The notes under the pieces are model-generated. The model was given only the letters and a program-made list of their open reading frames with translations, made no database searches and was not told the origin of the DNA. From NCBI GenBank assembly GCA_018334055.1, contig JAGXSS010000053.1:1-41468 (forward strand): DNA of 41,468 nt, read 5' to 3'. The translations under genes were made by a program, and so were the position numbers. Origin of the DNA: Peptococcaceae bacterium (GTDB lineage: Bacteria; Bacillota; UBA994). Of this stretch, positions 1 through 41,468 are shown one piece after another. The first letter of the stretch is position 1. Each line of letters opens with the position of its first letter.

Positions 1-330
1 ATCCTCACCGCCGAAGGCGAACGCCAATCCAATATCCTCATCTCCGAAGGGCGTAAACAAGCCACCATCCTCGAGGCCGAAGGAGCGAGAACGCAAGTCA
101 TCCTCGCTGCCGAGGCCGAAGCCGAGGCCATAATCAAAATCAATGAGGCGCGGGCGCGTGGACTGAGCATGCTCAAGAGTGTGAACCCCGACCAGGCCTT
201 GCTGACCATCCAGGGTTTTGATGCCCTGCGTGAGGTCGCCAAAGGTCAGGCCACGAAGATTATTATACCGAGCGACCTCGCCGGCCTAGCGGGGACGCTC
301 AAGGCCCTAGTCGAAATAGTGAAGGATTAA
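1..330 (+). CDS. SPFH/band-7 (stomatin-like) membrane protein, C-terminal part
   Basis: This is the last 109 codons of a gene that begins before the window, read in frame 1 and ending at TAA 328-330. The visible part is an Ala/Glu-rich amphipathic helix with repeated AEGE/SEGRKQ/EAEGA units, followed by a short hydrophobic C-terminus. This is the pattern of the coiled-coil tail of stomatin/prohibitin/QmcA-like SPFH proteins, which oligomerise at membranes and organise microdomains or proteases. The N-terminal membrane anchor and SPFH domain are outside the window, so the subfamily cannot be told. It converges on the minus-strand HD gene, whose stop codon starts at the next base, leaving no room for a separate terminator. 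Confidence 0.8.
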   Translation: MLTAEGERQSNILISEGRKQATILEAEGARTQVILAAEAEAEAIIKINEARARGLSMLKSVNPDQALLTIQGFDALREVAKGQATKIIIPSDLAGLAGTLKALVEIVKD

Positions 331-993
331 TCATGGGCAGGTGAGCGGGGGCATGGTCAATGCCCCCGCCTCTTCTTTGGCAAAGTGGGCAAAAAACTCA
401 TCAATGCGGCCTAGCCTATATTCCATCTCACGGCGGCTCAAGTCATAGTTCAGCCCCGCCAAGGCGCGTTGCCGCCACAGAAGGTCCTCGTTGTGATAAA
501 ATTGGATGGTCTGGCTTTGATTGCGCCCTTGGTGTTTTGACCAGTGGAACGCCAGCCAGACAGCGCTGCTGCCAAAATGATCTAAGGCGTCGGCATCTTG
601 CACGAGGAGCACTTCGGCAGAGAAGGGATGCCTGTCGCTATTCTTCCCCCCCTGACATGGCCGCCGATAGTGGTTGGCGACAATGTCGGTGACCTTTGCT
701 AACTCAGCGGGAGTAAAGAGATGCGGTATTTCGGCCTCTATTACTTCCTTGCCGCCTCGGCCGTGGCCGAAACCGCTGCATTCGGCCTTGCCCACATCAT
801 GCAGGAAGGCGCCGATGTAGAGGGCCTCGGCATCTACCTTTAAACCCATCGCCCTAGCTAAAGCACCCGCCAGAGCGGCGGTGCGCAGCCCATGGTAGTA
901 CCGGTAGCCAATCTCTAAGGGAGTGGCGTCGGCCTGCTGCATTTTCTCTGCACCCCAAAGCAGGATTTTTTCTTTGTCCACACGTATCACCAA
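331..993 (-). CDS. HD-domain phosphohydrolase, function unknown
   Basis: A protein of about 220 residues with an HD metal-dependent phosphohydrolase fold. His34 (YYHGLRTAA) is the likely first metal ligand, and His65-Asp66 (GAFLHDVGKAE) is the HD pair. Further on, ANHYRRP and QDADALDHFG match the second half of the metal site in YedJ/uncharacterised HD hydrolases, which act on phosphate esters or nucleotides. The true substrate is not predictable. The start is uncertain: TTG 993, GTG 990 and GTG 981 are all in frame and none has a strong ribosome binding site. It is divergent from yedF; an extended -10 promoter lies just upstream at 1017-1022. Confidence 0.75.
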   Translation of the reverse strand: MVIRVDKEKILLWGAEKMQQADATPLEIGYRYYHGLRTAALAGALARAMGLKVDAEALYIGAFLHDVGKAECSGFGHGRGGKEVIEAEIPHLFTPAELAKVTDIVANHYRRPCQGGKNSDRHPFSAEVLLVQDADALDHFGSSAVWLAFHWSKHQGRNQSQTIQFYHNEDLLWRQRALAGLNYDLSRREMEYRLGRIDEFFAHFAKEEAGALTMPPLTCP

Positions 994-1016
994 CCATCAA
1001 AATATCACCATCACAA

Positions 1017-1022
1017 ATTATA
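1017..1022 (-). promoter_or_regulatory. Extended -10 promoter for the HD gene
   Basis: On the minus strand TATAAT is preceded by TGG, giving the extended -10 form TGnTATAAT. No good -35 is seen 17 bp upstream. The expected transcription start is about 15-20 bases before the HD start codon, so the mRNA leader would be very short. Confidence 0.45.
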
Positions 1023-1048
1023 CCATACCGACATGAAGGAGGAATACC

Positions 1049-1657
1049 ATGAAAGTCATCAACAATTGCGGTCTTAGCTGCCCCGAGCCGGTTATCCAAA
1101 CAAAAAAAGCCCTCGCCGAACTCGAAGGCGGCAGCCTAACCTGCCTCGTGGACAACCCCATATCGCGCGAAAATGTCCTTAAATTTGCCAGGAGCCAGGG
1201 CTGTACCACCACCGTGAGCGAAGAAGGCGGGATCTTCAGCATCGTCATTACCAAGACCGAGGGGCAGCCGGAGCGCGCGGAGCCACCAGAGAAACGGTTC
1301 CCGTGGACAAACGCCGGCGCACCGACGGCGTACCTCATCGCCGCCGATGAACTCGGGCGGGGCGACGGAACTCTCGGCCAAACACTGATGAAGACCTACC
1401 TCTACGCCCTGAGCGAAAGCCAAAACACCCCGGGGCCCTTGCTCTTTGTCAACGCCGGTGCCAAATTAACCTGCCAAGGTTCTCTGCACCTGCCGAGCCT
1501 CGAGCGCCTTGCCGCCAAAGGTTTCACCATCAAGACCTGCGGCCTGTGCCTCGACTTCTATGGCCTGAAGGATAGCCTGGCTATAGGCGAAATTACCAAT
1601 ATGTATGCCATTATCGAAGCCCTCGAGCAGGCGGCCAAGGTAGTCACCCTTTCCTAG
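1049..1657 (+). CDS. yedF: YedF-like protein: TusA sulfur-carrier domain plus DsrE-like domain
   Basis: A 202-residue two-domain protein. Residues 1-72 are a TusA/SirA-like domain with the signature Cys11-Pro-Glu-Pro14 (CGLSCPEP), whose cysteine carries persulfide sulfur in TusA. Residues about 90-202 form a DsrE-like domain with Cys residues in TCGLCLDFYGL, followed by GEITNMY, a motif typical of proteins named selenium metabolism protein YedF. That family often neighbours selenium genes, but none is visible here, so a general sulfur or selenium transfer role is an inference. The start ATG 1049 is preceded by a perfect AAGGAGG eight bases upstream. It converges with dapF, with three bases between the stops. 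Confidence 0.85.
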   Translation: MKVINNCGLSCPEPVIQTKKALAELEGGSLTCLVDNPISRENVLKFARSQGCTTTVSEEGGIFSIVITKTEGQPERAEPPEKRFPWTNAGAPTAYLIAADELGRGDGTLGQTLMKTYLYALSESQNTPGPLLFVNAGAKLTCQGSLHLPSLERLAAKGFTIKTCGLCLDFYGLKDSLAIGEITNMYAIIEALEQAAKVVTLS

Positions 1658-1660
1658 GAC

Positions 1661-2473
1661 CTATCGTCCTTCCACCGCGTGGTAGGCACCGCTAAACACC
1701 TTTTCCGCCGGACCGAGCATGTAAATGCAGCCGTCATCGTGGTTCCACTCGATATGGAGTTGCCCGCCGGGGAGAGCGACCGTGGCCGCGCGGGGAGAGA
1801 AACCCAGCAGGTTCGCGGCAACTAAGGCGGCACTGGCTCCGGTACCGCAGGCCAAGGTGGCACCTGCCCCTCGTTCCCACACCACGAGCCGCAAGAAATC
1901 CGGCCGCATGACTTCGACAAAATCTACATTAACACCCTCGGGGAAAAGCTCATGCCGCTCAATCTGCCGCCCCTCCCCCATGTAGTCCACGCCGGCGAGA
2001 CTAGGGACAAAGATGACGAGGTGGGGAACGCCGGTGTTCACCACCAGACCTTCATAGCTAGACTGCAGGGTAACTACGACTACCTTGCTCGGCGCAACGA
2101 GCGGCACACCCATGTTTACTTTTAAAAGGTCCGCCTGCTGACCACGGGGGATAACCTCTATGCTGTAAATGCCGGCTAAGGCCTCGATGGTGACCATATC
2201 CCCTCGCGCGCGCCCGGCCTCGTAGACATACTTGGCCACGCACCGCAGGGCATTGCCGCATGACTCGGCCTCGCTGCCGTCAGCGTTAAAAATCTGCATC
2301 CGACAATCGGCCCGCGTCGAGTGACGGATGAGCACCAAACCATCGGCCCCCACCCCGAAGTGGCGATGACAGATGGCTGGCGCGAGGCGCTGGGGGCTAA
2401 CGCTTAGACATTCTTCCCACAGATCGACAATGATGAAGTCGTTGCCTAGGCCATGCATCTTGGTAAATTTCAC
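1661..2473 (-). CDS. dapF: Diaminopimelate epimerase
   Basis: Converts LL- to meso-diaminopimelate for lysine and peptidoglycan synthesis in the cytosol. Of 270 residues, the N-terminus KMHGLGNDFI is the family hallmark. Both catalytic cysteines are present: Cys72 in ESCGNALRC and Cys209 in LACGTGASA. The start is GTG 2473, behind AAGAGGTG and just before KFTKMHG; longer in-frame starts would add sequence unlike the family and run into purK. It begins 26 bases after the purK stop with no terminator between, so it is probably the last gene of the purine operon, an unusual place for a lysine/cell-wall gene. It ends three bases from the convergent yedF stop. Confidence 0.95.
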   Translation of the reverse strand: MKFTKMHGLGNDFIIVDLWEECLSVSPQRLAPAICHRHFGVGADGLVLIRHSTRADCRMQIFNADGSEAESCGNALRCVAKYVYEAGRARGDMVTIEALAGIYSIEVIPRGQQADLLKVNMGVPLVAPSKVVVVTLQSSYEGLVVNTGVPHLVIFVPSLAGVDYMGEGRQIERHELFPEGVNVDFVEVMRPDFLRLVVWERGAGATLACGTGASAALVAANLLGFSPRAATVALPGGQLHIEWNHDDGCIYMLGPAEKVFSGAYHAVEGR

Positions 2474-2499
2474 TGCTAGCACCTCTTTCCTAGGCACTA

Positions 2500-3642
2500 T
2501 TATACTATAGACCGCCGCAAAACACCTTCTACCCAGCTCTTGGCGCATTCCGGGTCAGTAGTGCGCAGGAGCAAATGCCCCATCTTGCGGCGCTCTTCGG
2601 GGGCGCCGCTTTTGCCATAGAGATGTACTTGGCCGGCCAGTTGGAGAGTCGCCCAATTTTCGCGGACACTGTCCATGTCCCGGCCGAGGATGTTGACCAT
2701 GACCGCCGGGTAGAGCAAATCTGTTGCACCGAGGGGGAGGCCGGCTACCGCGCGCACAAATTGCTCAAACTGCGAGGTATAACAGGCCCCGAGTGAAAAA
2801 TGCCCAGAGTTGTGCGGACGTGGGGCGAATTCGTTCACGATTACGCCGCGGGCGGTGACAAACATCTCCACCGCCAGGATCCCCACTAAATCGAGAGAGT
2901 TGGCAATGCCCAAGGCATAGGCGAGCGCTTCTTGTTCTACCTGTTGGCTTACCCTGGCCGGCACAATAGTTGTGGAGAGGACATTCTCGCGATGCCTATT
3001 TTCGGCCATGGGAAAGAGAGTGCTCTCCCCCGAGGCCCGGCGGGCAATAATAACCGAGACCTCCTGCACCAGCTCGATAAACTCCTCCACCACCCATGAG
3101 CCGCCGCGAGCCACCATGGCCAACCCCGCGCTCAGCCCGTTGCCGTCGCGCATGACCAGCTGACCCTTGCCGTCGTAGCCTCCCGTGGCCGATTTAAGTA
3201 CGGCCGGCAGACCAACTTCGGCTACGGCCGCCGCCAAATCTTCCTCGGCATGAACCACCCGATAAGGAGCCACGGGGAAGCCATGCGCTACTAAGTGGCC
3301 TTTTTCTAAGATGCGGTTTTGCGCAATCGCCAAGATACGGCTGCCCTGAGGGACATGATGATGCTCCTCCAAAGCGCGAATGACCTCGGCCGCGATGTTT
3401 TCGAATTCATAGATCACAAGGTCTGCTTGGCGAGCCAAGGCGAAAGCCGCCGCCGGGTCACTTAGCGAGCCAATAACTTGCCCATCGCAGACCTGCCCGC
3501 AGGGTGAGGCGGGAGTGGGGTCGAGACAGAGCACTTTGTAGCCCATGGACTTGGCGGCCATGGCTGTCATGCGCCCCAGTTGCCCGCCGCCGAGAATGCC
3601 TATGGTCGAGCCCGGCGGCAGCGGTAAAGACGGGCTTTTCAC
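2500..3642 (-). CDS. purK: N5-carboxyaminoimidazole ribonucleotide synthase
   Basis: ATP-grasp enzyme that uses ATP and bicarbonate to carboxylate AIR to N5-CAIR; PurE then rearranges the product. The 380 residues start with the nucleotide-binding loop [13 protein letters not shown] and contain [11 protein letters not shown] (ATP-grasp loop) and [12 protein letters not shown] (metal and substrate binding). The start is GTG 3642, which overlaps the purE stop as GTGA; the 32 upstream in-frame codons overlap purE and do not resemble the family. The overlap implies translational coupling with purE. Length is usual for PurK. Confidence 0.95.
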
Positions 3643-4124
3643 TCGAGCACCAGCCTCTCTACTTGTAAGGCAAGTTCTTGCCGGCGCTCGAGCAATCTCT
3701 CGCGCAAAGTGCAATCGTTTAGGGCCAGAATCTGACAAGCCAAGAGAGCCGCATTCTTCGCTCCGCCGGCCCCAATCGCCACCGTAGCCACCGGAACGCC
3801 GGCGGGCATTTGCACAATGGAGAGGAGCGAGTCGAGCCCCTGTAAGTGCAGACTCGGCATGGGTACACCGATTACGGGCAGAATGGTCTTGCCGGCCACC
3901 ATCCCCGGCAGGTGCGCCGCCCCCCCCGCCCCGGCGATGATGACCTTGATGCCCCGGTCGCCGGCGGCACCGGCAAAGGCAAATAACAAGTCAGGGGTGC
4001 GGTGCGCCGAAACCACTCTTTTTTCGTAAGCTACGGCCATTTCATCTAAAATTTGGCATGCCGCCTGCATCACCGGCCAATCCGATTGACTGCCCATGAT
4101 TACTGCCACCTGCGGAGCCGTCAT
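3639..4124 (-). CDS. purE: N5-carboxyaminoimidazole ribonucleotide mutase, class I PurE
   Basis: Moves the carboxyl group of N5-CAIR to C4, giving CAIR. The 161-residue protein shows the class I signatures GSQSDWPV near the N-terminus, SAHRTPD (with the catalytic His) and [11 protein letters not shown]. The presence of purK next door agrees with class I, which needs N5-CAIR as substrate. The ATG start overlaps the purD stop as ATGA, and its own stop overlaps the purK GTG. purE and purK usually lead purine operons in Bacillus-type organisms; here they lie near the end. Confidence 0.95.
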
Positions 4125-5368
4125 AAAACTACCCCCTCGCCAATATCGGTGCGAAAACGCATGCTAGGAAACGAGATGGCCGCAAGCCCTTGGTAAGCCC
4201 GTTGGCGAGCGCACTCCATGCCGGCACCTCTCCCCAAGACATTGAGCACGCGACCGCCACCGGTGACCAGTTGCTCATCGCTAAGCGCTGTTCCCGCCTG
4301 AAAGACCAAGCAGCCCGCGGCCCGTGCCTGCTCGATGCCCGTAATGGGCAGACCAAAGGACGGCAAGTGGGGGTAATCTCCACCGCAGGCTACCACCAAG
4401 CAGGCACTATCTGTCGACCATTCCGGAGGGTCCTCAGGCAGCATCCCGTTCGCCGCCTGACTAAGGTAGAGCAGCAAGTCGCTCTCTAGTTGGCTCATGA
4501 GCACCTGGCATTCCGGGTCGCCGAAACGCGCGTTGTATTCTAAGAGCTTAACGCCCTCCCCAGTGATCATCAGCCCGAGGTAGATAATGCCGCGGTAATC
4601 TAACCCCTCCCATAGAAGGCCCCGCAAAGTCTTCGCGGCAATGGAATCTATCGCGGCGAGCTCATCTTGGCCTATCCACGGCACCGGCGAGTATGCCCCC
4701 ATGCCCCCGGTGTTTGGCCCCCGGTCGCCGTCTTCTAGGGCCTTGTAGTCCCGTACCGGCGGCAGAAGGTGATAACGCCGGCCATCAGTGAGGGCGAGCA
4801 CGCTGACCTCCCGTCCCGACAAAAATTCCTCCACCACCATCGGTTGCTCGAGGGGCGGGATGCTTCGGGCGGCCAGGGCCTCGGTACGGGTCCCAGCCAC
4901 CACCACCCCCTTGCCCGCCGCCAACCCATCGACTTTCACCACCACCGGTAAGGGGCAATCCGCTAGGTAATCCGCCGCCGCCGCCCTATCAGAAAATACC
5001 AGGTGCCCTGCGGTGGGTATGCCGTACTTGTTCATAAAATCCTTAGCGTAGGCCTTGCTCCATTCGAGGCGCGCCCCCGCCCGGTGCGGCCCCAAGACCC
5101 GGCACCCCGGCGCTCCGGCACGCACCGCATCGGTCACTCCGGCAGCCAGGCAAGCTTCGGGCCCGATGACCACGAGGTCAATGCCGAGTGTCTGCACGAG
5201 CTTCAACACGGCCTCTGGGTCTAGAATGTCGCCGGCGATGTTTTCCCCATGTTCCGCGGTGCCCGGATTACCCGGAGAGATATAAAGCTTCTGCAAAAGT
5301 GGGCTCGCGGCGATTTTCCAAGCGAGAGCATGCTCCCTGCCCCCACTGCCGAGTATGAGCACCCGCAT
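4121..5368 (-). CDS. purD: Phosphoribosylamine-glycine ligase (GAR synthetase)
   Basis: ATP-grasp ligase joining glycine to phosphoribosylamine, the second step of de novo purine synthesis. Of 415 residues, the N-terminus is [15 protein letters not shown], followed by [14 protein letters not shown] (ATP-grasp), [12 protein letters not shown] (glycine and substrate loop) and [12 protein letters not shown] (metal-binding). Two adjacent ATGs (5371 and 5368) are possible; MRVLILG is the commoner beginning. GAAAGGCGG upstream serves as the ribosome binding site. The gap to purH upstream is only about 20 bases, and its stop overlaps the purE start. Confidence 0.95.
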
Positions 5369-5393
5369 CATAGTACCGCCTTTCTATCTATGC

Positions 5394-6935
5394 TCAATGT
5401 TTAAAATGCCTCTCCTTGGTATGCAACATGGCCAGACCATAGGCATTAGCCACGGCTATGGACTCCGCGTCGCGGAGCGCCCCACCCGGTTGAATGACCG
5501 CCACAATCCCCGCTCGGCCGCAAACCTCGAGCACATCGGGCAAAGGAAAGAAGGCTTCCGACGCCAGCACTGCCCCTTTTACTCCTGCACCGGCGCGCTC
5601 GATCGCCTGGCGCGCAGCATCGATGCGGTTCGGCTGACCGGTGCCGATACCGATGGTCGCTCCCCCCTTGGCGATGACAATGGCATTAGATTTGACATGC
5701 TTGGCCACCACCCAGGCAAACAAAAGGTCACTTTCTGCGGCCGGAGTCGGTTGGGCCGCGGTCACCACCTGCCATTGCTCTGTCGTGCCCCAAGTGTCGG
5801 GCGTCTGCAGGAGGTAGCCTCCGGCGATGCTCCGCACCTCCCAGTTACCCCCGGCGGCCCTTGCCTCCCCCTCTGCACTATCGTCTAGGGCGAGCAAGCG
5901 GAGGTTCTTTTTTGTGCCCAAGATTCGCCGCGCTGCTCCGGTGAAACAGGGCGCGACCACAACCTCGAGAAATATCTTGCTGAGGGCCTCTGCTGTTACT
6001 TCGTCCACCTCGCGGTTAAGGGCGACGATACCCCCAAAGATAGAGATGCGATCCCCCGCTTCGGCCTTTAGGTAGGCTTCATGGATCGTTTCGCCCATTG
6101 CCACGCCGCAGGGAGTGGCATGCTTGACGACCGCAACCGCCGGGCAGGTAAACTCGCTGACCACGGCCCAGGCTACGTCCGCGTCGGCGATGTTGCAGTA
6201 AGACAATTCCTTGCCTTGCAGTTGTTCGGCGCGGGCCAACCCACCCTGAGCGAGGGCGGTGGCATACAGCGCCCCTTCTTGATGCGGGTTTTCGCCGTAG
6301 CGCAAAGGCAGAACCAAGTTAAGGGGCAGACCCATCTGTGCGGGTAATGCGCTCTCACCAAAGGCTCGCCAGAGGTACTGACTGATGATGCTGTCGTAGT
6401 AGGCGGTGGCCAAGAGCGCCTCGGCGGCGAGCCTTTGCCTTAGGGATGTTGAGACTGCGCCATGCTCACGCAACTCACCGAGGACCGCGCCATACTGTTT
6501 GGGGCTGGTGACTACGGCTACAAAAGCATAGTTCTTGGCCGCTGCCCGCACCATGGCGGGCCCGCCGATATCTATATTTTCGATGGCTTGCGTCAGGCTG
6601 TGCTCGCCACTTACAGTTTCGGCAAAGGGATAGAGATTGACCACCACGATATCTATGGGTGAAAGACCATGGGCTTTGGCGCTCTCCTCATCGCTTTCAT
6701 GGCCGCGGCGCATGAGGATGCCGCCGTGGATTAGTGGGTGCAGTGTCTTTAGCCTACCCTCCATCATCTCCGGAAAGCCAGTCACCGCTCGGACTTCGGT
6801 GACGGCAATGCTGTGCGCACGGAGCAAGGAAGCCGTGCCACCGCTCGAGATAATTTCGTACCCTAGTTCAATTAAGCCCCGCGCCAAATCGGCCACGCCA
6901 GATTTATCGTACACACTGATGAGAGCCCTTTTCAT
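5394..6935 (-). CDS. purH: Bifunctional AICAR formyltransferase/IMP cyclohydrolase
   Basis: Catalyses the last two steps to IMP: 10-formyl-THF-dependent formylation of AICAR, then ring closure. The 513-residue protein has the N-terminal cyclohydrolase (MGS-like) domain with ALISVYDKSG, ISSGGTASLL and TGFPEMMEGRLKTLHP. The C-terminal formyltransferase domain carries the catalytic Lys-His pair in VVKHATPCG and LRYGENPHQ. The start ATG overlaps the purN stop as ATGA. Length and domain order are normal, with no sign of damage. Confidence 0.97.
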   Translation of the reverse strand: MKRALISVYDKSGVADLARGLIELGYEIISSGGTASLLRAHSIAVTEVRAVTGFPEMMEGRLKTLHPLIHGGILMRRGHESDEESAKAHGLSPIDIVVVNLYPFAETVSGEHSLTQAIENIDIGGPAMVRAAAKNYAFVAVVTSPKQYGAVLGELREHGAVSTSLRQRLAAEALLATAYYDSIISQYLWRAFGESALPAQMGLPLNLVLPLRYGENPHQEGALYATALAQGGLARAEQLQGKELSYCNIADADVAWAVVSEFTCPAVAVVKHATPCGVAMGETIHEAYLKAEAGDRISIFGGIVALNREVDEVTAEALSKIFLEVVVAPCFTGAARRILGTKKNLRLLALDDSAEGEARAAGGNWEVRSIAGGYLLQTPDTWGTTEQWQVVTAAQPTPAAESDLLFAWVVAKHVKSNAIVIAKGGATIGIGTGQPNRIDAARQAIERAGAGVKGAVLASEAFFPLPDVLEVCGRAGIVAVIQPGGALRDAESIAVANAYGLAMLHTKERHFKH

Positions 6936-7561
6936 CTGTCCTGCACCTCACTGATTTTCACTCTTCGCCCCTCTAGGCCCAGCCTGCCTTCGCCAAAGAG
7001 CTTAATCGCCTGCGGGTAGAGAGTTTTTTCTACTTGGGCCACCCGCGCCGCCAAAGAACCCGGGGTATCAGCCGCCAAAACCGGCACTGCAGCCTGCAGG
7101 ATGATGGGCCCAGAATCTGCTCCTTCGTCAACAAAGAACACTGTCGCCCCGCTAACCCGGCAACCATAGGCCAGGACCGCGCTATGGACCTTTAGCCCAT
7201 ACATGCCGCGCCCGCCAAAAGCAGGCAGCAGGCTGGGATGAATATTCATGATGCGCCCCGAAAAAGCGCTGACGGTTTCTCGCCCCAGCATGGAGAGGTA
7301 CCCTCCCAAGACCACCAAATCAACCTCGGCCTCGCGTAAGGTTTGACAGAGGCAAGCATCAAAGTCCGCGGGCGAGGCAAAGTCCCGCGGGCGGATGACC
7401 AATAGAGGCAGTTTATGTTGCTTGGCCCGCTCTAACGCCAAAGCCTCGCGGCGCGAGCTGATTACGAGGGCAATTTCGGCATGGAGAGAACCACCGGCGA
7501 TGGCGTCGATGATGTTTGCCAGAGTGCTGCCGCCCCCCGAAACTAAGACTGCCAGACGCAG
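6932..7561 (-). CDS. purN: Phosphoribosylglycinamide formyltransferase (apparent CTG start)
   Basis: Transfers formyl from 10-formyl-THF to GAR. The frame gives [16 protein letters not shown] (phosphate-binding loop), [13 protein letters not shown] (catalytic Asn-His region), and a later stretch ending [13 protein letters not shown] with the catalytic Asp. The GGGS loop must be included, yet between it and the in-frame stop at 7574-7576 there is no ATG, GTG or TTG. Only CTG 7561 (preceded by GGGGGTGAG at good spacing) or CTG 7555 is available. I therefore place the start at CTG 7561, giving 209 residues, a normal PurN length. It overlaps the 3' end of purM by 19 bases, so coupled initiation is plausible. 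An internal TTG at 7441 would remove the substrate loop and is not credible. A base error here is the alternative. Confidence 0.85.
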
Positions 7562-8592
7562 AAGCTCACCCCCTCACCCCGAACCACCCGGCCCACGCTG
7601 TAACATGTTTCTCCCCCCAAAGCGAGCTTGTCCGCTACCTGCAGAGCGTCTTCGGCCGCCACGACCATAATGAAGCCGATCCCCATATTAAAGGTGCGAA
7701 ACATTTCTTCCTCGGCTACTTGGCCGAGCTCGGCCAGCCACGAAAATATAGCGGGCCGCGGCCAATTATTAGCCACAATCTCGGCCCCCAGTCCCTCGCC
7801 TAGGACCCGCGGGATGTTCTCGGTAAACCCGCCGCCCGTGATGTGCACCATGCCCTTTATCAGCCCCGCGCGCGCGAGGGGTAAAACTGTTTGCACATAG
7901 ATGCGGGTCGGCCTGAGCAGCGCCTCCCCCACCGTCGTGCCGAGCGCGGGGACGAAATCAGCTAACCCGCATCTAGCCACCTCAAATACTATCTTTCTCG
8001 CCAAGGAATACCCATTGCTGTGGAGGCCGCTCGAGGCTAGGCCAAGCAAAACATCCCCCTCTTTGATGTGTCGGCCATCGACCAACTGTTCTTTCTCGAC
8101 CACGCCCACGGCAAACCCCGCCAAATCATACTCGCCGGGCTGGTAAAACCCGGGCATTTCGGCCGTCTCGCCGCCGAGCAGAGCACAGCCGGCCTCTCGG
8201 CAACCCTCGGCCACCCCCTTGACGATGGCGGCCACTTGTTCCGGCTCGAGCCTGCCTAGGCCAATGTAGTCCAAGAAGAAAAGAGGTTCGGCCCCACTGA
8301 CCAAGATATCGTTGACCGACATGGCCACCAAGTCGATGCCCACAGTGTCATGCCGGTTCATCATGAAGGCGACTTTGAGCTTGGTGCCCACCCCATCTGT
8401 TCCGGACACCAAGATGGGCTCGTTATAGCGGCCGAGGGCAAAGAGCCCGCCAAAACCGCCGATGTCGCTTTGCACTTCAGGGCGGAAGGTGGACCGCACC
8501 GCTCGCTCTATCAGCTTGACAGCTCGATTGCCGGCGGCCACGTCCACCCCAGCCTGCTTGTAGGTCAGGCCCTGTGGTTTATCCACGCACAT
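7543..8592 (-). CDS. purM: Phosphoribosylformylglycinamidine cyclo-ligase (AIR synthetase)
   Basis: Closes the imidazole ring of FGAM with ATP to give AIR. The 349-residue protein begins [17 protein letters not shown] and contains [16 protein letters not shown] (ATP-binding), [12 protein letters not shown] and [13 protein letters not shown], all classic PurM motifs. The start is ATG 8592 with AGAGGA eight or so bases upstream; the longer open frame only reads antisense or overlap sequence inside purF. It overlaps the purF stop by 14 bases and the purN start by 19 bases, so purF-purM-purN form a tightly coupled block. Confidence 0.95.
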
Positions 8593-10051
8593 CACCCCAA
8601 TCCTCCTCTGCCCGTCTCGCTTCCGCCCTCTCTTCATGGGGCAAGGGCAGGGGGTATTCCCCGGTAAAACATCCGAGGCAAAATTGTCGCTGCCCGCCCG
8701 CAAGCACCTTAAGCATGCCCTCCTTGCTCAGGTACCCCAGGCTGTCCGCTCCGATCATCCGGCGGATACCCTCCGTGTCGTAGCGCGTAGCCACTAACTC
8801 CACCGTTGACGGGGTATCAATGCCAAAGTGGCAAGGCGCAATGTAGGGTGGACAGCTCACGCGAACATGGATTTCACTTGCACCTGCCTGCCGAAGGGTG
8901 CTGACGAGCAACTTCATGGTCGTGCCGCGCACAATGGAGTCGTCGATGATGATTATGCGCTTCCCCCGCACCACGCTCGGGTTCGGGGTGAACTTGAGGC
9001 GCACCTTGAGCTCACGCAGCGCCTGCCCCGGCTGAATAAAGGTGCGCCCCACATAGCGATTTTTGACCAAGCCTTCCACATAGGGCAACTGCGAACAAGC
9101 GGCGTAACCGATGGCTGCCGGGGTGCCCGAATCCGGCACACTGATCACTAGGTCAGCTATAACGGGCTGTTCTTCCGCTAAACGTCGGCCCAAGGCGACG
9201 CGAGCCTCGTAAACATTCTGGCCGTCGATGATGCTGTCGTTACGGGCAAAATAGACATATTCAAAAATGCACGAGCTTGGCTTTGCCTCCGCAAAGCGGC
9301 TAAAATGCACCCCGGTGTCATCGATCACCACCATCTCGCCCGGCTCGACATCGCGCCAGAGCTCGCCACCGAGGGCCTCGATGGCCGCACTCTCCGAAGC
9401 GAGGATATACCCATCCCCAATGCGCCCCAGGCAGAGGGGTCTAAACCCCTGCGGGTCGCGCACCCCGATGAGCTCGTTATTAGTGCACAAAACCAGACTG
9501 TAGGCGCCCCGCACTTTATTTAGAGCCATAATCAAAGCTTCTTTGAGATCAGCTGTGAGATACTGCCTTAAGAGCACGAGAATCAATTCGCTGTCGCTGG
9601 TCGTGCCAAAGACCGCGCCTTGCGCCGCCAGTTCGGCCTTAAGCCGCTCCATGCCGACGAGATTACCATTGTGGGCCAGTGCCAAGGGAATGGTTCGACT
9701 AGGGGAACCGTCCCCCTGGTCGTAGTCCCCGCTGTCGTAAAGGGGTTGGCTGTTGTCTAGGTCGGAAGGGCCGGCGGTGGAGTAGCGCACATGGCCAAGG
9801 GCGATGTGCGGATTGGTAGCGGCGAGAGCGGCGATATGACTTTCATTAAAAGCCTCGGACACTAGGCCCAGCCCCTTATGCAAAGCAATGCCCTCGCCCG
9901 CGCTGACGGCTAGACCGGCACTCTCCTGCCCGCGGTGCTGCAAAGCAAAAAGCCCAAAATAGCCAAGTCGCACCACATCGAGCCCGCGGGCAAAGATGCC
10001 CAGTACGCCGCATTCCTCCCGCAGCTTATCGTCTACGGCGACATGTGGCAT
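8579..10051 (-). CDS. purF: Amidophosphoribosyltransferase, iron-sulfur type with propeptide
   Basis: First committed enzyme of purine synthesis: PRPP plus glutamine to phosphoribosylamine. The start ATG 10051 follows GGAGAGGAG; an ATG six codons earlier lacks a site. The 490-residue product has a 13-residue propeptide before Cys14 (EECGVLGIF), the N-terminal nucleophile of the class II glutaminase. The PRPP loop is [10 protein letters not shown], about residues 369-378. Cys261 ([10 protein letters not shown]), Cys407 (APCHFGID), Cys458 and Cys461 (CLGC) match the four [4Fe-4S] ligands known from the Bacillus subtilis enzyme, so an oxygen-sensitive cluster is expected. Its 5' end overlaps purL by 19 bases. 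Confidence 0.96.
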
Positions 10052-12264
10052 GCGATGGCTCCTCTCCATAGCTCAGCCAAGGAGGCTACATCTGCCCTGA
10101 TGATTGTTTCTTGCCCCTGGCCTAGGCAAAGAACATCGCCCTCGACCCGGCCTAGGCACACGAATGGTACCCCCATAGCGCCGGCTAGCATTTCTACGGC
10201 GGAAAAATGCGTGGGCGCGAGAGAAACGACCACCCGTGATTGTGATTCGCCAAAAAGCAGGGCATCTTTACGCATGGAAGCTAAAGGCGAGAGGTCGATA
10301 CTTACCCCTAAGCCACCCTGGATGGCTGATTCGGCCACAGCCACTGCCAAACCTCCCTCAGCGCAATCATGGGCGGAGGAGAGCAAGGCCCCTTCGGCCA
10401 GCGCCACCAAGAGCGACTGCAAGCGGCGTTCGGCCGCGAGGTCGAGTGTTGGGGGCAGCCCTCGTTCCAAGTTATGCACTACCTTGAGATATTCACTGCC
10501 CCCCAGCTCCTCGAGGGTGCTTCCTAAGAGGCAGATAACATCCCCCTCCTGCTTGAACGCGGTGGTCACGCGCCTTTCTACATCCGCCAAGAGCCCCACC
10601 ATGCCCACCGTGGGCGTAGGGAACACTGCTTGACCTGCAGTTTCGTTGTAAAGACTGACATTGCCGCCCGTGACCGGCGTGCCCAAGGCCTCACAGGCGG
10701 CGGCCATGCCGGCAATCGCCCGCGTGAGCTGGTAATAAATTTCCGGCCGCTCGGGGCTGCCAAAGTTTAAGCAATTGGTTATGGCTAGGGGCTTAGCCCC
10801 ACTACAGGCTACATTGCGGGCCGCCTCAGCCACGGCAATGGCCCCGCCCCGGTAGGGGTCGAGGTAGGTATAGCGGCTATTGCAGTCCACGCTCATAGCC
10901 AGCCCTTTCTTGGTACCCTTGATGCGCAGCACCGCCGCATCCGAACCGGGCAGGGTCACAGTGTCGCCGCGCACCGAGTGATCGTACTGGCGGTAGACCC
11001 ACTCCTTGCCGGCGATGTTAGGCGAGGCCAAAAGCCGGCCTAGCACCGCCGTCAAATCCTCCGGCACGGGGATGGCGGCCAAATTGAGCGACGTGACCAG
11101 AGCCTGCCAGGGTGGCTCGGCGGCCAGGGGATGGTACACCGGGCCTTCGCTGGCCAGAGGCCTGGCCGGCACCTCGGCCACTACCATTCCGTTAAACAGC
11201 ACCTTGACCATGCCGTCTGCTGTTACCTGCCCGATGTCGGTACCGGTGAGCCCCCACTTCGCGCAAGTAGCGAGAACCAAGGGCACTTGCTCCGGTTCTA
11301 CCGCGAGCAGCATGCGCTCCTGGGACTCCGACAGCATTATTTCGTAGGGGTTCATGCTTTTCTCGCGGCAGGGCACCAAGGCGACATCCAATTCAACCCC
11401 ACTGCCGGCGCGTGCGGCCATTTCGCTCGACGCCGAGGTCAGGCCCGCCGCACCCAAATCCTGCATGCCAAGAATGCTTTTGGCCTCGATGAGCTCTAGG
11501 CAGGCCTCGAGCAAGAGTTTTTCCATGAAGGGGTCTCCCACTTGCACTGCGGGGCGGCGGGCAACAGAGTGCTCACCGAGCGCCTCCGAGGCAAAAGTTG
11601 CCCCATGGATGCCATCGCGCCCGGTGCGCGCGCCAATGAGAATCAGGCGGCTGCCTAAGCCCTGCGCTCTGCCGCGGGTCAGTTTGTCATGGTCAATTAA
11701 CCCCACGCACATGGCATTGACCAAGCAGTTGTTGGTGTAGCTATCATTAAAGTAAACCTCACCGCCCACGGTGGGTATACCCAGGCAGTTGCCATACCCG
11801 GCAATGCCCGCAACCACACCGGCGAAAAGATAGCGCTGCTTGGGGCTACTTAGGTCGCCGAAGCGCAGGCTGTTGAGGAGGGCAATGGGGCGCGCGCCCA
11901 TGGTAAAGACGTCGCGCACTATGCCACCCACGCCGGTAGCCGCTCCCTGGTATGGTTCAATGGCCGAGGGGTGGTTGTGACTTTCGATTTTAAACACCAC
12001 GGCCTGGCCATCACCAATATCTACCACGCCGGCATTTTCGCCCGGTCCCTGCAAGACCTGCGGGCCGCCGGTCGGAAACTGCCGTAAGGCGGTTTTGCTA
12101 TGTTTGTAACTGCAGTGCTCAGACCACATCACCGCAAACATACCCAGTTCGGTTAGGTTAGGCCGGCGTCCAAGAACAGCGAGGAGCCTTGCCCATTCTG
12201 GCGGCCTAAGCCCCATGGAACGGGCTTGATCAATGTCCTGTAGCTCTAGGTAGTGCTCTGTCAT
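10033..12264 (-). CDS. purL: FGAM synthase large subunit (short PurL of the PurSQL type)
   Basis: ATP-dependent synthase subunit of the three-part FGAM synthase, which turns FGAR into FGAM using ammonia from PurQ. The 743-residue length is that of the short Gram-positive and archaeal form and lacks a fused glutaminase. Motifs include [12 protein letters not shown] near the N-terminus, [18 protein letters not shown] (ATP and substrate), and a second half with GGNVSLYNE and [13 protein letters not shown]. The start ATG 12264 overlaps the purQ stop as ATGA; a GTG five codons upstream is a weaker choice. It is tied to purQ and purS in the same operon. Confidence 0.96.
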
Positions 12265-12956
12265 TGTCCACCCCACCACTGCAAGATAGATGAAAAGATG
12301 AGTCTGCCGTCGGTACCACCAAGAATTTCTTCGGTAGCTCGCTCGGGGTGGGGCATCATGCCGAGGACATTGCCTGCTTTATTGATGATGCCGGCTATTC
12401 CCCCCAGCGACCCGTTCGGGTTGGCCTCCCGGCTGACCTGACCCCTGCTGTCTGCGTAGCGAAATACTATCTGTCGTTGTGCCTCTAAGTCTTTTAGACC
12501 AACTTGATCGATAAAGTAGTTCCCCTCAGCATGGGCGATAGGCAGGCTGAGCACCTGCCCATCGTGCCCGGTACAGGTAAAGGGCGTGTTGCTGTTTTCA
12601 AGGCGCACATAGCGCGTCTCACAGCGAAATTGCAGATGATTATTCTTGAGCATCGCGCCGGGCAGTAGGCCCGCCTCAAGCAATATTTGCCAACCGTTGC
12701 AAATGCCTAAGACCAACTTGCCCCGGCCGGCCTCCTCGACCACCGCCCCCATGACGGGCGAAAAACGCGCCAACGCGCCGGCCCGCAGGTAGTCGCCGTA
12801 AGAGAAACCACCGGGCAAGATGATGCAGTCAAAGCGGGAAAGATCTCTTTCCTCATGCCAGACATATTCTGCCTTCTGCCCAAACACGGTGCCGGCGGCG
12901 TGGTGACAATCCACATCGCAGTTAGACCCCGGGAAGACTACGACGCCAAACCTCAT
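12261..12956 (-). CDS. purQ: FGAM synthase glutaminase subunit
   Basis: Class I glutamine amidotransferase that supplies ammonia to PurL. In 231 residues the triad is visible: Cys86 in LGICNGWQ, His203 and Glu205 in MPHPERA. The N-terminus [15 protein letters not shown] is typical. The start ATG 12956 overlaps the purS stop as ATGA; the longer open frame only adds purS-overlapping codons. Gene order S-Q-L with stop/start overlaps matches the stoichiometric PurSQL complex. Confidence 0.96.
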
Positions 12957-13204
12957 GCCATTTCCTCCAGCACAAAGGTATAGTCTTCTATAACCGGGTT
13001 CGCCAACAAGCGGTCGCACATCTCCCTGACCACGGCATGGGCCGCGGTGGCGGAATGGGCATCTACGACCACTTCCATGAACTTGCCGATACGCACATCC
13101 TCTACCGCCGCAAAACCTTGACTGATAAGCCCCGCGCGCACTGCCTGCCCCTGTGGATCGAGCACGCCTTCCTTCAAGGTGACATAAATCTTAGCCTTGT
13201 ACAC
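12953..13204 (-). CDS. purS: FGAM synthase small subunit PurS
   Basis: An 83-residue protein needed to assemble the PurL-PurQ complex and channel ammonia. It reads [20 protein letters not shown] at the N-terminus and [12 protein letters not shown] in the middle, the usual PurS pattern. The start is GTG 13204 with GGAGG eight bases upstream, inside the 3' end of purC (14-base overlap). A separate purS is found in Gram-positive bacteria and archaea and is absent from enterobacteria, which supports the assignment of the organism. Confidence 0.95.
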
Positions 13205-13916
13205 TGTCTTGGCCTCCTTGCAGTCTCTCTAGAATTTCGCGGTAGGCCTCGGCAACCTGGCCGAGGTCGCGCCGAAAGCGGTCTTTGTCGAGTTTCTCCT
13301 TGGTGGTGGCATCCCAGAAGCGACAAGTATCCGGTGAAATCTCGTCCCCGAGGATGATTTTGCCTAAGGAGCGGCCAAATTCGAGCTTAAAGTCCACGAG
13401 CAAAATATTCTTTGTTTCTAGGTAGTCTTTGAGTACCCCGTTTACTTGCTTGCTCAGTCGAGTGATGGTGGCCAGCTCGGCCGCGGTAGCTAGGTTGAGG
13501 ACACGCAGGTGGTCATCATTCACCAGGGGGTCGCCGAGAGAATCGTCCTTGTAGTAGTACTCAATTATTGGCTCGGCCAAGACGGCGCCCTCCGGCCATC
13601 CGAAGCGCTTAGCGAGTGACCCGGCGACAATGTTTCTCACCACAACCTCAATTTTTATTATCTCCAATCTCCTGACCAGCATTTCCCGCTGGCTGAGAGA
13701 CCTAATGAAGTGCGACTCGACACCTTCCTTGGCCAAAAGAGCAAAGAAGTGCGCCGAGATGGCGTTGTTCAGGGCGCCCTTTTCGGCAATTTCGCCTTTT
13801 TTCTGAGCGTTAAAAGCAGTTGCGGAATCCTTGAAATAGATGAGGCAGAGGTCCGGGTCGTCAACTTGGTACACCATCTTGGCCTTGCCCTCGTACAGGA
13901 GCGCGCGCTTTTCCAC
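13191..13916 (-). CDS. purC: SAICAR synthetase
   Basis: Joins aspartate to CAIR with ATP to give SAICAR. The 241-residue protein shows LLYEGKAKMVY at the N-terminus, VVVRNIVAGSLAKRFG and IIEYYYKDDSLGDP (substrate-binding), and LVDFKLEFG (metal and ATP site) toward the C-terminus. Start is GTG 13916, five bases after GGGGAGGG. It lies 32 bases after the purB stop and overlaps purS at its 3' end. Confidence 0.95.
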   Translation of the reverse strand: MEKRALLYEGKAKMVYQVDDPDLCLIYFKDSATAFNAQKKGEIAEKGALNNAISAHFFALLAKEGVESHFIRSLSQREMLVRRLEIIKIEVVVRNIVAGSLAKRFGWPEGAVLAEPIIEYYYKDDSLGDPLVNDDHLRVLNLATAAELATITRLSKQVNGVLKDYLETKNILLVDFKLEFGRSLGKIILGDEISPDTCRFWDATTKEKLDKDRFRRDLGQVAEAYREILERLQGGQDSVQG

Positions 13917-13948
13917 AATAACCCTCCCCGAAGTTTATCCCCAACTGG

Positions 13949-15244
13949 TCAGTCTAACCCTACGCGGCTAAAAATGTAGTCCACATGTTTGAGATGATAA
14001 TTAAGGTCAAACGCCGCCCCGAGCTTCTCTTTGCCCAGGCGGGCAAGCAAAAACTCATCCGTGAGCACCAGTTCCTTAAAACTCGTCCGCTCCTCCCAAG
14101 CTCGCATGGCCAGTTGTTGCACCAACGCGTAGGCCTGCTCGCGCGACAATCCTTGTTCCACTAAGAAGAGCAAGATATGCTGTGAATACACCAAGTCCTG
14201 CGAAAGGGCCATATTGGTGAGCATGTTGTCCTTGTTGACCTTTAAGCCCTCCATGACCTTGGTGAGCACCTGGAGCATGTAGCAGGTGAGATGAAAGGCA
14301 TCGGGCAAGATAATGCGCTCTGCCGACGAGTGAGAAATATCACGCTCATGCCAGAGGGCCACATTTTCCATCGCCGTCAAGGCATAGCCCCTGAGCACCC
14401 GCGCTAAGCCTACCACTCGCTCGCACATGATGGGGTTTCTCTTGTGAGGCATGGCGGAGCTACCCTTTTGCCCCCGCCCGAAGGGTTCCTCTACTTCGCG
14501 CACCTCGGTCTTCTGTAAGGCGCGTATCTCGGTGGCAAATTTTTCTAGGGAAGAACCAAGGATGGCCAAGGCCGAGACCAGGCTAGCGTGGCGATCCCGC
14601 TGTAAGGTCTGCGTGGCGGCTAAGGCAGGCGACAGCCCCAAGTGACTGCAGACATAATCTTCGACAAAGGGATTGATGTTGGCATACGTACCCACCGCAC
14701 CCGAAAGCTTGCCCACCGCCATGTTGCGGCGCACTAAGGCCAGGCGCTCCCTATGCCTCGCTAGCTCTGCGTACCAGACCGCCAGCTTGAGCCCGAAAGT
14801 GGTCGGCTCGGCATGCACCCCATGGGTGCGCCCCATCATGACCGTGTTTCTATGCTCCTTCGCCCTAGTCCCGACCGCCAAGGCCAGGGCTGCGAGCTTC
14901 TCGTCCACTATATCAAGAGCCTGGATTACCTGCAGGGAGAGGGCCGTATCAACAACATCGGTAGAGGTGAGCCCGTAATGCACCCACTTAGACTCCGCAC
15001 CGAGGCTCTCGCTGACACTTTGGGTGAAAGCCACCACATCGTGGTTGGTCTCTAGTTCAATCTCTAGAATGCGTTCGACGTTGAACCTTGCTTTTTCCCT
15101 GATTAACTGGACATCTTCGCTCGGTATGACCCCAAGTTCACTCCAAGCCTCACAGGCGAGAATCTCAATCTCGAGCCACAGTCGAAACTTGCCCTCTAGG
15201 GTCCAGATAGCACTCATCTCGGGCACAGTGTAGCGCTCTATCAT
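13949..15244 (-). CDS. purB: Adenylosuccinate lyase
   Basis: Splits SAICAR and adenylosuccinate with release of fumarate, so it serves both IMP and AMP synthesis. From ATG 15244 the product has 431 residues, beginning ERYTVPEMSAIW. It contains MMGRTHGVHAEPTT (catalytic His region) and GSSAMPHKRNPIMCE, the fumarase/aspartase superfamily signature whose loop serine is catalytic. GGGAGG lies 13 bases upstream, slightly far. An upstream in-frame GTG at 15271 has no ribosome binding site and falls in the tandem repeat. It is the first gene of the operon, a position more often taken by purE. Confidence 0.95.
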   Translation of the reverse strand: MIERYTVPEMSAIWTLEGKFRLWLEIEILACEAWSELGVIPSEDVQLIREKARFNVERILEIELETNHDVVAFTQSVSESLGAESKWVHYGLTSTDVVDTALSLQVIQALDIVDEKLAALALAVGTRAKEHRNTVMMGRTHGVHAEPTTFGLKLAVWYAELARHRERLALVRRNMAVGKLSGAVGTYANINPFVEDYVCSHLGLSPALAATQTLQRDRHASLVSALAILGSSLEKFATEIRALQKTEVREVEEPFGRGQKGSSAMPHKRNPIMCERVVGLARVLRGYALTAMENVALWHERDISHSSAERIILPDAFHLTCYMLQVLTKVMEGLKVNKDNMLTNMALSQDLVYSQHILLFLVEQGLSREQAYALVQQLAMRAWEERTSFKELVLTDEFLLARLGKEKLGAAFDLNYHLKHVDYIFSRVGLD

Positions 15245-15270
15245 GCGAGTTTTGCAACCTCCCTTATTCA

Positions 15271-15312
15271 CTTCACTACTTGCACTTCACTACTTGCACT
15301 TCACTACTTGCC
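15271..15312. repeat. 14-bp tandem repeat, three copies, in the pur leader
   Basis: The unit CTTCACTACTTGCA (plus strand) occurs at 15271-15284, 15285-15298 and 15299-15312; the last base of the third copy differs. It lies entirely between the predicted pur transcription start (about 15322) and the purB ribosome binding site, so it is transcribed as TGCAAGTAGTGAAG units. Each RNA unit contains GTG followed shortly by in-frame stops. Copy number could vary by slippage and alter the leader. Confidence 0.9.
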
Positions 15313-15328
15313 GATCCTTTACCACTCG

Positions 15329-15357
15329 AATATAGCCTAGGTGAGGCTCTCTGTCAA
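15329..15357 (-). promoter_or_regulatory. Sigma-A promoter of the pur operon
   Basis: Minus strand: -35 TTGACA (15357-15352, perfect), 17-bp spacer, -10 TATATT (15334-15329). Predicted start of transcription is about 15322, some 78 bases before the purB ATG. No comparable promoter is seen inside the operon. Confidence 0.85.
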
Positions 15358-15361
15358 GGAA

Positions 15362-15406
15362 AAAGTCGAATGATTAAATAGTGTTTCATATATAATGTTC
15401 GTGTTT
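15362..15406. promoter_or_regulatory. Possible PurR operator (two inverted CGAA boxes)
   Basis: Just upstream of the -35, CGAA occurs at 15367-15370 and its inverse TTCG at 15398-15401. On the minus strand the distal box reads ACACGAACATTAT, close to the PurBox core CGAAC-WWT described for Bacillus subtilis PurR. The proximal box (AAGTCGAATGA) is weaker. The spacing between CGAA and TTCG is 27 bases, a little more than the 24-25 implied by the published arrangement. The location upstream of the promoter fits PurR control, but no purR gene is in the window. Confidence 0.4.
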
Positions 15407-15439
15407 TACTCTGCCTTGGCTGGTGTTACCCAACAGAAC

Positions 15440-15471
15440 AGGCTACCAAAGAGCACTCTCTTCGGTAGCCT
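15440..15471 (-). terminator. Strong hairpin between perR and the pur promoter
   Basis: Arms AGGCTACC (15440-15447) and GGTAGCCT (15464-15471) pair perfectly. An inner five-pair stem follows one mismatch, closing a four-base loop. It could end transcription of the upstream perR-like gene, but there is no clear U-run on either strand, so it may instead be a relic of the neighbouring palindromic repeats. Confidence 0.4.
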
Positions 15472-15492
15472 ACAAAATATTTCGTTATTTTA

Positions 15493-15830
15493 GGTAGCGG
15501 CGTGACATGGCACGCCGACCCGTGTGCCGACGCAACAGTATCCCAAGTAGCGGCGTAACATGGCACGCCGACCCTCCCCGGCCGTAACCATGAGGGTCCG
15601 TAACCCAAAGGACCGACGGGGTCGCCGGCCCGTGTGCCGGCGCTACAACGCCCCGTACGGGCCGCGGCATTTTCCTAGGTAGCGGCGTGACATGGCACGC
15701 CGACCCTCCCCCGATCGTAACCACGATGGAAAAACCACGCCGGGGTCGCCAGCTTTTGTGCCGGCGCTACAACGCCCCGTGCGGGCCGCGGCATTTTCCT
15801 AGGTAGCGGCGTGACATGGCACGCCGACCC
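15493..15830. repeat. Cluster of palindromic GTAGC...GACC repeats
   Basis: Four copies of a hairpin unit (stem CGGCGTG/CACGCCG, 6-base loop, flanks GTAG and GACC) start near 15494, 15547, 15679 and 15803. Partner units of a second type (stem based on CGCCGGC/GCCGGCG) lie at 15620-15646 and 15744-15770 in inverse orientation, with a fragment at about 15521-15536. Between the composite units a spacer (15647-15677 and 15771-15801) is repeated almost exactly, giving a 124-bp tandem period. Related elements occur at 28586-28665 and 36753-36835. Apart from this cluster, the hairpin at 15440-15471 and the pur promoter, I see nothing coding in 15313-15881. Confidence 0.9.
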
Positions 15831-15881
15831 TCCCTTTGCCTTTTAGCTGCCAAATGTTGAGAGAATTCAGGATACGGAGGA

Positions 15882-16328
15882 TTAGTGCTTGGTGCGCGGG
15901 ATTATATTATCATTCGCAGCGCAGTCCGCGCAGCGCCCGTAGAGGGTCAGTTCGATCTTCTCGGTTCGAAAACCCCTAGCCGCTTGCACCCGGGGGCCAA
16001 CGCCGAGGAGGTCGATACCTATATCGACGGTGCAATCGCTGACTTCGCCACATGACTGGCAGCTGAGGTGCATATGGGGTTTCATTTTAGCGTCGTAGTG
16101 AGCGGCATTGCCGCTATGGAGCTTTTGAATAAGACCGGCTTCAACCAGCGCGTGCAAAGTGGTGTAGACGGTGTTAAAACTCACCGCGACATGTTCCTTC
16201 TTGACCTCTTCCCACAGTCTTTCGGCCGTAGGATGCTCGTTGGTGCCAAGCAACAGTCCGTAGATCGCCACCCGCTGGGGGGTCACCTTAAGGCCCTTTG
16301 CGCGCAACTTGTCTGCCATGCTATCCAT
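15882..16328 (-). CDS. perR: Fur-family regulator, PerR type
   Basis: A 148-residue metal-dependent repressor: N-terminal winged helix (VTPQRVAIYGLL; SFNTVYTTLHAL) and C-terminal dimerisation domain. Two Cys-x2-Cys pairs (Cys90/Cys93 and GRCADC near the C-terminus) form the structural zinc site. His32, Asp79, His85, His87 and Asp98 align with the five regulatory-metal ligands of Bacillus subtilis PerR (His37, Asp85, His91, His93, Asp104). Fur proteins usually have Glu at the first Asp position, so a peroxide sensor is more likely than an iron sensor; this is inference from alignment by eye. ATG 16328 follows GGGGGAAG at five bases. A palindromic operator covers its own transcription start. 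Confidence 0.85.
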   Translation of the reverse strand: MDSMADKLRAKGLKVTPQRVAIYGLLLGTNEHPTAERLWEEVKKEHVAVSFNTVYTTLHALVEAGLIQKLHSGNAAHYDAKMKPHMHLSCQSCGEVSDCTVDIGIDLLGVGPRVQAARGFRTEKIELTLYGRCADCAANDNIIPRTKH

Positions 16329-16343
16329 CTGTCTTCCCCCAAG

Positions 16344-16362
16344 CGATAATGATTACTATTAT
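16344..16362. promoter_or_regulatory. PerR/Fur-box-like operator of perR
   Basis: ATAATGATTA at 16346-16355 matches the core of the 7-1-7 PerR box (TTATAATNATTATAA; 10 of 14 fixed positions over 16344-16358), and ATAAT...ATTAT form an inverted repeat over 16346-16362. It sits directly downstream of the -10, where binding would block initiation, implying autoregulation. Confidence 0.6.
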
Positions 16363-16366
16363 ATTA

Positions 16367-16395
16367 ATTATCCTAGAGAAATTCCCCTTTGTCAA
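16367..16395 (-). promoter_or_regulatory. Promoter of the perR-like gene
   Basis: Minus strand: -35 TTGACA (16395-16390, perfect), 17-bp spacer, -10 GATAAT (16372-16367). Predicted transcription start is about 16360, within the operator. Confidence 0.75.
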
Positions 16396-16455
16396 GCAAG
16401 CGCGGCGCCTTTAATCCCACTCTCTGCTTCGGATTCTTCAAGCACTGCAGGCACC

Positions 16456-16878
16456 TCAATCTTTGAATGTGCCGAACATCGCACCGTCTATTTCAGAAAT
16501 ATCATCCATCGGAATCATCGTGGCGTCCTGCATGACCACCGTCCGCTCATACGGATTTATTTTCTTAACGACTCCGGTAGCCGTAATGTACGTGCCACCG
16601 GCTTTCTTTTTGTCCGGCTGAAAATAGGTGATTGAGACTTGGGGCTGCTCGTCTATCTGGCCATTTATTTTGGATAGCTTCTCGTTCAAATCTGCCTTGC
16701 TGTATTCATCCAACTCCACTTTCTTATCCGTTAAACGACCTGTTTCAGTGATAGCGGAATCGTAACCAGTGAGCGCAGCAAACGGGGAAAACTGTGCCGC
16801 GCGGTCATGTGCGGACATATGCGGCCGCGATTTGGAGGTGTGGCGCGGCAAATTGATAATGTCATCGTATGGATTCAT
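16456..16878 (-). CDS. YolD-like protein
   Basis: A 140-residue protein with PHMSAHDRAAQFSPFAALTGY near the N-terminus and VVKKINPYERTVVMQD with MDDISEIDG near the C-terminus, the pattern of the YolD-like family. YolD genes are regularly found directly next to Y-family polymerases (UvrX/YqjW) in Bacillus and clostridia, often on mobile elements; their biochemical role is not settled. The start ATG 16878 shares a base with the polymerase stop (TGATG), so the two are translationally coupled; GTG 16881 is an alternative. Base use is visibly more AT-rich than the purine operon, suggesting acquisition as a cassette. Confidence 0.85.
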   Translation of the reverse strand: MNPYDDIINLPRHTSKSRPHMSAHDRAAQFSPFAALTGYDSAITETGRLTDKKVELDEYSKADLNEKLSKINGQIDEQPQVSITYFQPDKKKAGGTYITATGVVKKINPYERTVVMQDATMIPMDDISEIDGAMFGTFKD

Positions 16879-18407
16879 CACGCCTTATGTCCTCCAATCT
16901 GTCGATTGCGAGCAGTTGTTGTAGCGCCTTCTTCAAGGTTCATACCCCTCAGGACAATGTTTTTGCCGTACTTATTCTTTATCTTAATGACAGCTTCCTG
17001 CATCCTTTTTTCTCGTGCCAACGCTGCATCTTCCTCCGCAGTTTTCTTTTGCACAATTGCATAATCTGTAAACAGGTCAAGCTGCTCGAAGGGGCCGGGC
17101 TTTGATACAGCATTTTCATTGACGACATGATTTGCCGTGATATTGACTCTTCTAACCAGTAAGTTTTTATCTGCAATACGGTCCAACAACTTCATAACCA
17201 CATCCATGATCAACCTCGCGGAGGATGTCTGGCGACGCAAGTTAGCGGTGCCGTGGGCGTGTTTGGGAATCTTGCGGCCATAATGGTCTGTTGTGATTTC
17301 ACCGTGATAGGCCTTGCTGATCTTTGGATTCGTGAGGTTTTCAATGTCATATCCTATGGTCAAAACCATCTGGTCGGTGACAAGGCCTTTTCCCACTAAA
17401 TCTAAAACTAGAAGGTCAGTCATTTCCTGCACAATCAGTCTTGCTTTATCAAAAGTATAGGGGAGATGAAGAACCTGCCCCGAACTTATACTGTTGGTGC
17501 TGGGCTTATACGCCTTAATATCGGCTATCGTGCAAGGCTCCCAACCCCAGGCGTGGTCGATCAGCAACTCTGCATTGATGCCGAAAAGCTTATAAAGCAA
17601 ATCTTCGTTTTTGTAATCGCTGGGCTTCCCAACAGAGCATCTTGCTACATCGCCCATTGTAAACATCCCATGTGCCTCTAGCTTCTTGGCGTATCCCTGT
17701 CCAACACGCCAGAAATCCGTAAGCGGGCGGTGTGTCCAGAGCAGTTGGCGATAGCTTGCCTCATCCAGCTCCGCAATCCGTACACCGTCTTTACCTGGCG
17801 CAATATGTTTCGCACGAATGTCCATCGCGATTTTAGCAAGATATAGATTCGTGCCAATCCCAGCTATCGCTGTGACGCCGGTCGTCTTGAGAACTTCCTG
17901 AATTATCATCATGGCCATCTCCCGTGGCGTTTGATGATAAGCGTTCAAATAACTCGTGGCATCGATAAACACTTCATCGATTGAGTAAACATGGATATCC
18001 AGAGGGGCAACATATTTTAAATAAATGTTGTAAATCCGTGTGCTGTACTCCATATACAACGCCATGCGCGGCGGTGCGACTATATAAGAAATAGCCAGGG
18101 CAGGCGAGGTTTTCAGCACCGCAAAGTCATATGATTCTCCAGTGAACGCGCGTCCAGGTGCCAAGCGTTGGCGCTCTGCATTAGCTTCTCTGATTTTCTG
18201 CACAGCTTCAAACAATCTTGCCCGCCCAGAAATTCCGTAAGATTTAAGCGAGGGCGAAACAGCAAGGCAAATGGTCTTTTCTGTGCGGCTGGAATCGGCG
18301 ACTAGGAGGTTGGTGTTCATCGGGTCAAGGCTTCGCTCAACGCACTCTACAGAAGCATAAAAGGACTTTAAGTCGAATGCGATATAAACGCGATTCTTTT
18401 TTGCCAC
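16878..18407 (-). CDS. Y-family (UmuC/UvrX-like) translesion DNA polymerase
   Basis: Error-prone polymerase of the UvrX/UmuC branch, which copies past DNA lesions. Of 509 residues, FDLKSFYASVE (Asp12 and Glu21) and YSIDEVFID (Asp144, Glu145) supply the catalytic carboxylates, followed by an HhH/thumb region and a little-finger domain. The C-terminal tail contains AALAREKRMQEAVIKIKNKY, as in UvrX. Start is GTG 18407, seven bases after GGGGAGGTG. It forms a two-gene cassette with the yolD-like gene. I see no CGAAC-N4-GTTCG LexA box in the 150 bases upstream, so SOS control is not evident. The AT-richer coding sequence is consistent with horizontal transfer. Confidence 0.9.
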   Translation of the reverse strand: MAKKNRVYIAFDLKSFYASVECVERSLDPMNTNLLVADSSRTEKTICLAVSPSLKSYGISGRARLFEAVQKIREANAERQRLAPGRAFTGESYDFAVLKTSPALAISYIVAPPRMALYMEYSTRIYNIYLKYVAPLDIHVYSIDEVFIDATSYLNAYHQTPREMAMMIIQEVLKTTGVTAIAGIGTNLYLAKIAMDIRAKHIAPGKDGVRIAELDEASYRQLLWTHRPLTDFWRVGQGYAKKLEAHGMFTMGDVARCSVGKPSDYKNEDLLYKLFGINAELLIDHAWGWEPCTIADIKAYKPSTNSISSGQVLHLPYTFDKARLIVQEMTDLLVLDLVGKGLVTDQMVLTIGYDIENLTNPKISKAYHGEITTDHYGRKIPKHAHGTANLRRQTSSARLIMDVVMKLLDRIADKNLLVRRVNITANHVVNENAVSKPGPFEQLDLFTDYAIVQKKTAEEDAALAREKRMQEAVIKIKNKYGKNIVLRGMNLEEGATTTARNRQIGGHKA

Positions 18408-18538
18408 GCCATTTCACCTCCCCTCAGTCGTTTGACACTGCCCATTCCCGTCTCACCGTAAGAAACCGTAGCCGCTAGTTTGAAACCCCGGCTTCGTTCG
18501 CTTGGGCGGTGGTAGCGATACCGCCATGTTGCCTTAGC

Positions 18539-18566
18539 ATTATATTAGTTCATTGGGCAATGCCAT
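18539..18566 (-). promoter_or_regulatory. Possible promoter of the polymerase-YolD cassette
   Basis: Minus strand: TATAAT (18544-18539) with ATGGCA 16 bp upstream as a 4-of-6 match to the -35. The leader would be about 125 bases and include a short GGCGGT/ACCGCC hairpin near 18514-18534. Confidence 0.4.
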
Positions 18567-18664
18567 GCCACCATGTCCATTTTTGATTATCGTGCCATTA
18601 TGGTACAGCAAACTTGCACAAGAATTAAATATCCTTGCTGTTATCTTGCGCTACCGGGAAATTG

Positions 18665-18702
18665 GAGACATAGGGGACAGGCCCTTTTGTCCGCTATGTC
18701 TC
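18665..18702. repeat. 38-bp inverted repeat with GGGGACAG motif
   Basis: Arms GAGACATAG (18665-18673) and CTATGTCTC (18694-18702) pair perfectly. After one G-G mismatch, GGACA pairs with TGTCC around an 8-base loop. A 19-base stretch at its centre (18672-18690) recurs with one difference at 36891-36909. It lies downstream of guaA and could serve as its terminator, although there is no U-run after the stem. The rest of 18408-18756 holds the polymerase promoter and no credible gene. Confidence 0.7.
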
Positions 18703-18756
18703 ACCAGCGTGTCGCAATCCTCCGTCCCTTAAGGACAGTCTCAGGATCTTTGTCTA

Positions 18757-20298
18757 CTATTCCCACTCTATCGTTCCCGGGGGTTTGCTGGTGATGTCGT
18801 AGACTACCCTATTAACGCCCCGCACTTCATTGACGATGCGGCGCGAAATACGCTCCAGCACATCATAGGGTAGTCGGTACCACTGGGCGGTCATGGCATC
18901 GGTGGAGGAGACGGCGCGGACGGCGACGACTTCGGCGTAAGTGCGCTCATCGCCCATGACGCCGACGGTTTTTACGCCGGTTAGTACGGCAAAGCACTGC
19001 CAGATTTCGCCGTGCAGTCCGGCGCACCGGATTTCGTCACGTACGATAAAGTCCGCTTCGCGCAGGGTGGACAGACGCTCTGCGGTAACTTCACCCATGA
19101 TGCGCACGGCCAGCCCCGGGCCGGGGAAGGGGTGCCGTTCGACGATGACTGGGGCGAGGCCGAGTTCTCGCCCTACGGCGCGCACTTCGTCCTTAAAAAG
19201 GTAGCGCAGCGGCTCGATGAGGGATAGTTTCATGTCCTTGGGAAGCCCCCCCACATTGTGGTGGGTCTTGATGATGGCCGCAGTGGAGCTGCCGCTCTCG
19301 ATGACATCGGGGTAGAGCGTGCCTTGCACGAGGAACTTAGCGCCACCCACCCGCAGAGCTTCTTCTTCAAAGACACGCACAAACTCGTTGCCAATAATCT
19401 TGCGCTTTGCTTCGGGGTCGGTAACGCCCAATAGTTTCGCCACAAAGCGCTCGCGGGCATCGACATAGACGAGCTTAAGCCCTAGTTCGTGTTGAAAAGT
19501 GTGCACCACCTGCTCGGCCTCGCCTTGCCGCAACAGGCCATGATCGACAAAGATGGAGGTGAGCTGTTTACCTACAGCGCGGTGCACCAGGAGGGCCGCC
19601 ACCGCCGAATCTACCCCGCCGCTTAAGCCGCAAATTACCTCGTCCTCCCCCACCACGCTTTGAATAGCGGCGGTGGCGGTATCGACAAAGGAAGCCATCT
19701 GCCAATCGCCGTGGGCCCGGGCCGTACCAAACAAAAAATTTTTCAGCATAATACTCCCAAAGTCGGTGGCCACGACTTCGGGGTGGAATTGCACCCCGAC
19801 CAGCTTACGCCCCAGGTCATGCATGGCCGCCAGAGGGGTGTCGGCCGTGGTGGCTGTACCGGTAAAGCCAGGCGGCAAGAGAGTGACGGCATCCCCATGG
19901 CTCATTAGAACCATTATCGTATCCGACAACCCGGCAAAAATTCCGCCACTCTCAGTTACCGTTAGCGAAGAGCGGCCATACTCGCCACCGCTCTTCGGCT
20001 GCCCCACCCGCCCGCCGAGGGCCTGGGCCATGAGCTGCATGCCGTAACAAATGCCCAAAATCGGTATGCCCAGGCCAAAAATTGCCGCGTCGACCTTGGG
20101 GGCATTAGGGGCGTACACCGAATTAGGTCCTCCCGAAAAAATGACCGCCAGCGGCTTAGCCTTGGCAATATCTAGAGCCGTGGTTGCATGCGTCCAAATC
20201 TCGCAATAAACCTGAAGTTCACGGATGCGGCGCGCGATGAGCTGGGCATACTGCCCGCCGAAGTCTAAAATAATAACCATTTCATGTTTTGCCTGCAC
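18757..20298 (-). CDS. guaA: GMP synthase (glutamine-hydrolysing)
   Basis: Converts XMP to GMP. Of 513 residues, the N-terminal class I glutaminase starts [20 protein letters not shown] and carries Cys84 in LGICYGMQ with the downstream His-Glu pair in VQFHPE. The ATP-pyrophosphatase domain has the P-loop [10 protein letters not shown], and the protein ends PPGTIEWE as usual. GTG 20298, seven bases after GGGGGG, is the best start; ATG 20280 is the alternative. It follows the 2H phosphoesterase and groESL on the same strand with a gap of about 100 bases, so it may be read from the CIRCE promoter or from its own promoter, not seen. Confidence 0.96.
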
Positions 20299-20402
20299 TA
20301 CTAGGCCCCCCGTAGCAACGCACTGTTGGTGCGTTGTCCATATTTGTCCATGTTTGACCAACAAACAGAAATATTGCGAGGAAAAAGGTGCTCCACTCAT
20401 TC

Positions 20403-20953
20403 TCAGGGCATCAGGTGAAAACTAGCCACTACCTGCACCTTGGGCACATATTCAGGATACCACAACTCTAGCTCGCTTACCGCACACTCGGCCCGCATGG
20501 GGAAGGCGAGGGCATCGTGGTAAGCCGCCAGGCAGCCTTCTTCGCCCCAAGCATTGCTGCTAAAGGCAGCCGAGACGAGGGTTATATGCGGCCGCCAATG
20601 CCCCCCGGCCACCGGCACCACCTGGTCGCCCAGCCTCTCGGCCAGTACAGTCCGCAGACGAAGCAAAGCCGCGGTGCGGCGCACGGCGATACCCACCGCT
20701 AAATGCGGCGAGCCAAAACGCAGGTAACCCCGCGCCTCGATTTTAAACGAGGGCGCGAGGTCAGCTGCTTGTTTGATACCGGTTACGACCGCGGACAAAT
20801 CTTGCTTCCCACTAGGGTTGATACGCAGGAGGGTAAGATGCAGTGGTGGCAAGGCCTGGTCGTACAACCGGTAACGAATGTTTAGTTTTTCTTGCACTTC
20901 GGCTGCCAGACTAAGCAGCTTTCCGGTAGGCCGCGCTACAAGAAAAACATCCA

Positions 20954-20954
<1 letters not shown>
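20403..20954 (-). CDS. 2H phosphoesterase (2'-5' RNA ligase-like)
   Basis: A 183-residue protein with the two H-x-T motifs of the 2H phosphoesterase superfamily: His39-Leu-Thr41 (PLHLTLLR) and His123-Ile-Thr125 (RPHITLV). The family includes RNA 2',3'-cyclic phosphodiesterases (ThpR) and 2'-5' RNA ligases, so an RNA-end processing role is likely but unproven. The start GTG 20954 overlaps the groL stop by one base (TAGTG), which implies translation coupled to groEL. That is unusual company for this family. Confidence 0.8.
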
Positions 20955-22585
<1,631 letters not shown>

Positions 22586-22599
22586 CTAATAACCCCCCC

Positions 22600-22893
22600 T
22601 TATCCTTTGTTGACGATAGCGAGAACGTCTGACTCTTTGAGAATAAGGTATTCTACACCGTCGATCTTAATTTCGGTGCCACCGTACTTGGAGTAAACAA
22701 CCTTGTCGCCCACTTTTACTTCCGGGATAATGCGCTTGCCATCGTCGCCCATCTTACCGGGGCCGACCGCCAACACTTCGCCTTCTTGGGGCTTTTCTTT
22801 GGCAGTTTCAGGCAGTACAATGCCACTCTTGGTTTTCTCTTCGCGGTCGAGGGCCTTGACCACGACCCTGTCAGCTAATGGTTGCAACTTCAT
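22600..22893 (-). CDS. groS: Co-chaperonin GroES
   Basis: A 97-residue lid protein for Gro[22 protein letters not shown] at the N-terminus, the mobile loop [17 protein letters not shown], and [18 protein letters not shown] 22893 is preceded by AAGGAGG. First gene of the operon behind the CIRCE promoter. Confidence 0.98.
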
Positions 22894-22926
22894 GAGACAG
22901 ACCTCCTTAATTATGTTATGTAGGTG

Positions 22927-22953
22927 TTAGCACTCAACAAGTCTGAGTGCTAA
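22927..22953. promoter_or_regulatory. CIRCE operator (HrcA site)
   Basis: A perfect CIRCE element: TTAGCACTC, nine bases, GAGTGCTAA. HrcA represses groESL at this palindrome in most Gram-positive bacteria. It lies between the -10 and the groS ribosome binding site, so it would cover the transcription start. Confidence 0.97.
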
Positions 22954-22957
22954 CAAT

Positions 22958-22986
22958 ACTATACCCGTCTGCTGCGCGAGGGGCAA
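22958..22986 (-). promoter_or_regulatory. groESL promoter
   Basis: Minus strand: -35 TTGCCC (22986-22981), 17-bp spacer, -10 TATAGT (22963-22958), placed directly upstream of CIRCE. Confidence 0.75.
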
Positions 22987-23161
22987 TCCCCTCCTTGGGC
23001 GATAGGACCGCAAATAGCATGGGATATGACGTTTTTACGCATTTTTACTCGTTAATGCTCTCTCTTAGACTATTAAGCGCGATTTCTTAGGCTACACAGA
23101 GAGGGTAAGGCCAACCCTCGCCTAGGTAATATTCCCAACTTGCCAAGGTCTATGCATGCTT

Positions 23162-23734
23162 TCACTGTGGCCGCCAGAGCATCCCCCTCTCGGTCACTAA
23201 GGCATCCAGCCTAAAATCATGAGCATGGCGGGGCAGCTTATCTACCACTTGCAGACTAAAAGCCACCCCCACCGCGAGAGCCTCTTGCCTAAGGCGGGAC
23301 AAAAACCGATCGTAGTAACCACCGCCATAGCCGAGGCGATAAAAACCCGCGTCGAAAGCCACCCCGGGCACAAGCACAACATCAATGTCCAGAGGATCAG
23401 CTTGCTTGGTGCCTAAGACCGGCTCGCTGATGCCAAAATTCGCGACCGCGACATGCCGCTGCCACGGCGGCGGGCAGTGAAAAGCCTCGATGACACCGCG
23501 CTCCATCACCTTAGGGAGCAAAATATGCAGCCCGGACTCCTCAAGACTGGTCAATAGAGGCCCCAAATCCACCTCCCCCCGCACCGGCACATAGGCCATA
23601 ACGCGGCAAGGAGGACGAAAAAGTGACGTTAAGAGCAAAGACTGACCTATGAGCACACTGTTCAAGGCCGCTTCCTCGGGACTCTGCTGCTGACGCTGCT
23701 CTAACAGCAATTTACGCCATTCTTTTTTATCCAT
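23162..23734 (-). CDS. 5-formyltetrahydrofolate cyclo-ligase
   Basis: ATP-dependent conversion of 5-formyl-THF to 5,10-methenyl-THF, which returns folate to the pool that feeds PurN and PurH. The 190-residue protein has KKEWRKLLLEQRQ at the N-terminus, PVRGEVDLGPLL in the middle and the family signature VPGVAFDAGFYRLGYGGGYYDRFL, quoted here in part, near residue 130-150. ATG 23734 follows GGGGG at five bases; a TTG four codons upstream is less likely. It lies on its own between the tsa operon and groESL. Confidence 0.93.
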   Translation of the reverse strand: MDKKEWRKLLLEQRQQQSPEEAALNSVLIGQSLLLTSLFRPPCRVMAYVPVRGEVDLGPLLTSLEESGLHILLPKVMERGVIEAFHCPPPWQRHVAVANFGISEPVLGTKQADPLDIDVVLVPGVAFDAGFYRLGYGGGYYDRFLSRLRQEALAVGVAFSLQVVDKLPRHAHDFRLDALVTERGMLWRPQ

Positions 23735-23799
23735 ACTAACCCCCAACTACCCGTAGGTTTTACTAGAAGCCGGGAAATTCTAGTTTACATAACAATTTA

Positions 23800-23881
23800 C
23801 TATCCACACTATGCACAGGGTTATCCACAGAAAAGAACCTGTAATCATGCCTTTTTCCCTGAGTTATACCCATTATCCACA
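23800..23881 (+). promoter_or_regulatory. Cluster of four DnaA-box-like sequences
   Basis: CTATCCACA (23800-23808), CTATGCACA (23809-23817), TTATCCACA (23821-23829) and TTATCCACA (23873-23881) all lie on the plus strand. The last two match the consensus TTATNCACA exactly; the first two differ at position 1. The last box is within the 3' end of tsaD. No dnaA or dnaN is near, so this is more likely a DnaA-binding (titration or regulatory) cluster than the chromosomal origin. Confidence 0.6.
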
Positions 23882-24918
23882 ACATTATGGACGAGATGAT
23901 CGTTAACCCAGTTAGTCATGGGGAGCACCGCGGCAGCGTTTAAAGAGAGGTCCGCCACCACCCCGGCCTGCAGACGATGATGGGCCGACATAGCTACCAT
24001 GGCGGCATTGTCCGTGCAATATTGAGATTCCGGCACAAAAAAATGCAGCTTTTGCTCTAGTGCGGCCTGGCGCAGGGCTTGCCGCAAAGCATTGTTAGCC
24101 GAGACCCCCCCGGCTAAGCATAAATTCACAGCCCCCACACGCTTAGCCGCCGCCACCGCCCGGGCCACCAAGACCTCGATAATGGCCTGCTGAAAACCGG
24201 CGGCAACATCAGCCGCCACCACAGATTGGCCCTGCTGCTTCTTGGTATGCAAGTAGTTAATGACTGCCGACTTCAACCCCGAAAAAGAAAAGTCCAGACT
24301 GCCCGGCTCAAGCCACGCCCGCGGAAAGTTGAGGTTCGCCTGCCCATGGGCGGCGAGCTTTTCTAAGTGTGGCCCCCCGGGGTAGGGCAAGAGCAAGACG
24401 CGGGCAATTTTATCAAAAGCCTCGCCGGCGGCGTCGTCGCGCGTCTGACCCAGCAGTTGAAACTCCCCATGGCGGGGCATGTAGATGAGGTCCGTATGCC
24501 CGCCTGAGACGATGAGGCCACAGAGTGGCAAGGAGGGTGGCTCGGGCAAGAGAAAGTTGGCGTAGATATGGGCCTCCAGATGGTGCACGGGCACCAAGGG
24601 AATCCCTAGGGCATAGCTCAGCCCCTTGGCGTAGCAGAGCCCCACCAGTAGCGCCCCCACCAGCCCCGGCCCATGGGTCACGGCAATGGCGGTGAGTTCC
24701 TCGCGTCGCACGGAGGCGCTATGCAGGGCCTCTTGCACCACCATACTGATGTGCTCGATATGCTGGCGCGAGGCAATCTCCGGCACAACTCCGCCATACG
24801 CTTGGTGCACGTCGATTTGGGAGGCAACCATGCTTGACAATACCTGCTTGCCCTCGGCCAGTACCGCCACCGAGGTCTCATCACAACTGGTCTCAATCGC
24901 CAGAATTATTTCCCGCAT
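23845..24918 (-). CDS. tsaD: tRNA N6-threonylcarbamoyladenosine transferase TsaD
   Basis: Transfers the threonylcarbamoyl group to A37 of ANN-decoding tRNAs, working with TsaB and TsaE. The 357-residue ASKHA-fold protein begins REIILAIETSCDETSVAVL and carries the metal-binding HxxxH at His113 and His117 (HHLEAH), then GLIVSGGHTDL and LAGGVSANNALR. ATG 24918 is chosen because the family always starts just before this motif; the 75 upstream in-frame codons are the rimI gene in another frame. It overlaps the rimI stop by 13 bases. Its 3' end contains a DnaA box. Confidence 0.96.
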   Translation of the reverse strand: MREIILAIETSCDETSVAVLAEGKQVLSSMVASQIDVHQAYGGVVPEIASRQHIEHISMVVQEALHSASVRREELTAIAVTHGPGLVGALLVGLCYAKGLSYALGIPLVPVHHLEAHIYANFLLPEPPSLPLCGLIVSGGHTDLIYMPRHGEFQLLGQTRDDAAGEAFDKIARVLLLPYPGGPHLEKLAAHGQANLNFPRAWLEPGSLDFSFSGLKSAVINYLHTKKQQGQSVVAADVAAGFQQAIIEVLVARAVAAAKRVGAVNLCLAGGVSANNALRQALRQAALEQKLHFFVPESQYCTDNAAMVAMSAHHRLQAGVVADLSLNAAAVLPMTNWVNDHLVHNVVDNGYNSGKKA

Positions 24919-25403
24919 ACTTGCTTGTCCGCCCCCCATGGCACCGCGGCGGTACCCGCAGTGGAGTCCTTCCACATGATGACCGCATCTTCGTTGGTAT
25001 CGGTGTAGTAGCCCGGCCTGCGCCCCGCCGAGTAGAAACCAAGTTTCAGGTACAGGTTCTGCGCGGTGATATTCGAGACCCTGACCTCGAGGGTCACTTT
25101 GTCGATGTCCACCAAAGCGGCCTCCTGAATCAAGGTGCGGCACAGTGCCTCGCCGTAACCTTGCCCGCGATAATCAGGATGCACCGCAATATTAGTTATA
25201 TGCGCCTCGCCCAAGAATAACCAGACTCCGCCGTAGCAGACAATCCTCTCCCCCACCCGCCCGACCACGTAGACGGACAGAGGGTTTTCGGTGAGTTCGC
25301 CGACAAAGGCCTGGCGCGACCAAGGCGTGCCAAAAGATACCTTTTCGATGGCGAGGACTTCGTCGATGTCGGCAAGTGTCATGCGCGCAAAAGAAAATTC
25401 CAT
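24906..25403 (-). CDS. rimI: GNAT N-acetyltransferase RimI-like
   Basis: A 165-residue acetyltransferase of the family that acetylates the N-terminal residue of ribosomal protein S18. The acetyl-CoA loop is seen in NIAVHPDYRGQGYGEAL, followed by VTLEVRVSNITAQNLYLKLGF, typical of RimI. The C-terminus extends about 15 residues past the usual end (STAGTAAVPWGADKQVCGK), overlapping tsaD. ATG 25403 is eight bases after GGGGG and four bases from the tsaB stop. rimI between tsaB and tsaD is a common Gram-positive arrangement. Confidence 0.93.
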   Translation of the reverse strand: MEFSFARMTLADIDEVLAIEKVSFGTPWSRQAFVGELTENPLSVYVVGRVGERIVCYGGVWLFLGEAHITNIAVHPDYRGQGYGEALCRTLIQEAALVDIDKVTLEVRVSNITAQNLYLKLGFYSAGRRPGYYTDTNEDAVIMWKDSTAGTAAVPWGADKQVCGK

Positions 25404-25406
25404 TTT

Positions 25407-26069
25407 TCAAACCCCCTTTTTCGGTTGGGCCGAGGAAGGGCGAATATAGTTAGGCAGCGCAAAGCGCGGGTCGGAGAGGGGCCGCCCCTGACTTAAGAAG
25501 CCTAAAACCGAAGCCCGGGGCGCACGGAAGAAGTTCGGTGCCACCGCAAAATGGGGGCCGGCTTCTACATCTATGGCGGCCTCGCCCGTCAAGAGCGCGC
25601 GCGGCGCAAAAGATAGCGCCCAAGTGGCAAACTCACCTTTTTGCACTACCATGTCCGGACTAAGGCGCACACAATGCCCCCCCTCCACCCGGAAGGCAGA
25701 GGCATAGTAGGCTTGGCGCTGGGCATCGAGGAGGGGGATTACCACCCCGCTATGCAAGGAGCACTGCGCCGCCAACACTTCGAGCGTAGATATGAGGACG
25801 AGGGGGACAGCCAGACCCTCCGCTATACCCTTGGCCAGACTCAAACCGATGCGTAGCCCGGTAAAAGACCCCGGCCCGGCGCTAACTGCCAGCTGCGTTA
25901 ATGCGGCTAGGGTAACGCCGGCTTCACGGAGTGCAACATCCACCAGGGGCATCAGGCGGGCGGCGTGGTTTTGCACCATGCCTAGGCTAATTTCGGACAA
26001 AACCGCCTCACCCCGCACGATGGCTACGGAAGCCACTGTGGTGGTGGTGTCTAGGCTCAAGACAGGCAT
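25407..26069 (-). CDS. tsaB: t6A synthesis protein TsaB
   Basis: A 220-residue ASKHA-fold partner that dimerises with TsaD. It starts VLSLDTTTTVASVAIVRG and contains LAVSAGPGSFTGLRIGLSLAK, the TsaB hallmark (shown here in part). It lacks the HxxxH metal site, as expected. The start overlaps the tsaE stop region by 13 bases; the stop is three bases before the rimI start. Confidence 0.94.
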   Translation of the reverse strand: MPVLSLDTTTTVASVAIVRGEAVLSEISLGMVQNHAARLMPLVDVALREAGVTLAALTQLAVSAGPGSFTGLRIGLSLAKGIAEGLAVPLVLISTLEVLAAQCSLHSGVVIPLLDAQRQAYYASAFRVEGGHCVRLSPDMVVQKGEFATWALSFAPRALLTGEAAIDVEAGPHFAVAPNFFRAPRASVLGFLSQGRPLSDPRFALPNYIRPSSAQPKKGV

Positions 26070-26488
26070 ACCGGCACCAATCCCTCTGCTTGTATTTTGC
26101 GCCCCCTTGGGTCATATTCGATGGTAATGGTCGCCGCGCCGGAGGGCATCAGATACCTAAAGGCCTCGCCCCATTCCACGAGCACGACATTCTCCGGGGT
26201 CAAGTACTCTAAGAACCCTATTTCTACGGCCTCTTCCGGTGAACGCAGGCGGTAAAAGTCGCAATGCACGAGCGTCCACAAGCTGCCCCGGTAGCTATGT
26301 ATCAAAGAAAAGGAAGGTGAGGTAACGTGCTGGGTAATACCCAGGCCCTCGGCCATGCCCTGCACGAGGGTGGTCTTGCCTGCCCCGAGCTCCCCCCGCA
26401 AAATAATGACCATGCCCCCCGCTAGGTGTATGCCTATTTGTCGACCCAGCGCGCGCAATTCCAGATCGGATGTTGCCACTAACTCCAT
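26057..26488 (-). CDS. tsaE: t6A synthesis ATPase TsaE
   Basis: A 143-residue P-loop ATPase needed for turnover of the TsaBDE complex. Walker A is GELGAGKTT at residues 32-40; TSPSFSLIHSY and HCDFYRL follow as in the family. ATG 26488 follows GAGGTGG at four bases. It is the first gene of tsaE-tsaB-rimI-tsaD; tsaC, which makes the threonylcarbamoyl donor, is not in the window. Confidence 0.95.
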   Translation of the reverse strand: MELVATSDLELRALGRQIGIHLAGGMVIILRGELGAGKTTLVQGMAEGLGITQHVTSPSFSLIHSYRGSLWTLVHCDFYRLRSPEEAVEIGFLEYLTPENVVLVEWGEAFRYLMPSGAATITIEYDPRGRKIQAEGLVPVCLS

Positions 26489-26606
26489 GCTGCCACCTCA
26501 TTAATCACTTTTCTAGTTTCTAGGCAAAATGCGCGTACCCGCGCGCCAAGGGCAGGAGCACAGAGCCTACGGCGGCGCATCTTTTCCTTGCTCATCAACC
26601 CCCTTA

Positions 26607-26635
26607 AGTATACCGACAATAATGGCCAGTCACAA
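26607..26635 (-). promoter_or_regulatory. Promoter of the tsaE-tsaB-rimI-tsaD operon
   Basis: Minus strand: -35 TTGTGA (26635-26630), 17-bp spacer, -10 TATACT (26612-26607). The leader to the tsaE ATG would be about 112 bases. The remaining intergenic bases up to 26768 hold TATAAT- and TACAAT-like boxes on the plus strand (26688-26711) that may serve the next operon, without clear -35 partners. Confidence 0.65.
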
Positions 26636-26768
26636 CCTGCCCCACAGCCTGGAGAACCAGACGAAAGCAGGCCCGACAAAACAAGCCTATAATCTGATAA
26701 TATGCTACAATGTAAGCGCTGTAGACGCAGGCCTGATGGGATAAATATGGTGGTAGGAGAAGTTTGCC

Positions 26769-27908
26769 ATGGACATAAAGCTGCTTGATAAAATTCTCGG
26801 GGAGACCGTTTTGGTCATAGAGCAAAGCAAGGATCGCATTTTTGATATCGCCGAATCGACGCGCACTGAACACTTACGCATCGAGCAACAATTGCGCGAG
26901 GTCAGAGCGCAGGCTATTAAGTGCATCGAATCTGTAGATGCCAAGGAGCGAGAGCACCGCCTGCACCGCCTGCGCCTCATGGACGTCAGCCGCGACTTTC
27001 GCCGCTTTTCGGAAACTGACATCAAGAAGGCCTACGAAGATGCCCAAAGCTCACAGGTGGAACTGGTGATGTTGCGCGAGCGCGAGCAGTACATGCGGGT
27101 ACAGCGTAACGATTTGGAGCGCTCGCTACGCACCCTGCAGGAAACCGTTAAGAAAGCGGAGGAGCTTGTTTCACAAGTGGGCATGGCCATGGGGCTGCTC
27201 AAGGGCAATGTGCGGGAGTTGAGCGGTCAGCTCGATAACATGCAGCAGAGGCAGGCCCTGGGGCTGCGGGTGATAAAGGCCCAGGAGGAAGAAAGGCGCA
27301 GGGTCGCCCGCGACATCCATGATGGCCCGGCCCAGACCTTAGCCAATGTTATACTGCGAGCGGAGATTTGCGAAAAGCTGCTCGAGAGTGATGTCAACCA
27401 GGTGCGCGCCGAGCTTAAGCTGCTTAAAAGCGTGGTGCGGTCGAGCCTGCAAGATATTCGCAAGGTCATCTATGACCTGCGGCCCATGGCTTTAGACGAC
27501 CTAGGCCTTGTGCCCACCTTGCGTCGGTATATCAATGACCTGAAGGAGCGGCATACCATGCTCATTGACTTCTCGGTTCTGGGGGTCGATAGGCGTCTGC
27601 CTGCTCACATTGAGGTGGGTGGCTTTCGCATTGTGCAAGAGAGCCTGAACAATGCCTTCAAGCATTCCCGGGCCGCGAAGGTAGTGGTGCGCGTGGAGTT
27701 CGCCGAGGACAATTTGGGGATTTTCGTGAAAGATGACGGCCAAGGCTTCTTAGTCGAGGAGGCCATCAACCGCCAGGGCGACCATTTCGGTCTGCTCAGC
27801 ATGCGCGAGCGGGTGGAGGTGCTAGAGGGTAGTTGGCAACTCGCCTCGTCCCTAGGCATGGGCACGACCATCACGGTGCGGATTCCCATCAGAGAGGATG
27901 TGAAGTAG
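26769..27908 (+). CDS. DegS-like cytosolic sensor histidine kinase
   Basis: A 379-residue protein with no membrane segment. Residues 1-165 are rich in Glu/Arg/Leu heptads (coiled coil). A HisKA_3 dimerisation domain follows, with phospho-acceptor His184 in RRRVARDIHDGPAQTLANV. The C-terminal HATPase shows NAFKHSRA (N box) and VKDDGQGF (G box). This layout (soluble coiled-coil sensor, HisKA_3, HATPase) is that of Bacillus DegS. Start ATG 26769 follows TAGGAGA. The partner response regulator begins three bases after its stop. The signal is unknown; the tad locus downstream is a possible target by proximity only. Confidence 0.9.
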   Translation: MDIKLLDKILGETVLVIEQSKDRIFDIAESTRTEHLRIEQQLREVRAQAIKCIESVDAKEREHRLHRLRLMDVSRDFRRFSETDIKKAYEDAQSSQVELVMLREREQYMRVQRNDLERSLRTLQETVKKAEELVSQVGMAMGLLKGNVRELSGQLDNMQQRQALGLRVIKAQEEERRRVARDIHDGPAQTLANVILRAEICEKLLESDVNQVRAELKLLKSVVRSSLQDIRKVIYDLRPMALDDLGLVPTLRRYINDLKERHTMLIDFSVLGVDRRLPAHIEVGGFRIVQESLNNAFKHSRAAKVVVRVEFAEDNLGIFVKDDGQGFLVEEAINRQGDHFGLLSMRERVEVLEGSWQLASSLGMGTTITVRIPIREDVK

Positions 27909-27910
27909 GG

Positions 27911-28561
27911 ATGGGTGTAAGGCTGCTCTTGGTGGACGACCACAGGCTCTTCCGGGAAGGACTCTGCCGCATCTTAGAACTAGAGCCTGATTTCACCGTG
28001 GTGGGCGAGGCCGGCTCCGGCCGCGAGGCGCTTGACAAGCTCGGCAGCTGTACGCCGGATGTGGTGCTCATGGACATCAATATGCCGGACATGAATGGCG
28101 TAGAGGCCACGAAGAACATCAAGGCCTGCTACCCGCACCTGGCGGTGTTGATCCTCTCTATCCATGATGACCGGGAGTACTTGCTAGAAGTACTAAAGGC
28201 GGGGGCTACCGGCTACCTGCTCAAGGATGTAGAGCCCGCCCACCTCATCGCCGGCATTCGCGCGGTGGCTAAAGGCGAGACCATTGTCCACCCTGTGCTA
28301 ACCGGCAAGTTAGTGAGCGAGCTAAGCCGGCTCTCGAAGAACCCCGCCCAAAATAATGCCAACCCCCTGACAGGGCGGGAAAGCGAGATTTTAGCCCTCA
28401 TGGCGCAGGGCCTGAACAATGGCGATATCGCCAAGAAAGTGTACCTCAGCGAAAAAACGGTAAAGAACCATGTCACCAGCGTCTTGCGCAAACTGGGGGT
28501 CACGGACCGCACCCAGGCAGTTATCGCCGGAGTGAAGCGCGGCCTGGTTGCTATAAAGTAG
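27911..28561 (+). CDS. DegU/NarL-type response regulator
   Basis: A 216-residue two-domain regulator. The receiver domain has Asp9-Asp10 (LLLVDDH), phospho-acceptor Asp55 (VVLMDINMPDMNG) and the conserved Lys in YLLKD. The C-terminal LuxR helix-turn-helix is LTGRESEILALMAQGL followed by LSEKTVKNHVTSVLRKLGV. ATG 27911 gives the standard N-terminus; the longer open frame overlaps the kinase. The last 51 bases are repeated almost exactly at 28793-28843. Confidence 0.93.
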   Translation: MGVRLLLVDDHRLFREGLCRILELEPDFTVVGEAGSGREALDKLGSCTPDVVLMDINMPDMNGVEATKNIKACYPHLAVLILSIHDDREYLLEVLKAGATGYLLKDVEPAHLIAGIRAVAKGETIVHPVLTGKLVSELSRLSKNPAQNNANPLTGRESEILALMAQGLNNGDIAKKVYLSEKTVKNHVTSVLRKLGVTDRTQAVIAGVKRGLVAIK

Positions 28562-28585
28562 TTGTACGCATGAGCAAGAGACCGG

Positions 28586-28665
28586 CAAGGGGCTGGCGAC
28601 CCCAGGGTTGTGGGGTGTGGGTTACGCCCCCGGGGAGGGTCGGCGTGCCGTGTCACGCCGCTACC
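28586..28665 (+). repeat. Partial copy of the palindromic repeat element
   Basis: 28637-28665 is one hairpin unit (GGGTCGGCGTG...CACGCCGCTACC) in the inverse orientation to the 15.5-kb cluster. Upstream, CTGGCGACCCC and GGGTTACG at about 28590-28615 look like remains of the second arm and spacer. It lies directly downstream of the response regulator. Confidence 0.75.
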
Positions 28666-28715
28666 CGGCCGAGAGAATCCCTCAATGACGTCTGAAATCT
28701 CATTTACGATAGAAT

Positions 28716-28748
28716 ATCCCGTGGAGCCTTATGCTCCACGGGATTTTA
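28716..28748 (+). terminator. Hairpin terminator after the two-component operon
   Basis: A perfect 12-bp stem, ATCCCGTGGAGC (28716-28727) with GCTCCACGGGAT (28733-28744), five-base loop, followed by TTTTA. The T-run is short, so efficiency is uncertain. Confidence 0.65.
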
Positions 28749-28762
28749 GTTCTATGCTCTAA

Positions 28763-28844
28763 ACGGACCTGTCAAACTAACGCGACTGACAACACCCAGG
28801 CAGTTATCGCCGGAGTGAAGCGCGTCCTGGTTGCTATAAAATAA
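28763..28844 (+). pseudogene. Relic of a second response-regulator 3' end
   Basis: 28793-28843 matches 28510-28560, the end of the response regulator gene, at 49 of 51 bases. It keeps the reading frame and has its own TAA stop (28842-28844): the frame reads TQAVIAGVKRVLVAIK against TQAVIAGVKRGLVAIK. Upstream the frame continues with weaker similarity (ATDNTQ against VTDRTQ), suggesting the remains of a paralogous regulator whose 5' part was deleted. A terminator-like hairpin follows at 28858. Confidence 0.7.
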
Positions 28845-28857
28845 GAGATACCAGACT

Positions 28858-28890
28858 AACAATCAGTGCCGTGCGCTGGTTGTTTTGTTT
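28858..28890 (+). terminator. Terminator-like hairpin after the relic
   Basis: AACAATCAG (28858-28866) pairs with CTGGTTGTT (28876-28884) with one G-T wobble, nine-base loop, followed by TTGTTT. It probably ended the deleted regulator gene and insulates the pilus locus. Confidence 0.55.
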
Positions 28891-28942
28891 AGGCACCGTC
28901 CTAGGACTAGAGACCTACTTTAAGCTTGTTTTGTCTGGGACT

Positions 28943-29021
28943 GTGGCGCAACAAATCGGGCCCCTAGGTCGATGCGCCGCCACAAAACAAATTGTAGTAT
29001 TAAGCCAGAACGAAGTTTGGC
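28943..29021 (+). promoter_or_regulatory. Structured leader upstream of the flp pilin gene
   Basis: GTGGCGCA (28943-28950) pairs with TGCGCC plus CAC (28973-28983, small bulge) around a loop containing GGGCCC. A second small hairpin (29004-29021, GCCA...TGGC) ends about 15 bases before the ribosome binding site. I recognise no known riboswitch class, and no clear promoter is seen. The stretch 28562-29047 otherwise holds only the repeat copy, two hairpins and the relic. Confidence 0.35.
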
Positions 29022-29047
29022 AAAGAAACAATAAGGAGGTGAGTAAG

Positions 29048-29212
29048 TTGAAACTAATCTCAAGACTGATTAAAGATGAATCCGGCCAAGGCATGGTGGA
29101 ATATGGGTTGATTATTGCGGTGGTGGCTCTCGTTGCCCTTGTTGGGCTGACCGCCTTCGGGGATGACCTGGCAGCCTTTTTCACCGGGTTGGGCGCAAGG
29201 CTCCAACCATAG
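29048..29212 (+). CDS. flp: Flp/Tad major pilin prepilin
   Basis: A 54-residue type IVb prepilin. The charged leader KLISRLIKDESG is followed by the prepilin peptidase site Gly|QGMVEYGL, with Glu at position 5 of the mature chain and a neighbouring Tyr, the Flp signature. A hydrophobic helix IIAVVALVALVGL and a short tail follow. The start is TTG 29048, eight bases after AAGGAGG; no closer ATG or GTG exists, and a longer frame would destroy the leader. It is followed by its own terminator, so more pilin than assembly proteins should be made. Confidence 0.92.
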   Translation: MKLISRLIKDESGQGMVEYGLIIAVVALVALVGLTAFGDDLAAFFTGLGARLQP

Positions 29213-29240
29213 TCATAGGCAAACCCATCGCCATCACAAT

Positions 29241-29275
29241 GCCCTACTTGCGGCAGACAAGTAGGGCCTTTTTTT
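29241..29275 (+). terminator. Rho-independent terminator after flp
   Basis: A perfect 10-bp stem, GCCCTACTTG (29241-29250) with CAAGTAGGGC (29258-29267), seven-base loop, followed by C and seven T. The strongest terminator in the window; the tad assembly genes downstream would be read by readthrough or from an unseen promoter. Confidence 0.92.
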
Positions 29276-29294
29276 CAAAGAAAGGGGGGAGAAC

Positions 29295-29756
29295 ATGATC
29301 CATGCCCTGACATACATGCTCTTGGCTGCCGCTCTTTACGGCGACCTCCGCGAGCGCCGCATCCCCAATATTTTAACCTTTACGGGCATGGGGCTGGGCT
29401 TGATGATGCAGCTGGCTTTCCACGGCTGGGCCGGTCTAGCGAGTAGCTTGCTCGGCCTGGCACTCGGGTTCCTCTTGCTCTTCCCCCTTTTTGCTCTCGG
29501 TAAGTTTGGCGGGGGCGATGTCAAGCTACTGGCCGCCATCGGCGCCCTCCGCGGTCTGCACTTTGTCTGGCGAGCTTCAGTCCTTGGCCTTGTTATGGGC
29601 GGAGTCTTGGCCCTAGGGTTCGTAATCTATCACCGCGAATTCGGTTATGTGGCCATGGGGTTCGCTCACGGTGGGTATCGCACCCAGCGCACCTACCCCT
29701 ATTCCCCGGCCATCGCCCTCGGAGTGCTGTTCGCCGACCTGGGGTGGTTGTTGTGA
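29295..29756 (+). CDS. tadV: Prepilin peptidase TadV/CpaA
   Basis: Membrane aspartyl protease that cleaves Flp prepilin. The 153 residues are mostly transmembrane helices. The catalytic aspartates are Asp17 (YGDLRERRIPN) and Asp75 in the GxGD-like motif FGGGDVKLLAA. It is the short form without the N-methylation domain of PilD, as expected for Tad systems. ATG 29295 follows AAAGGGGGGAG. The stop overlaps the tadE start (GTGA). Confidence 0.9.
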   Translation: MIHALTYMLLAAALYGDLRERRIPNILTFTGMGLGLMMQLAFHGWAGLASSLLGLALGFLLLFPLFALGKFGGGDVKLLAAIGALRGLHFVWRASVLGLVMGGVLALGFVIYHREFGYVAMGFAHGGYRTQRTYPYSPAIALGVLFADLGWLL

Positions 29757-30145
29757 AGACAGCCTTGCAAAGCCAGCGTGGGCAGGCCCTCGTCGAACTG
29801 GCTATCGTGCTACCCATTTTGCTCCTTATCCTCATGGCCATTGTGGACATGGGCCGCATGTACCATGGTTTGCTCAGCGTGACCACCGCCGCCCGAGTTG
29901 GCGCGCGGCAGGCCTCCCTAGGGCAGGCCGATGCCGTTATCCAGGCCGCGGCCTTCGCTGCGGCCGCTCCGCTGGAAACTAACCGCCTTAGGGTACAAAT
30001 TACACCTTCCCAATCCCTGCGCTTCGCCGGCACCGCCATTGAAGTGGTGGTGGAGTACCAACTGGCGATACTCACCCCCGGCATGCAAAACTTCTTTCCC
30101 AACCCCTTTCGGGTTATCGGACGGGCGGTGATGGCGCGTGAGTGA
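29753..30145 (+). CDS. tadE: TadE-like minor pseudopilin
   Basis: A 130-residue single-span protein: QRGQALVELAIVLPILLLILMAIVD at the N-terminus (shown only to identify the TadE domain) is a cleavable prepilin-like segment with Glu in the helix, and the rest is predicted to be extracellular. GTG 29753 overlaps the tadV stop; an in-frame GTG at 29744 is also possible. Minor pilins of this kind start or stabilise the Flp fibre. Overlaps the next gene by eight bases. Confidence 0.8.
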   Translation: MKTALQSQRGQALVELAIVLPILLLILMAIVDMGRMYHGLLSVTTAARVGARQASLGQADAVIQAAAFAAAAPLETNRLRVQITPSQSLRFAGTAIEVVVEYQLAILTPGMQNFFPNPFRVIGRAVMARE

Positions 30146-31034
30146 GAGAAAGGCTGAGCGAGGCGCAGTAACGGTCATCGTCCTGGCGGCAATGGTCGCC
30201 GTCCTAGGCCTGGGTGCCATCGTCATTGATGGCGGCTTGCTCTACCATGAGCAGGCTAAGCTACAGACAGCCGTTGACGCCGTGGCCCTCGCCGGCGCCC
30301 AGGCGCTACCCCTAGGCCACGTAGCTGCCAGAAACGCCGCCGAAAGTGTAGCCCTTAACAACGGCCTAAGTTTGGATGAACTACAACTTGGCGTAGATGC
30401 CGCGGGTGCCGCGGTCACAGCTAGCGCTGCCCGACAAGTGGCGCTCGGCCTGGCGCGCATTCTTGACCACCACCAGGCAACGGTGGGGGCCCGGGCCGAA
30501 GCCCGTCTAAGCGGCCTGACCGGCCTGCAAGGCGTGGCTCCGCTCGGCGTCATCTGGCAAAATTTTGTCTTCGGCCAACTCTATGACATCAAGATGGGTG
30601 CGGGCAGCGGCGGTGGCGGTAACTACGGCGCTTTAGCTCTCGGGGGCACCGGCTCGGCCAATTACCGCGAAAACCTGCGAAGCGGCTACCCGGGGTGGCT
30701 ACACGTGGGCGATACGGTCCTGACAGAGCCCGGCAATATGTCCGGACCCACCAAACAGGCCATTGATGAGCGCTTGGCTGCCTGTCGCGATGGTTGCACC
30801 TTTACCCGCCACACCGCCGATTGCCCTAGGATTATGCTGGTTGCGGTCATACCCGGCCTGCCTAATGGACGAGGCGAGGTGACTATTCTAGGTTTTGCCG
30901 CCTTCTTTGTGGAGGGAGTTACCGGGCAAGGGAACGACAACTTCATTCGCGGCCGTTTTATCCAACTACGGGCACGCGGCGAATCCGGGGGAACCCCAAG
31001 CTTCGGCTTGGCGACGATTAGACTGACACGCTAG
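30138..31034 (+). CDS. TadG-like pilus assembly protein
   Basis: A 298-residue protein beginning ERGAVTVIVLAAMVAVLGLG, a single N-terminal membrane helix of the TadE/G type, then YHEQAKLQTAVDAVALAGAQ, the typical start of the Flp pilus-assembly TadG domain. The extracellular remainder contains Cys residues (CRDGCTFTRHTADCP) and a Gly-rich stretch near residue 155. Full-length TadG of Gram-negatives also has a von Willebrand domain, which I do not see. GTG 30138 overlaps tadE. Confidence 0.75.
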   Translation: MSERKAERGAVTVIVLAAMVAVLGLGAIVIDGGLLYHEQAKLQTAVDAVALAGAQALPLGHVAARNAAESVALNNGLSLDELQLGVDAAGAAVTASAARQVALGLARILDHHQATVGARAEARLSGLTGLQGVAPLGVIWQNFVFGQLYDIKMGAGSGGGGNYGALALGGTGSANYRENLRSGYPGWLHVGDTVLTEPGNMSGPTKQAIDERLAACRDGCTFTRHTADCPRIMLVAVIPGLPNGRGEVTILGFAAFFVEGVTGQGNDNFIRGRFIQLRARGESGGTPSFGLATIRLTR

Positions 31035-31044
31035 GAGGGTATGT

Positions 31045-31749
31045 ATGGACGGCACCAGTAAACGCTTGGCCCTGTTGGCTATTGTTTGCGCTCTCATGGT
31101 GGGGCTTGGTGGGTATATGTTTTTGTCCAACCTTGAGTCCATGGCCATCGCCAAAAGTACGGAAGAAGTCGTGGTGGCCACCAAGAACATCCCCGCTCGG
31201 GTGGCCATCACCCCGGACATGGTCACGGTGGTGCGCATCCCCATCGGCACAAGGCACCAGAGCTCGGTCCGACACGAAAGCGAGGTCGTGGGGGCCTTTA
31301 CCATTCAGCCTATAATACAGGGGGAGCAAATTATCACCCCGCGCTTATTTGCCTCCGCTGCCCAATCAGGCCTCTCCTTCTTGCTTAACTTGGGGTACCG
31401 GGCGATGAGCATCCGCATCGATGAGCAAATTGCGGTCGCCAACCAAGTGCGCCCGGGGGATTTTGTCGACATCATCGTCAGCTACGATTTACCTACCCAG
31501 GAGAGAACACCTGCCTCTAGCCTTGTGCTGCAAAATATCCGCGTCCTGGCTGTCGGCGAAGCGGTAACACCCGGCGCCACCCCCTCGGCTGCGGCCGAAA
31601 CTATGACCCTTGAGGTTACGCCTGAGCAAGCCGAACGCCTGGTGTGGGCGGAGGATTATGGCAAAATACGACTGTTATTAAGGCCCGTGGCCGACCACCT
31701 CAAGGTCACCACCCAGGGTATCACCGGCCAGACCATCATCGAACGCTAA
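31045..31749 (+). CDS. cpaB: CpaB/RcpC pilus assembly protein
   Basis: A 234-residue protein with one N-terminal membrane helix (about residues 8-28) followed by a SAF domain (VVVATKNIPARVAITPDMV) and the RcpC/CpaB domain (SIRIDEQIAVANQVRPGDFVDI). In Gram-negatives CpaB works with the outer-membrane secretin; no secretin gene is present here, so it must act at the cell wall or cytoplasmic membrane. Start ATG 31045 with AGGAGGG upstream; an ATG four bases earlier is out of frame. Confidence 0.88.
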   Translation: MDGTSKRLALLAIVCALMVGLGGYMFLSNLESMAIAKSTEEVVVATKNIPARVAITPDMVTVVRIPIGTRHQSSVRHESEVVGAFTIQPIIQGEQIITPRLFASAAQSGLSFLLNLGYRAMSIRIDEQIAVANQVRPGDFVDIIVSYDLPTQERTPASSLVLQNIRVLAVGEAVTPGATPSAAAETMTLEVTPEQAERLVWAEDYGKIRLLLRPVADHLKVTTQGITGQTIIER

Positions 31750-31766
31750 GAATAGGAGGAGTTGCC

Positions 31767-32971
31767 ATGCCCGACAAACACAGAACCGTGCTCATCGTTG
31801 ATGATGCCGCCGCCACGCGCGAGAGCATACGTCGCCTGCTCGAGCTCTCTGTCGGCATGCAAGTGGTGGGTGAGGCTGAACATGGCGAGGCCGCTATCAG
31901 CCAAGTAAATCTGCTACGCCCCAATATCGTCTTAATGGACATCAACATGCCGGGCATGGACGGCATCACCGCCACGGAGAAGATTTGCGCCGTTCATCAG
32001 GAGACCGTGGTAATAGTAATTTCGGTGCAGGGAGAGATGGAGTACCTGCGCAAGGCGATGATTGCCGGGGCGAAAGACTACTTGGTCAAGCCCTTTGGCG
32101 CCGACGAGTTGGCTGAATGCATCCAAAGAACTTGGGAGCGGGAAGCCCAGCGGCGAAGGAATATGGTCGGCCCAGCCCAACAGCAATCGGCCAAGCGGCC
32201 GGGCAAGGTCCTGGCCATCTTCGGCCCTAAGGGCGGCGTGGGTAAGACGACGCTCGCGGTCAACATTGGAGCTGTACTGGCCACCGAGCGCCGACTGCGC
32301 ACCTGCGTGGTGGATTTGTCGCTCCAGTTTGGTGATGTATGCGTTTTGCTGGGCTTAGTACCGCGCCGCACCATCAGTGACTTGGTCAGCGAAAACACCC
32401 TCGACAAAGATACCATTTTACCCTACTTGCAAAACCACCCCAGCGGACTCAAAGTCTTGCCGGCACCTCTTTCGCCCGAACACGCCGAGTACATCACTCC
32501 CGAGCATGTCGCCCAGCTTCTTTCCACCCTGCGCGACATGTTTGACTATGTGATTGTCGATATTCCAGCCAATTTTCAGGATTTGACCCTCATGGCTTTA
32601 GACGCCGCCGACCGCATCTTGATGGTGGGCACGATGGACATAGCCGCCCTGAAGAACATGAAACTGTCGCTTGAGCTCATGAAACGGCTGAATTATCCCA
32701 CTGACAAGCTCTTTACCATTATCAATCGCGCCGGCTATGACTACGGTATAAAATTTAAGGACCTTGAAAGTACCTTGGGGCGCCCCATCAATTTTTATAT
32801 CCAGACTGACGAGCAGACCGCCGTTATCGCCACTAATCGCGGCATTCCCTTTGTGCTCGACCAAGCCGAATCTAAGCTGGCGCGGCGCATGCGTGACTTG
32901 GTAGATGAGCATATCGCCCCGCGAGCACAGGAGGAGGAAGCGACGGGCTTTTGGCGCCGCCGTAAAGCAAG

Positions 32972-32975
<4 letters not shown>
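31767..32975 (+). CDS. TadZ/CpaE: receiver domain plus MinD-like ATPase
   Basis: A 402-residue protein that positions the Tad apparatus. Residues 1-125 form a receiver domain with Asp12-Asp13 and phospho-acceptor Asp58 (VLMDINMPGMDG) and Lys in LVKPF. Residues 145-385 are a ParA/MinD ATPase with deviant Walker A GPKGGVGKT (about 153-161). Unlike many TadZ proteins, the receiver seems to keep all phosphorylation residues, so control by a kinase is possible. ATG 31767 follows AGGAGGAG; the longer open frame overlaps cpaB. The stop overlaps tadA (ATGA). Confidence 0.9.
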
Positions 32976-34321
<1,346 letters not shown>

Positions 34322-34332
34322 GAGGCGAGGTC

Positions 34333-35283
34333 ATGACTCTATTTTTGGCAATTGCGGCTGGTCTGACCACGGGGCTGGCCCTCTGGGCTTTGCTCAGGGG
34401 GCTCTATCGGCGGCGGTATGCGGTGATACTACGCCTAAAAGAATACAGTACCGAAAATCGCAACCCTAAAGCGGAGCGAACCCCTAGGGACAAAGGTCCG
34501 TCTAGCTTGCGCCGGGCCTTGAGCAAGCTGGCCCCCAGAAATCTCAGCCGGCGCTACACCGCCACCTTGCAACAGGCCGGAGTCATGCTCAAGGGCGAGG
34601 AAATGGTAGTGGGCATCGGTCTTTGTGCGCTCATCGGAGCCCTTTTGGGAGCTTTGACTTGGTCTTACTTGGGCCTCGTGCTCGGCGCCTTGCTCGGCAG
34701 CCAAGTGCCTTCACAGTTGTTGCAAAGCCACCTCCGGCGGCGCCTGCGGTCAACCGAAGGCCAACTCTTTGAAATGCTCACCCTCTCGGCCAATGCCCTG
34801 CGGGCGGGGAATAGCCTGTTCCAAGCGCTAGACCTCGCCGGCCGCGAGATGCCCGACCCCCTGGGTGCAGAATTAAAGCGCACCTTACGGGAAATTGGTT
34901 TAGGCCTGACAGTGGAGGAAGCCCTGCAAGGGCTGGTGGCGCGAGTTCCCAGCCCTGACCTAGACCTGGTGGTCACGGCAATCCTCATTCAACGCCAAGT
35001 AGGCGGAGACCTAGCCGGCATTCTCGACAGTATCGCCTCCACCATCCGCCAAAGACAACAGCAGAAAGTGAAATTGCGCACCCTGACCGCCCAGGGGAGA
35101 TTATCCGGCATGGTCATTGCCGGGCTGCCCTTCTTGTTGCTTCTCGCCCTGCAATTCATGAACCCGGACTACATCAGCTTGCTTTGGACCGAACCCTTAG
35201 GGCTGGCGATGCTTCTTATGGGACTGGTCAGTCAAATCATCGGCATGGTGCTTATCAATAAAATCATCAAGGTGGAAATGTAG
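34333..35283 (+). CDS. tadB: Tad membrane platform protein TadB
   Basis: A 316-residue inner-membrane protein with a T2SSF domain (EGQLFEMLTLSANALRAG and RQVGGDLAGILDSIASTIRQR). There are an N-terminal helix, a central pair of helices and two C-terminal helices. It forms the assembly platform with TadC and contacts TadA. ATG 34333 follows TAGGAGGCGAGG. Confidence 0.9.
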   Translation: MTLFLAIAAGLTTGLALWALLRGLYRRRYAVILRLKEYSTENRNPKAERTPRDKGPSSLRRALSKLAPRNLSRRYTATLQQAGVMLKGEEMVVGIGLCALIGALLGALTWSYLGLVLGALLGSQVPSQLLQSHLRRRLRSTEGQLFEMLTLSANALRAGNSLFQALDLAGREMPDPLGAELKRTLREIGLGLTVEEALQGLVARVPSPDLDLVVTAILIQRQVGGDLAGILDSIASTIRQRQQQKVKLRTLTAQGRLSGMVIAGLPFLLLLALQFMNPDYISLLWTEPLGLAMLLMGLVSQIIGMVLINKIIKVEM

Positions 35284-35297
35284 GAGGAGGGATTGCC

Positions 35298-36221
35298 ATG
35301 GCCGCCATCATCGCCCTTGCCCTTTTTGGATTCACTCTGGGCGTTGGCTTATGGACTCTGCGCTACCGCTATGCGCAACGCCTGCAATTGGAGACCCGCC
35401 TTGACGGCGTCAGAGCGCTGCAGCTGTCGCTTGCCCCCGCTGAACTGACAGAAATGGAGTCTCCGCTTCTTCGACGCACATTCTACCCTTTGCTTCGTGC
35501 CGCCGGTCGTTCCTTGCAGAGGCTGGCGCCGACTGCCTTGAAGGATGCCCTCGCCCAGCGCCTCATCCTCGCCGGGCTTGGGGTTACAGCCGAGCAATAC
35601 GCGGGCTGGTACCTGGTCGCCGCCGTCGGCGGCGCGCTACTCGGTGCCCTCTGGTCGCTGGCCGGAGAAAGTCAAGGACTATCGGCGGTCGGCAAACTCC
35701 TGCTGCTATCCGGTGGAGGAGCCTTGTTGCCTGACCTTAATCTCCGCCAAACCATCCGCACAAGACAGCTTGCTATCCTGCGGGCTTTGCCCGATGTGCT
35801 CGACCTACTCACGGTCAGCGTTAAAGCCGGGCTGGGTTTTGACAGCGCCCTTTTAAAAGTCACCGAAAAAATGGCCGGCCCCCTGCCTCAAGAGATGCAA
35901 TTAGTACTGCATGAAATCAAGATGGGCGTCTTGCGCCGGGACGCTTTGAAGGCCTTAGCGAAGCGCACAGGGGTGAAAGAACTACAGTCCTTCGTGGGCA
36001 CCATTATTCAAGCCGACCAGCTCGGAGTGAGCATCAACAATGTGCTGCAGTTACAAGCCGACAGCCTGCGTGAGAGCCGCCGCCAAGTGGCTGAAGAAAG
36101 GGCCATGCAGGCGCCGGTCAAGATGCTCTTCCCGTTAGTGCTGTTCATCTTTCCCACCTTATTTATTGTCTTGCTCGGCCCCGCGGTGCTCCAGATAATT
36201 AAACAATTCGCCGCTATGTAG
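35298..36221 (+). CDS. tadC: Tad membrane platform protein TadC
   Basis: A 307-residue partner of TadB with a T2SSF domain (LDLLTVSVKAGLGFDSALLKV and IIQADQLGVSINNVLQLQA). An N-terminal helix, a pair near residues 100-150 and a C-terminal hydrophobic helix (LVLFIFPTLFIVLLGPAVLQ) are visible. ATG 35298 follows GGAGGAGGG, 14 bases after tadB. Last core tad gene. Confidence 0.9.
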   Translation: MAAIIALALFGFTLGVGLWTLRYRYAQRLQLETRLDGVRALQLSLAPAELTEMESPLLRRTFYPLLRAAGRSLQRLAPTALKDALAQRLILAGLGVTAEQYAGWYLVAAVGGALLGALWSLAGESQGLSAVGKLLLLSGGGALLPDLNLRQTIRTRQLAILRALPDVLDLLTVSVKAGLGFDSALLKVTEKMAGPLPQEMQLVLHEIKMGVLRRDALKALAKRTGVKELQSFVGTIIQADQLGVSINNVLQLQADSLRESRRQVAEERAMQAPVKMLFPLVLFIFPTLFIVLLGPAVLQIIKQFAAM

Positions 36222-36229
36222 GAGGAACT

Positions 36230-36586
36230 GTGATCTACAATTACTCACGTCAGGCTGTCGTGTGCCAGGAGGTCGACATTGCCTCTACCTTCCTTGGGCG
36301 TCTCTGCGGATTAATGTTCAGAACAAGCATCAAAGCCACCGCGGGACTGCTCTTAACACCCTGTCGCGCCGTCCACACTTGCTTCATGCGCTTCCCGGTT
36401 GACGTGGTCTTTGTCGATCGGCACTGCCGAGTGGTAGGGATAGAAATGGGAATAAAACCATGGCGCATTAGTAAAGTGTACCGAACCGCTCGATATGCCT
36501 TAGAGGTGCCCGCCGGCCGAGTCATAGCGTCCGGCACTAAAGTCGGCGATACACTGGGCATAGAAACTTACCCTGCCCACACTTAG
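36230..36586 (+). CDS. DUF192 family protein
   Basis: A 118-residue protein with the DUF192 pattern: FLGRLCGLMFRTSI, then CRAVHTCFMRFPVDVVFVD, and ALEVPAGRVIASGTKVGDTL. The family function is unknown. It starts with GTG 36230 after a perfect GGAGGA, eight bases from the tadC stop, so it belongs to the tad operon. DUF192 genes occur at the end of tad loci in other Gram-positive genomes in my recollection. Several Cys residues (VVCQEV, GRLCGL, TPCRAV, HTCFM, RHCRV) are unusual for so short a cytosolic or secreted protein. Confidence 0.85.
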   Translation: MIYNYSRQAVVCQEVDIASTFLGRLCGLMFRTSIKATAGLLLTPCRAVHTCFMRFPVDVVFVDRHCRVVGIEMGIKPWRISKVYRTARYALEVPAGRVIASGTKVGDTLGIETYPAHT

Positions 36587-36601
36587 ACTGCAAACTCCCC
36601 T

Positions 36602-36632
36602 AACTGCCACGGCCATGTCCGGCGTGGCAGTT
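36602..36632 (+). terminator. Hairpin after the tad operon
   Basis: A perfect 10-bp stem, AACTGCCACG with CGTGGCAGTT, and an 11-base loop. No real T-run follows, so it is a probable but weak intrinsic terminator, 16 bases after the DUF192 stop. Confidence 0.55.
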
Positions 36633-36752
36633 GTACTGGAACCATGATATAACCCCGCCTTTGACAGTCCATTGCGAAAAGAATACGGCTATGTCCTTGT
36701 CAATACAGGGTCTGCGGCCGTGGTGCTCCGACAACTAGGATGTTAGGACAAT

Positions 36753-36835
36753 GTAGCGCCGGCACACAAAGCCGGCGACCTCGGCGGTTTTGGTTACGAT
36801 CTGGGAGGGTCGGCGTGCCATGTCACGCCGCTACC
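36753..36835 (+). repeat. Complete palindromic repeat element (two hairpins)
   Basis: The clearest single copy of the family. Left hairpin 36753-36780 (stem CGCCGGC/GCCGGCG), 27-base spacer containing GGTTACGATC, right hairpin 36808-36835 (stem CGGCGTG/CACGCCG). The ends GTAGC...GCTAC and the inner GGCGACC...GGTCGGC are inverted relative to each other, so the whole unit is also a loose palindrome. The rest of 36587-36919 holds the hairpin at 36602 and the 19-base GGGGACAG motif at 36891-36909; I see no gene. Confidence 0.85.
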
Positions 36836-36919
36836 TAGGATGCTGTGCCACCCCAAATCCCTTGACGATAGTTGCGGCTTAGGCAAACAGAGGGGACAGA
36901 CCCTTTTGTTTTAGTAGGA

Positions 36920-38691
36920 CTAGACGCGAGCATCTTGCCAACCGCCGTGATTAAAACGCCAGTAAGCACATAGACCCCGCGTCACTTGATCGAGCGACAT
37001 GGCGATCCACGCGCCGGTTAACCCCCACCCGAGATAATTGACCAGCAGGTTGGCGAGTGTCACCCTCACGCCCCATATGCCGATTAGAGTGATGAACATG
37101 ACGAAGCGCGTATCGCCTGAGCCGCGCAGTGAACCCATCATGACAAAATTCGATGCCATCATGGGCTGTACTAAAGCTATGATGCGCAGGCAGATGACCC
37201 CGAGACGCACTACCTCGGGGTCGTTTGTGTATAAACGCAGAAGATGCGCCGGAAATAAAAAGAGAATGATGCCAACCGTCCCCATGAACATCATGGCGAG
37301 CTGCCTAGCCTCAAGGCCAAATTTCTTGGCCAAGTCCGGCCGCCCGGCACCCAGCGCCTGCCCCACTAAAGTGGTCGAGGCCATGGCGAAGCCCATGCCG
37401 GGGGTGAACGAAATCCCCTCGATATTTATGGCTAGGAGGTGTGCCGCATACGGCACCGTCCCTAAGCCAGCCACGATGCGGGCAAAAAGCATCATCCCAA
37501 AACGCATGGTCAATTGCTCGCCTGAAGCCGGCAAACCAACACGCAAAATGCGGCGCATGACCGCTAGGTCCGGCCGCCAACTGTCCTTAAGGCGCAAGCA
37601 AAGAACGCACTTGCCGGAGAAAAACACTCCAACAACCAGGAGCATGGCTACGAAGCGGCTAAATAGCGTTGCATAGCCCGCCCCTGCCACGCCAAGCGCC
37701 GGAAAACCGAAGTGACCGAAGATGAGCAGGTAGTTACCCACCACATTGATGAGATTGGCGATGATATTTACCCGCATCGGGGTTTTCATATCACCTGCGC
37801 CGCGCAGCACGCCGTTTAAGATAATCTTGACACTCCCCATGCCTAAAGGCAGAGGATTCTTGGGTGATTAAACCGAGGTCCATTTCTGGTATCGGAGTAT
37901 GACCCCAAGTTCAGGGCTGTGCCATCAGCCCGTCCCAGACCAGAGCATATTAGCTGTCTGGGCTGATAGACTATTACCATCTATCATAGGCAGTTTAATG
38001 TCGTGCCAGACTGTGCTTACAGTTTTACGCACAAAGCAATTTTTGTGCAACCGCATACTGTTTTCAAAGATCAGGCGTTTTAACGACTTGTGCATGTCGC
38101 CATCAAAGATGGATTATCTAATTATACCACATCGTGGTATAAAAAACAACTTGCGCCTTATATCCCCATAGCTGAAGCAAGGGGCTTTACGGCACTTTCG
38201 GTAATGAGGGAAAAAAGCAGGCTGGTGCCCACTATGCGGGTATACATGATAGCGTTAGGCGCAACAGCCGGCTCAGCGCCCATGAAGGCAATGATTAGGG
38301 GTGCGGCGAAGTACACACCAGCGGCCAACAGACCGGAAAGCAGCACCGCCAAGGTGAATGATTGCCTGGCGGCATGGTTCGCGCCGGGGATGTCTCTCGC
38401 ACCCATAAGCCTCGCAATGAGGGCGGTGTTGCCGACCGTGACTGCGGAAAATAGGGCTTGGGCAGTAAACATGGGTTGATTGCTGAGGCCCACCGCGGCG
38501 ATGGCCCCCGCGCCCAAACTCCCCACCATCATCATGTCGACGATGTTAACCAAGGTCATGAGCACCTGCTCCGCCATCGCCGGCAGCGCTAAGCGCAATA
38601 CTTGGGAGCGGATCTCGCCCTTTTCTGGTTCATGCCCTAAATCATGAAATGTAATCGGTGCGCTGGCTGATGGGGTCGTCGCTGTGCCCAT
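36920..38691 (-). pseudogene. MATE-family efflux transporter, split by a mobile element
   Basis: The N-terminal half (38691-38194) reads QVLRLALPAMAEQVLMTLVNIVD and on to RIVGTSLLFSLITES. The C-terminal half (37831-36920) reads VKIILNGVLRGAGDMKTPMR and on to the end. Between them lies a 362-bp insertion (37832-38193). Joining base 38194 directly to 37831 keeps the frame exactly and gives LLFSLITESVKIILNGV, a normal MATE middle, with about 469 residues in total. ATG 38691, seven bases after GGGGG, is the likely start because the promoter lies at 38725-38753; longer starts overlap it. As it stands the gene can make only a truncated N-terminal half. MATE proteins export drugs or metabolites with Na+ or H+. 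Confidence 0.92.
37832..38193. mobile_element. Non-autonomous IS200/IS605-like element, 362 bp
   Basis: Inserted directly after TTGAC (37827-37831) inside the MATE gene, with no target duplication; excision on paper restores the reading frame. The left part begins ACTCCCCATGCCTAAAGGC, with a small GCCT/AGGC hairpin at 37841-37850. A longer stem lies at 37924-37967. The right part contains a 9-bp-arm hairpin at 38122-38142 and ends in a GAAGC...GGCTT hairpin. No transposase or TnpB frame is present. Target-specific insertion without duplication and subterminal hairpins are traits of the IS200/IS605 superfamily. A second copy starts at 41329, also after TTGAC. Boundaries may shift by 3 bp because ACT occurs at both ends. 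Confidence 0.8.
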
Positions 38692-38724
38692 GTTCATGCC
38701 CCCTAGTATTTCGCCTACAATAAT

Positions 38725-38753
38725 AAAGTACAGGGCCATAAACAAGAAGTCAA
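38725..38753 (-). promoter_or_regulatory. Promoter of the MATE gene
   Basis: Minus strand: -35 TTGACT (38753-38748), 17-bp spacer, -10 TACTTT (38730-38725). Transcription would start near 38718. On the plus strand TGCTAAAAT (38765-38773) is an extended -10-like sequence that may serve the divergent transporter gene. Confidence 0.5.
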
Positions 38754-38793
38754 GTCCATGGGTATGCTAAAATAGGCGAAAGGGGGTTAGAAT

Positions 38794-39669
38794 TTGCCAC
38801 ATGAAACTTGGCCACAGTGGAAGGCCGATTTGTCGCTGCTCTTTGTTACCGTCATCTGGGGGGCTACATTTACCATCGTCAAAGAGGCGATGAACTCTAT
38901 CACACCCTTCTACTTTCTCGCCTCCCGTTTCACCCTGGCCGCCCTAGCCCTCGCCTTGCTACCCCAAACGATAGCGGGACTCCGCCAAGGCTGGCGTCTG
39001 ACCCTCCTGCCCGGCCTCATGTTGACCGCGGGCTTTGCCCTGCAGACTACCGGCCTGCTCTATACCTCGGCGTCGCGTGCCGGCTTTATCACCGGGCTAT
39101 CGGTGGTCCTAGTCCCCCTCATAGTTAGCCTGCGCAATCGGGCTTGGCCGCCCAAGCAAGTTGCGGCAGGGGTAATACTCGCTACCCTCGGTCTTTTTTT
39201 TCTCAGTGGCACAGGCGGCAACCCCTTGAACTTCGGTGATTTGTTGGTCCTTGGCTGTGCAGTGAGTTTCGCCCTGCAAATTATCACCATCGGGAGGCGG
39301 GCGAAAAACATTAACCCTCTCTCCTTTGCTCTGGGCATGACCATGCTGGCCGCGGCCAACTTTTGGGCAATGGCCTTGTTCTTTGAAGCACCCCCCGCGA
39401 ACTTTCCTCCATCCGTCATCTTGGCCATCGGTATGACCGGCTTATTGGCCACCGCCCTAGCGTTCTACCTGCAATGCCGTATGCAACAATTTACAAGTTC
39501 CACCCATACCGCCCTCATCTTCTCCGCCGAACCGGTCTTTGCGGCGGTCTTTGGCTACTTACTGGCAGGCGACCGTCTCGGCACCATCGGCATAGCGGGC
39601 GGCGCACTGATAGTGGCCGGGATTATCGTGGCGGAGCTTAAGCTCAAAACCCCCCAGGCTGCTTCTTAG
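38794..39669 (+). CDS. DMT-superfamily (EamA) transporter
   Basis: A 291-residue inner-membrane protein with about ten transmembrane helices and two EamA repeats. LLFVTVIWGATFTIVKEAM starts the first; SAEPVFAAVFGYLLAGDRLG closes the second, both typical of drug/metabolite exporters. Substrate unknown. The start is TTG 38794, seven bases after AAAGGGGG; the nearby ATG at 38801 is out of frame. Its stop overlaps the convergent gene at 39666 by four bases. Confidence 0.88.
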   Translation: MPHETWPQWKADLSLLFVTVIWGATFTIVKEAMNSITPFYFLASRFTLAALALALLPQTIAGLRQGWRLTLLPGLMLTAGFALQTTGLLYTSASRAGFITGLSVVLVPLIVSLRNRAWPPKQVAAGVILATLGLFFLSGTGGNPLNFGDLLVLGCAVSFALQIITIGRRAKNINPLSFALGMTMLAAANFWAMALFFEAPPANFPPSVILAIGMTGLLATALAFYLQCRMQQFTSSTHTALIFSAEPVFAAVFGYLLAGDRLGTIGIAGGALIVAGIIVAELKLKTPQAAS

Positions 39670-39962
39670 AGCCGCTCCTTGGCAAGCTCTTCTAAGCGCA
39701 GCAGAAATGTCTCTATCTTGCTGCGATCATCTAGAATGAAGGCGATTTGCTGCCAGACCTCATCGCTTAACACATAGGTCGAGGGCAGAAAAGAGAAAGC
39801 GTGTATAGCTTGACCGGCCATAAATGACACGGGCTTCATGGCCTCGCCAAAGAAAATCGCCGGTGCCAACAGACCATATTGGTGTATTTTTTGGGCCGCT
39901 TGCTCGATGAGTCTCGCTTGCTCTTTAGCGCATGGCTCTGGTACCGGTACAAAATGAAACAT
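39666..39962 (-). CDS. Small protein of unknown function
   Basis: A 98-residue protein I do not recognise. It is predicted to be soluble: an N-terminal FHFVPVPEPC stretch, an amphipathic helix (EQARLIEQAAQKIHQYGL), a hydrophobic middle, and a charged C-terminal helix (DDRSKIETFLLRLEELAKERL, partly quoted). ATG 39962 is preceded by AGGAGGAGG, one of the strongest ribosome binding sites in the window, which is good evidence that it is translated. It converges on the DMT transporter and is divergent from the isoaspartyl dipeptidase gene. Confidence 0.7.
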   Translation of the reverse strand: MFHFVPVPEPCAKEQARLIEQAAQKIHQYGLLAPAIFFGEAMKPVSFMAGQAIHAFSFLPSTYVLSDEVWQQIAFILDDRSKIETFLLRLEELAKERL

Positions 39963-40059
39963 AGGGCCACCTCCTCCTGGCTTTAGTCTGCGCCATAGTG
40001 CCCATAATTAATAAAGATTAGCTGTTGCAAATGACGACAAGAAAGGATGTGCTTCCCTC

Positions 40060-41220
40060 ATGTTTAAACTTCTCAAAGACTGCGATGTCTACGCCCCACA
40101 TCATCTTGGCCGGCAAGACATCCTCCTGTGTGGCGAGAGAATAGTGCACATGGCAGCTACAATAGACGCCCCGCTCGGCATCGGTAGCCTAGAAATTTGC
40201 GACTGCGCCGGACTGTTGGTGGTGCCGGGACTCATCGACCAACATGTGCACCTCATTGGCGGGGGTGGTGAGGGCGGGCCTGCTACGCGCACACCGGAGG
40301 TCCAGCTAAGTGAAATAACCACCGCCGGGGTCACTACCGTAGTCGGCTGCCTAGGCACCGACGGTACCACCCGTCATGTGGCTACCCTCTTGGCCAAAGC
40401 GCGCGCCCTAGAACTAGAAGGCCTAACTACTTTTATTTACACCGGAGCATACCAAGTTCCCACCCCCACCATTACGGGGAACGTTCGCGATGACCTCATC
40501 TTCATCGACAAGGTCATCGGCGTAGGCGAAATAGCCATCTCCGACCATCGCTCCGCGGCACCATCCGACACCGAAGTGCTAAAACTCGCCGCCATGGCTC
40601 GCGTGGGCGGCATGCTCGCTAAGAAGCCCGGGCTCTGCCACCTGCATGTGGGCAGTGGCAGACAGGGCCTTAATCCCCTTTTTGCCATGCTTGAGATGTC
40701 CGAAATACCAATCCACCACTTCATCCCGACCCACTGTGACCGCACGCCGGAACTAGTCAATGATGCCATCCGCTTTGCCAAGATGGGCGGCAAGGTCGAC
40801 CTTACGGCCGGGTCGCGCACGGCGGAAACCTGCATCTATATGTTAGAGATGGGTACCCCCTTGGAAAACATCACTTTTTCTTCGGACGGAAACGGCAGCT
40901 TGCCGCGCTTTAATCAGGATGGCGTGTTGGTCGGGCTATCTGTCGCCTCACTTCAGACAACGCTAGGCGCGGTACGCAAGCTTGTTCTCGGGCATGGCTG
41001 GCCACTGGAGGACGCCCTACGGCCCGTGACGACTAATGTTGCCCGCACGCTAGAGTTAGTAGGGAAGAAAGGAACCGTAGCCATAGGCGCCGATGCCGAC
41101 CTTGTAGTGTTAGACCGAGATCTACAAGTCTGCTCCGTCTTCGCCCGCGGCCAAAAAATGATCTGGGAAAAGCAGGTACTGGCAAAGGGTACTTTTGAGA
41201 AATATGGCCAACTACCCTAA
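40060..41220 (+). CDS. iadA: Isoaspartyl dipeptidase (beta-aspartyl peptidase)
   Basis: An amidohydrolase-fold enzyme that cleaves beta-aspartyl dipeptides from damaged proteins. Of 386 residues, the metal ligands are His62 and His64 (QHVHLIGGGGEGG), His196 (CHLHVGSG), His225 (IPTHCDR) and the catalytic Asp276 (SSDGNGS). These align with Escherichia coli His68, His70, His201, His230 and Asp285. The position of the carbamylated Lys162 of E. coli appears to be Glu157 here (VGEIAISDHRS). SDHRS and SSDGNGS are strongly IadA-like. ATG 40060 has only a distant AAGGA. No terminator is seen before the mobile-element copy at 41329; 41221-41328 holds nothing I can identify. Confidence 0.92.
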   Translation: MFKLLKDCDVYAPHHLGRQDILLCGERIVHMAATIDAPLGIGSLEICDCAGLLVVPGLIDQHVHLIGGGGEGGPATRTPEVQLSEITTAGVTTVVGCLGTDGTTRHVATLLAKARALELEGLTTFIYTGAYQVPTPTITGNVRDDLIFIDKVIGVGEIAISDHRSAAPSDTEVLKLAAMARVGGMLAKKPGLCHLHVGSGRQGLNPLFAMLEMSEIPIHHFIPTHCDRTPELVNDAIRFAKMGGKVDLTAGSRTAETCIYMLEMGTPLENITFSSDGNGSLPRFNQDGVLVGLSVASLQTTLGAVRKLVLGHGWPLEDALRPVTTNVARTLELVGKKGTVAIGADADLVVLDRDLQVCSVFARGQKMIWEKQVLAKGTFEKYGQLP

Positions 41221-41328
41221 CTACGCTCACCATCAAGCGCTCCATGCGGAGTTTATGCAGAACGTCGCCGAACTTGGTAAACAGTTTAACGCTAATGGTC
41301 CGACACTCCCTTTTGTCATCATGTTGAC

Positions 41329-41468
41329 ACTCCCGATGCCTAAAGGCAGGGGATTCTTGGGTGATTAAACCGAAATCCATTTCTGGTATCGGAGTATGAC
41401 CCCAAGTTAAGGGCTGTGCCATCAGCCCATCCTAAGACAGTGCATGTAGCATCTTAGGCTGACAGGCT
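41329..41468. mobile_element. Second copy of the IS200/IS605-like element (left part, cut by window end)
   Basis: Starts directly after TTGAC (41324-41328) and matches 37832 onward with scattered substitutions: the GCCTAAAGGC hairpin, GGATTCTTGGGTGATTAAACC and GGTATCGGAGTATGACCCC stretches are shared. Similarity to the first copy begins at TTGAC and the flanks differ beyond it. The stem at 41423-41461 differs in sequence from copy one but keeps its pairing. Whether this copy carries tnpA or tnpB beyond the window cannot be seen. Confidence 0.8.

Follow-up and report, generated by a model that had tools for sequence, protein, structure and literature searches.

The window, i.e. the whole 41,468-nt stretch of DNA that was analysed, corresponds to a complete contig (G000:C53) of a draft genome from the Bacillota and contains, on its minus strand, two copies of the right end of a mobile element. 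The first, copy one, splits a MATE transporter gene (36920..38745, minus strand) into the segments 36920-37840 and 38158-38745, with a Pfam MatE match in both halves. Copy one as a whole (37827..38200, minus strand) is a 374-bp RNA-only element of the IS608 type, inserted 3' of TTAC (GTAA at 38201-38204 of the plus strand). On the same strand follow one another: (i) a left end with a hairpin (38151..38200) and the guide tetranucleotide AAAG (38185-38188); (ii) a promoter, TTGTTT-17-TATAAT, predicted from the sequence (38121..38149); (iii) a boxA-like motif, GATCTTTGAAAAC (38060..38072); (iv) the core of a structured segment, here called module X (38018..38062), built as stem, AUGCGGUU, hairpin, GUAAA and stem; and (v) the putative omegaRNA scaffold with the right end (37827..37986), which ends in ..GGGGAGUGUCAA and for which the guide would be the flanking GATTATCTTAAACGGC. 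The terminal hairpin of the right end (37835..37855), which is stem 4 of the scaffold and has a UUUA loop, is preceded by the guide GAAT (37856-37859) and followed by the end TCAA (37827-37830).

The omegaRNA/right end of copy two (41324..41468, minus strand) ends at the contig end, where sister copies continue into TnpB. By comparison with these sister contigs, from which its tnpB is deduced, copy two is taken to be a tnpA-tnpB element of the ordinary kind, truncated where the contig stops. In the same assembly, right ends are seen at the ends of contigs C8, C20, C27, C43, C53, C58 and C100, and left ends at the ends of contigs C9, C10, C17, C24, C56, C65 and C103. Because many contigs end inside copies, the draft is broken at the transposon and full tnpA-tnpB copies are missing from it.

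Both window copies can be recognized as IS200/IS605 ends on the minus strand, since other right-end copies of the genome run directly into the TnpB C-terminus (PF07282) and seven left ends precede tnpA (PF01797, over the cut-off; Y1 transposase). The left 50 bases of copy one are 98% identical to the left ends before these seven tnpA copies. The cleavage and guide tetranucleotides of IS608 from Helicobacter pylori (CL TTAC, CR TCAA, GL AAAG and GR GAAT; PMC5934647), which likewise combines tnpA and tnpB, are all present at the deduced ends; the differences from IS608 are the Bacillota host and the presence of an RNA-only derivative in the window. Complete elements, composed of left end, tnpA, tnpB and the same right end, are found in Desulfosporosinus acididurans M1 and others. 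In the relatives, the open reading frames beside the copies are, by Pfam, ordinary neighbouring genes, so that these copies occupy unrelated sites.

The right-end RNA lies downstream of, and overlaps, the tnpB 3' end. It begins on the 5' side with hairpins A0 and A, followed by stem 1, by stem 2 with stem 3 inside it, by stem 4 and by the terminus GUGUCAA; a guide from the flank comes last. This chain corresponds stepwise, through stems 1-4 and a predicted pseudoknot to the 3' terminus, to the omegaRNA (reRNA) of ISDra2 TnpB (PMC10097598, PMC8612924), also a right-end RNA that overlaps the tnpB 3' end and takes its guide from the flank; in it, stem 1 forms a pseudoknot with the 3' terminus, and stems 2 and 3 are present together with a stem 4 that has a UUUA loop. 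In contrast to ISDra2, two extra covarying hairpins (A0 and A) are found here 5' of stem 1, and the target is the IS608-type TTAC instead of TTGAT. Judging from the sequences, the minus strand very probably encodes a TnpB omegaRNA at the right end of an IS200/IS605 transposon of the IS608 type, and the stem singled out by the original prediction would be hairpin A of this RNA.

When Rfam was searched with the window at the gathering threshold, its TnpB-RNA family sot0042 gave no match, and searches with the element at E up to 10, and with the elements of relatives, gave only snoRNA- and miRNA-type matches at chance level, apart from sot0042 in one relative's locus (L214) and a weak match to HgcC in another (L217). 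The class of omegaRNAs is not defined by a match to an Rfam TnpB-RNA family. The sotRNA families RF02656 and RF02657 (PMC12558985) are similar in being RNAs that overlap tnpB, and differ in that the window element does not match them. Besides the form present in the window, another type of omegaRNA, which is longer, occurs at L123/L218 (G303:C77), L125, L129 and L136; it shares hairpin A and stem 1 but has an elongated terminal hairpin ending in GGAGGAUGUCAA.

Hairpin A of copy two (41431..41458, minus strand; CCUAAGAUGC..GCA-CUG-UCUUAGG), the inner stem of the original prediction, has on the plus strand the arms CCTAAGA (41431-41437) and TCTTAGG (41452-41458), to be compared with CCCAGAC (37934-37940) and GTCTGGG (37956-37962) in copy one (37934..37962, minus strand; CCCAGACAGC..GCU-CUG-GUCUGGG). 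The inner stem of copy one is present as described; the CAG of copy one begins at 37926 and not at 37927. Half of the 20 paired positions differ between the two copies, in five of the ten pairs, and not one of the changes is uncompensated; the compensated pairs include the apical AGC/GCT of copy one versus TGC/GCA of copy two. The compensatory changes are, thus, more extensive than the three pairs initially counted. With substitutions placed at random, all ten pairs stayed intact in 42 of 400,000 trials. The remainder of the right end, from stem 1 to the terminus, differs at 5 of 105 positions. Elsewhere in the genome, a decayed right-end relative (L056 1067-1206; G000:C89) has lost the terminal hairpin and the TCAA, with hairpin A still paired.

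With the reading frame of copy two taken from its near-identical sister copies, the tnpB stop codon UAA (TTA at 41454-41456 of the plus strand) falls inside hairpin A, and the hairpin also surrounds the tnpB stop codon in Desulfosporosinus. This overlap would fit a pairing imposed by protein-coding constraint, or a hairpin acting at the tnpB stop codon or as a terminator. Such an origin is, nevertheless, highly improbable: in two other genomes (G025 and G019) the tnpB stop lies upstream and hairpin A, wholly downstream of it and non-coding, is still paired, so that coding constraint provides no explanation; furthermore, copy one keeps the hairpin without any tnpB, and no T run follows it.

The case for a conserved omegaRNA fold was extended to further copies with two alignments, namely A2, made of nine rows with MAFFT and not fitted to the model structure, and A3, made of 46 rows and fitted to it. 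In A2, 99.1% of the cells are paired, the covariation score is 0.266 versus 0.117 after shuffling, and two-sided changes are found in 7 of the 10 pairs of hairpin A. In A3, 27 of 33 pairs show two-sided changes, with a score of 0.42 versus 0.15 after shuffling, which decreases to 0.02-0.09 in slid controls. For hairpin A itself two-sided changes affect 9/10 pairs in these 46 aligned relatives, so that the claim that the fold itself matters is well supported; arms varying independently, which were looked for among the relatives, were not found. Covariation is silent on the pseudoknot, because its five pairs, although paired in all nine rows of A2, are invariant. A covariance model built from these right ends finds matches in 27 of 398 Bacillota genomes, the E-values of such home-made models being rough.

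Whether the fold acts as RNA or as single-stranded DNA bound by the transposase had been left as an alternative, and it is the RNA that is favoured. IS200/IS605 ends are recognized as single-stranded DNA hairpins, and the right end here is such an end, which is what would recommend a stem conserved mainly for binding by TnpA. However, the hairpins that carry the guide and cleavage tetranucleotides of IS608 are the left-end (38151-38200) and terminal right-end (37835-37855) ones, to which the role in transposition is better ascribed, while hairpin A is found further in, about 105 nt into the right end. Moreover, the fold matches that of an omegaRNA, and on the minus strand G.U wobbles outnumber A.C mismatches (73 versus 33), as expected for a minus-strand RNA, a count that may lean toward this strand because A3 was fitted to the model. 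Conservation mainly as transposase-bound DNA has, therefore, very little probability.

The outer part of the stem, as originally drawn, dissolves into neighbouring hairpins. Hairpin B, which is stem 1 of the omegaRNA, lies at 37914..37931 in copy one (minus strand; GGGCUG(AUGGCA)CAGCCC) and at 41411..41428 in copy two (minus strand); the pseudoknot can form between UGGCA in its loop and UGUCA at the terminus. Hairpin A0 lies on the opposite side of hairpin A (37964..37986 in copy one, minus strand; UGAUAGAU/GUCUAUCA), and in 16 of 23 distinct arm pairs, of many different sequences, all 8 of 8 positions are complementary. An outer CAG/CTG stem was rejected: its CTG belongs to hairpin B and its CA pairs within hairpin A0, and the supposed 5-base bulge is made up of two linker bases and GGG from the next hairpin. 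Across the 46 rows of A3 the outermost of the proposed outer pairs is C.A in 20 and C-G in 15; within hairpin B, the CTG base in question is found in 20 G-C and 20 A-U pairs, with no mispaired cells. These pair counts at the shared base also led to the rejection of two alternating folds, and the GGGCTG/CAGCCC hairpin that had been thought to compete with the stem stands side by side with it.

In analogy with established TnpB work (PMC8612924, PMC10278001), a minus-strand RNA would be made, end in a guide taken from the DNA next to the element and bind TnpB, and the complex would direct cleavage of the empty donor site, i.e. TTAC followed by the guide sequence, which would favour retention of the element. 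Relative to the core, i.e. the part equivalent to the ISDra2 scaffold, hairpin A is located on the 5' side, in the region of the tnpB stop codon. As a guess, hairpins A0 and A may shape or mark, and protect, the 5' boundary of the mature RNA; in ISDra2, cleavage does not require the stretch on the 5' side of the core (PMC10097598), so that hairpin A is not necessarily needed here.

Copy one stands apart from such tnpA-tnpB elements. When its flanks are joined at TTAC|GATTATC, an open MATE frame without a stop results (L-I-T|I-I-L-N-G-V), so that excision would restore the gene, and in the deduced empty site TTAC precedes the guide. Miniature derivatives of IS200/IS605 elements (MITEs/PATEs) keep both ends, have lost their genes and are moved in trans. 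Copy one has both ends and neither tnpA nor tnpB, and would depend on TnpA and TnpB supplied in trans by the at least seven tnpA-tnpB copies of the same genome; it differs from MITEs/PATEs in that its omegaRNA is retained in full and that it has, in addition, a promoter, a boxA and module X.

That copy one is a decayed remnant left by a chance deletion, neither mobile nor expressed, as the single copy of module X in this genome might suggest, is rather unlikely. Both ends and all IS608 signals of copy one are intact, the same layout occurs in several copies, with 96-99% identity, at different sites of the D. acididurans genome, a near-identical element is present at two sites in another genome (G258), and module X covaries.

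Module X, at positions 38018-38072 of the window (minus strand) with the boxA included, opens with a stem followed by a conserved AUGNGGUU loop, and continues with a hairpin, a GUAAA that is likewise conserved and the closing stem; it has no match in Rfam. Among eight sequences, 12 of its 13 pairs covary (score 1.03 versus 0.34); among 25 distinct rows, 98.4% of the cells are paired and two-sided changes are again found in 12/13 pairs (0.92 versus 0.30). A model of module X alone matches 16 of the 398 sampled Bacillota genomes at E up to 0.05, or 15/398, from 13 families, after one marginal match was set aside; the loci include L209, L214, L213, L217, L198, L200, L118, L143 and others. An ungapped pattern search yielded 37 genomes, mostly by chance, as a reversed control pattern also matched many, and it was the structure-aware model that separated true matches from chance ones.

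In these genomes, module X nearly always has a left-end hairpin resembling those of IS200/IS605 on one side and an omegaRNA-like right end on the other, and the layout of the RNA-only elements is left end, promoter, boxA, module X, omegaRNA and right end. The right-end terminus, where recognized by script, lies 153-304 nt downstream of module X, and there is no room for TnpB between the two, given that no intervening frame exceeds 74 aa. RNA-only elements are multi-copy at different sites in some genomes (five copies in G017, two in G258), with one copy in the present genome; the autonomous copies L063, L103 and L107 are without module X. The right ends that follow module X are of several types (..GUGUCAA, ..GGUUCAC, ..GUUCAC, ..GAUGUCA and ..GUCGUCAC), one of which weakly matches sot0042; the module-X element of G324 weakly matches RF02656 (E 9e-8, below cut-off). 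At one locus (L165; G425:C82) an RNA-only element keeps the left end, the promoter and the last small hairpin, the module X core being lost. The right-end RNA of another RNA-only element (L217 1622-1734; G353) is the one that weakly matches HgcC (E 0.04); HgcC is an archaeal RNA without an assigned role and might itself be an omegaRNA.

Nearly every copy of module X has a TATAAT-like box in front of it. In a Desulfosporosinus genome (G017), the 14-mer GATCTTTGAAAACT is shared by the five RNA-only copies and the 16S rRNA leader, and in G284 GCTCTTTGAAAACT is found before the 16S; for the window's own genome a 16S leader was not found for the boxA comparison. The boxA-like motif here resembles the boxA of rRNA leaders, where it serves antitermination (PMC4807359, PMC10250234), in sequence and in position, shortly after the promoter and before an untranslated RNA, with the difference that module X and the omegaRNA lie downstream, not rRNA. 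One may guess that boxA and module X let the untranslated RNA be transcribed through or be protected.

Taken as a whole, a Bacillota class of RNA-only IS200/IS605 elements can be tentatively proposed, in which boxA and module X would form an antitermination or RNA-protecting cassette for expression of the omegaRNA independently of tnpB, common to different IS200/IS605 groups, with the transposase and nuclease of relatives being used in trans; this proposal is plausible, somewhat short of an even chance. A less probable reading, still to be taken seriously, is that module X is a mere spacer, or a relic of common ancestry, and plays no part in omegaRNA expression. The three module-X types without a clear boxA (G324, G234 and G303) would agree with a mere spacer; the two-sided changes and nearly complete pairing over the 25 distinct rows, the conservation of the AUGNGGUU and GUAAA loops while the stems change, and the occurrence of module X before several different right-end types argue against it.

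Stand-alone omegaRNAs of IscB, with the guide RNA away from the nuclease gene, were reportedly described by Altae-Tran in 2021. The elements discussed here differ from them in being of the TnpB type and in being carried by a mobile element that has an expression module of its own. No TnpB-less omegaRNA elements with a boxA were found in a literature search that had most subscription journals outside its reach. The RNA-only layout, found also in other Bacillota, is apparently previously undescribed, and the novelty of RNA-only elements with module X is provisional owing to this limited reach.

With hairpins A and A0, the TnpB omegaRNA scaffold is extended by two covarying 5' hairpins, for which a covariance model is ready, and module X, which occurs in many families of Bacillota, may represent a new RNA motif. 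Gene-less elements with their own promoter and a conserved module would show the omegaRNA to be a selfish unit in its own right, parasitising TnpA and TnpB, and make it testable whether the guide RNAs of gene-less copies serve TnpB in keeping those copies in place.
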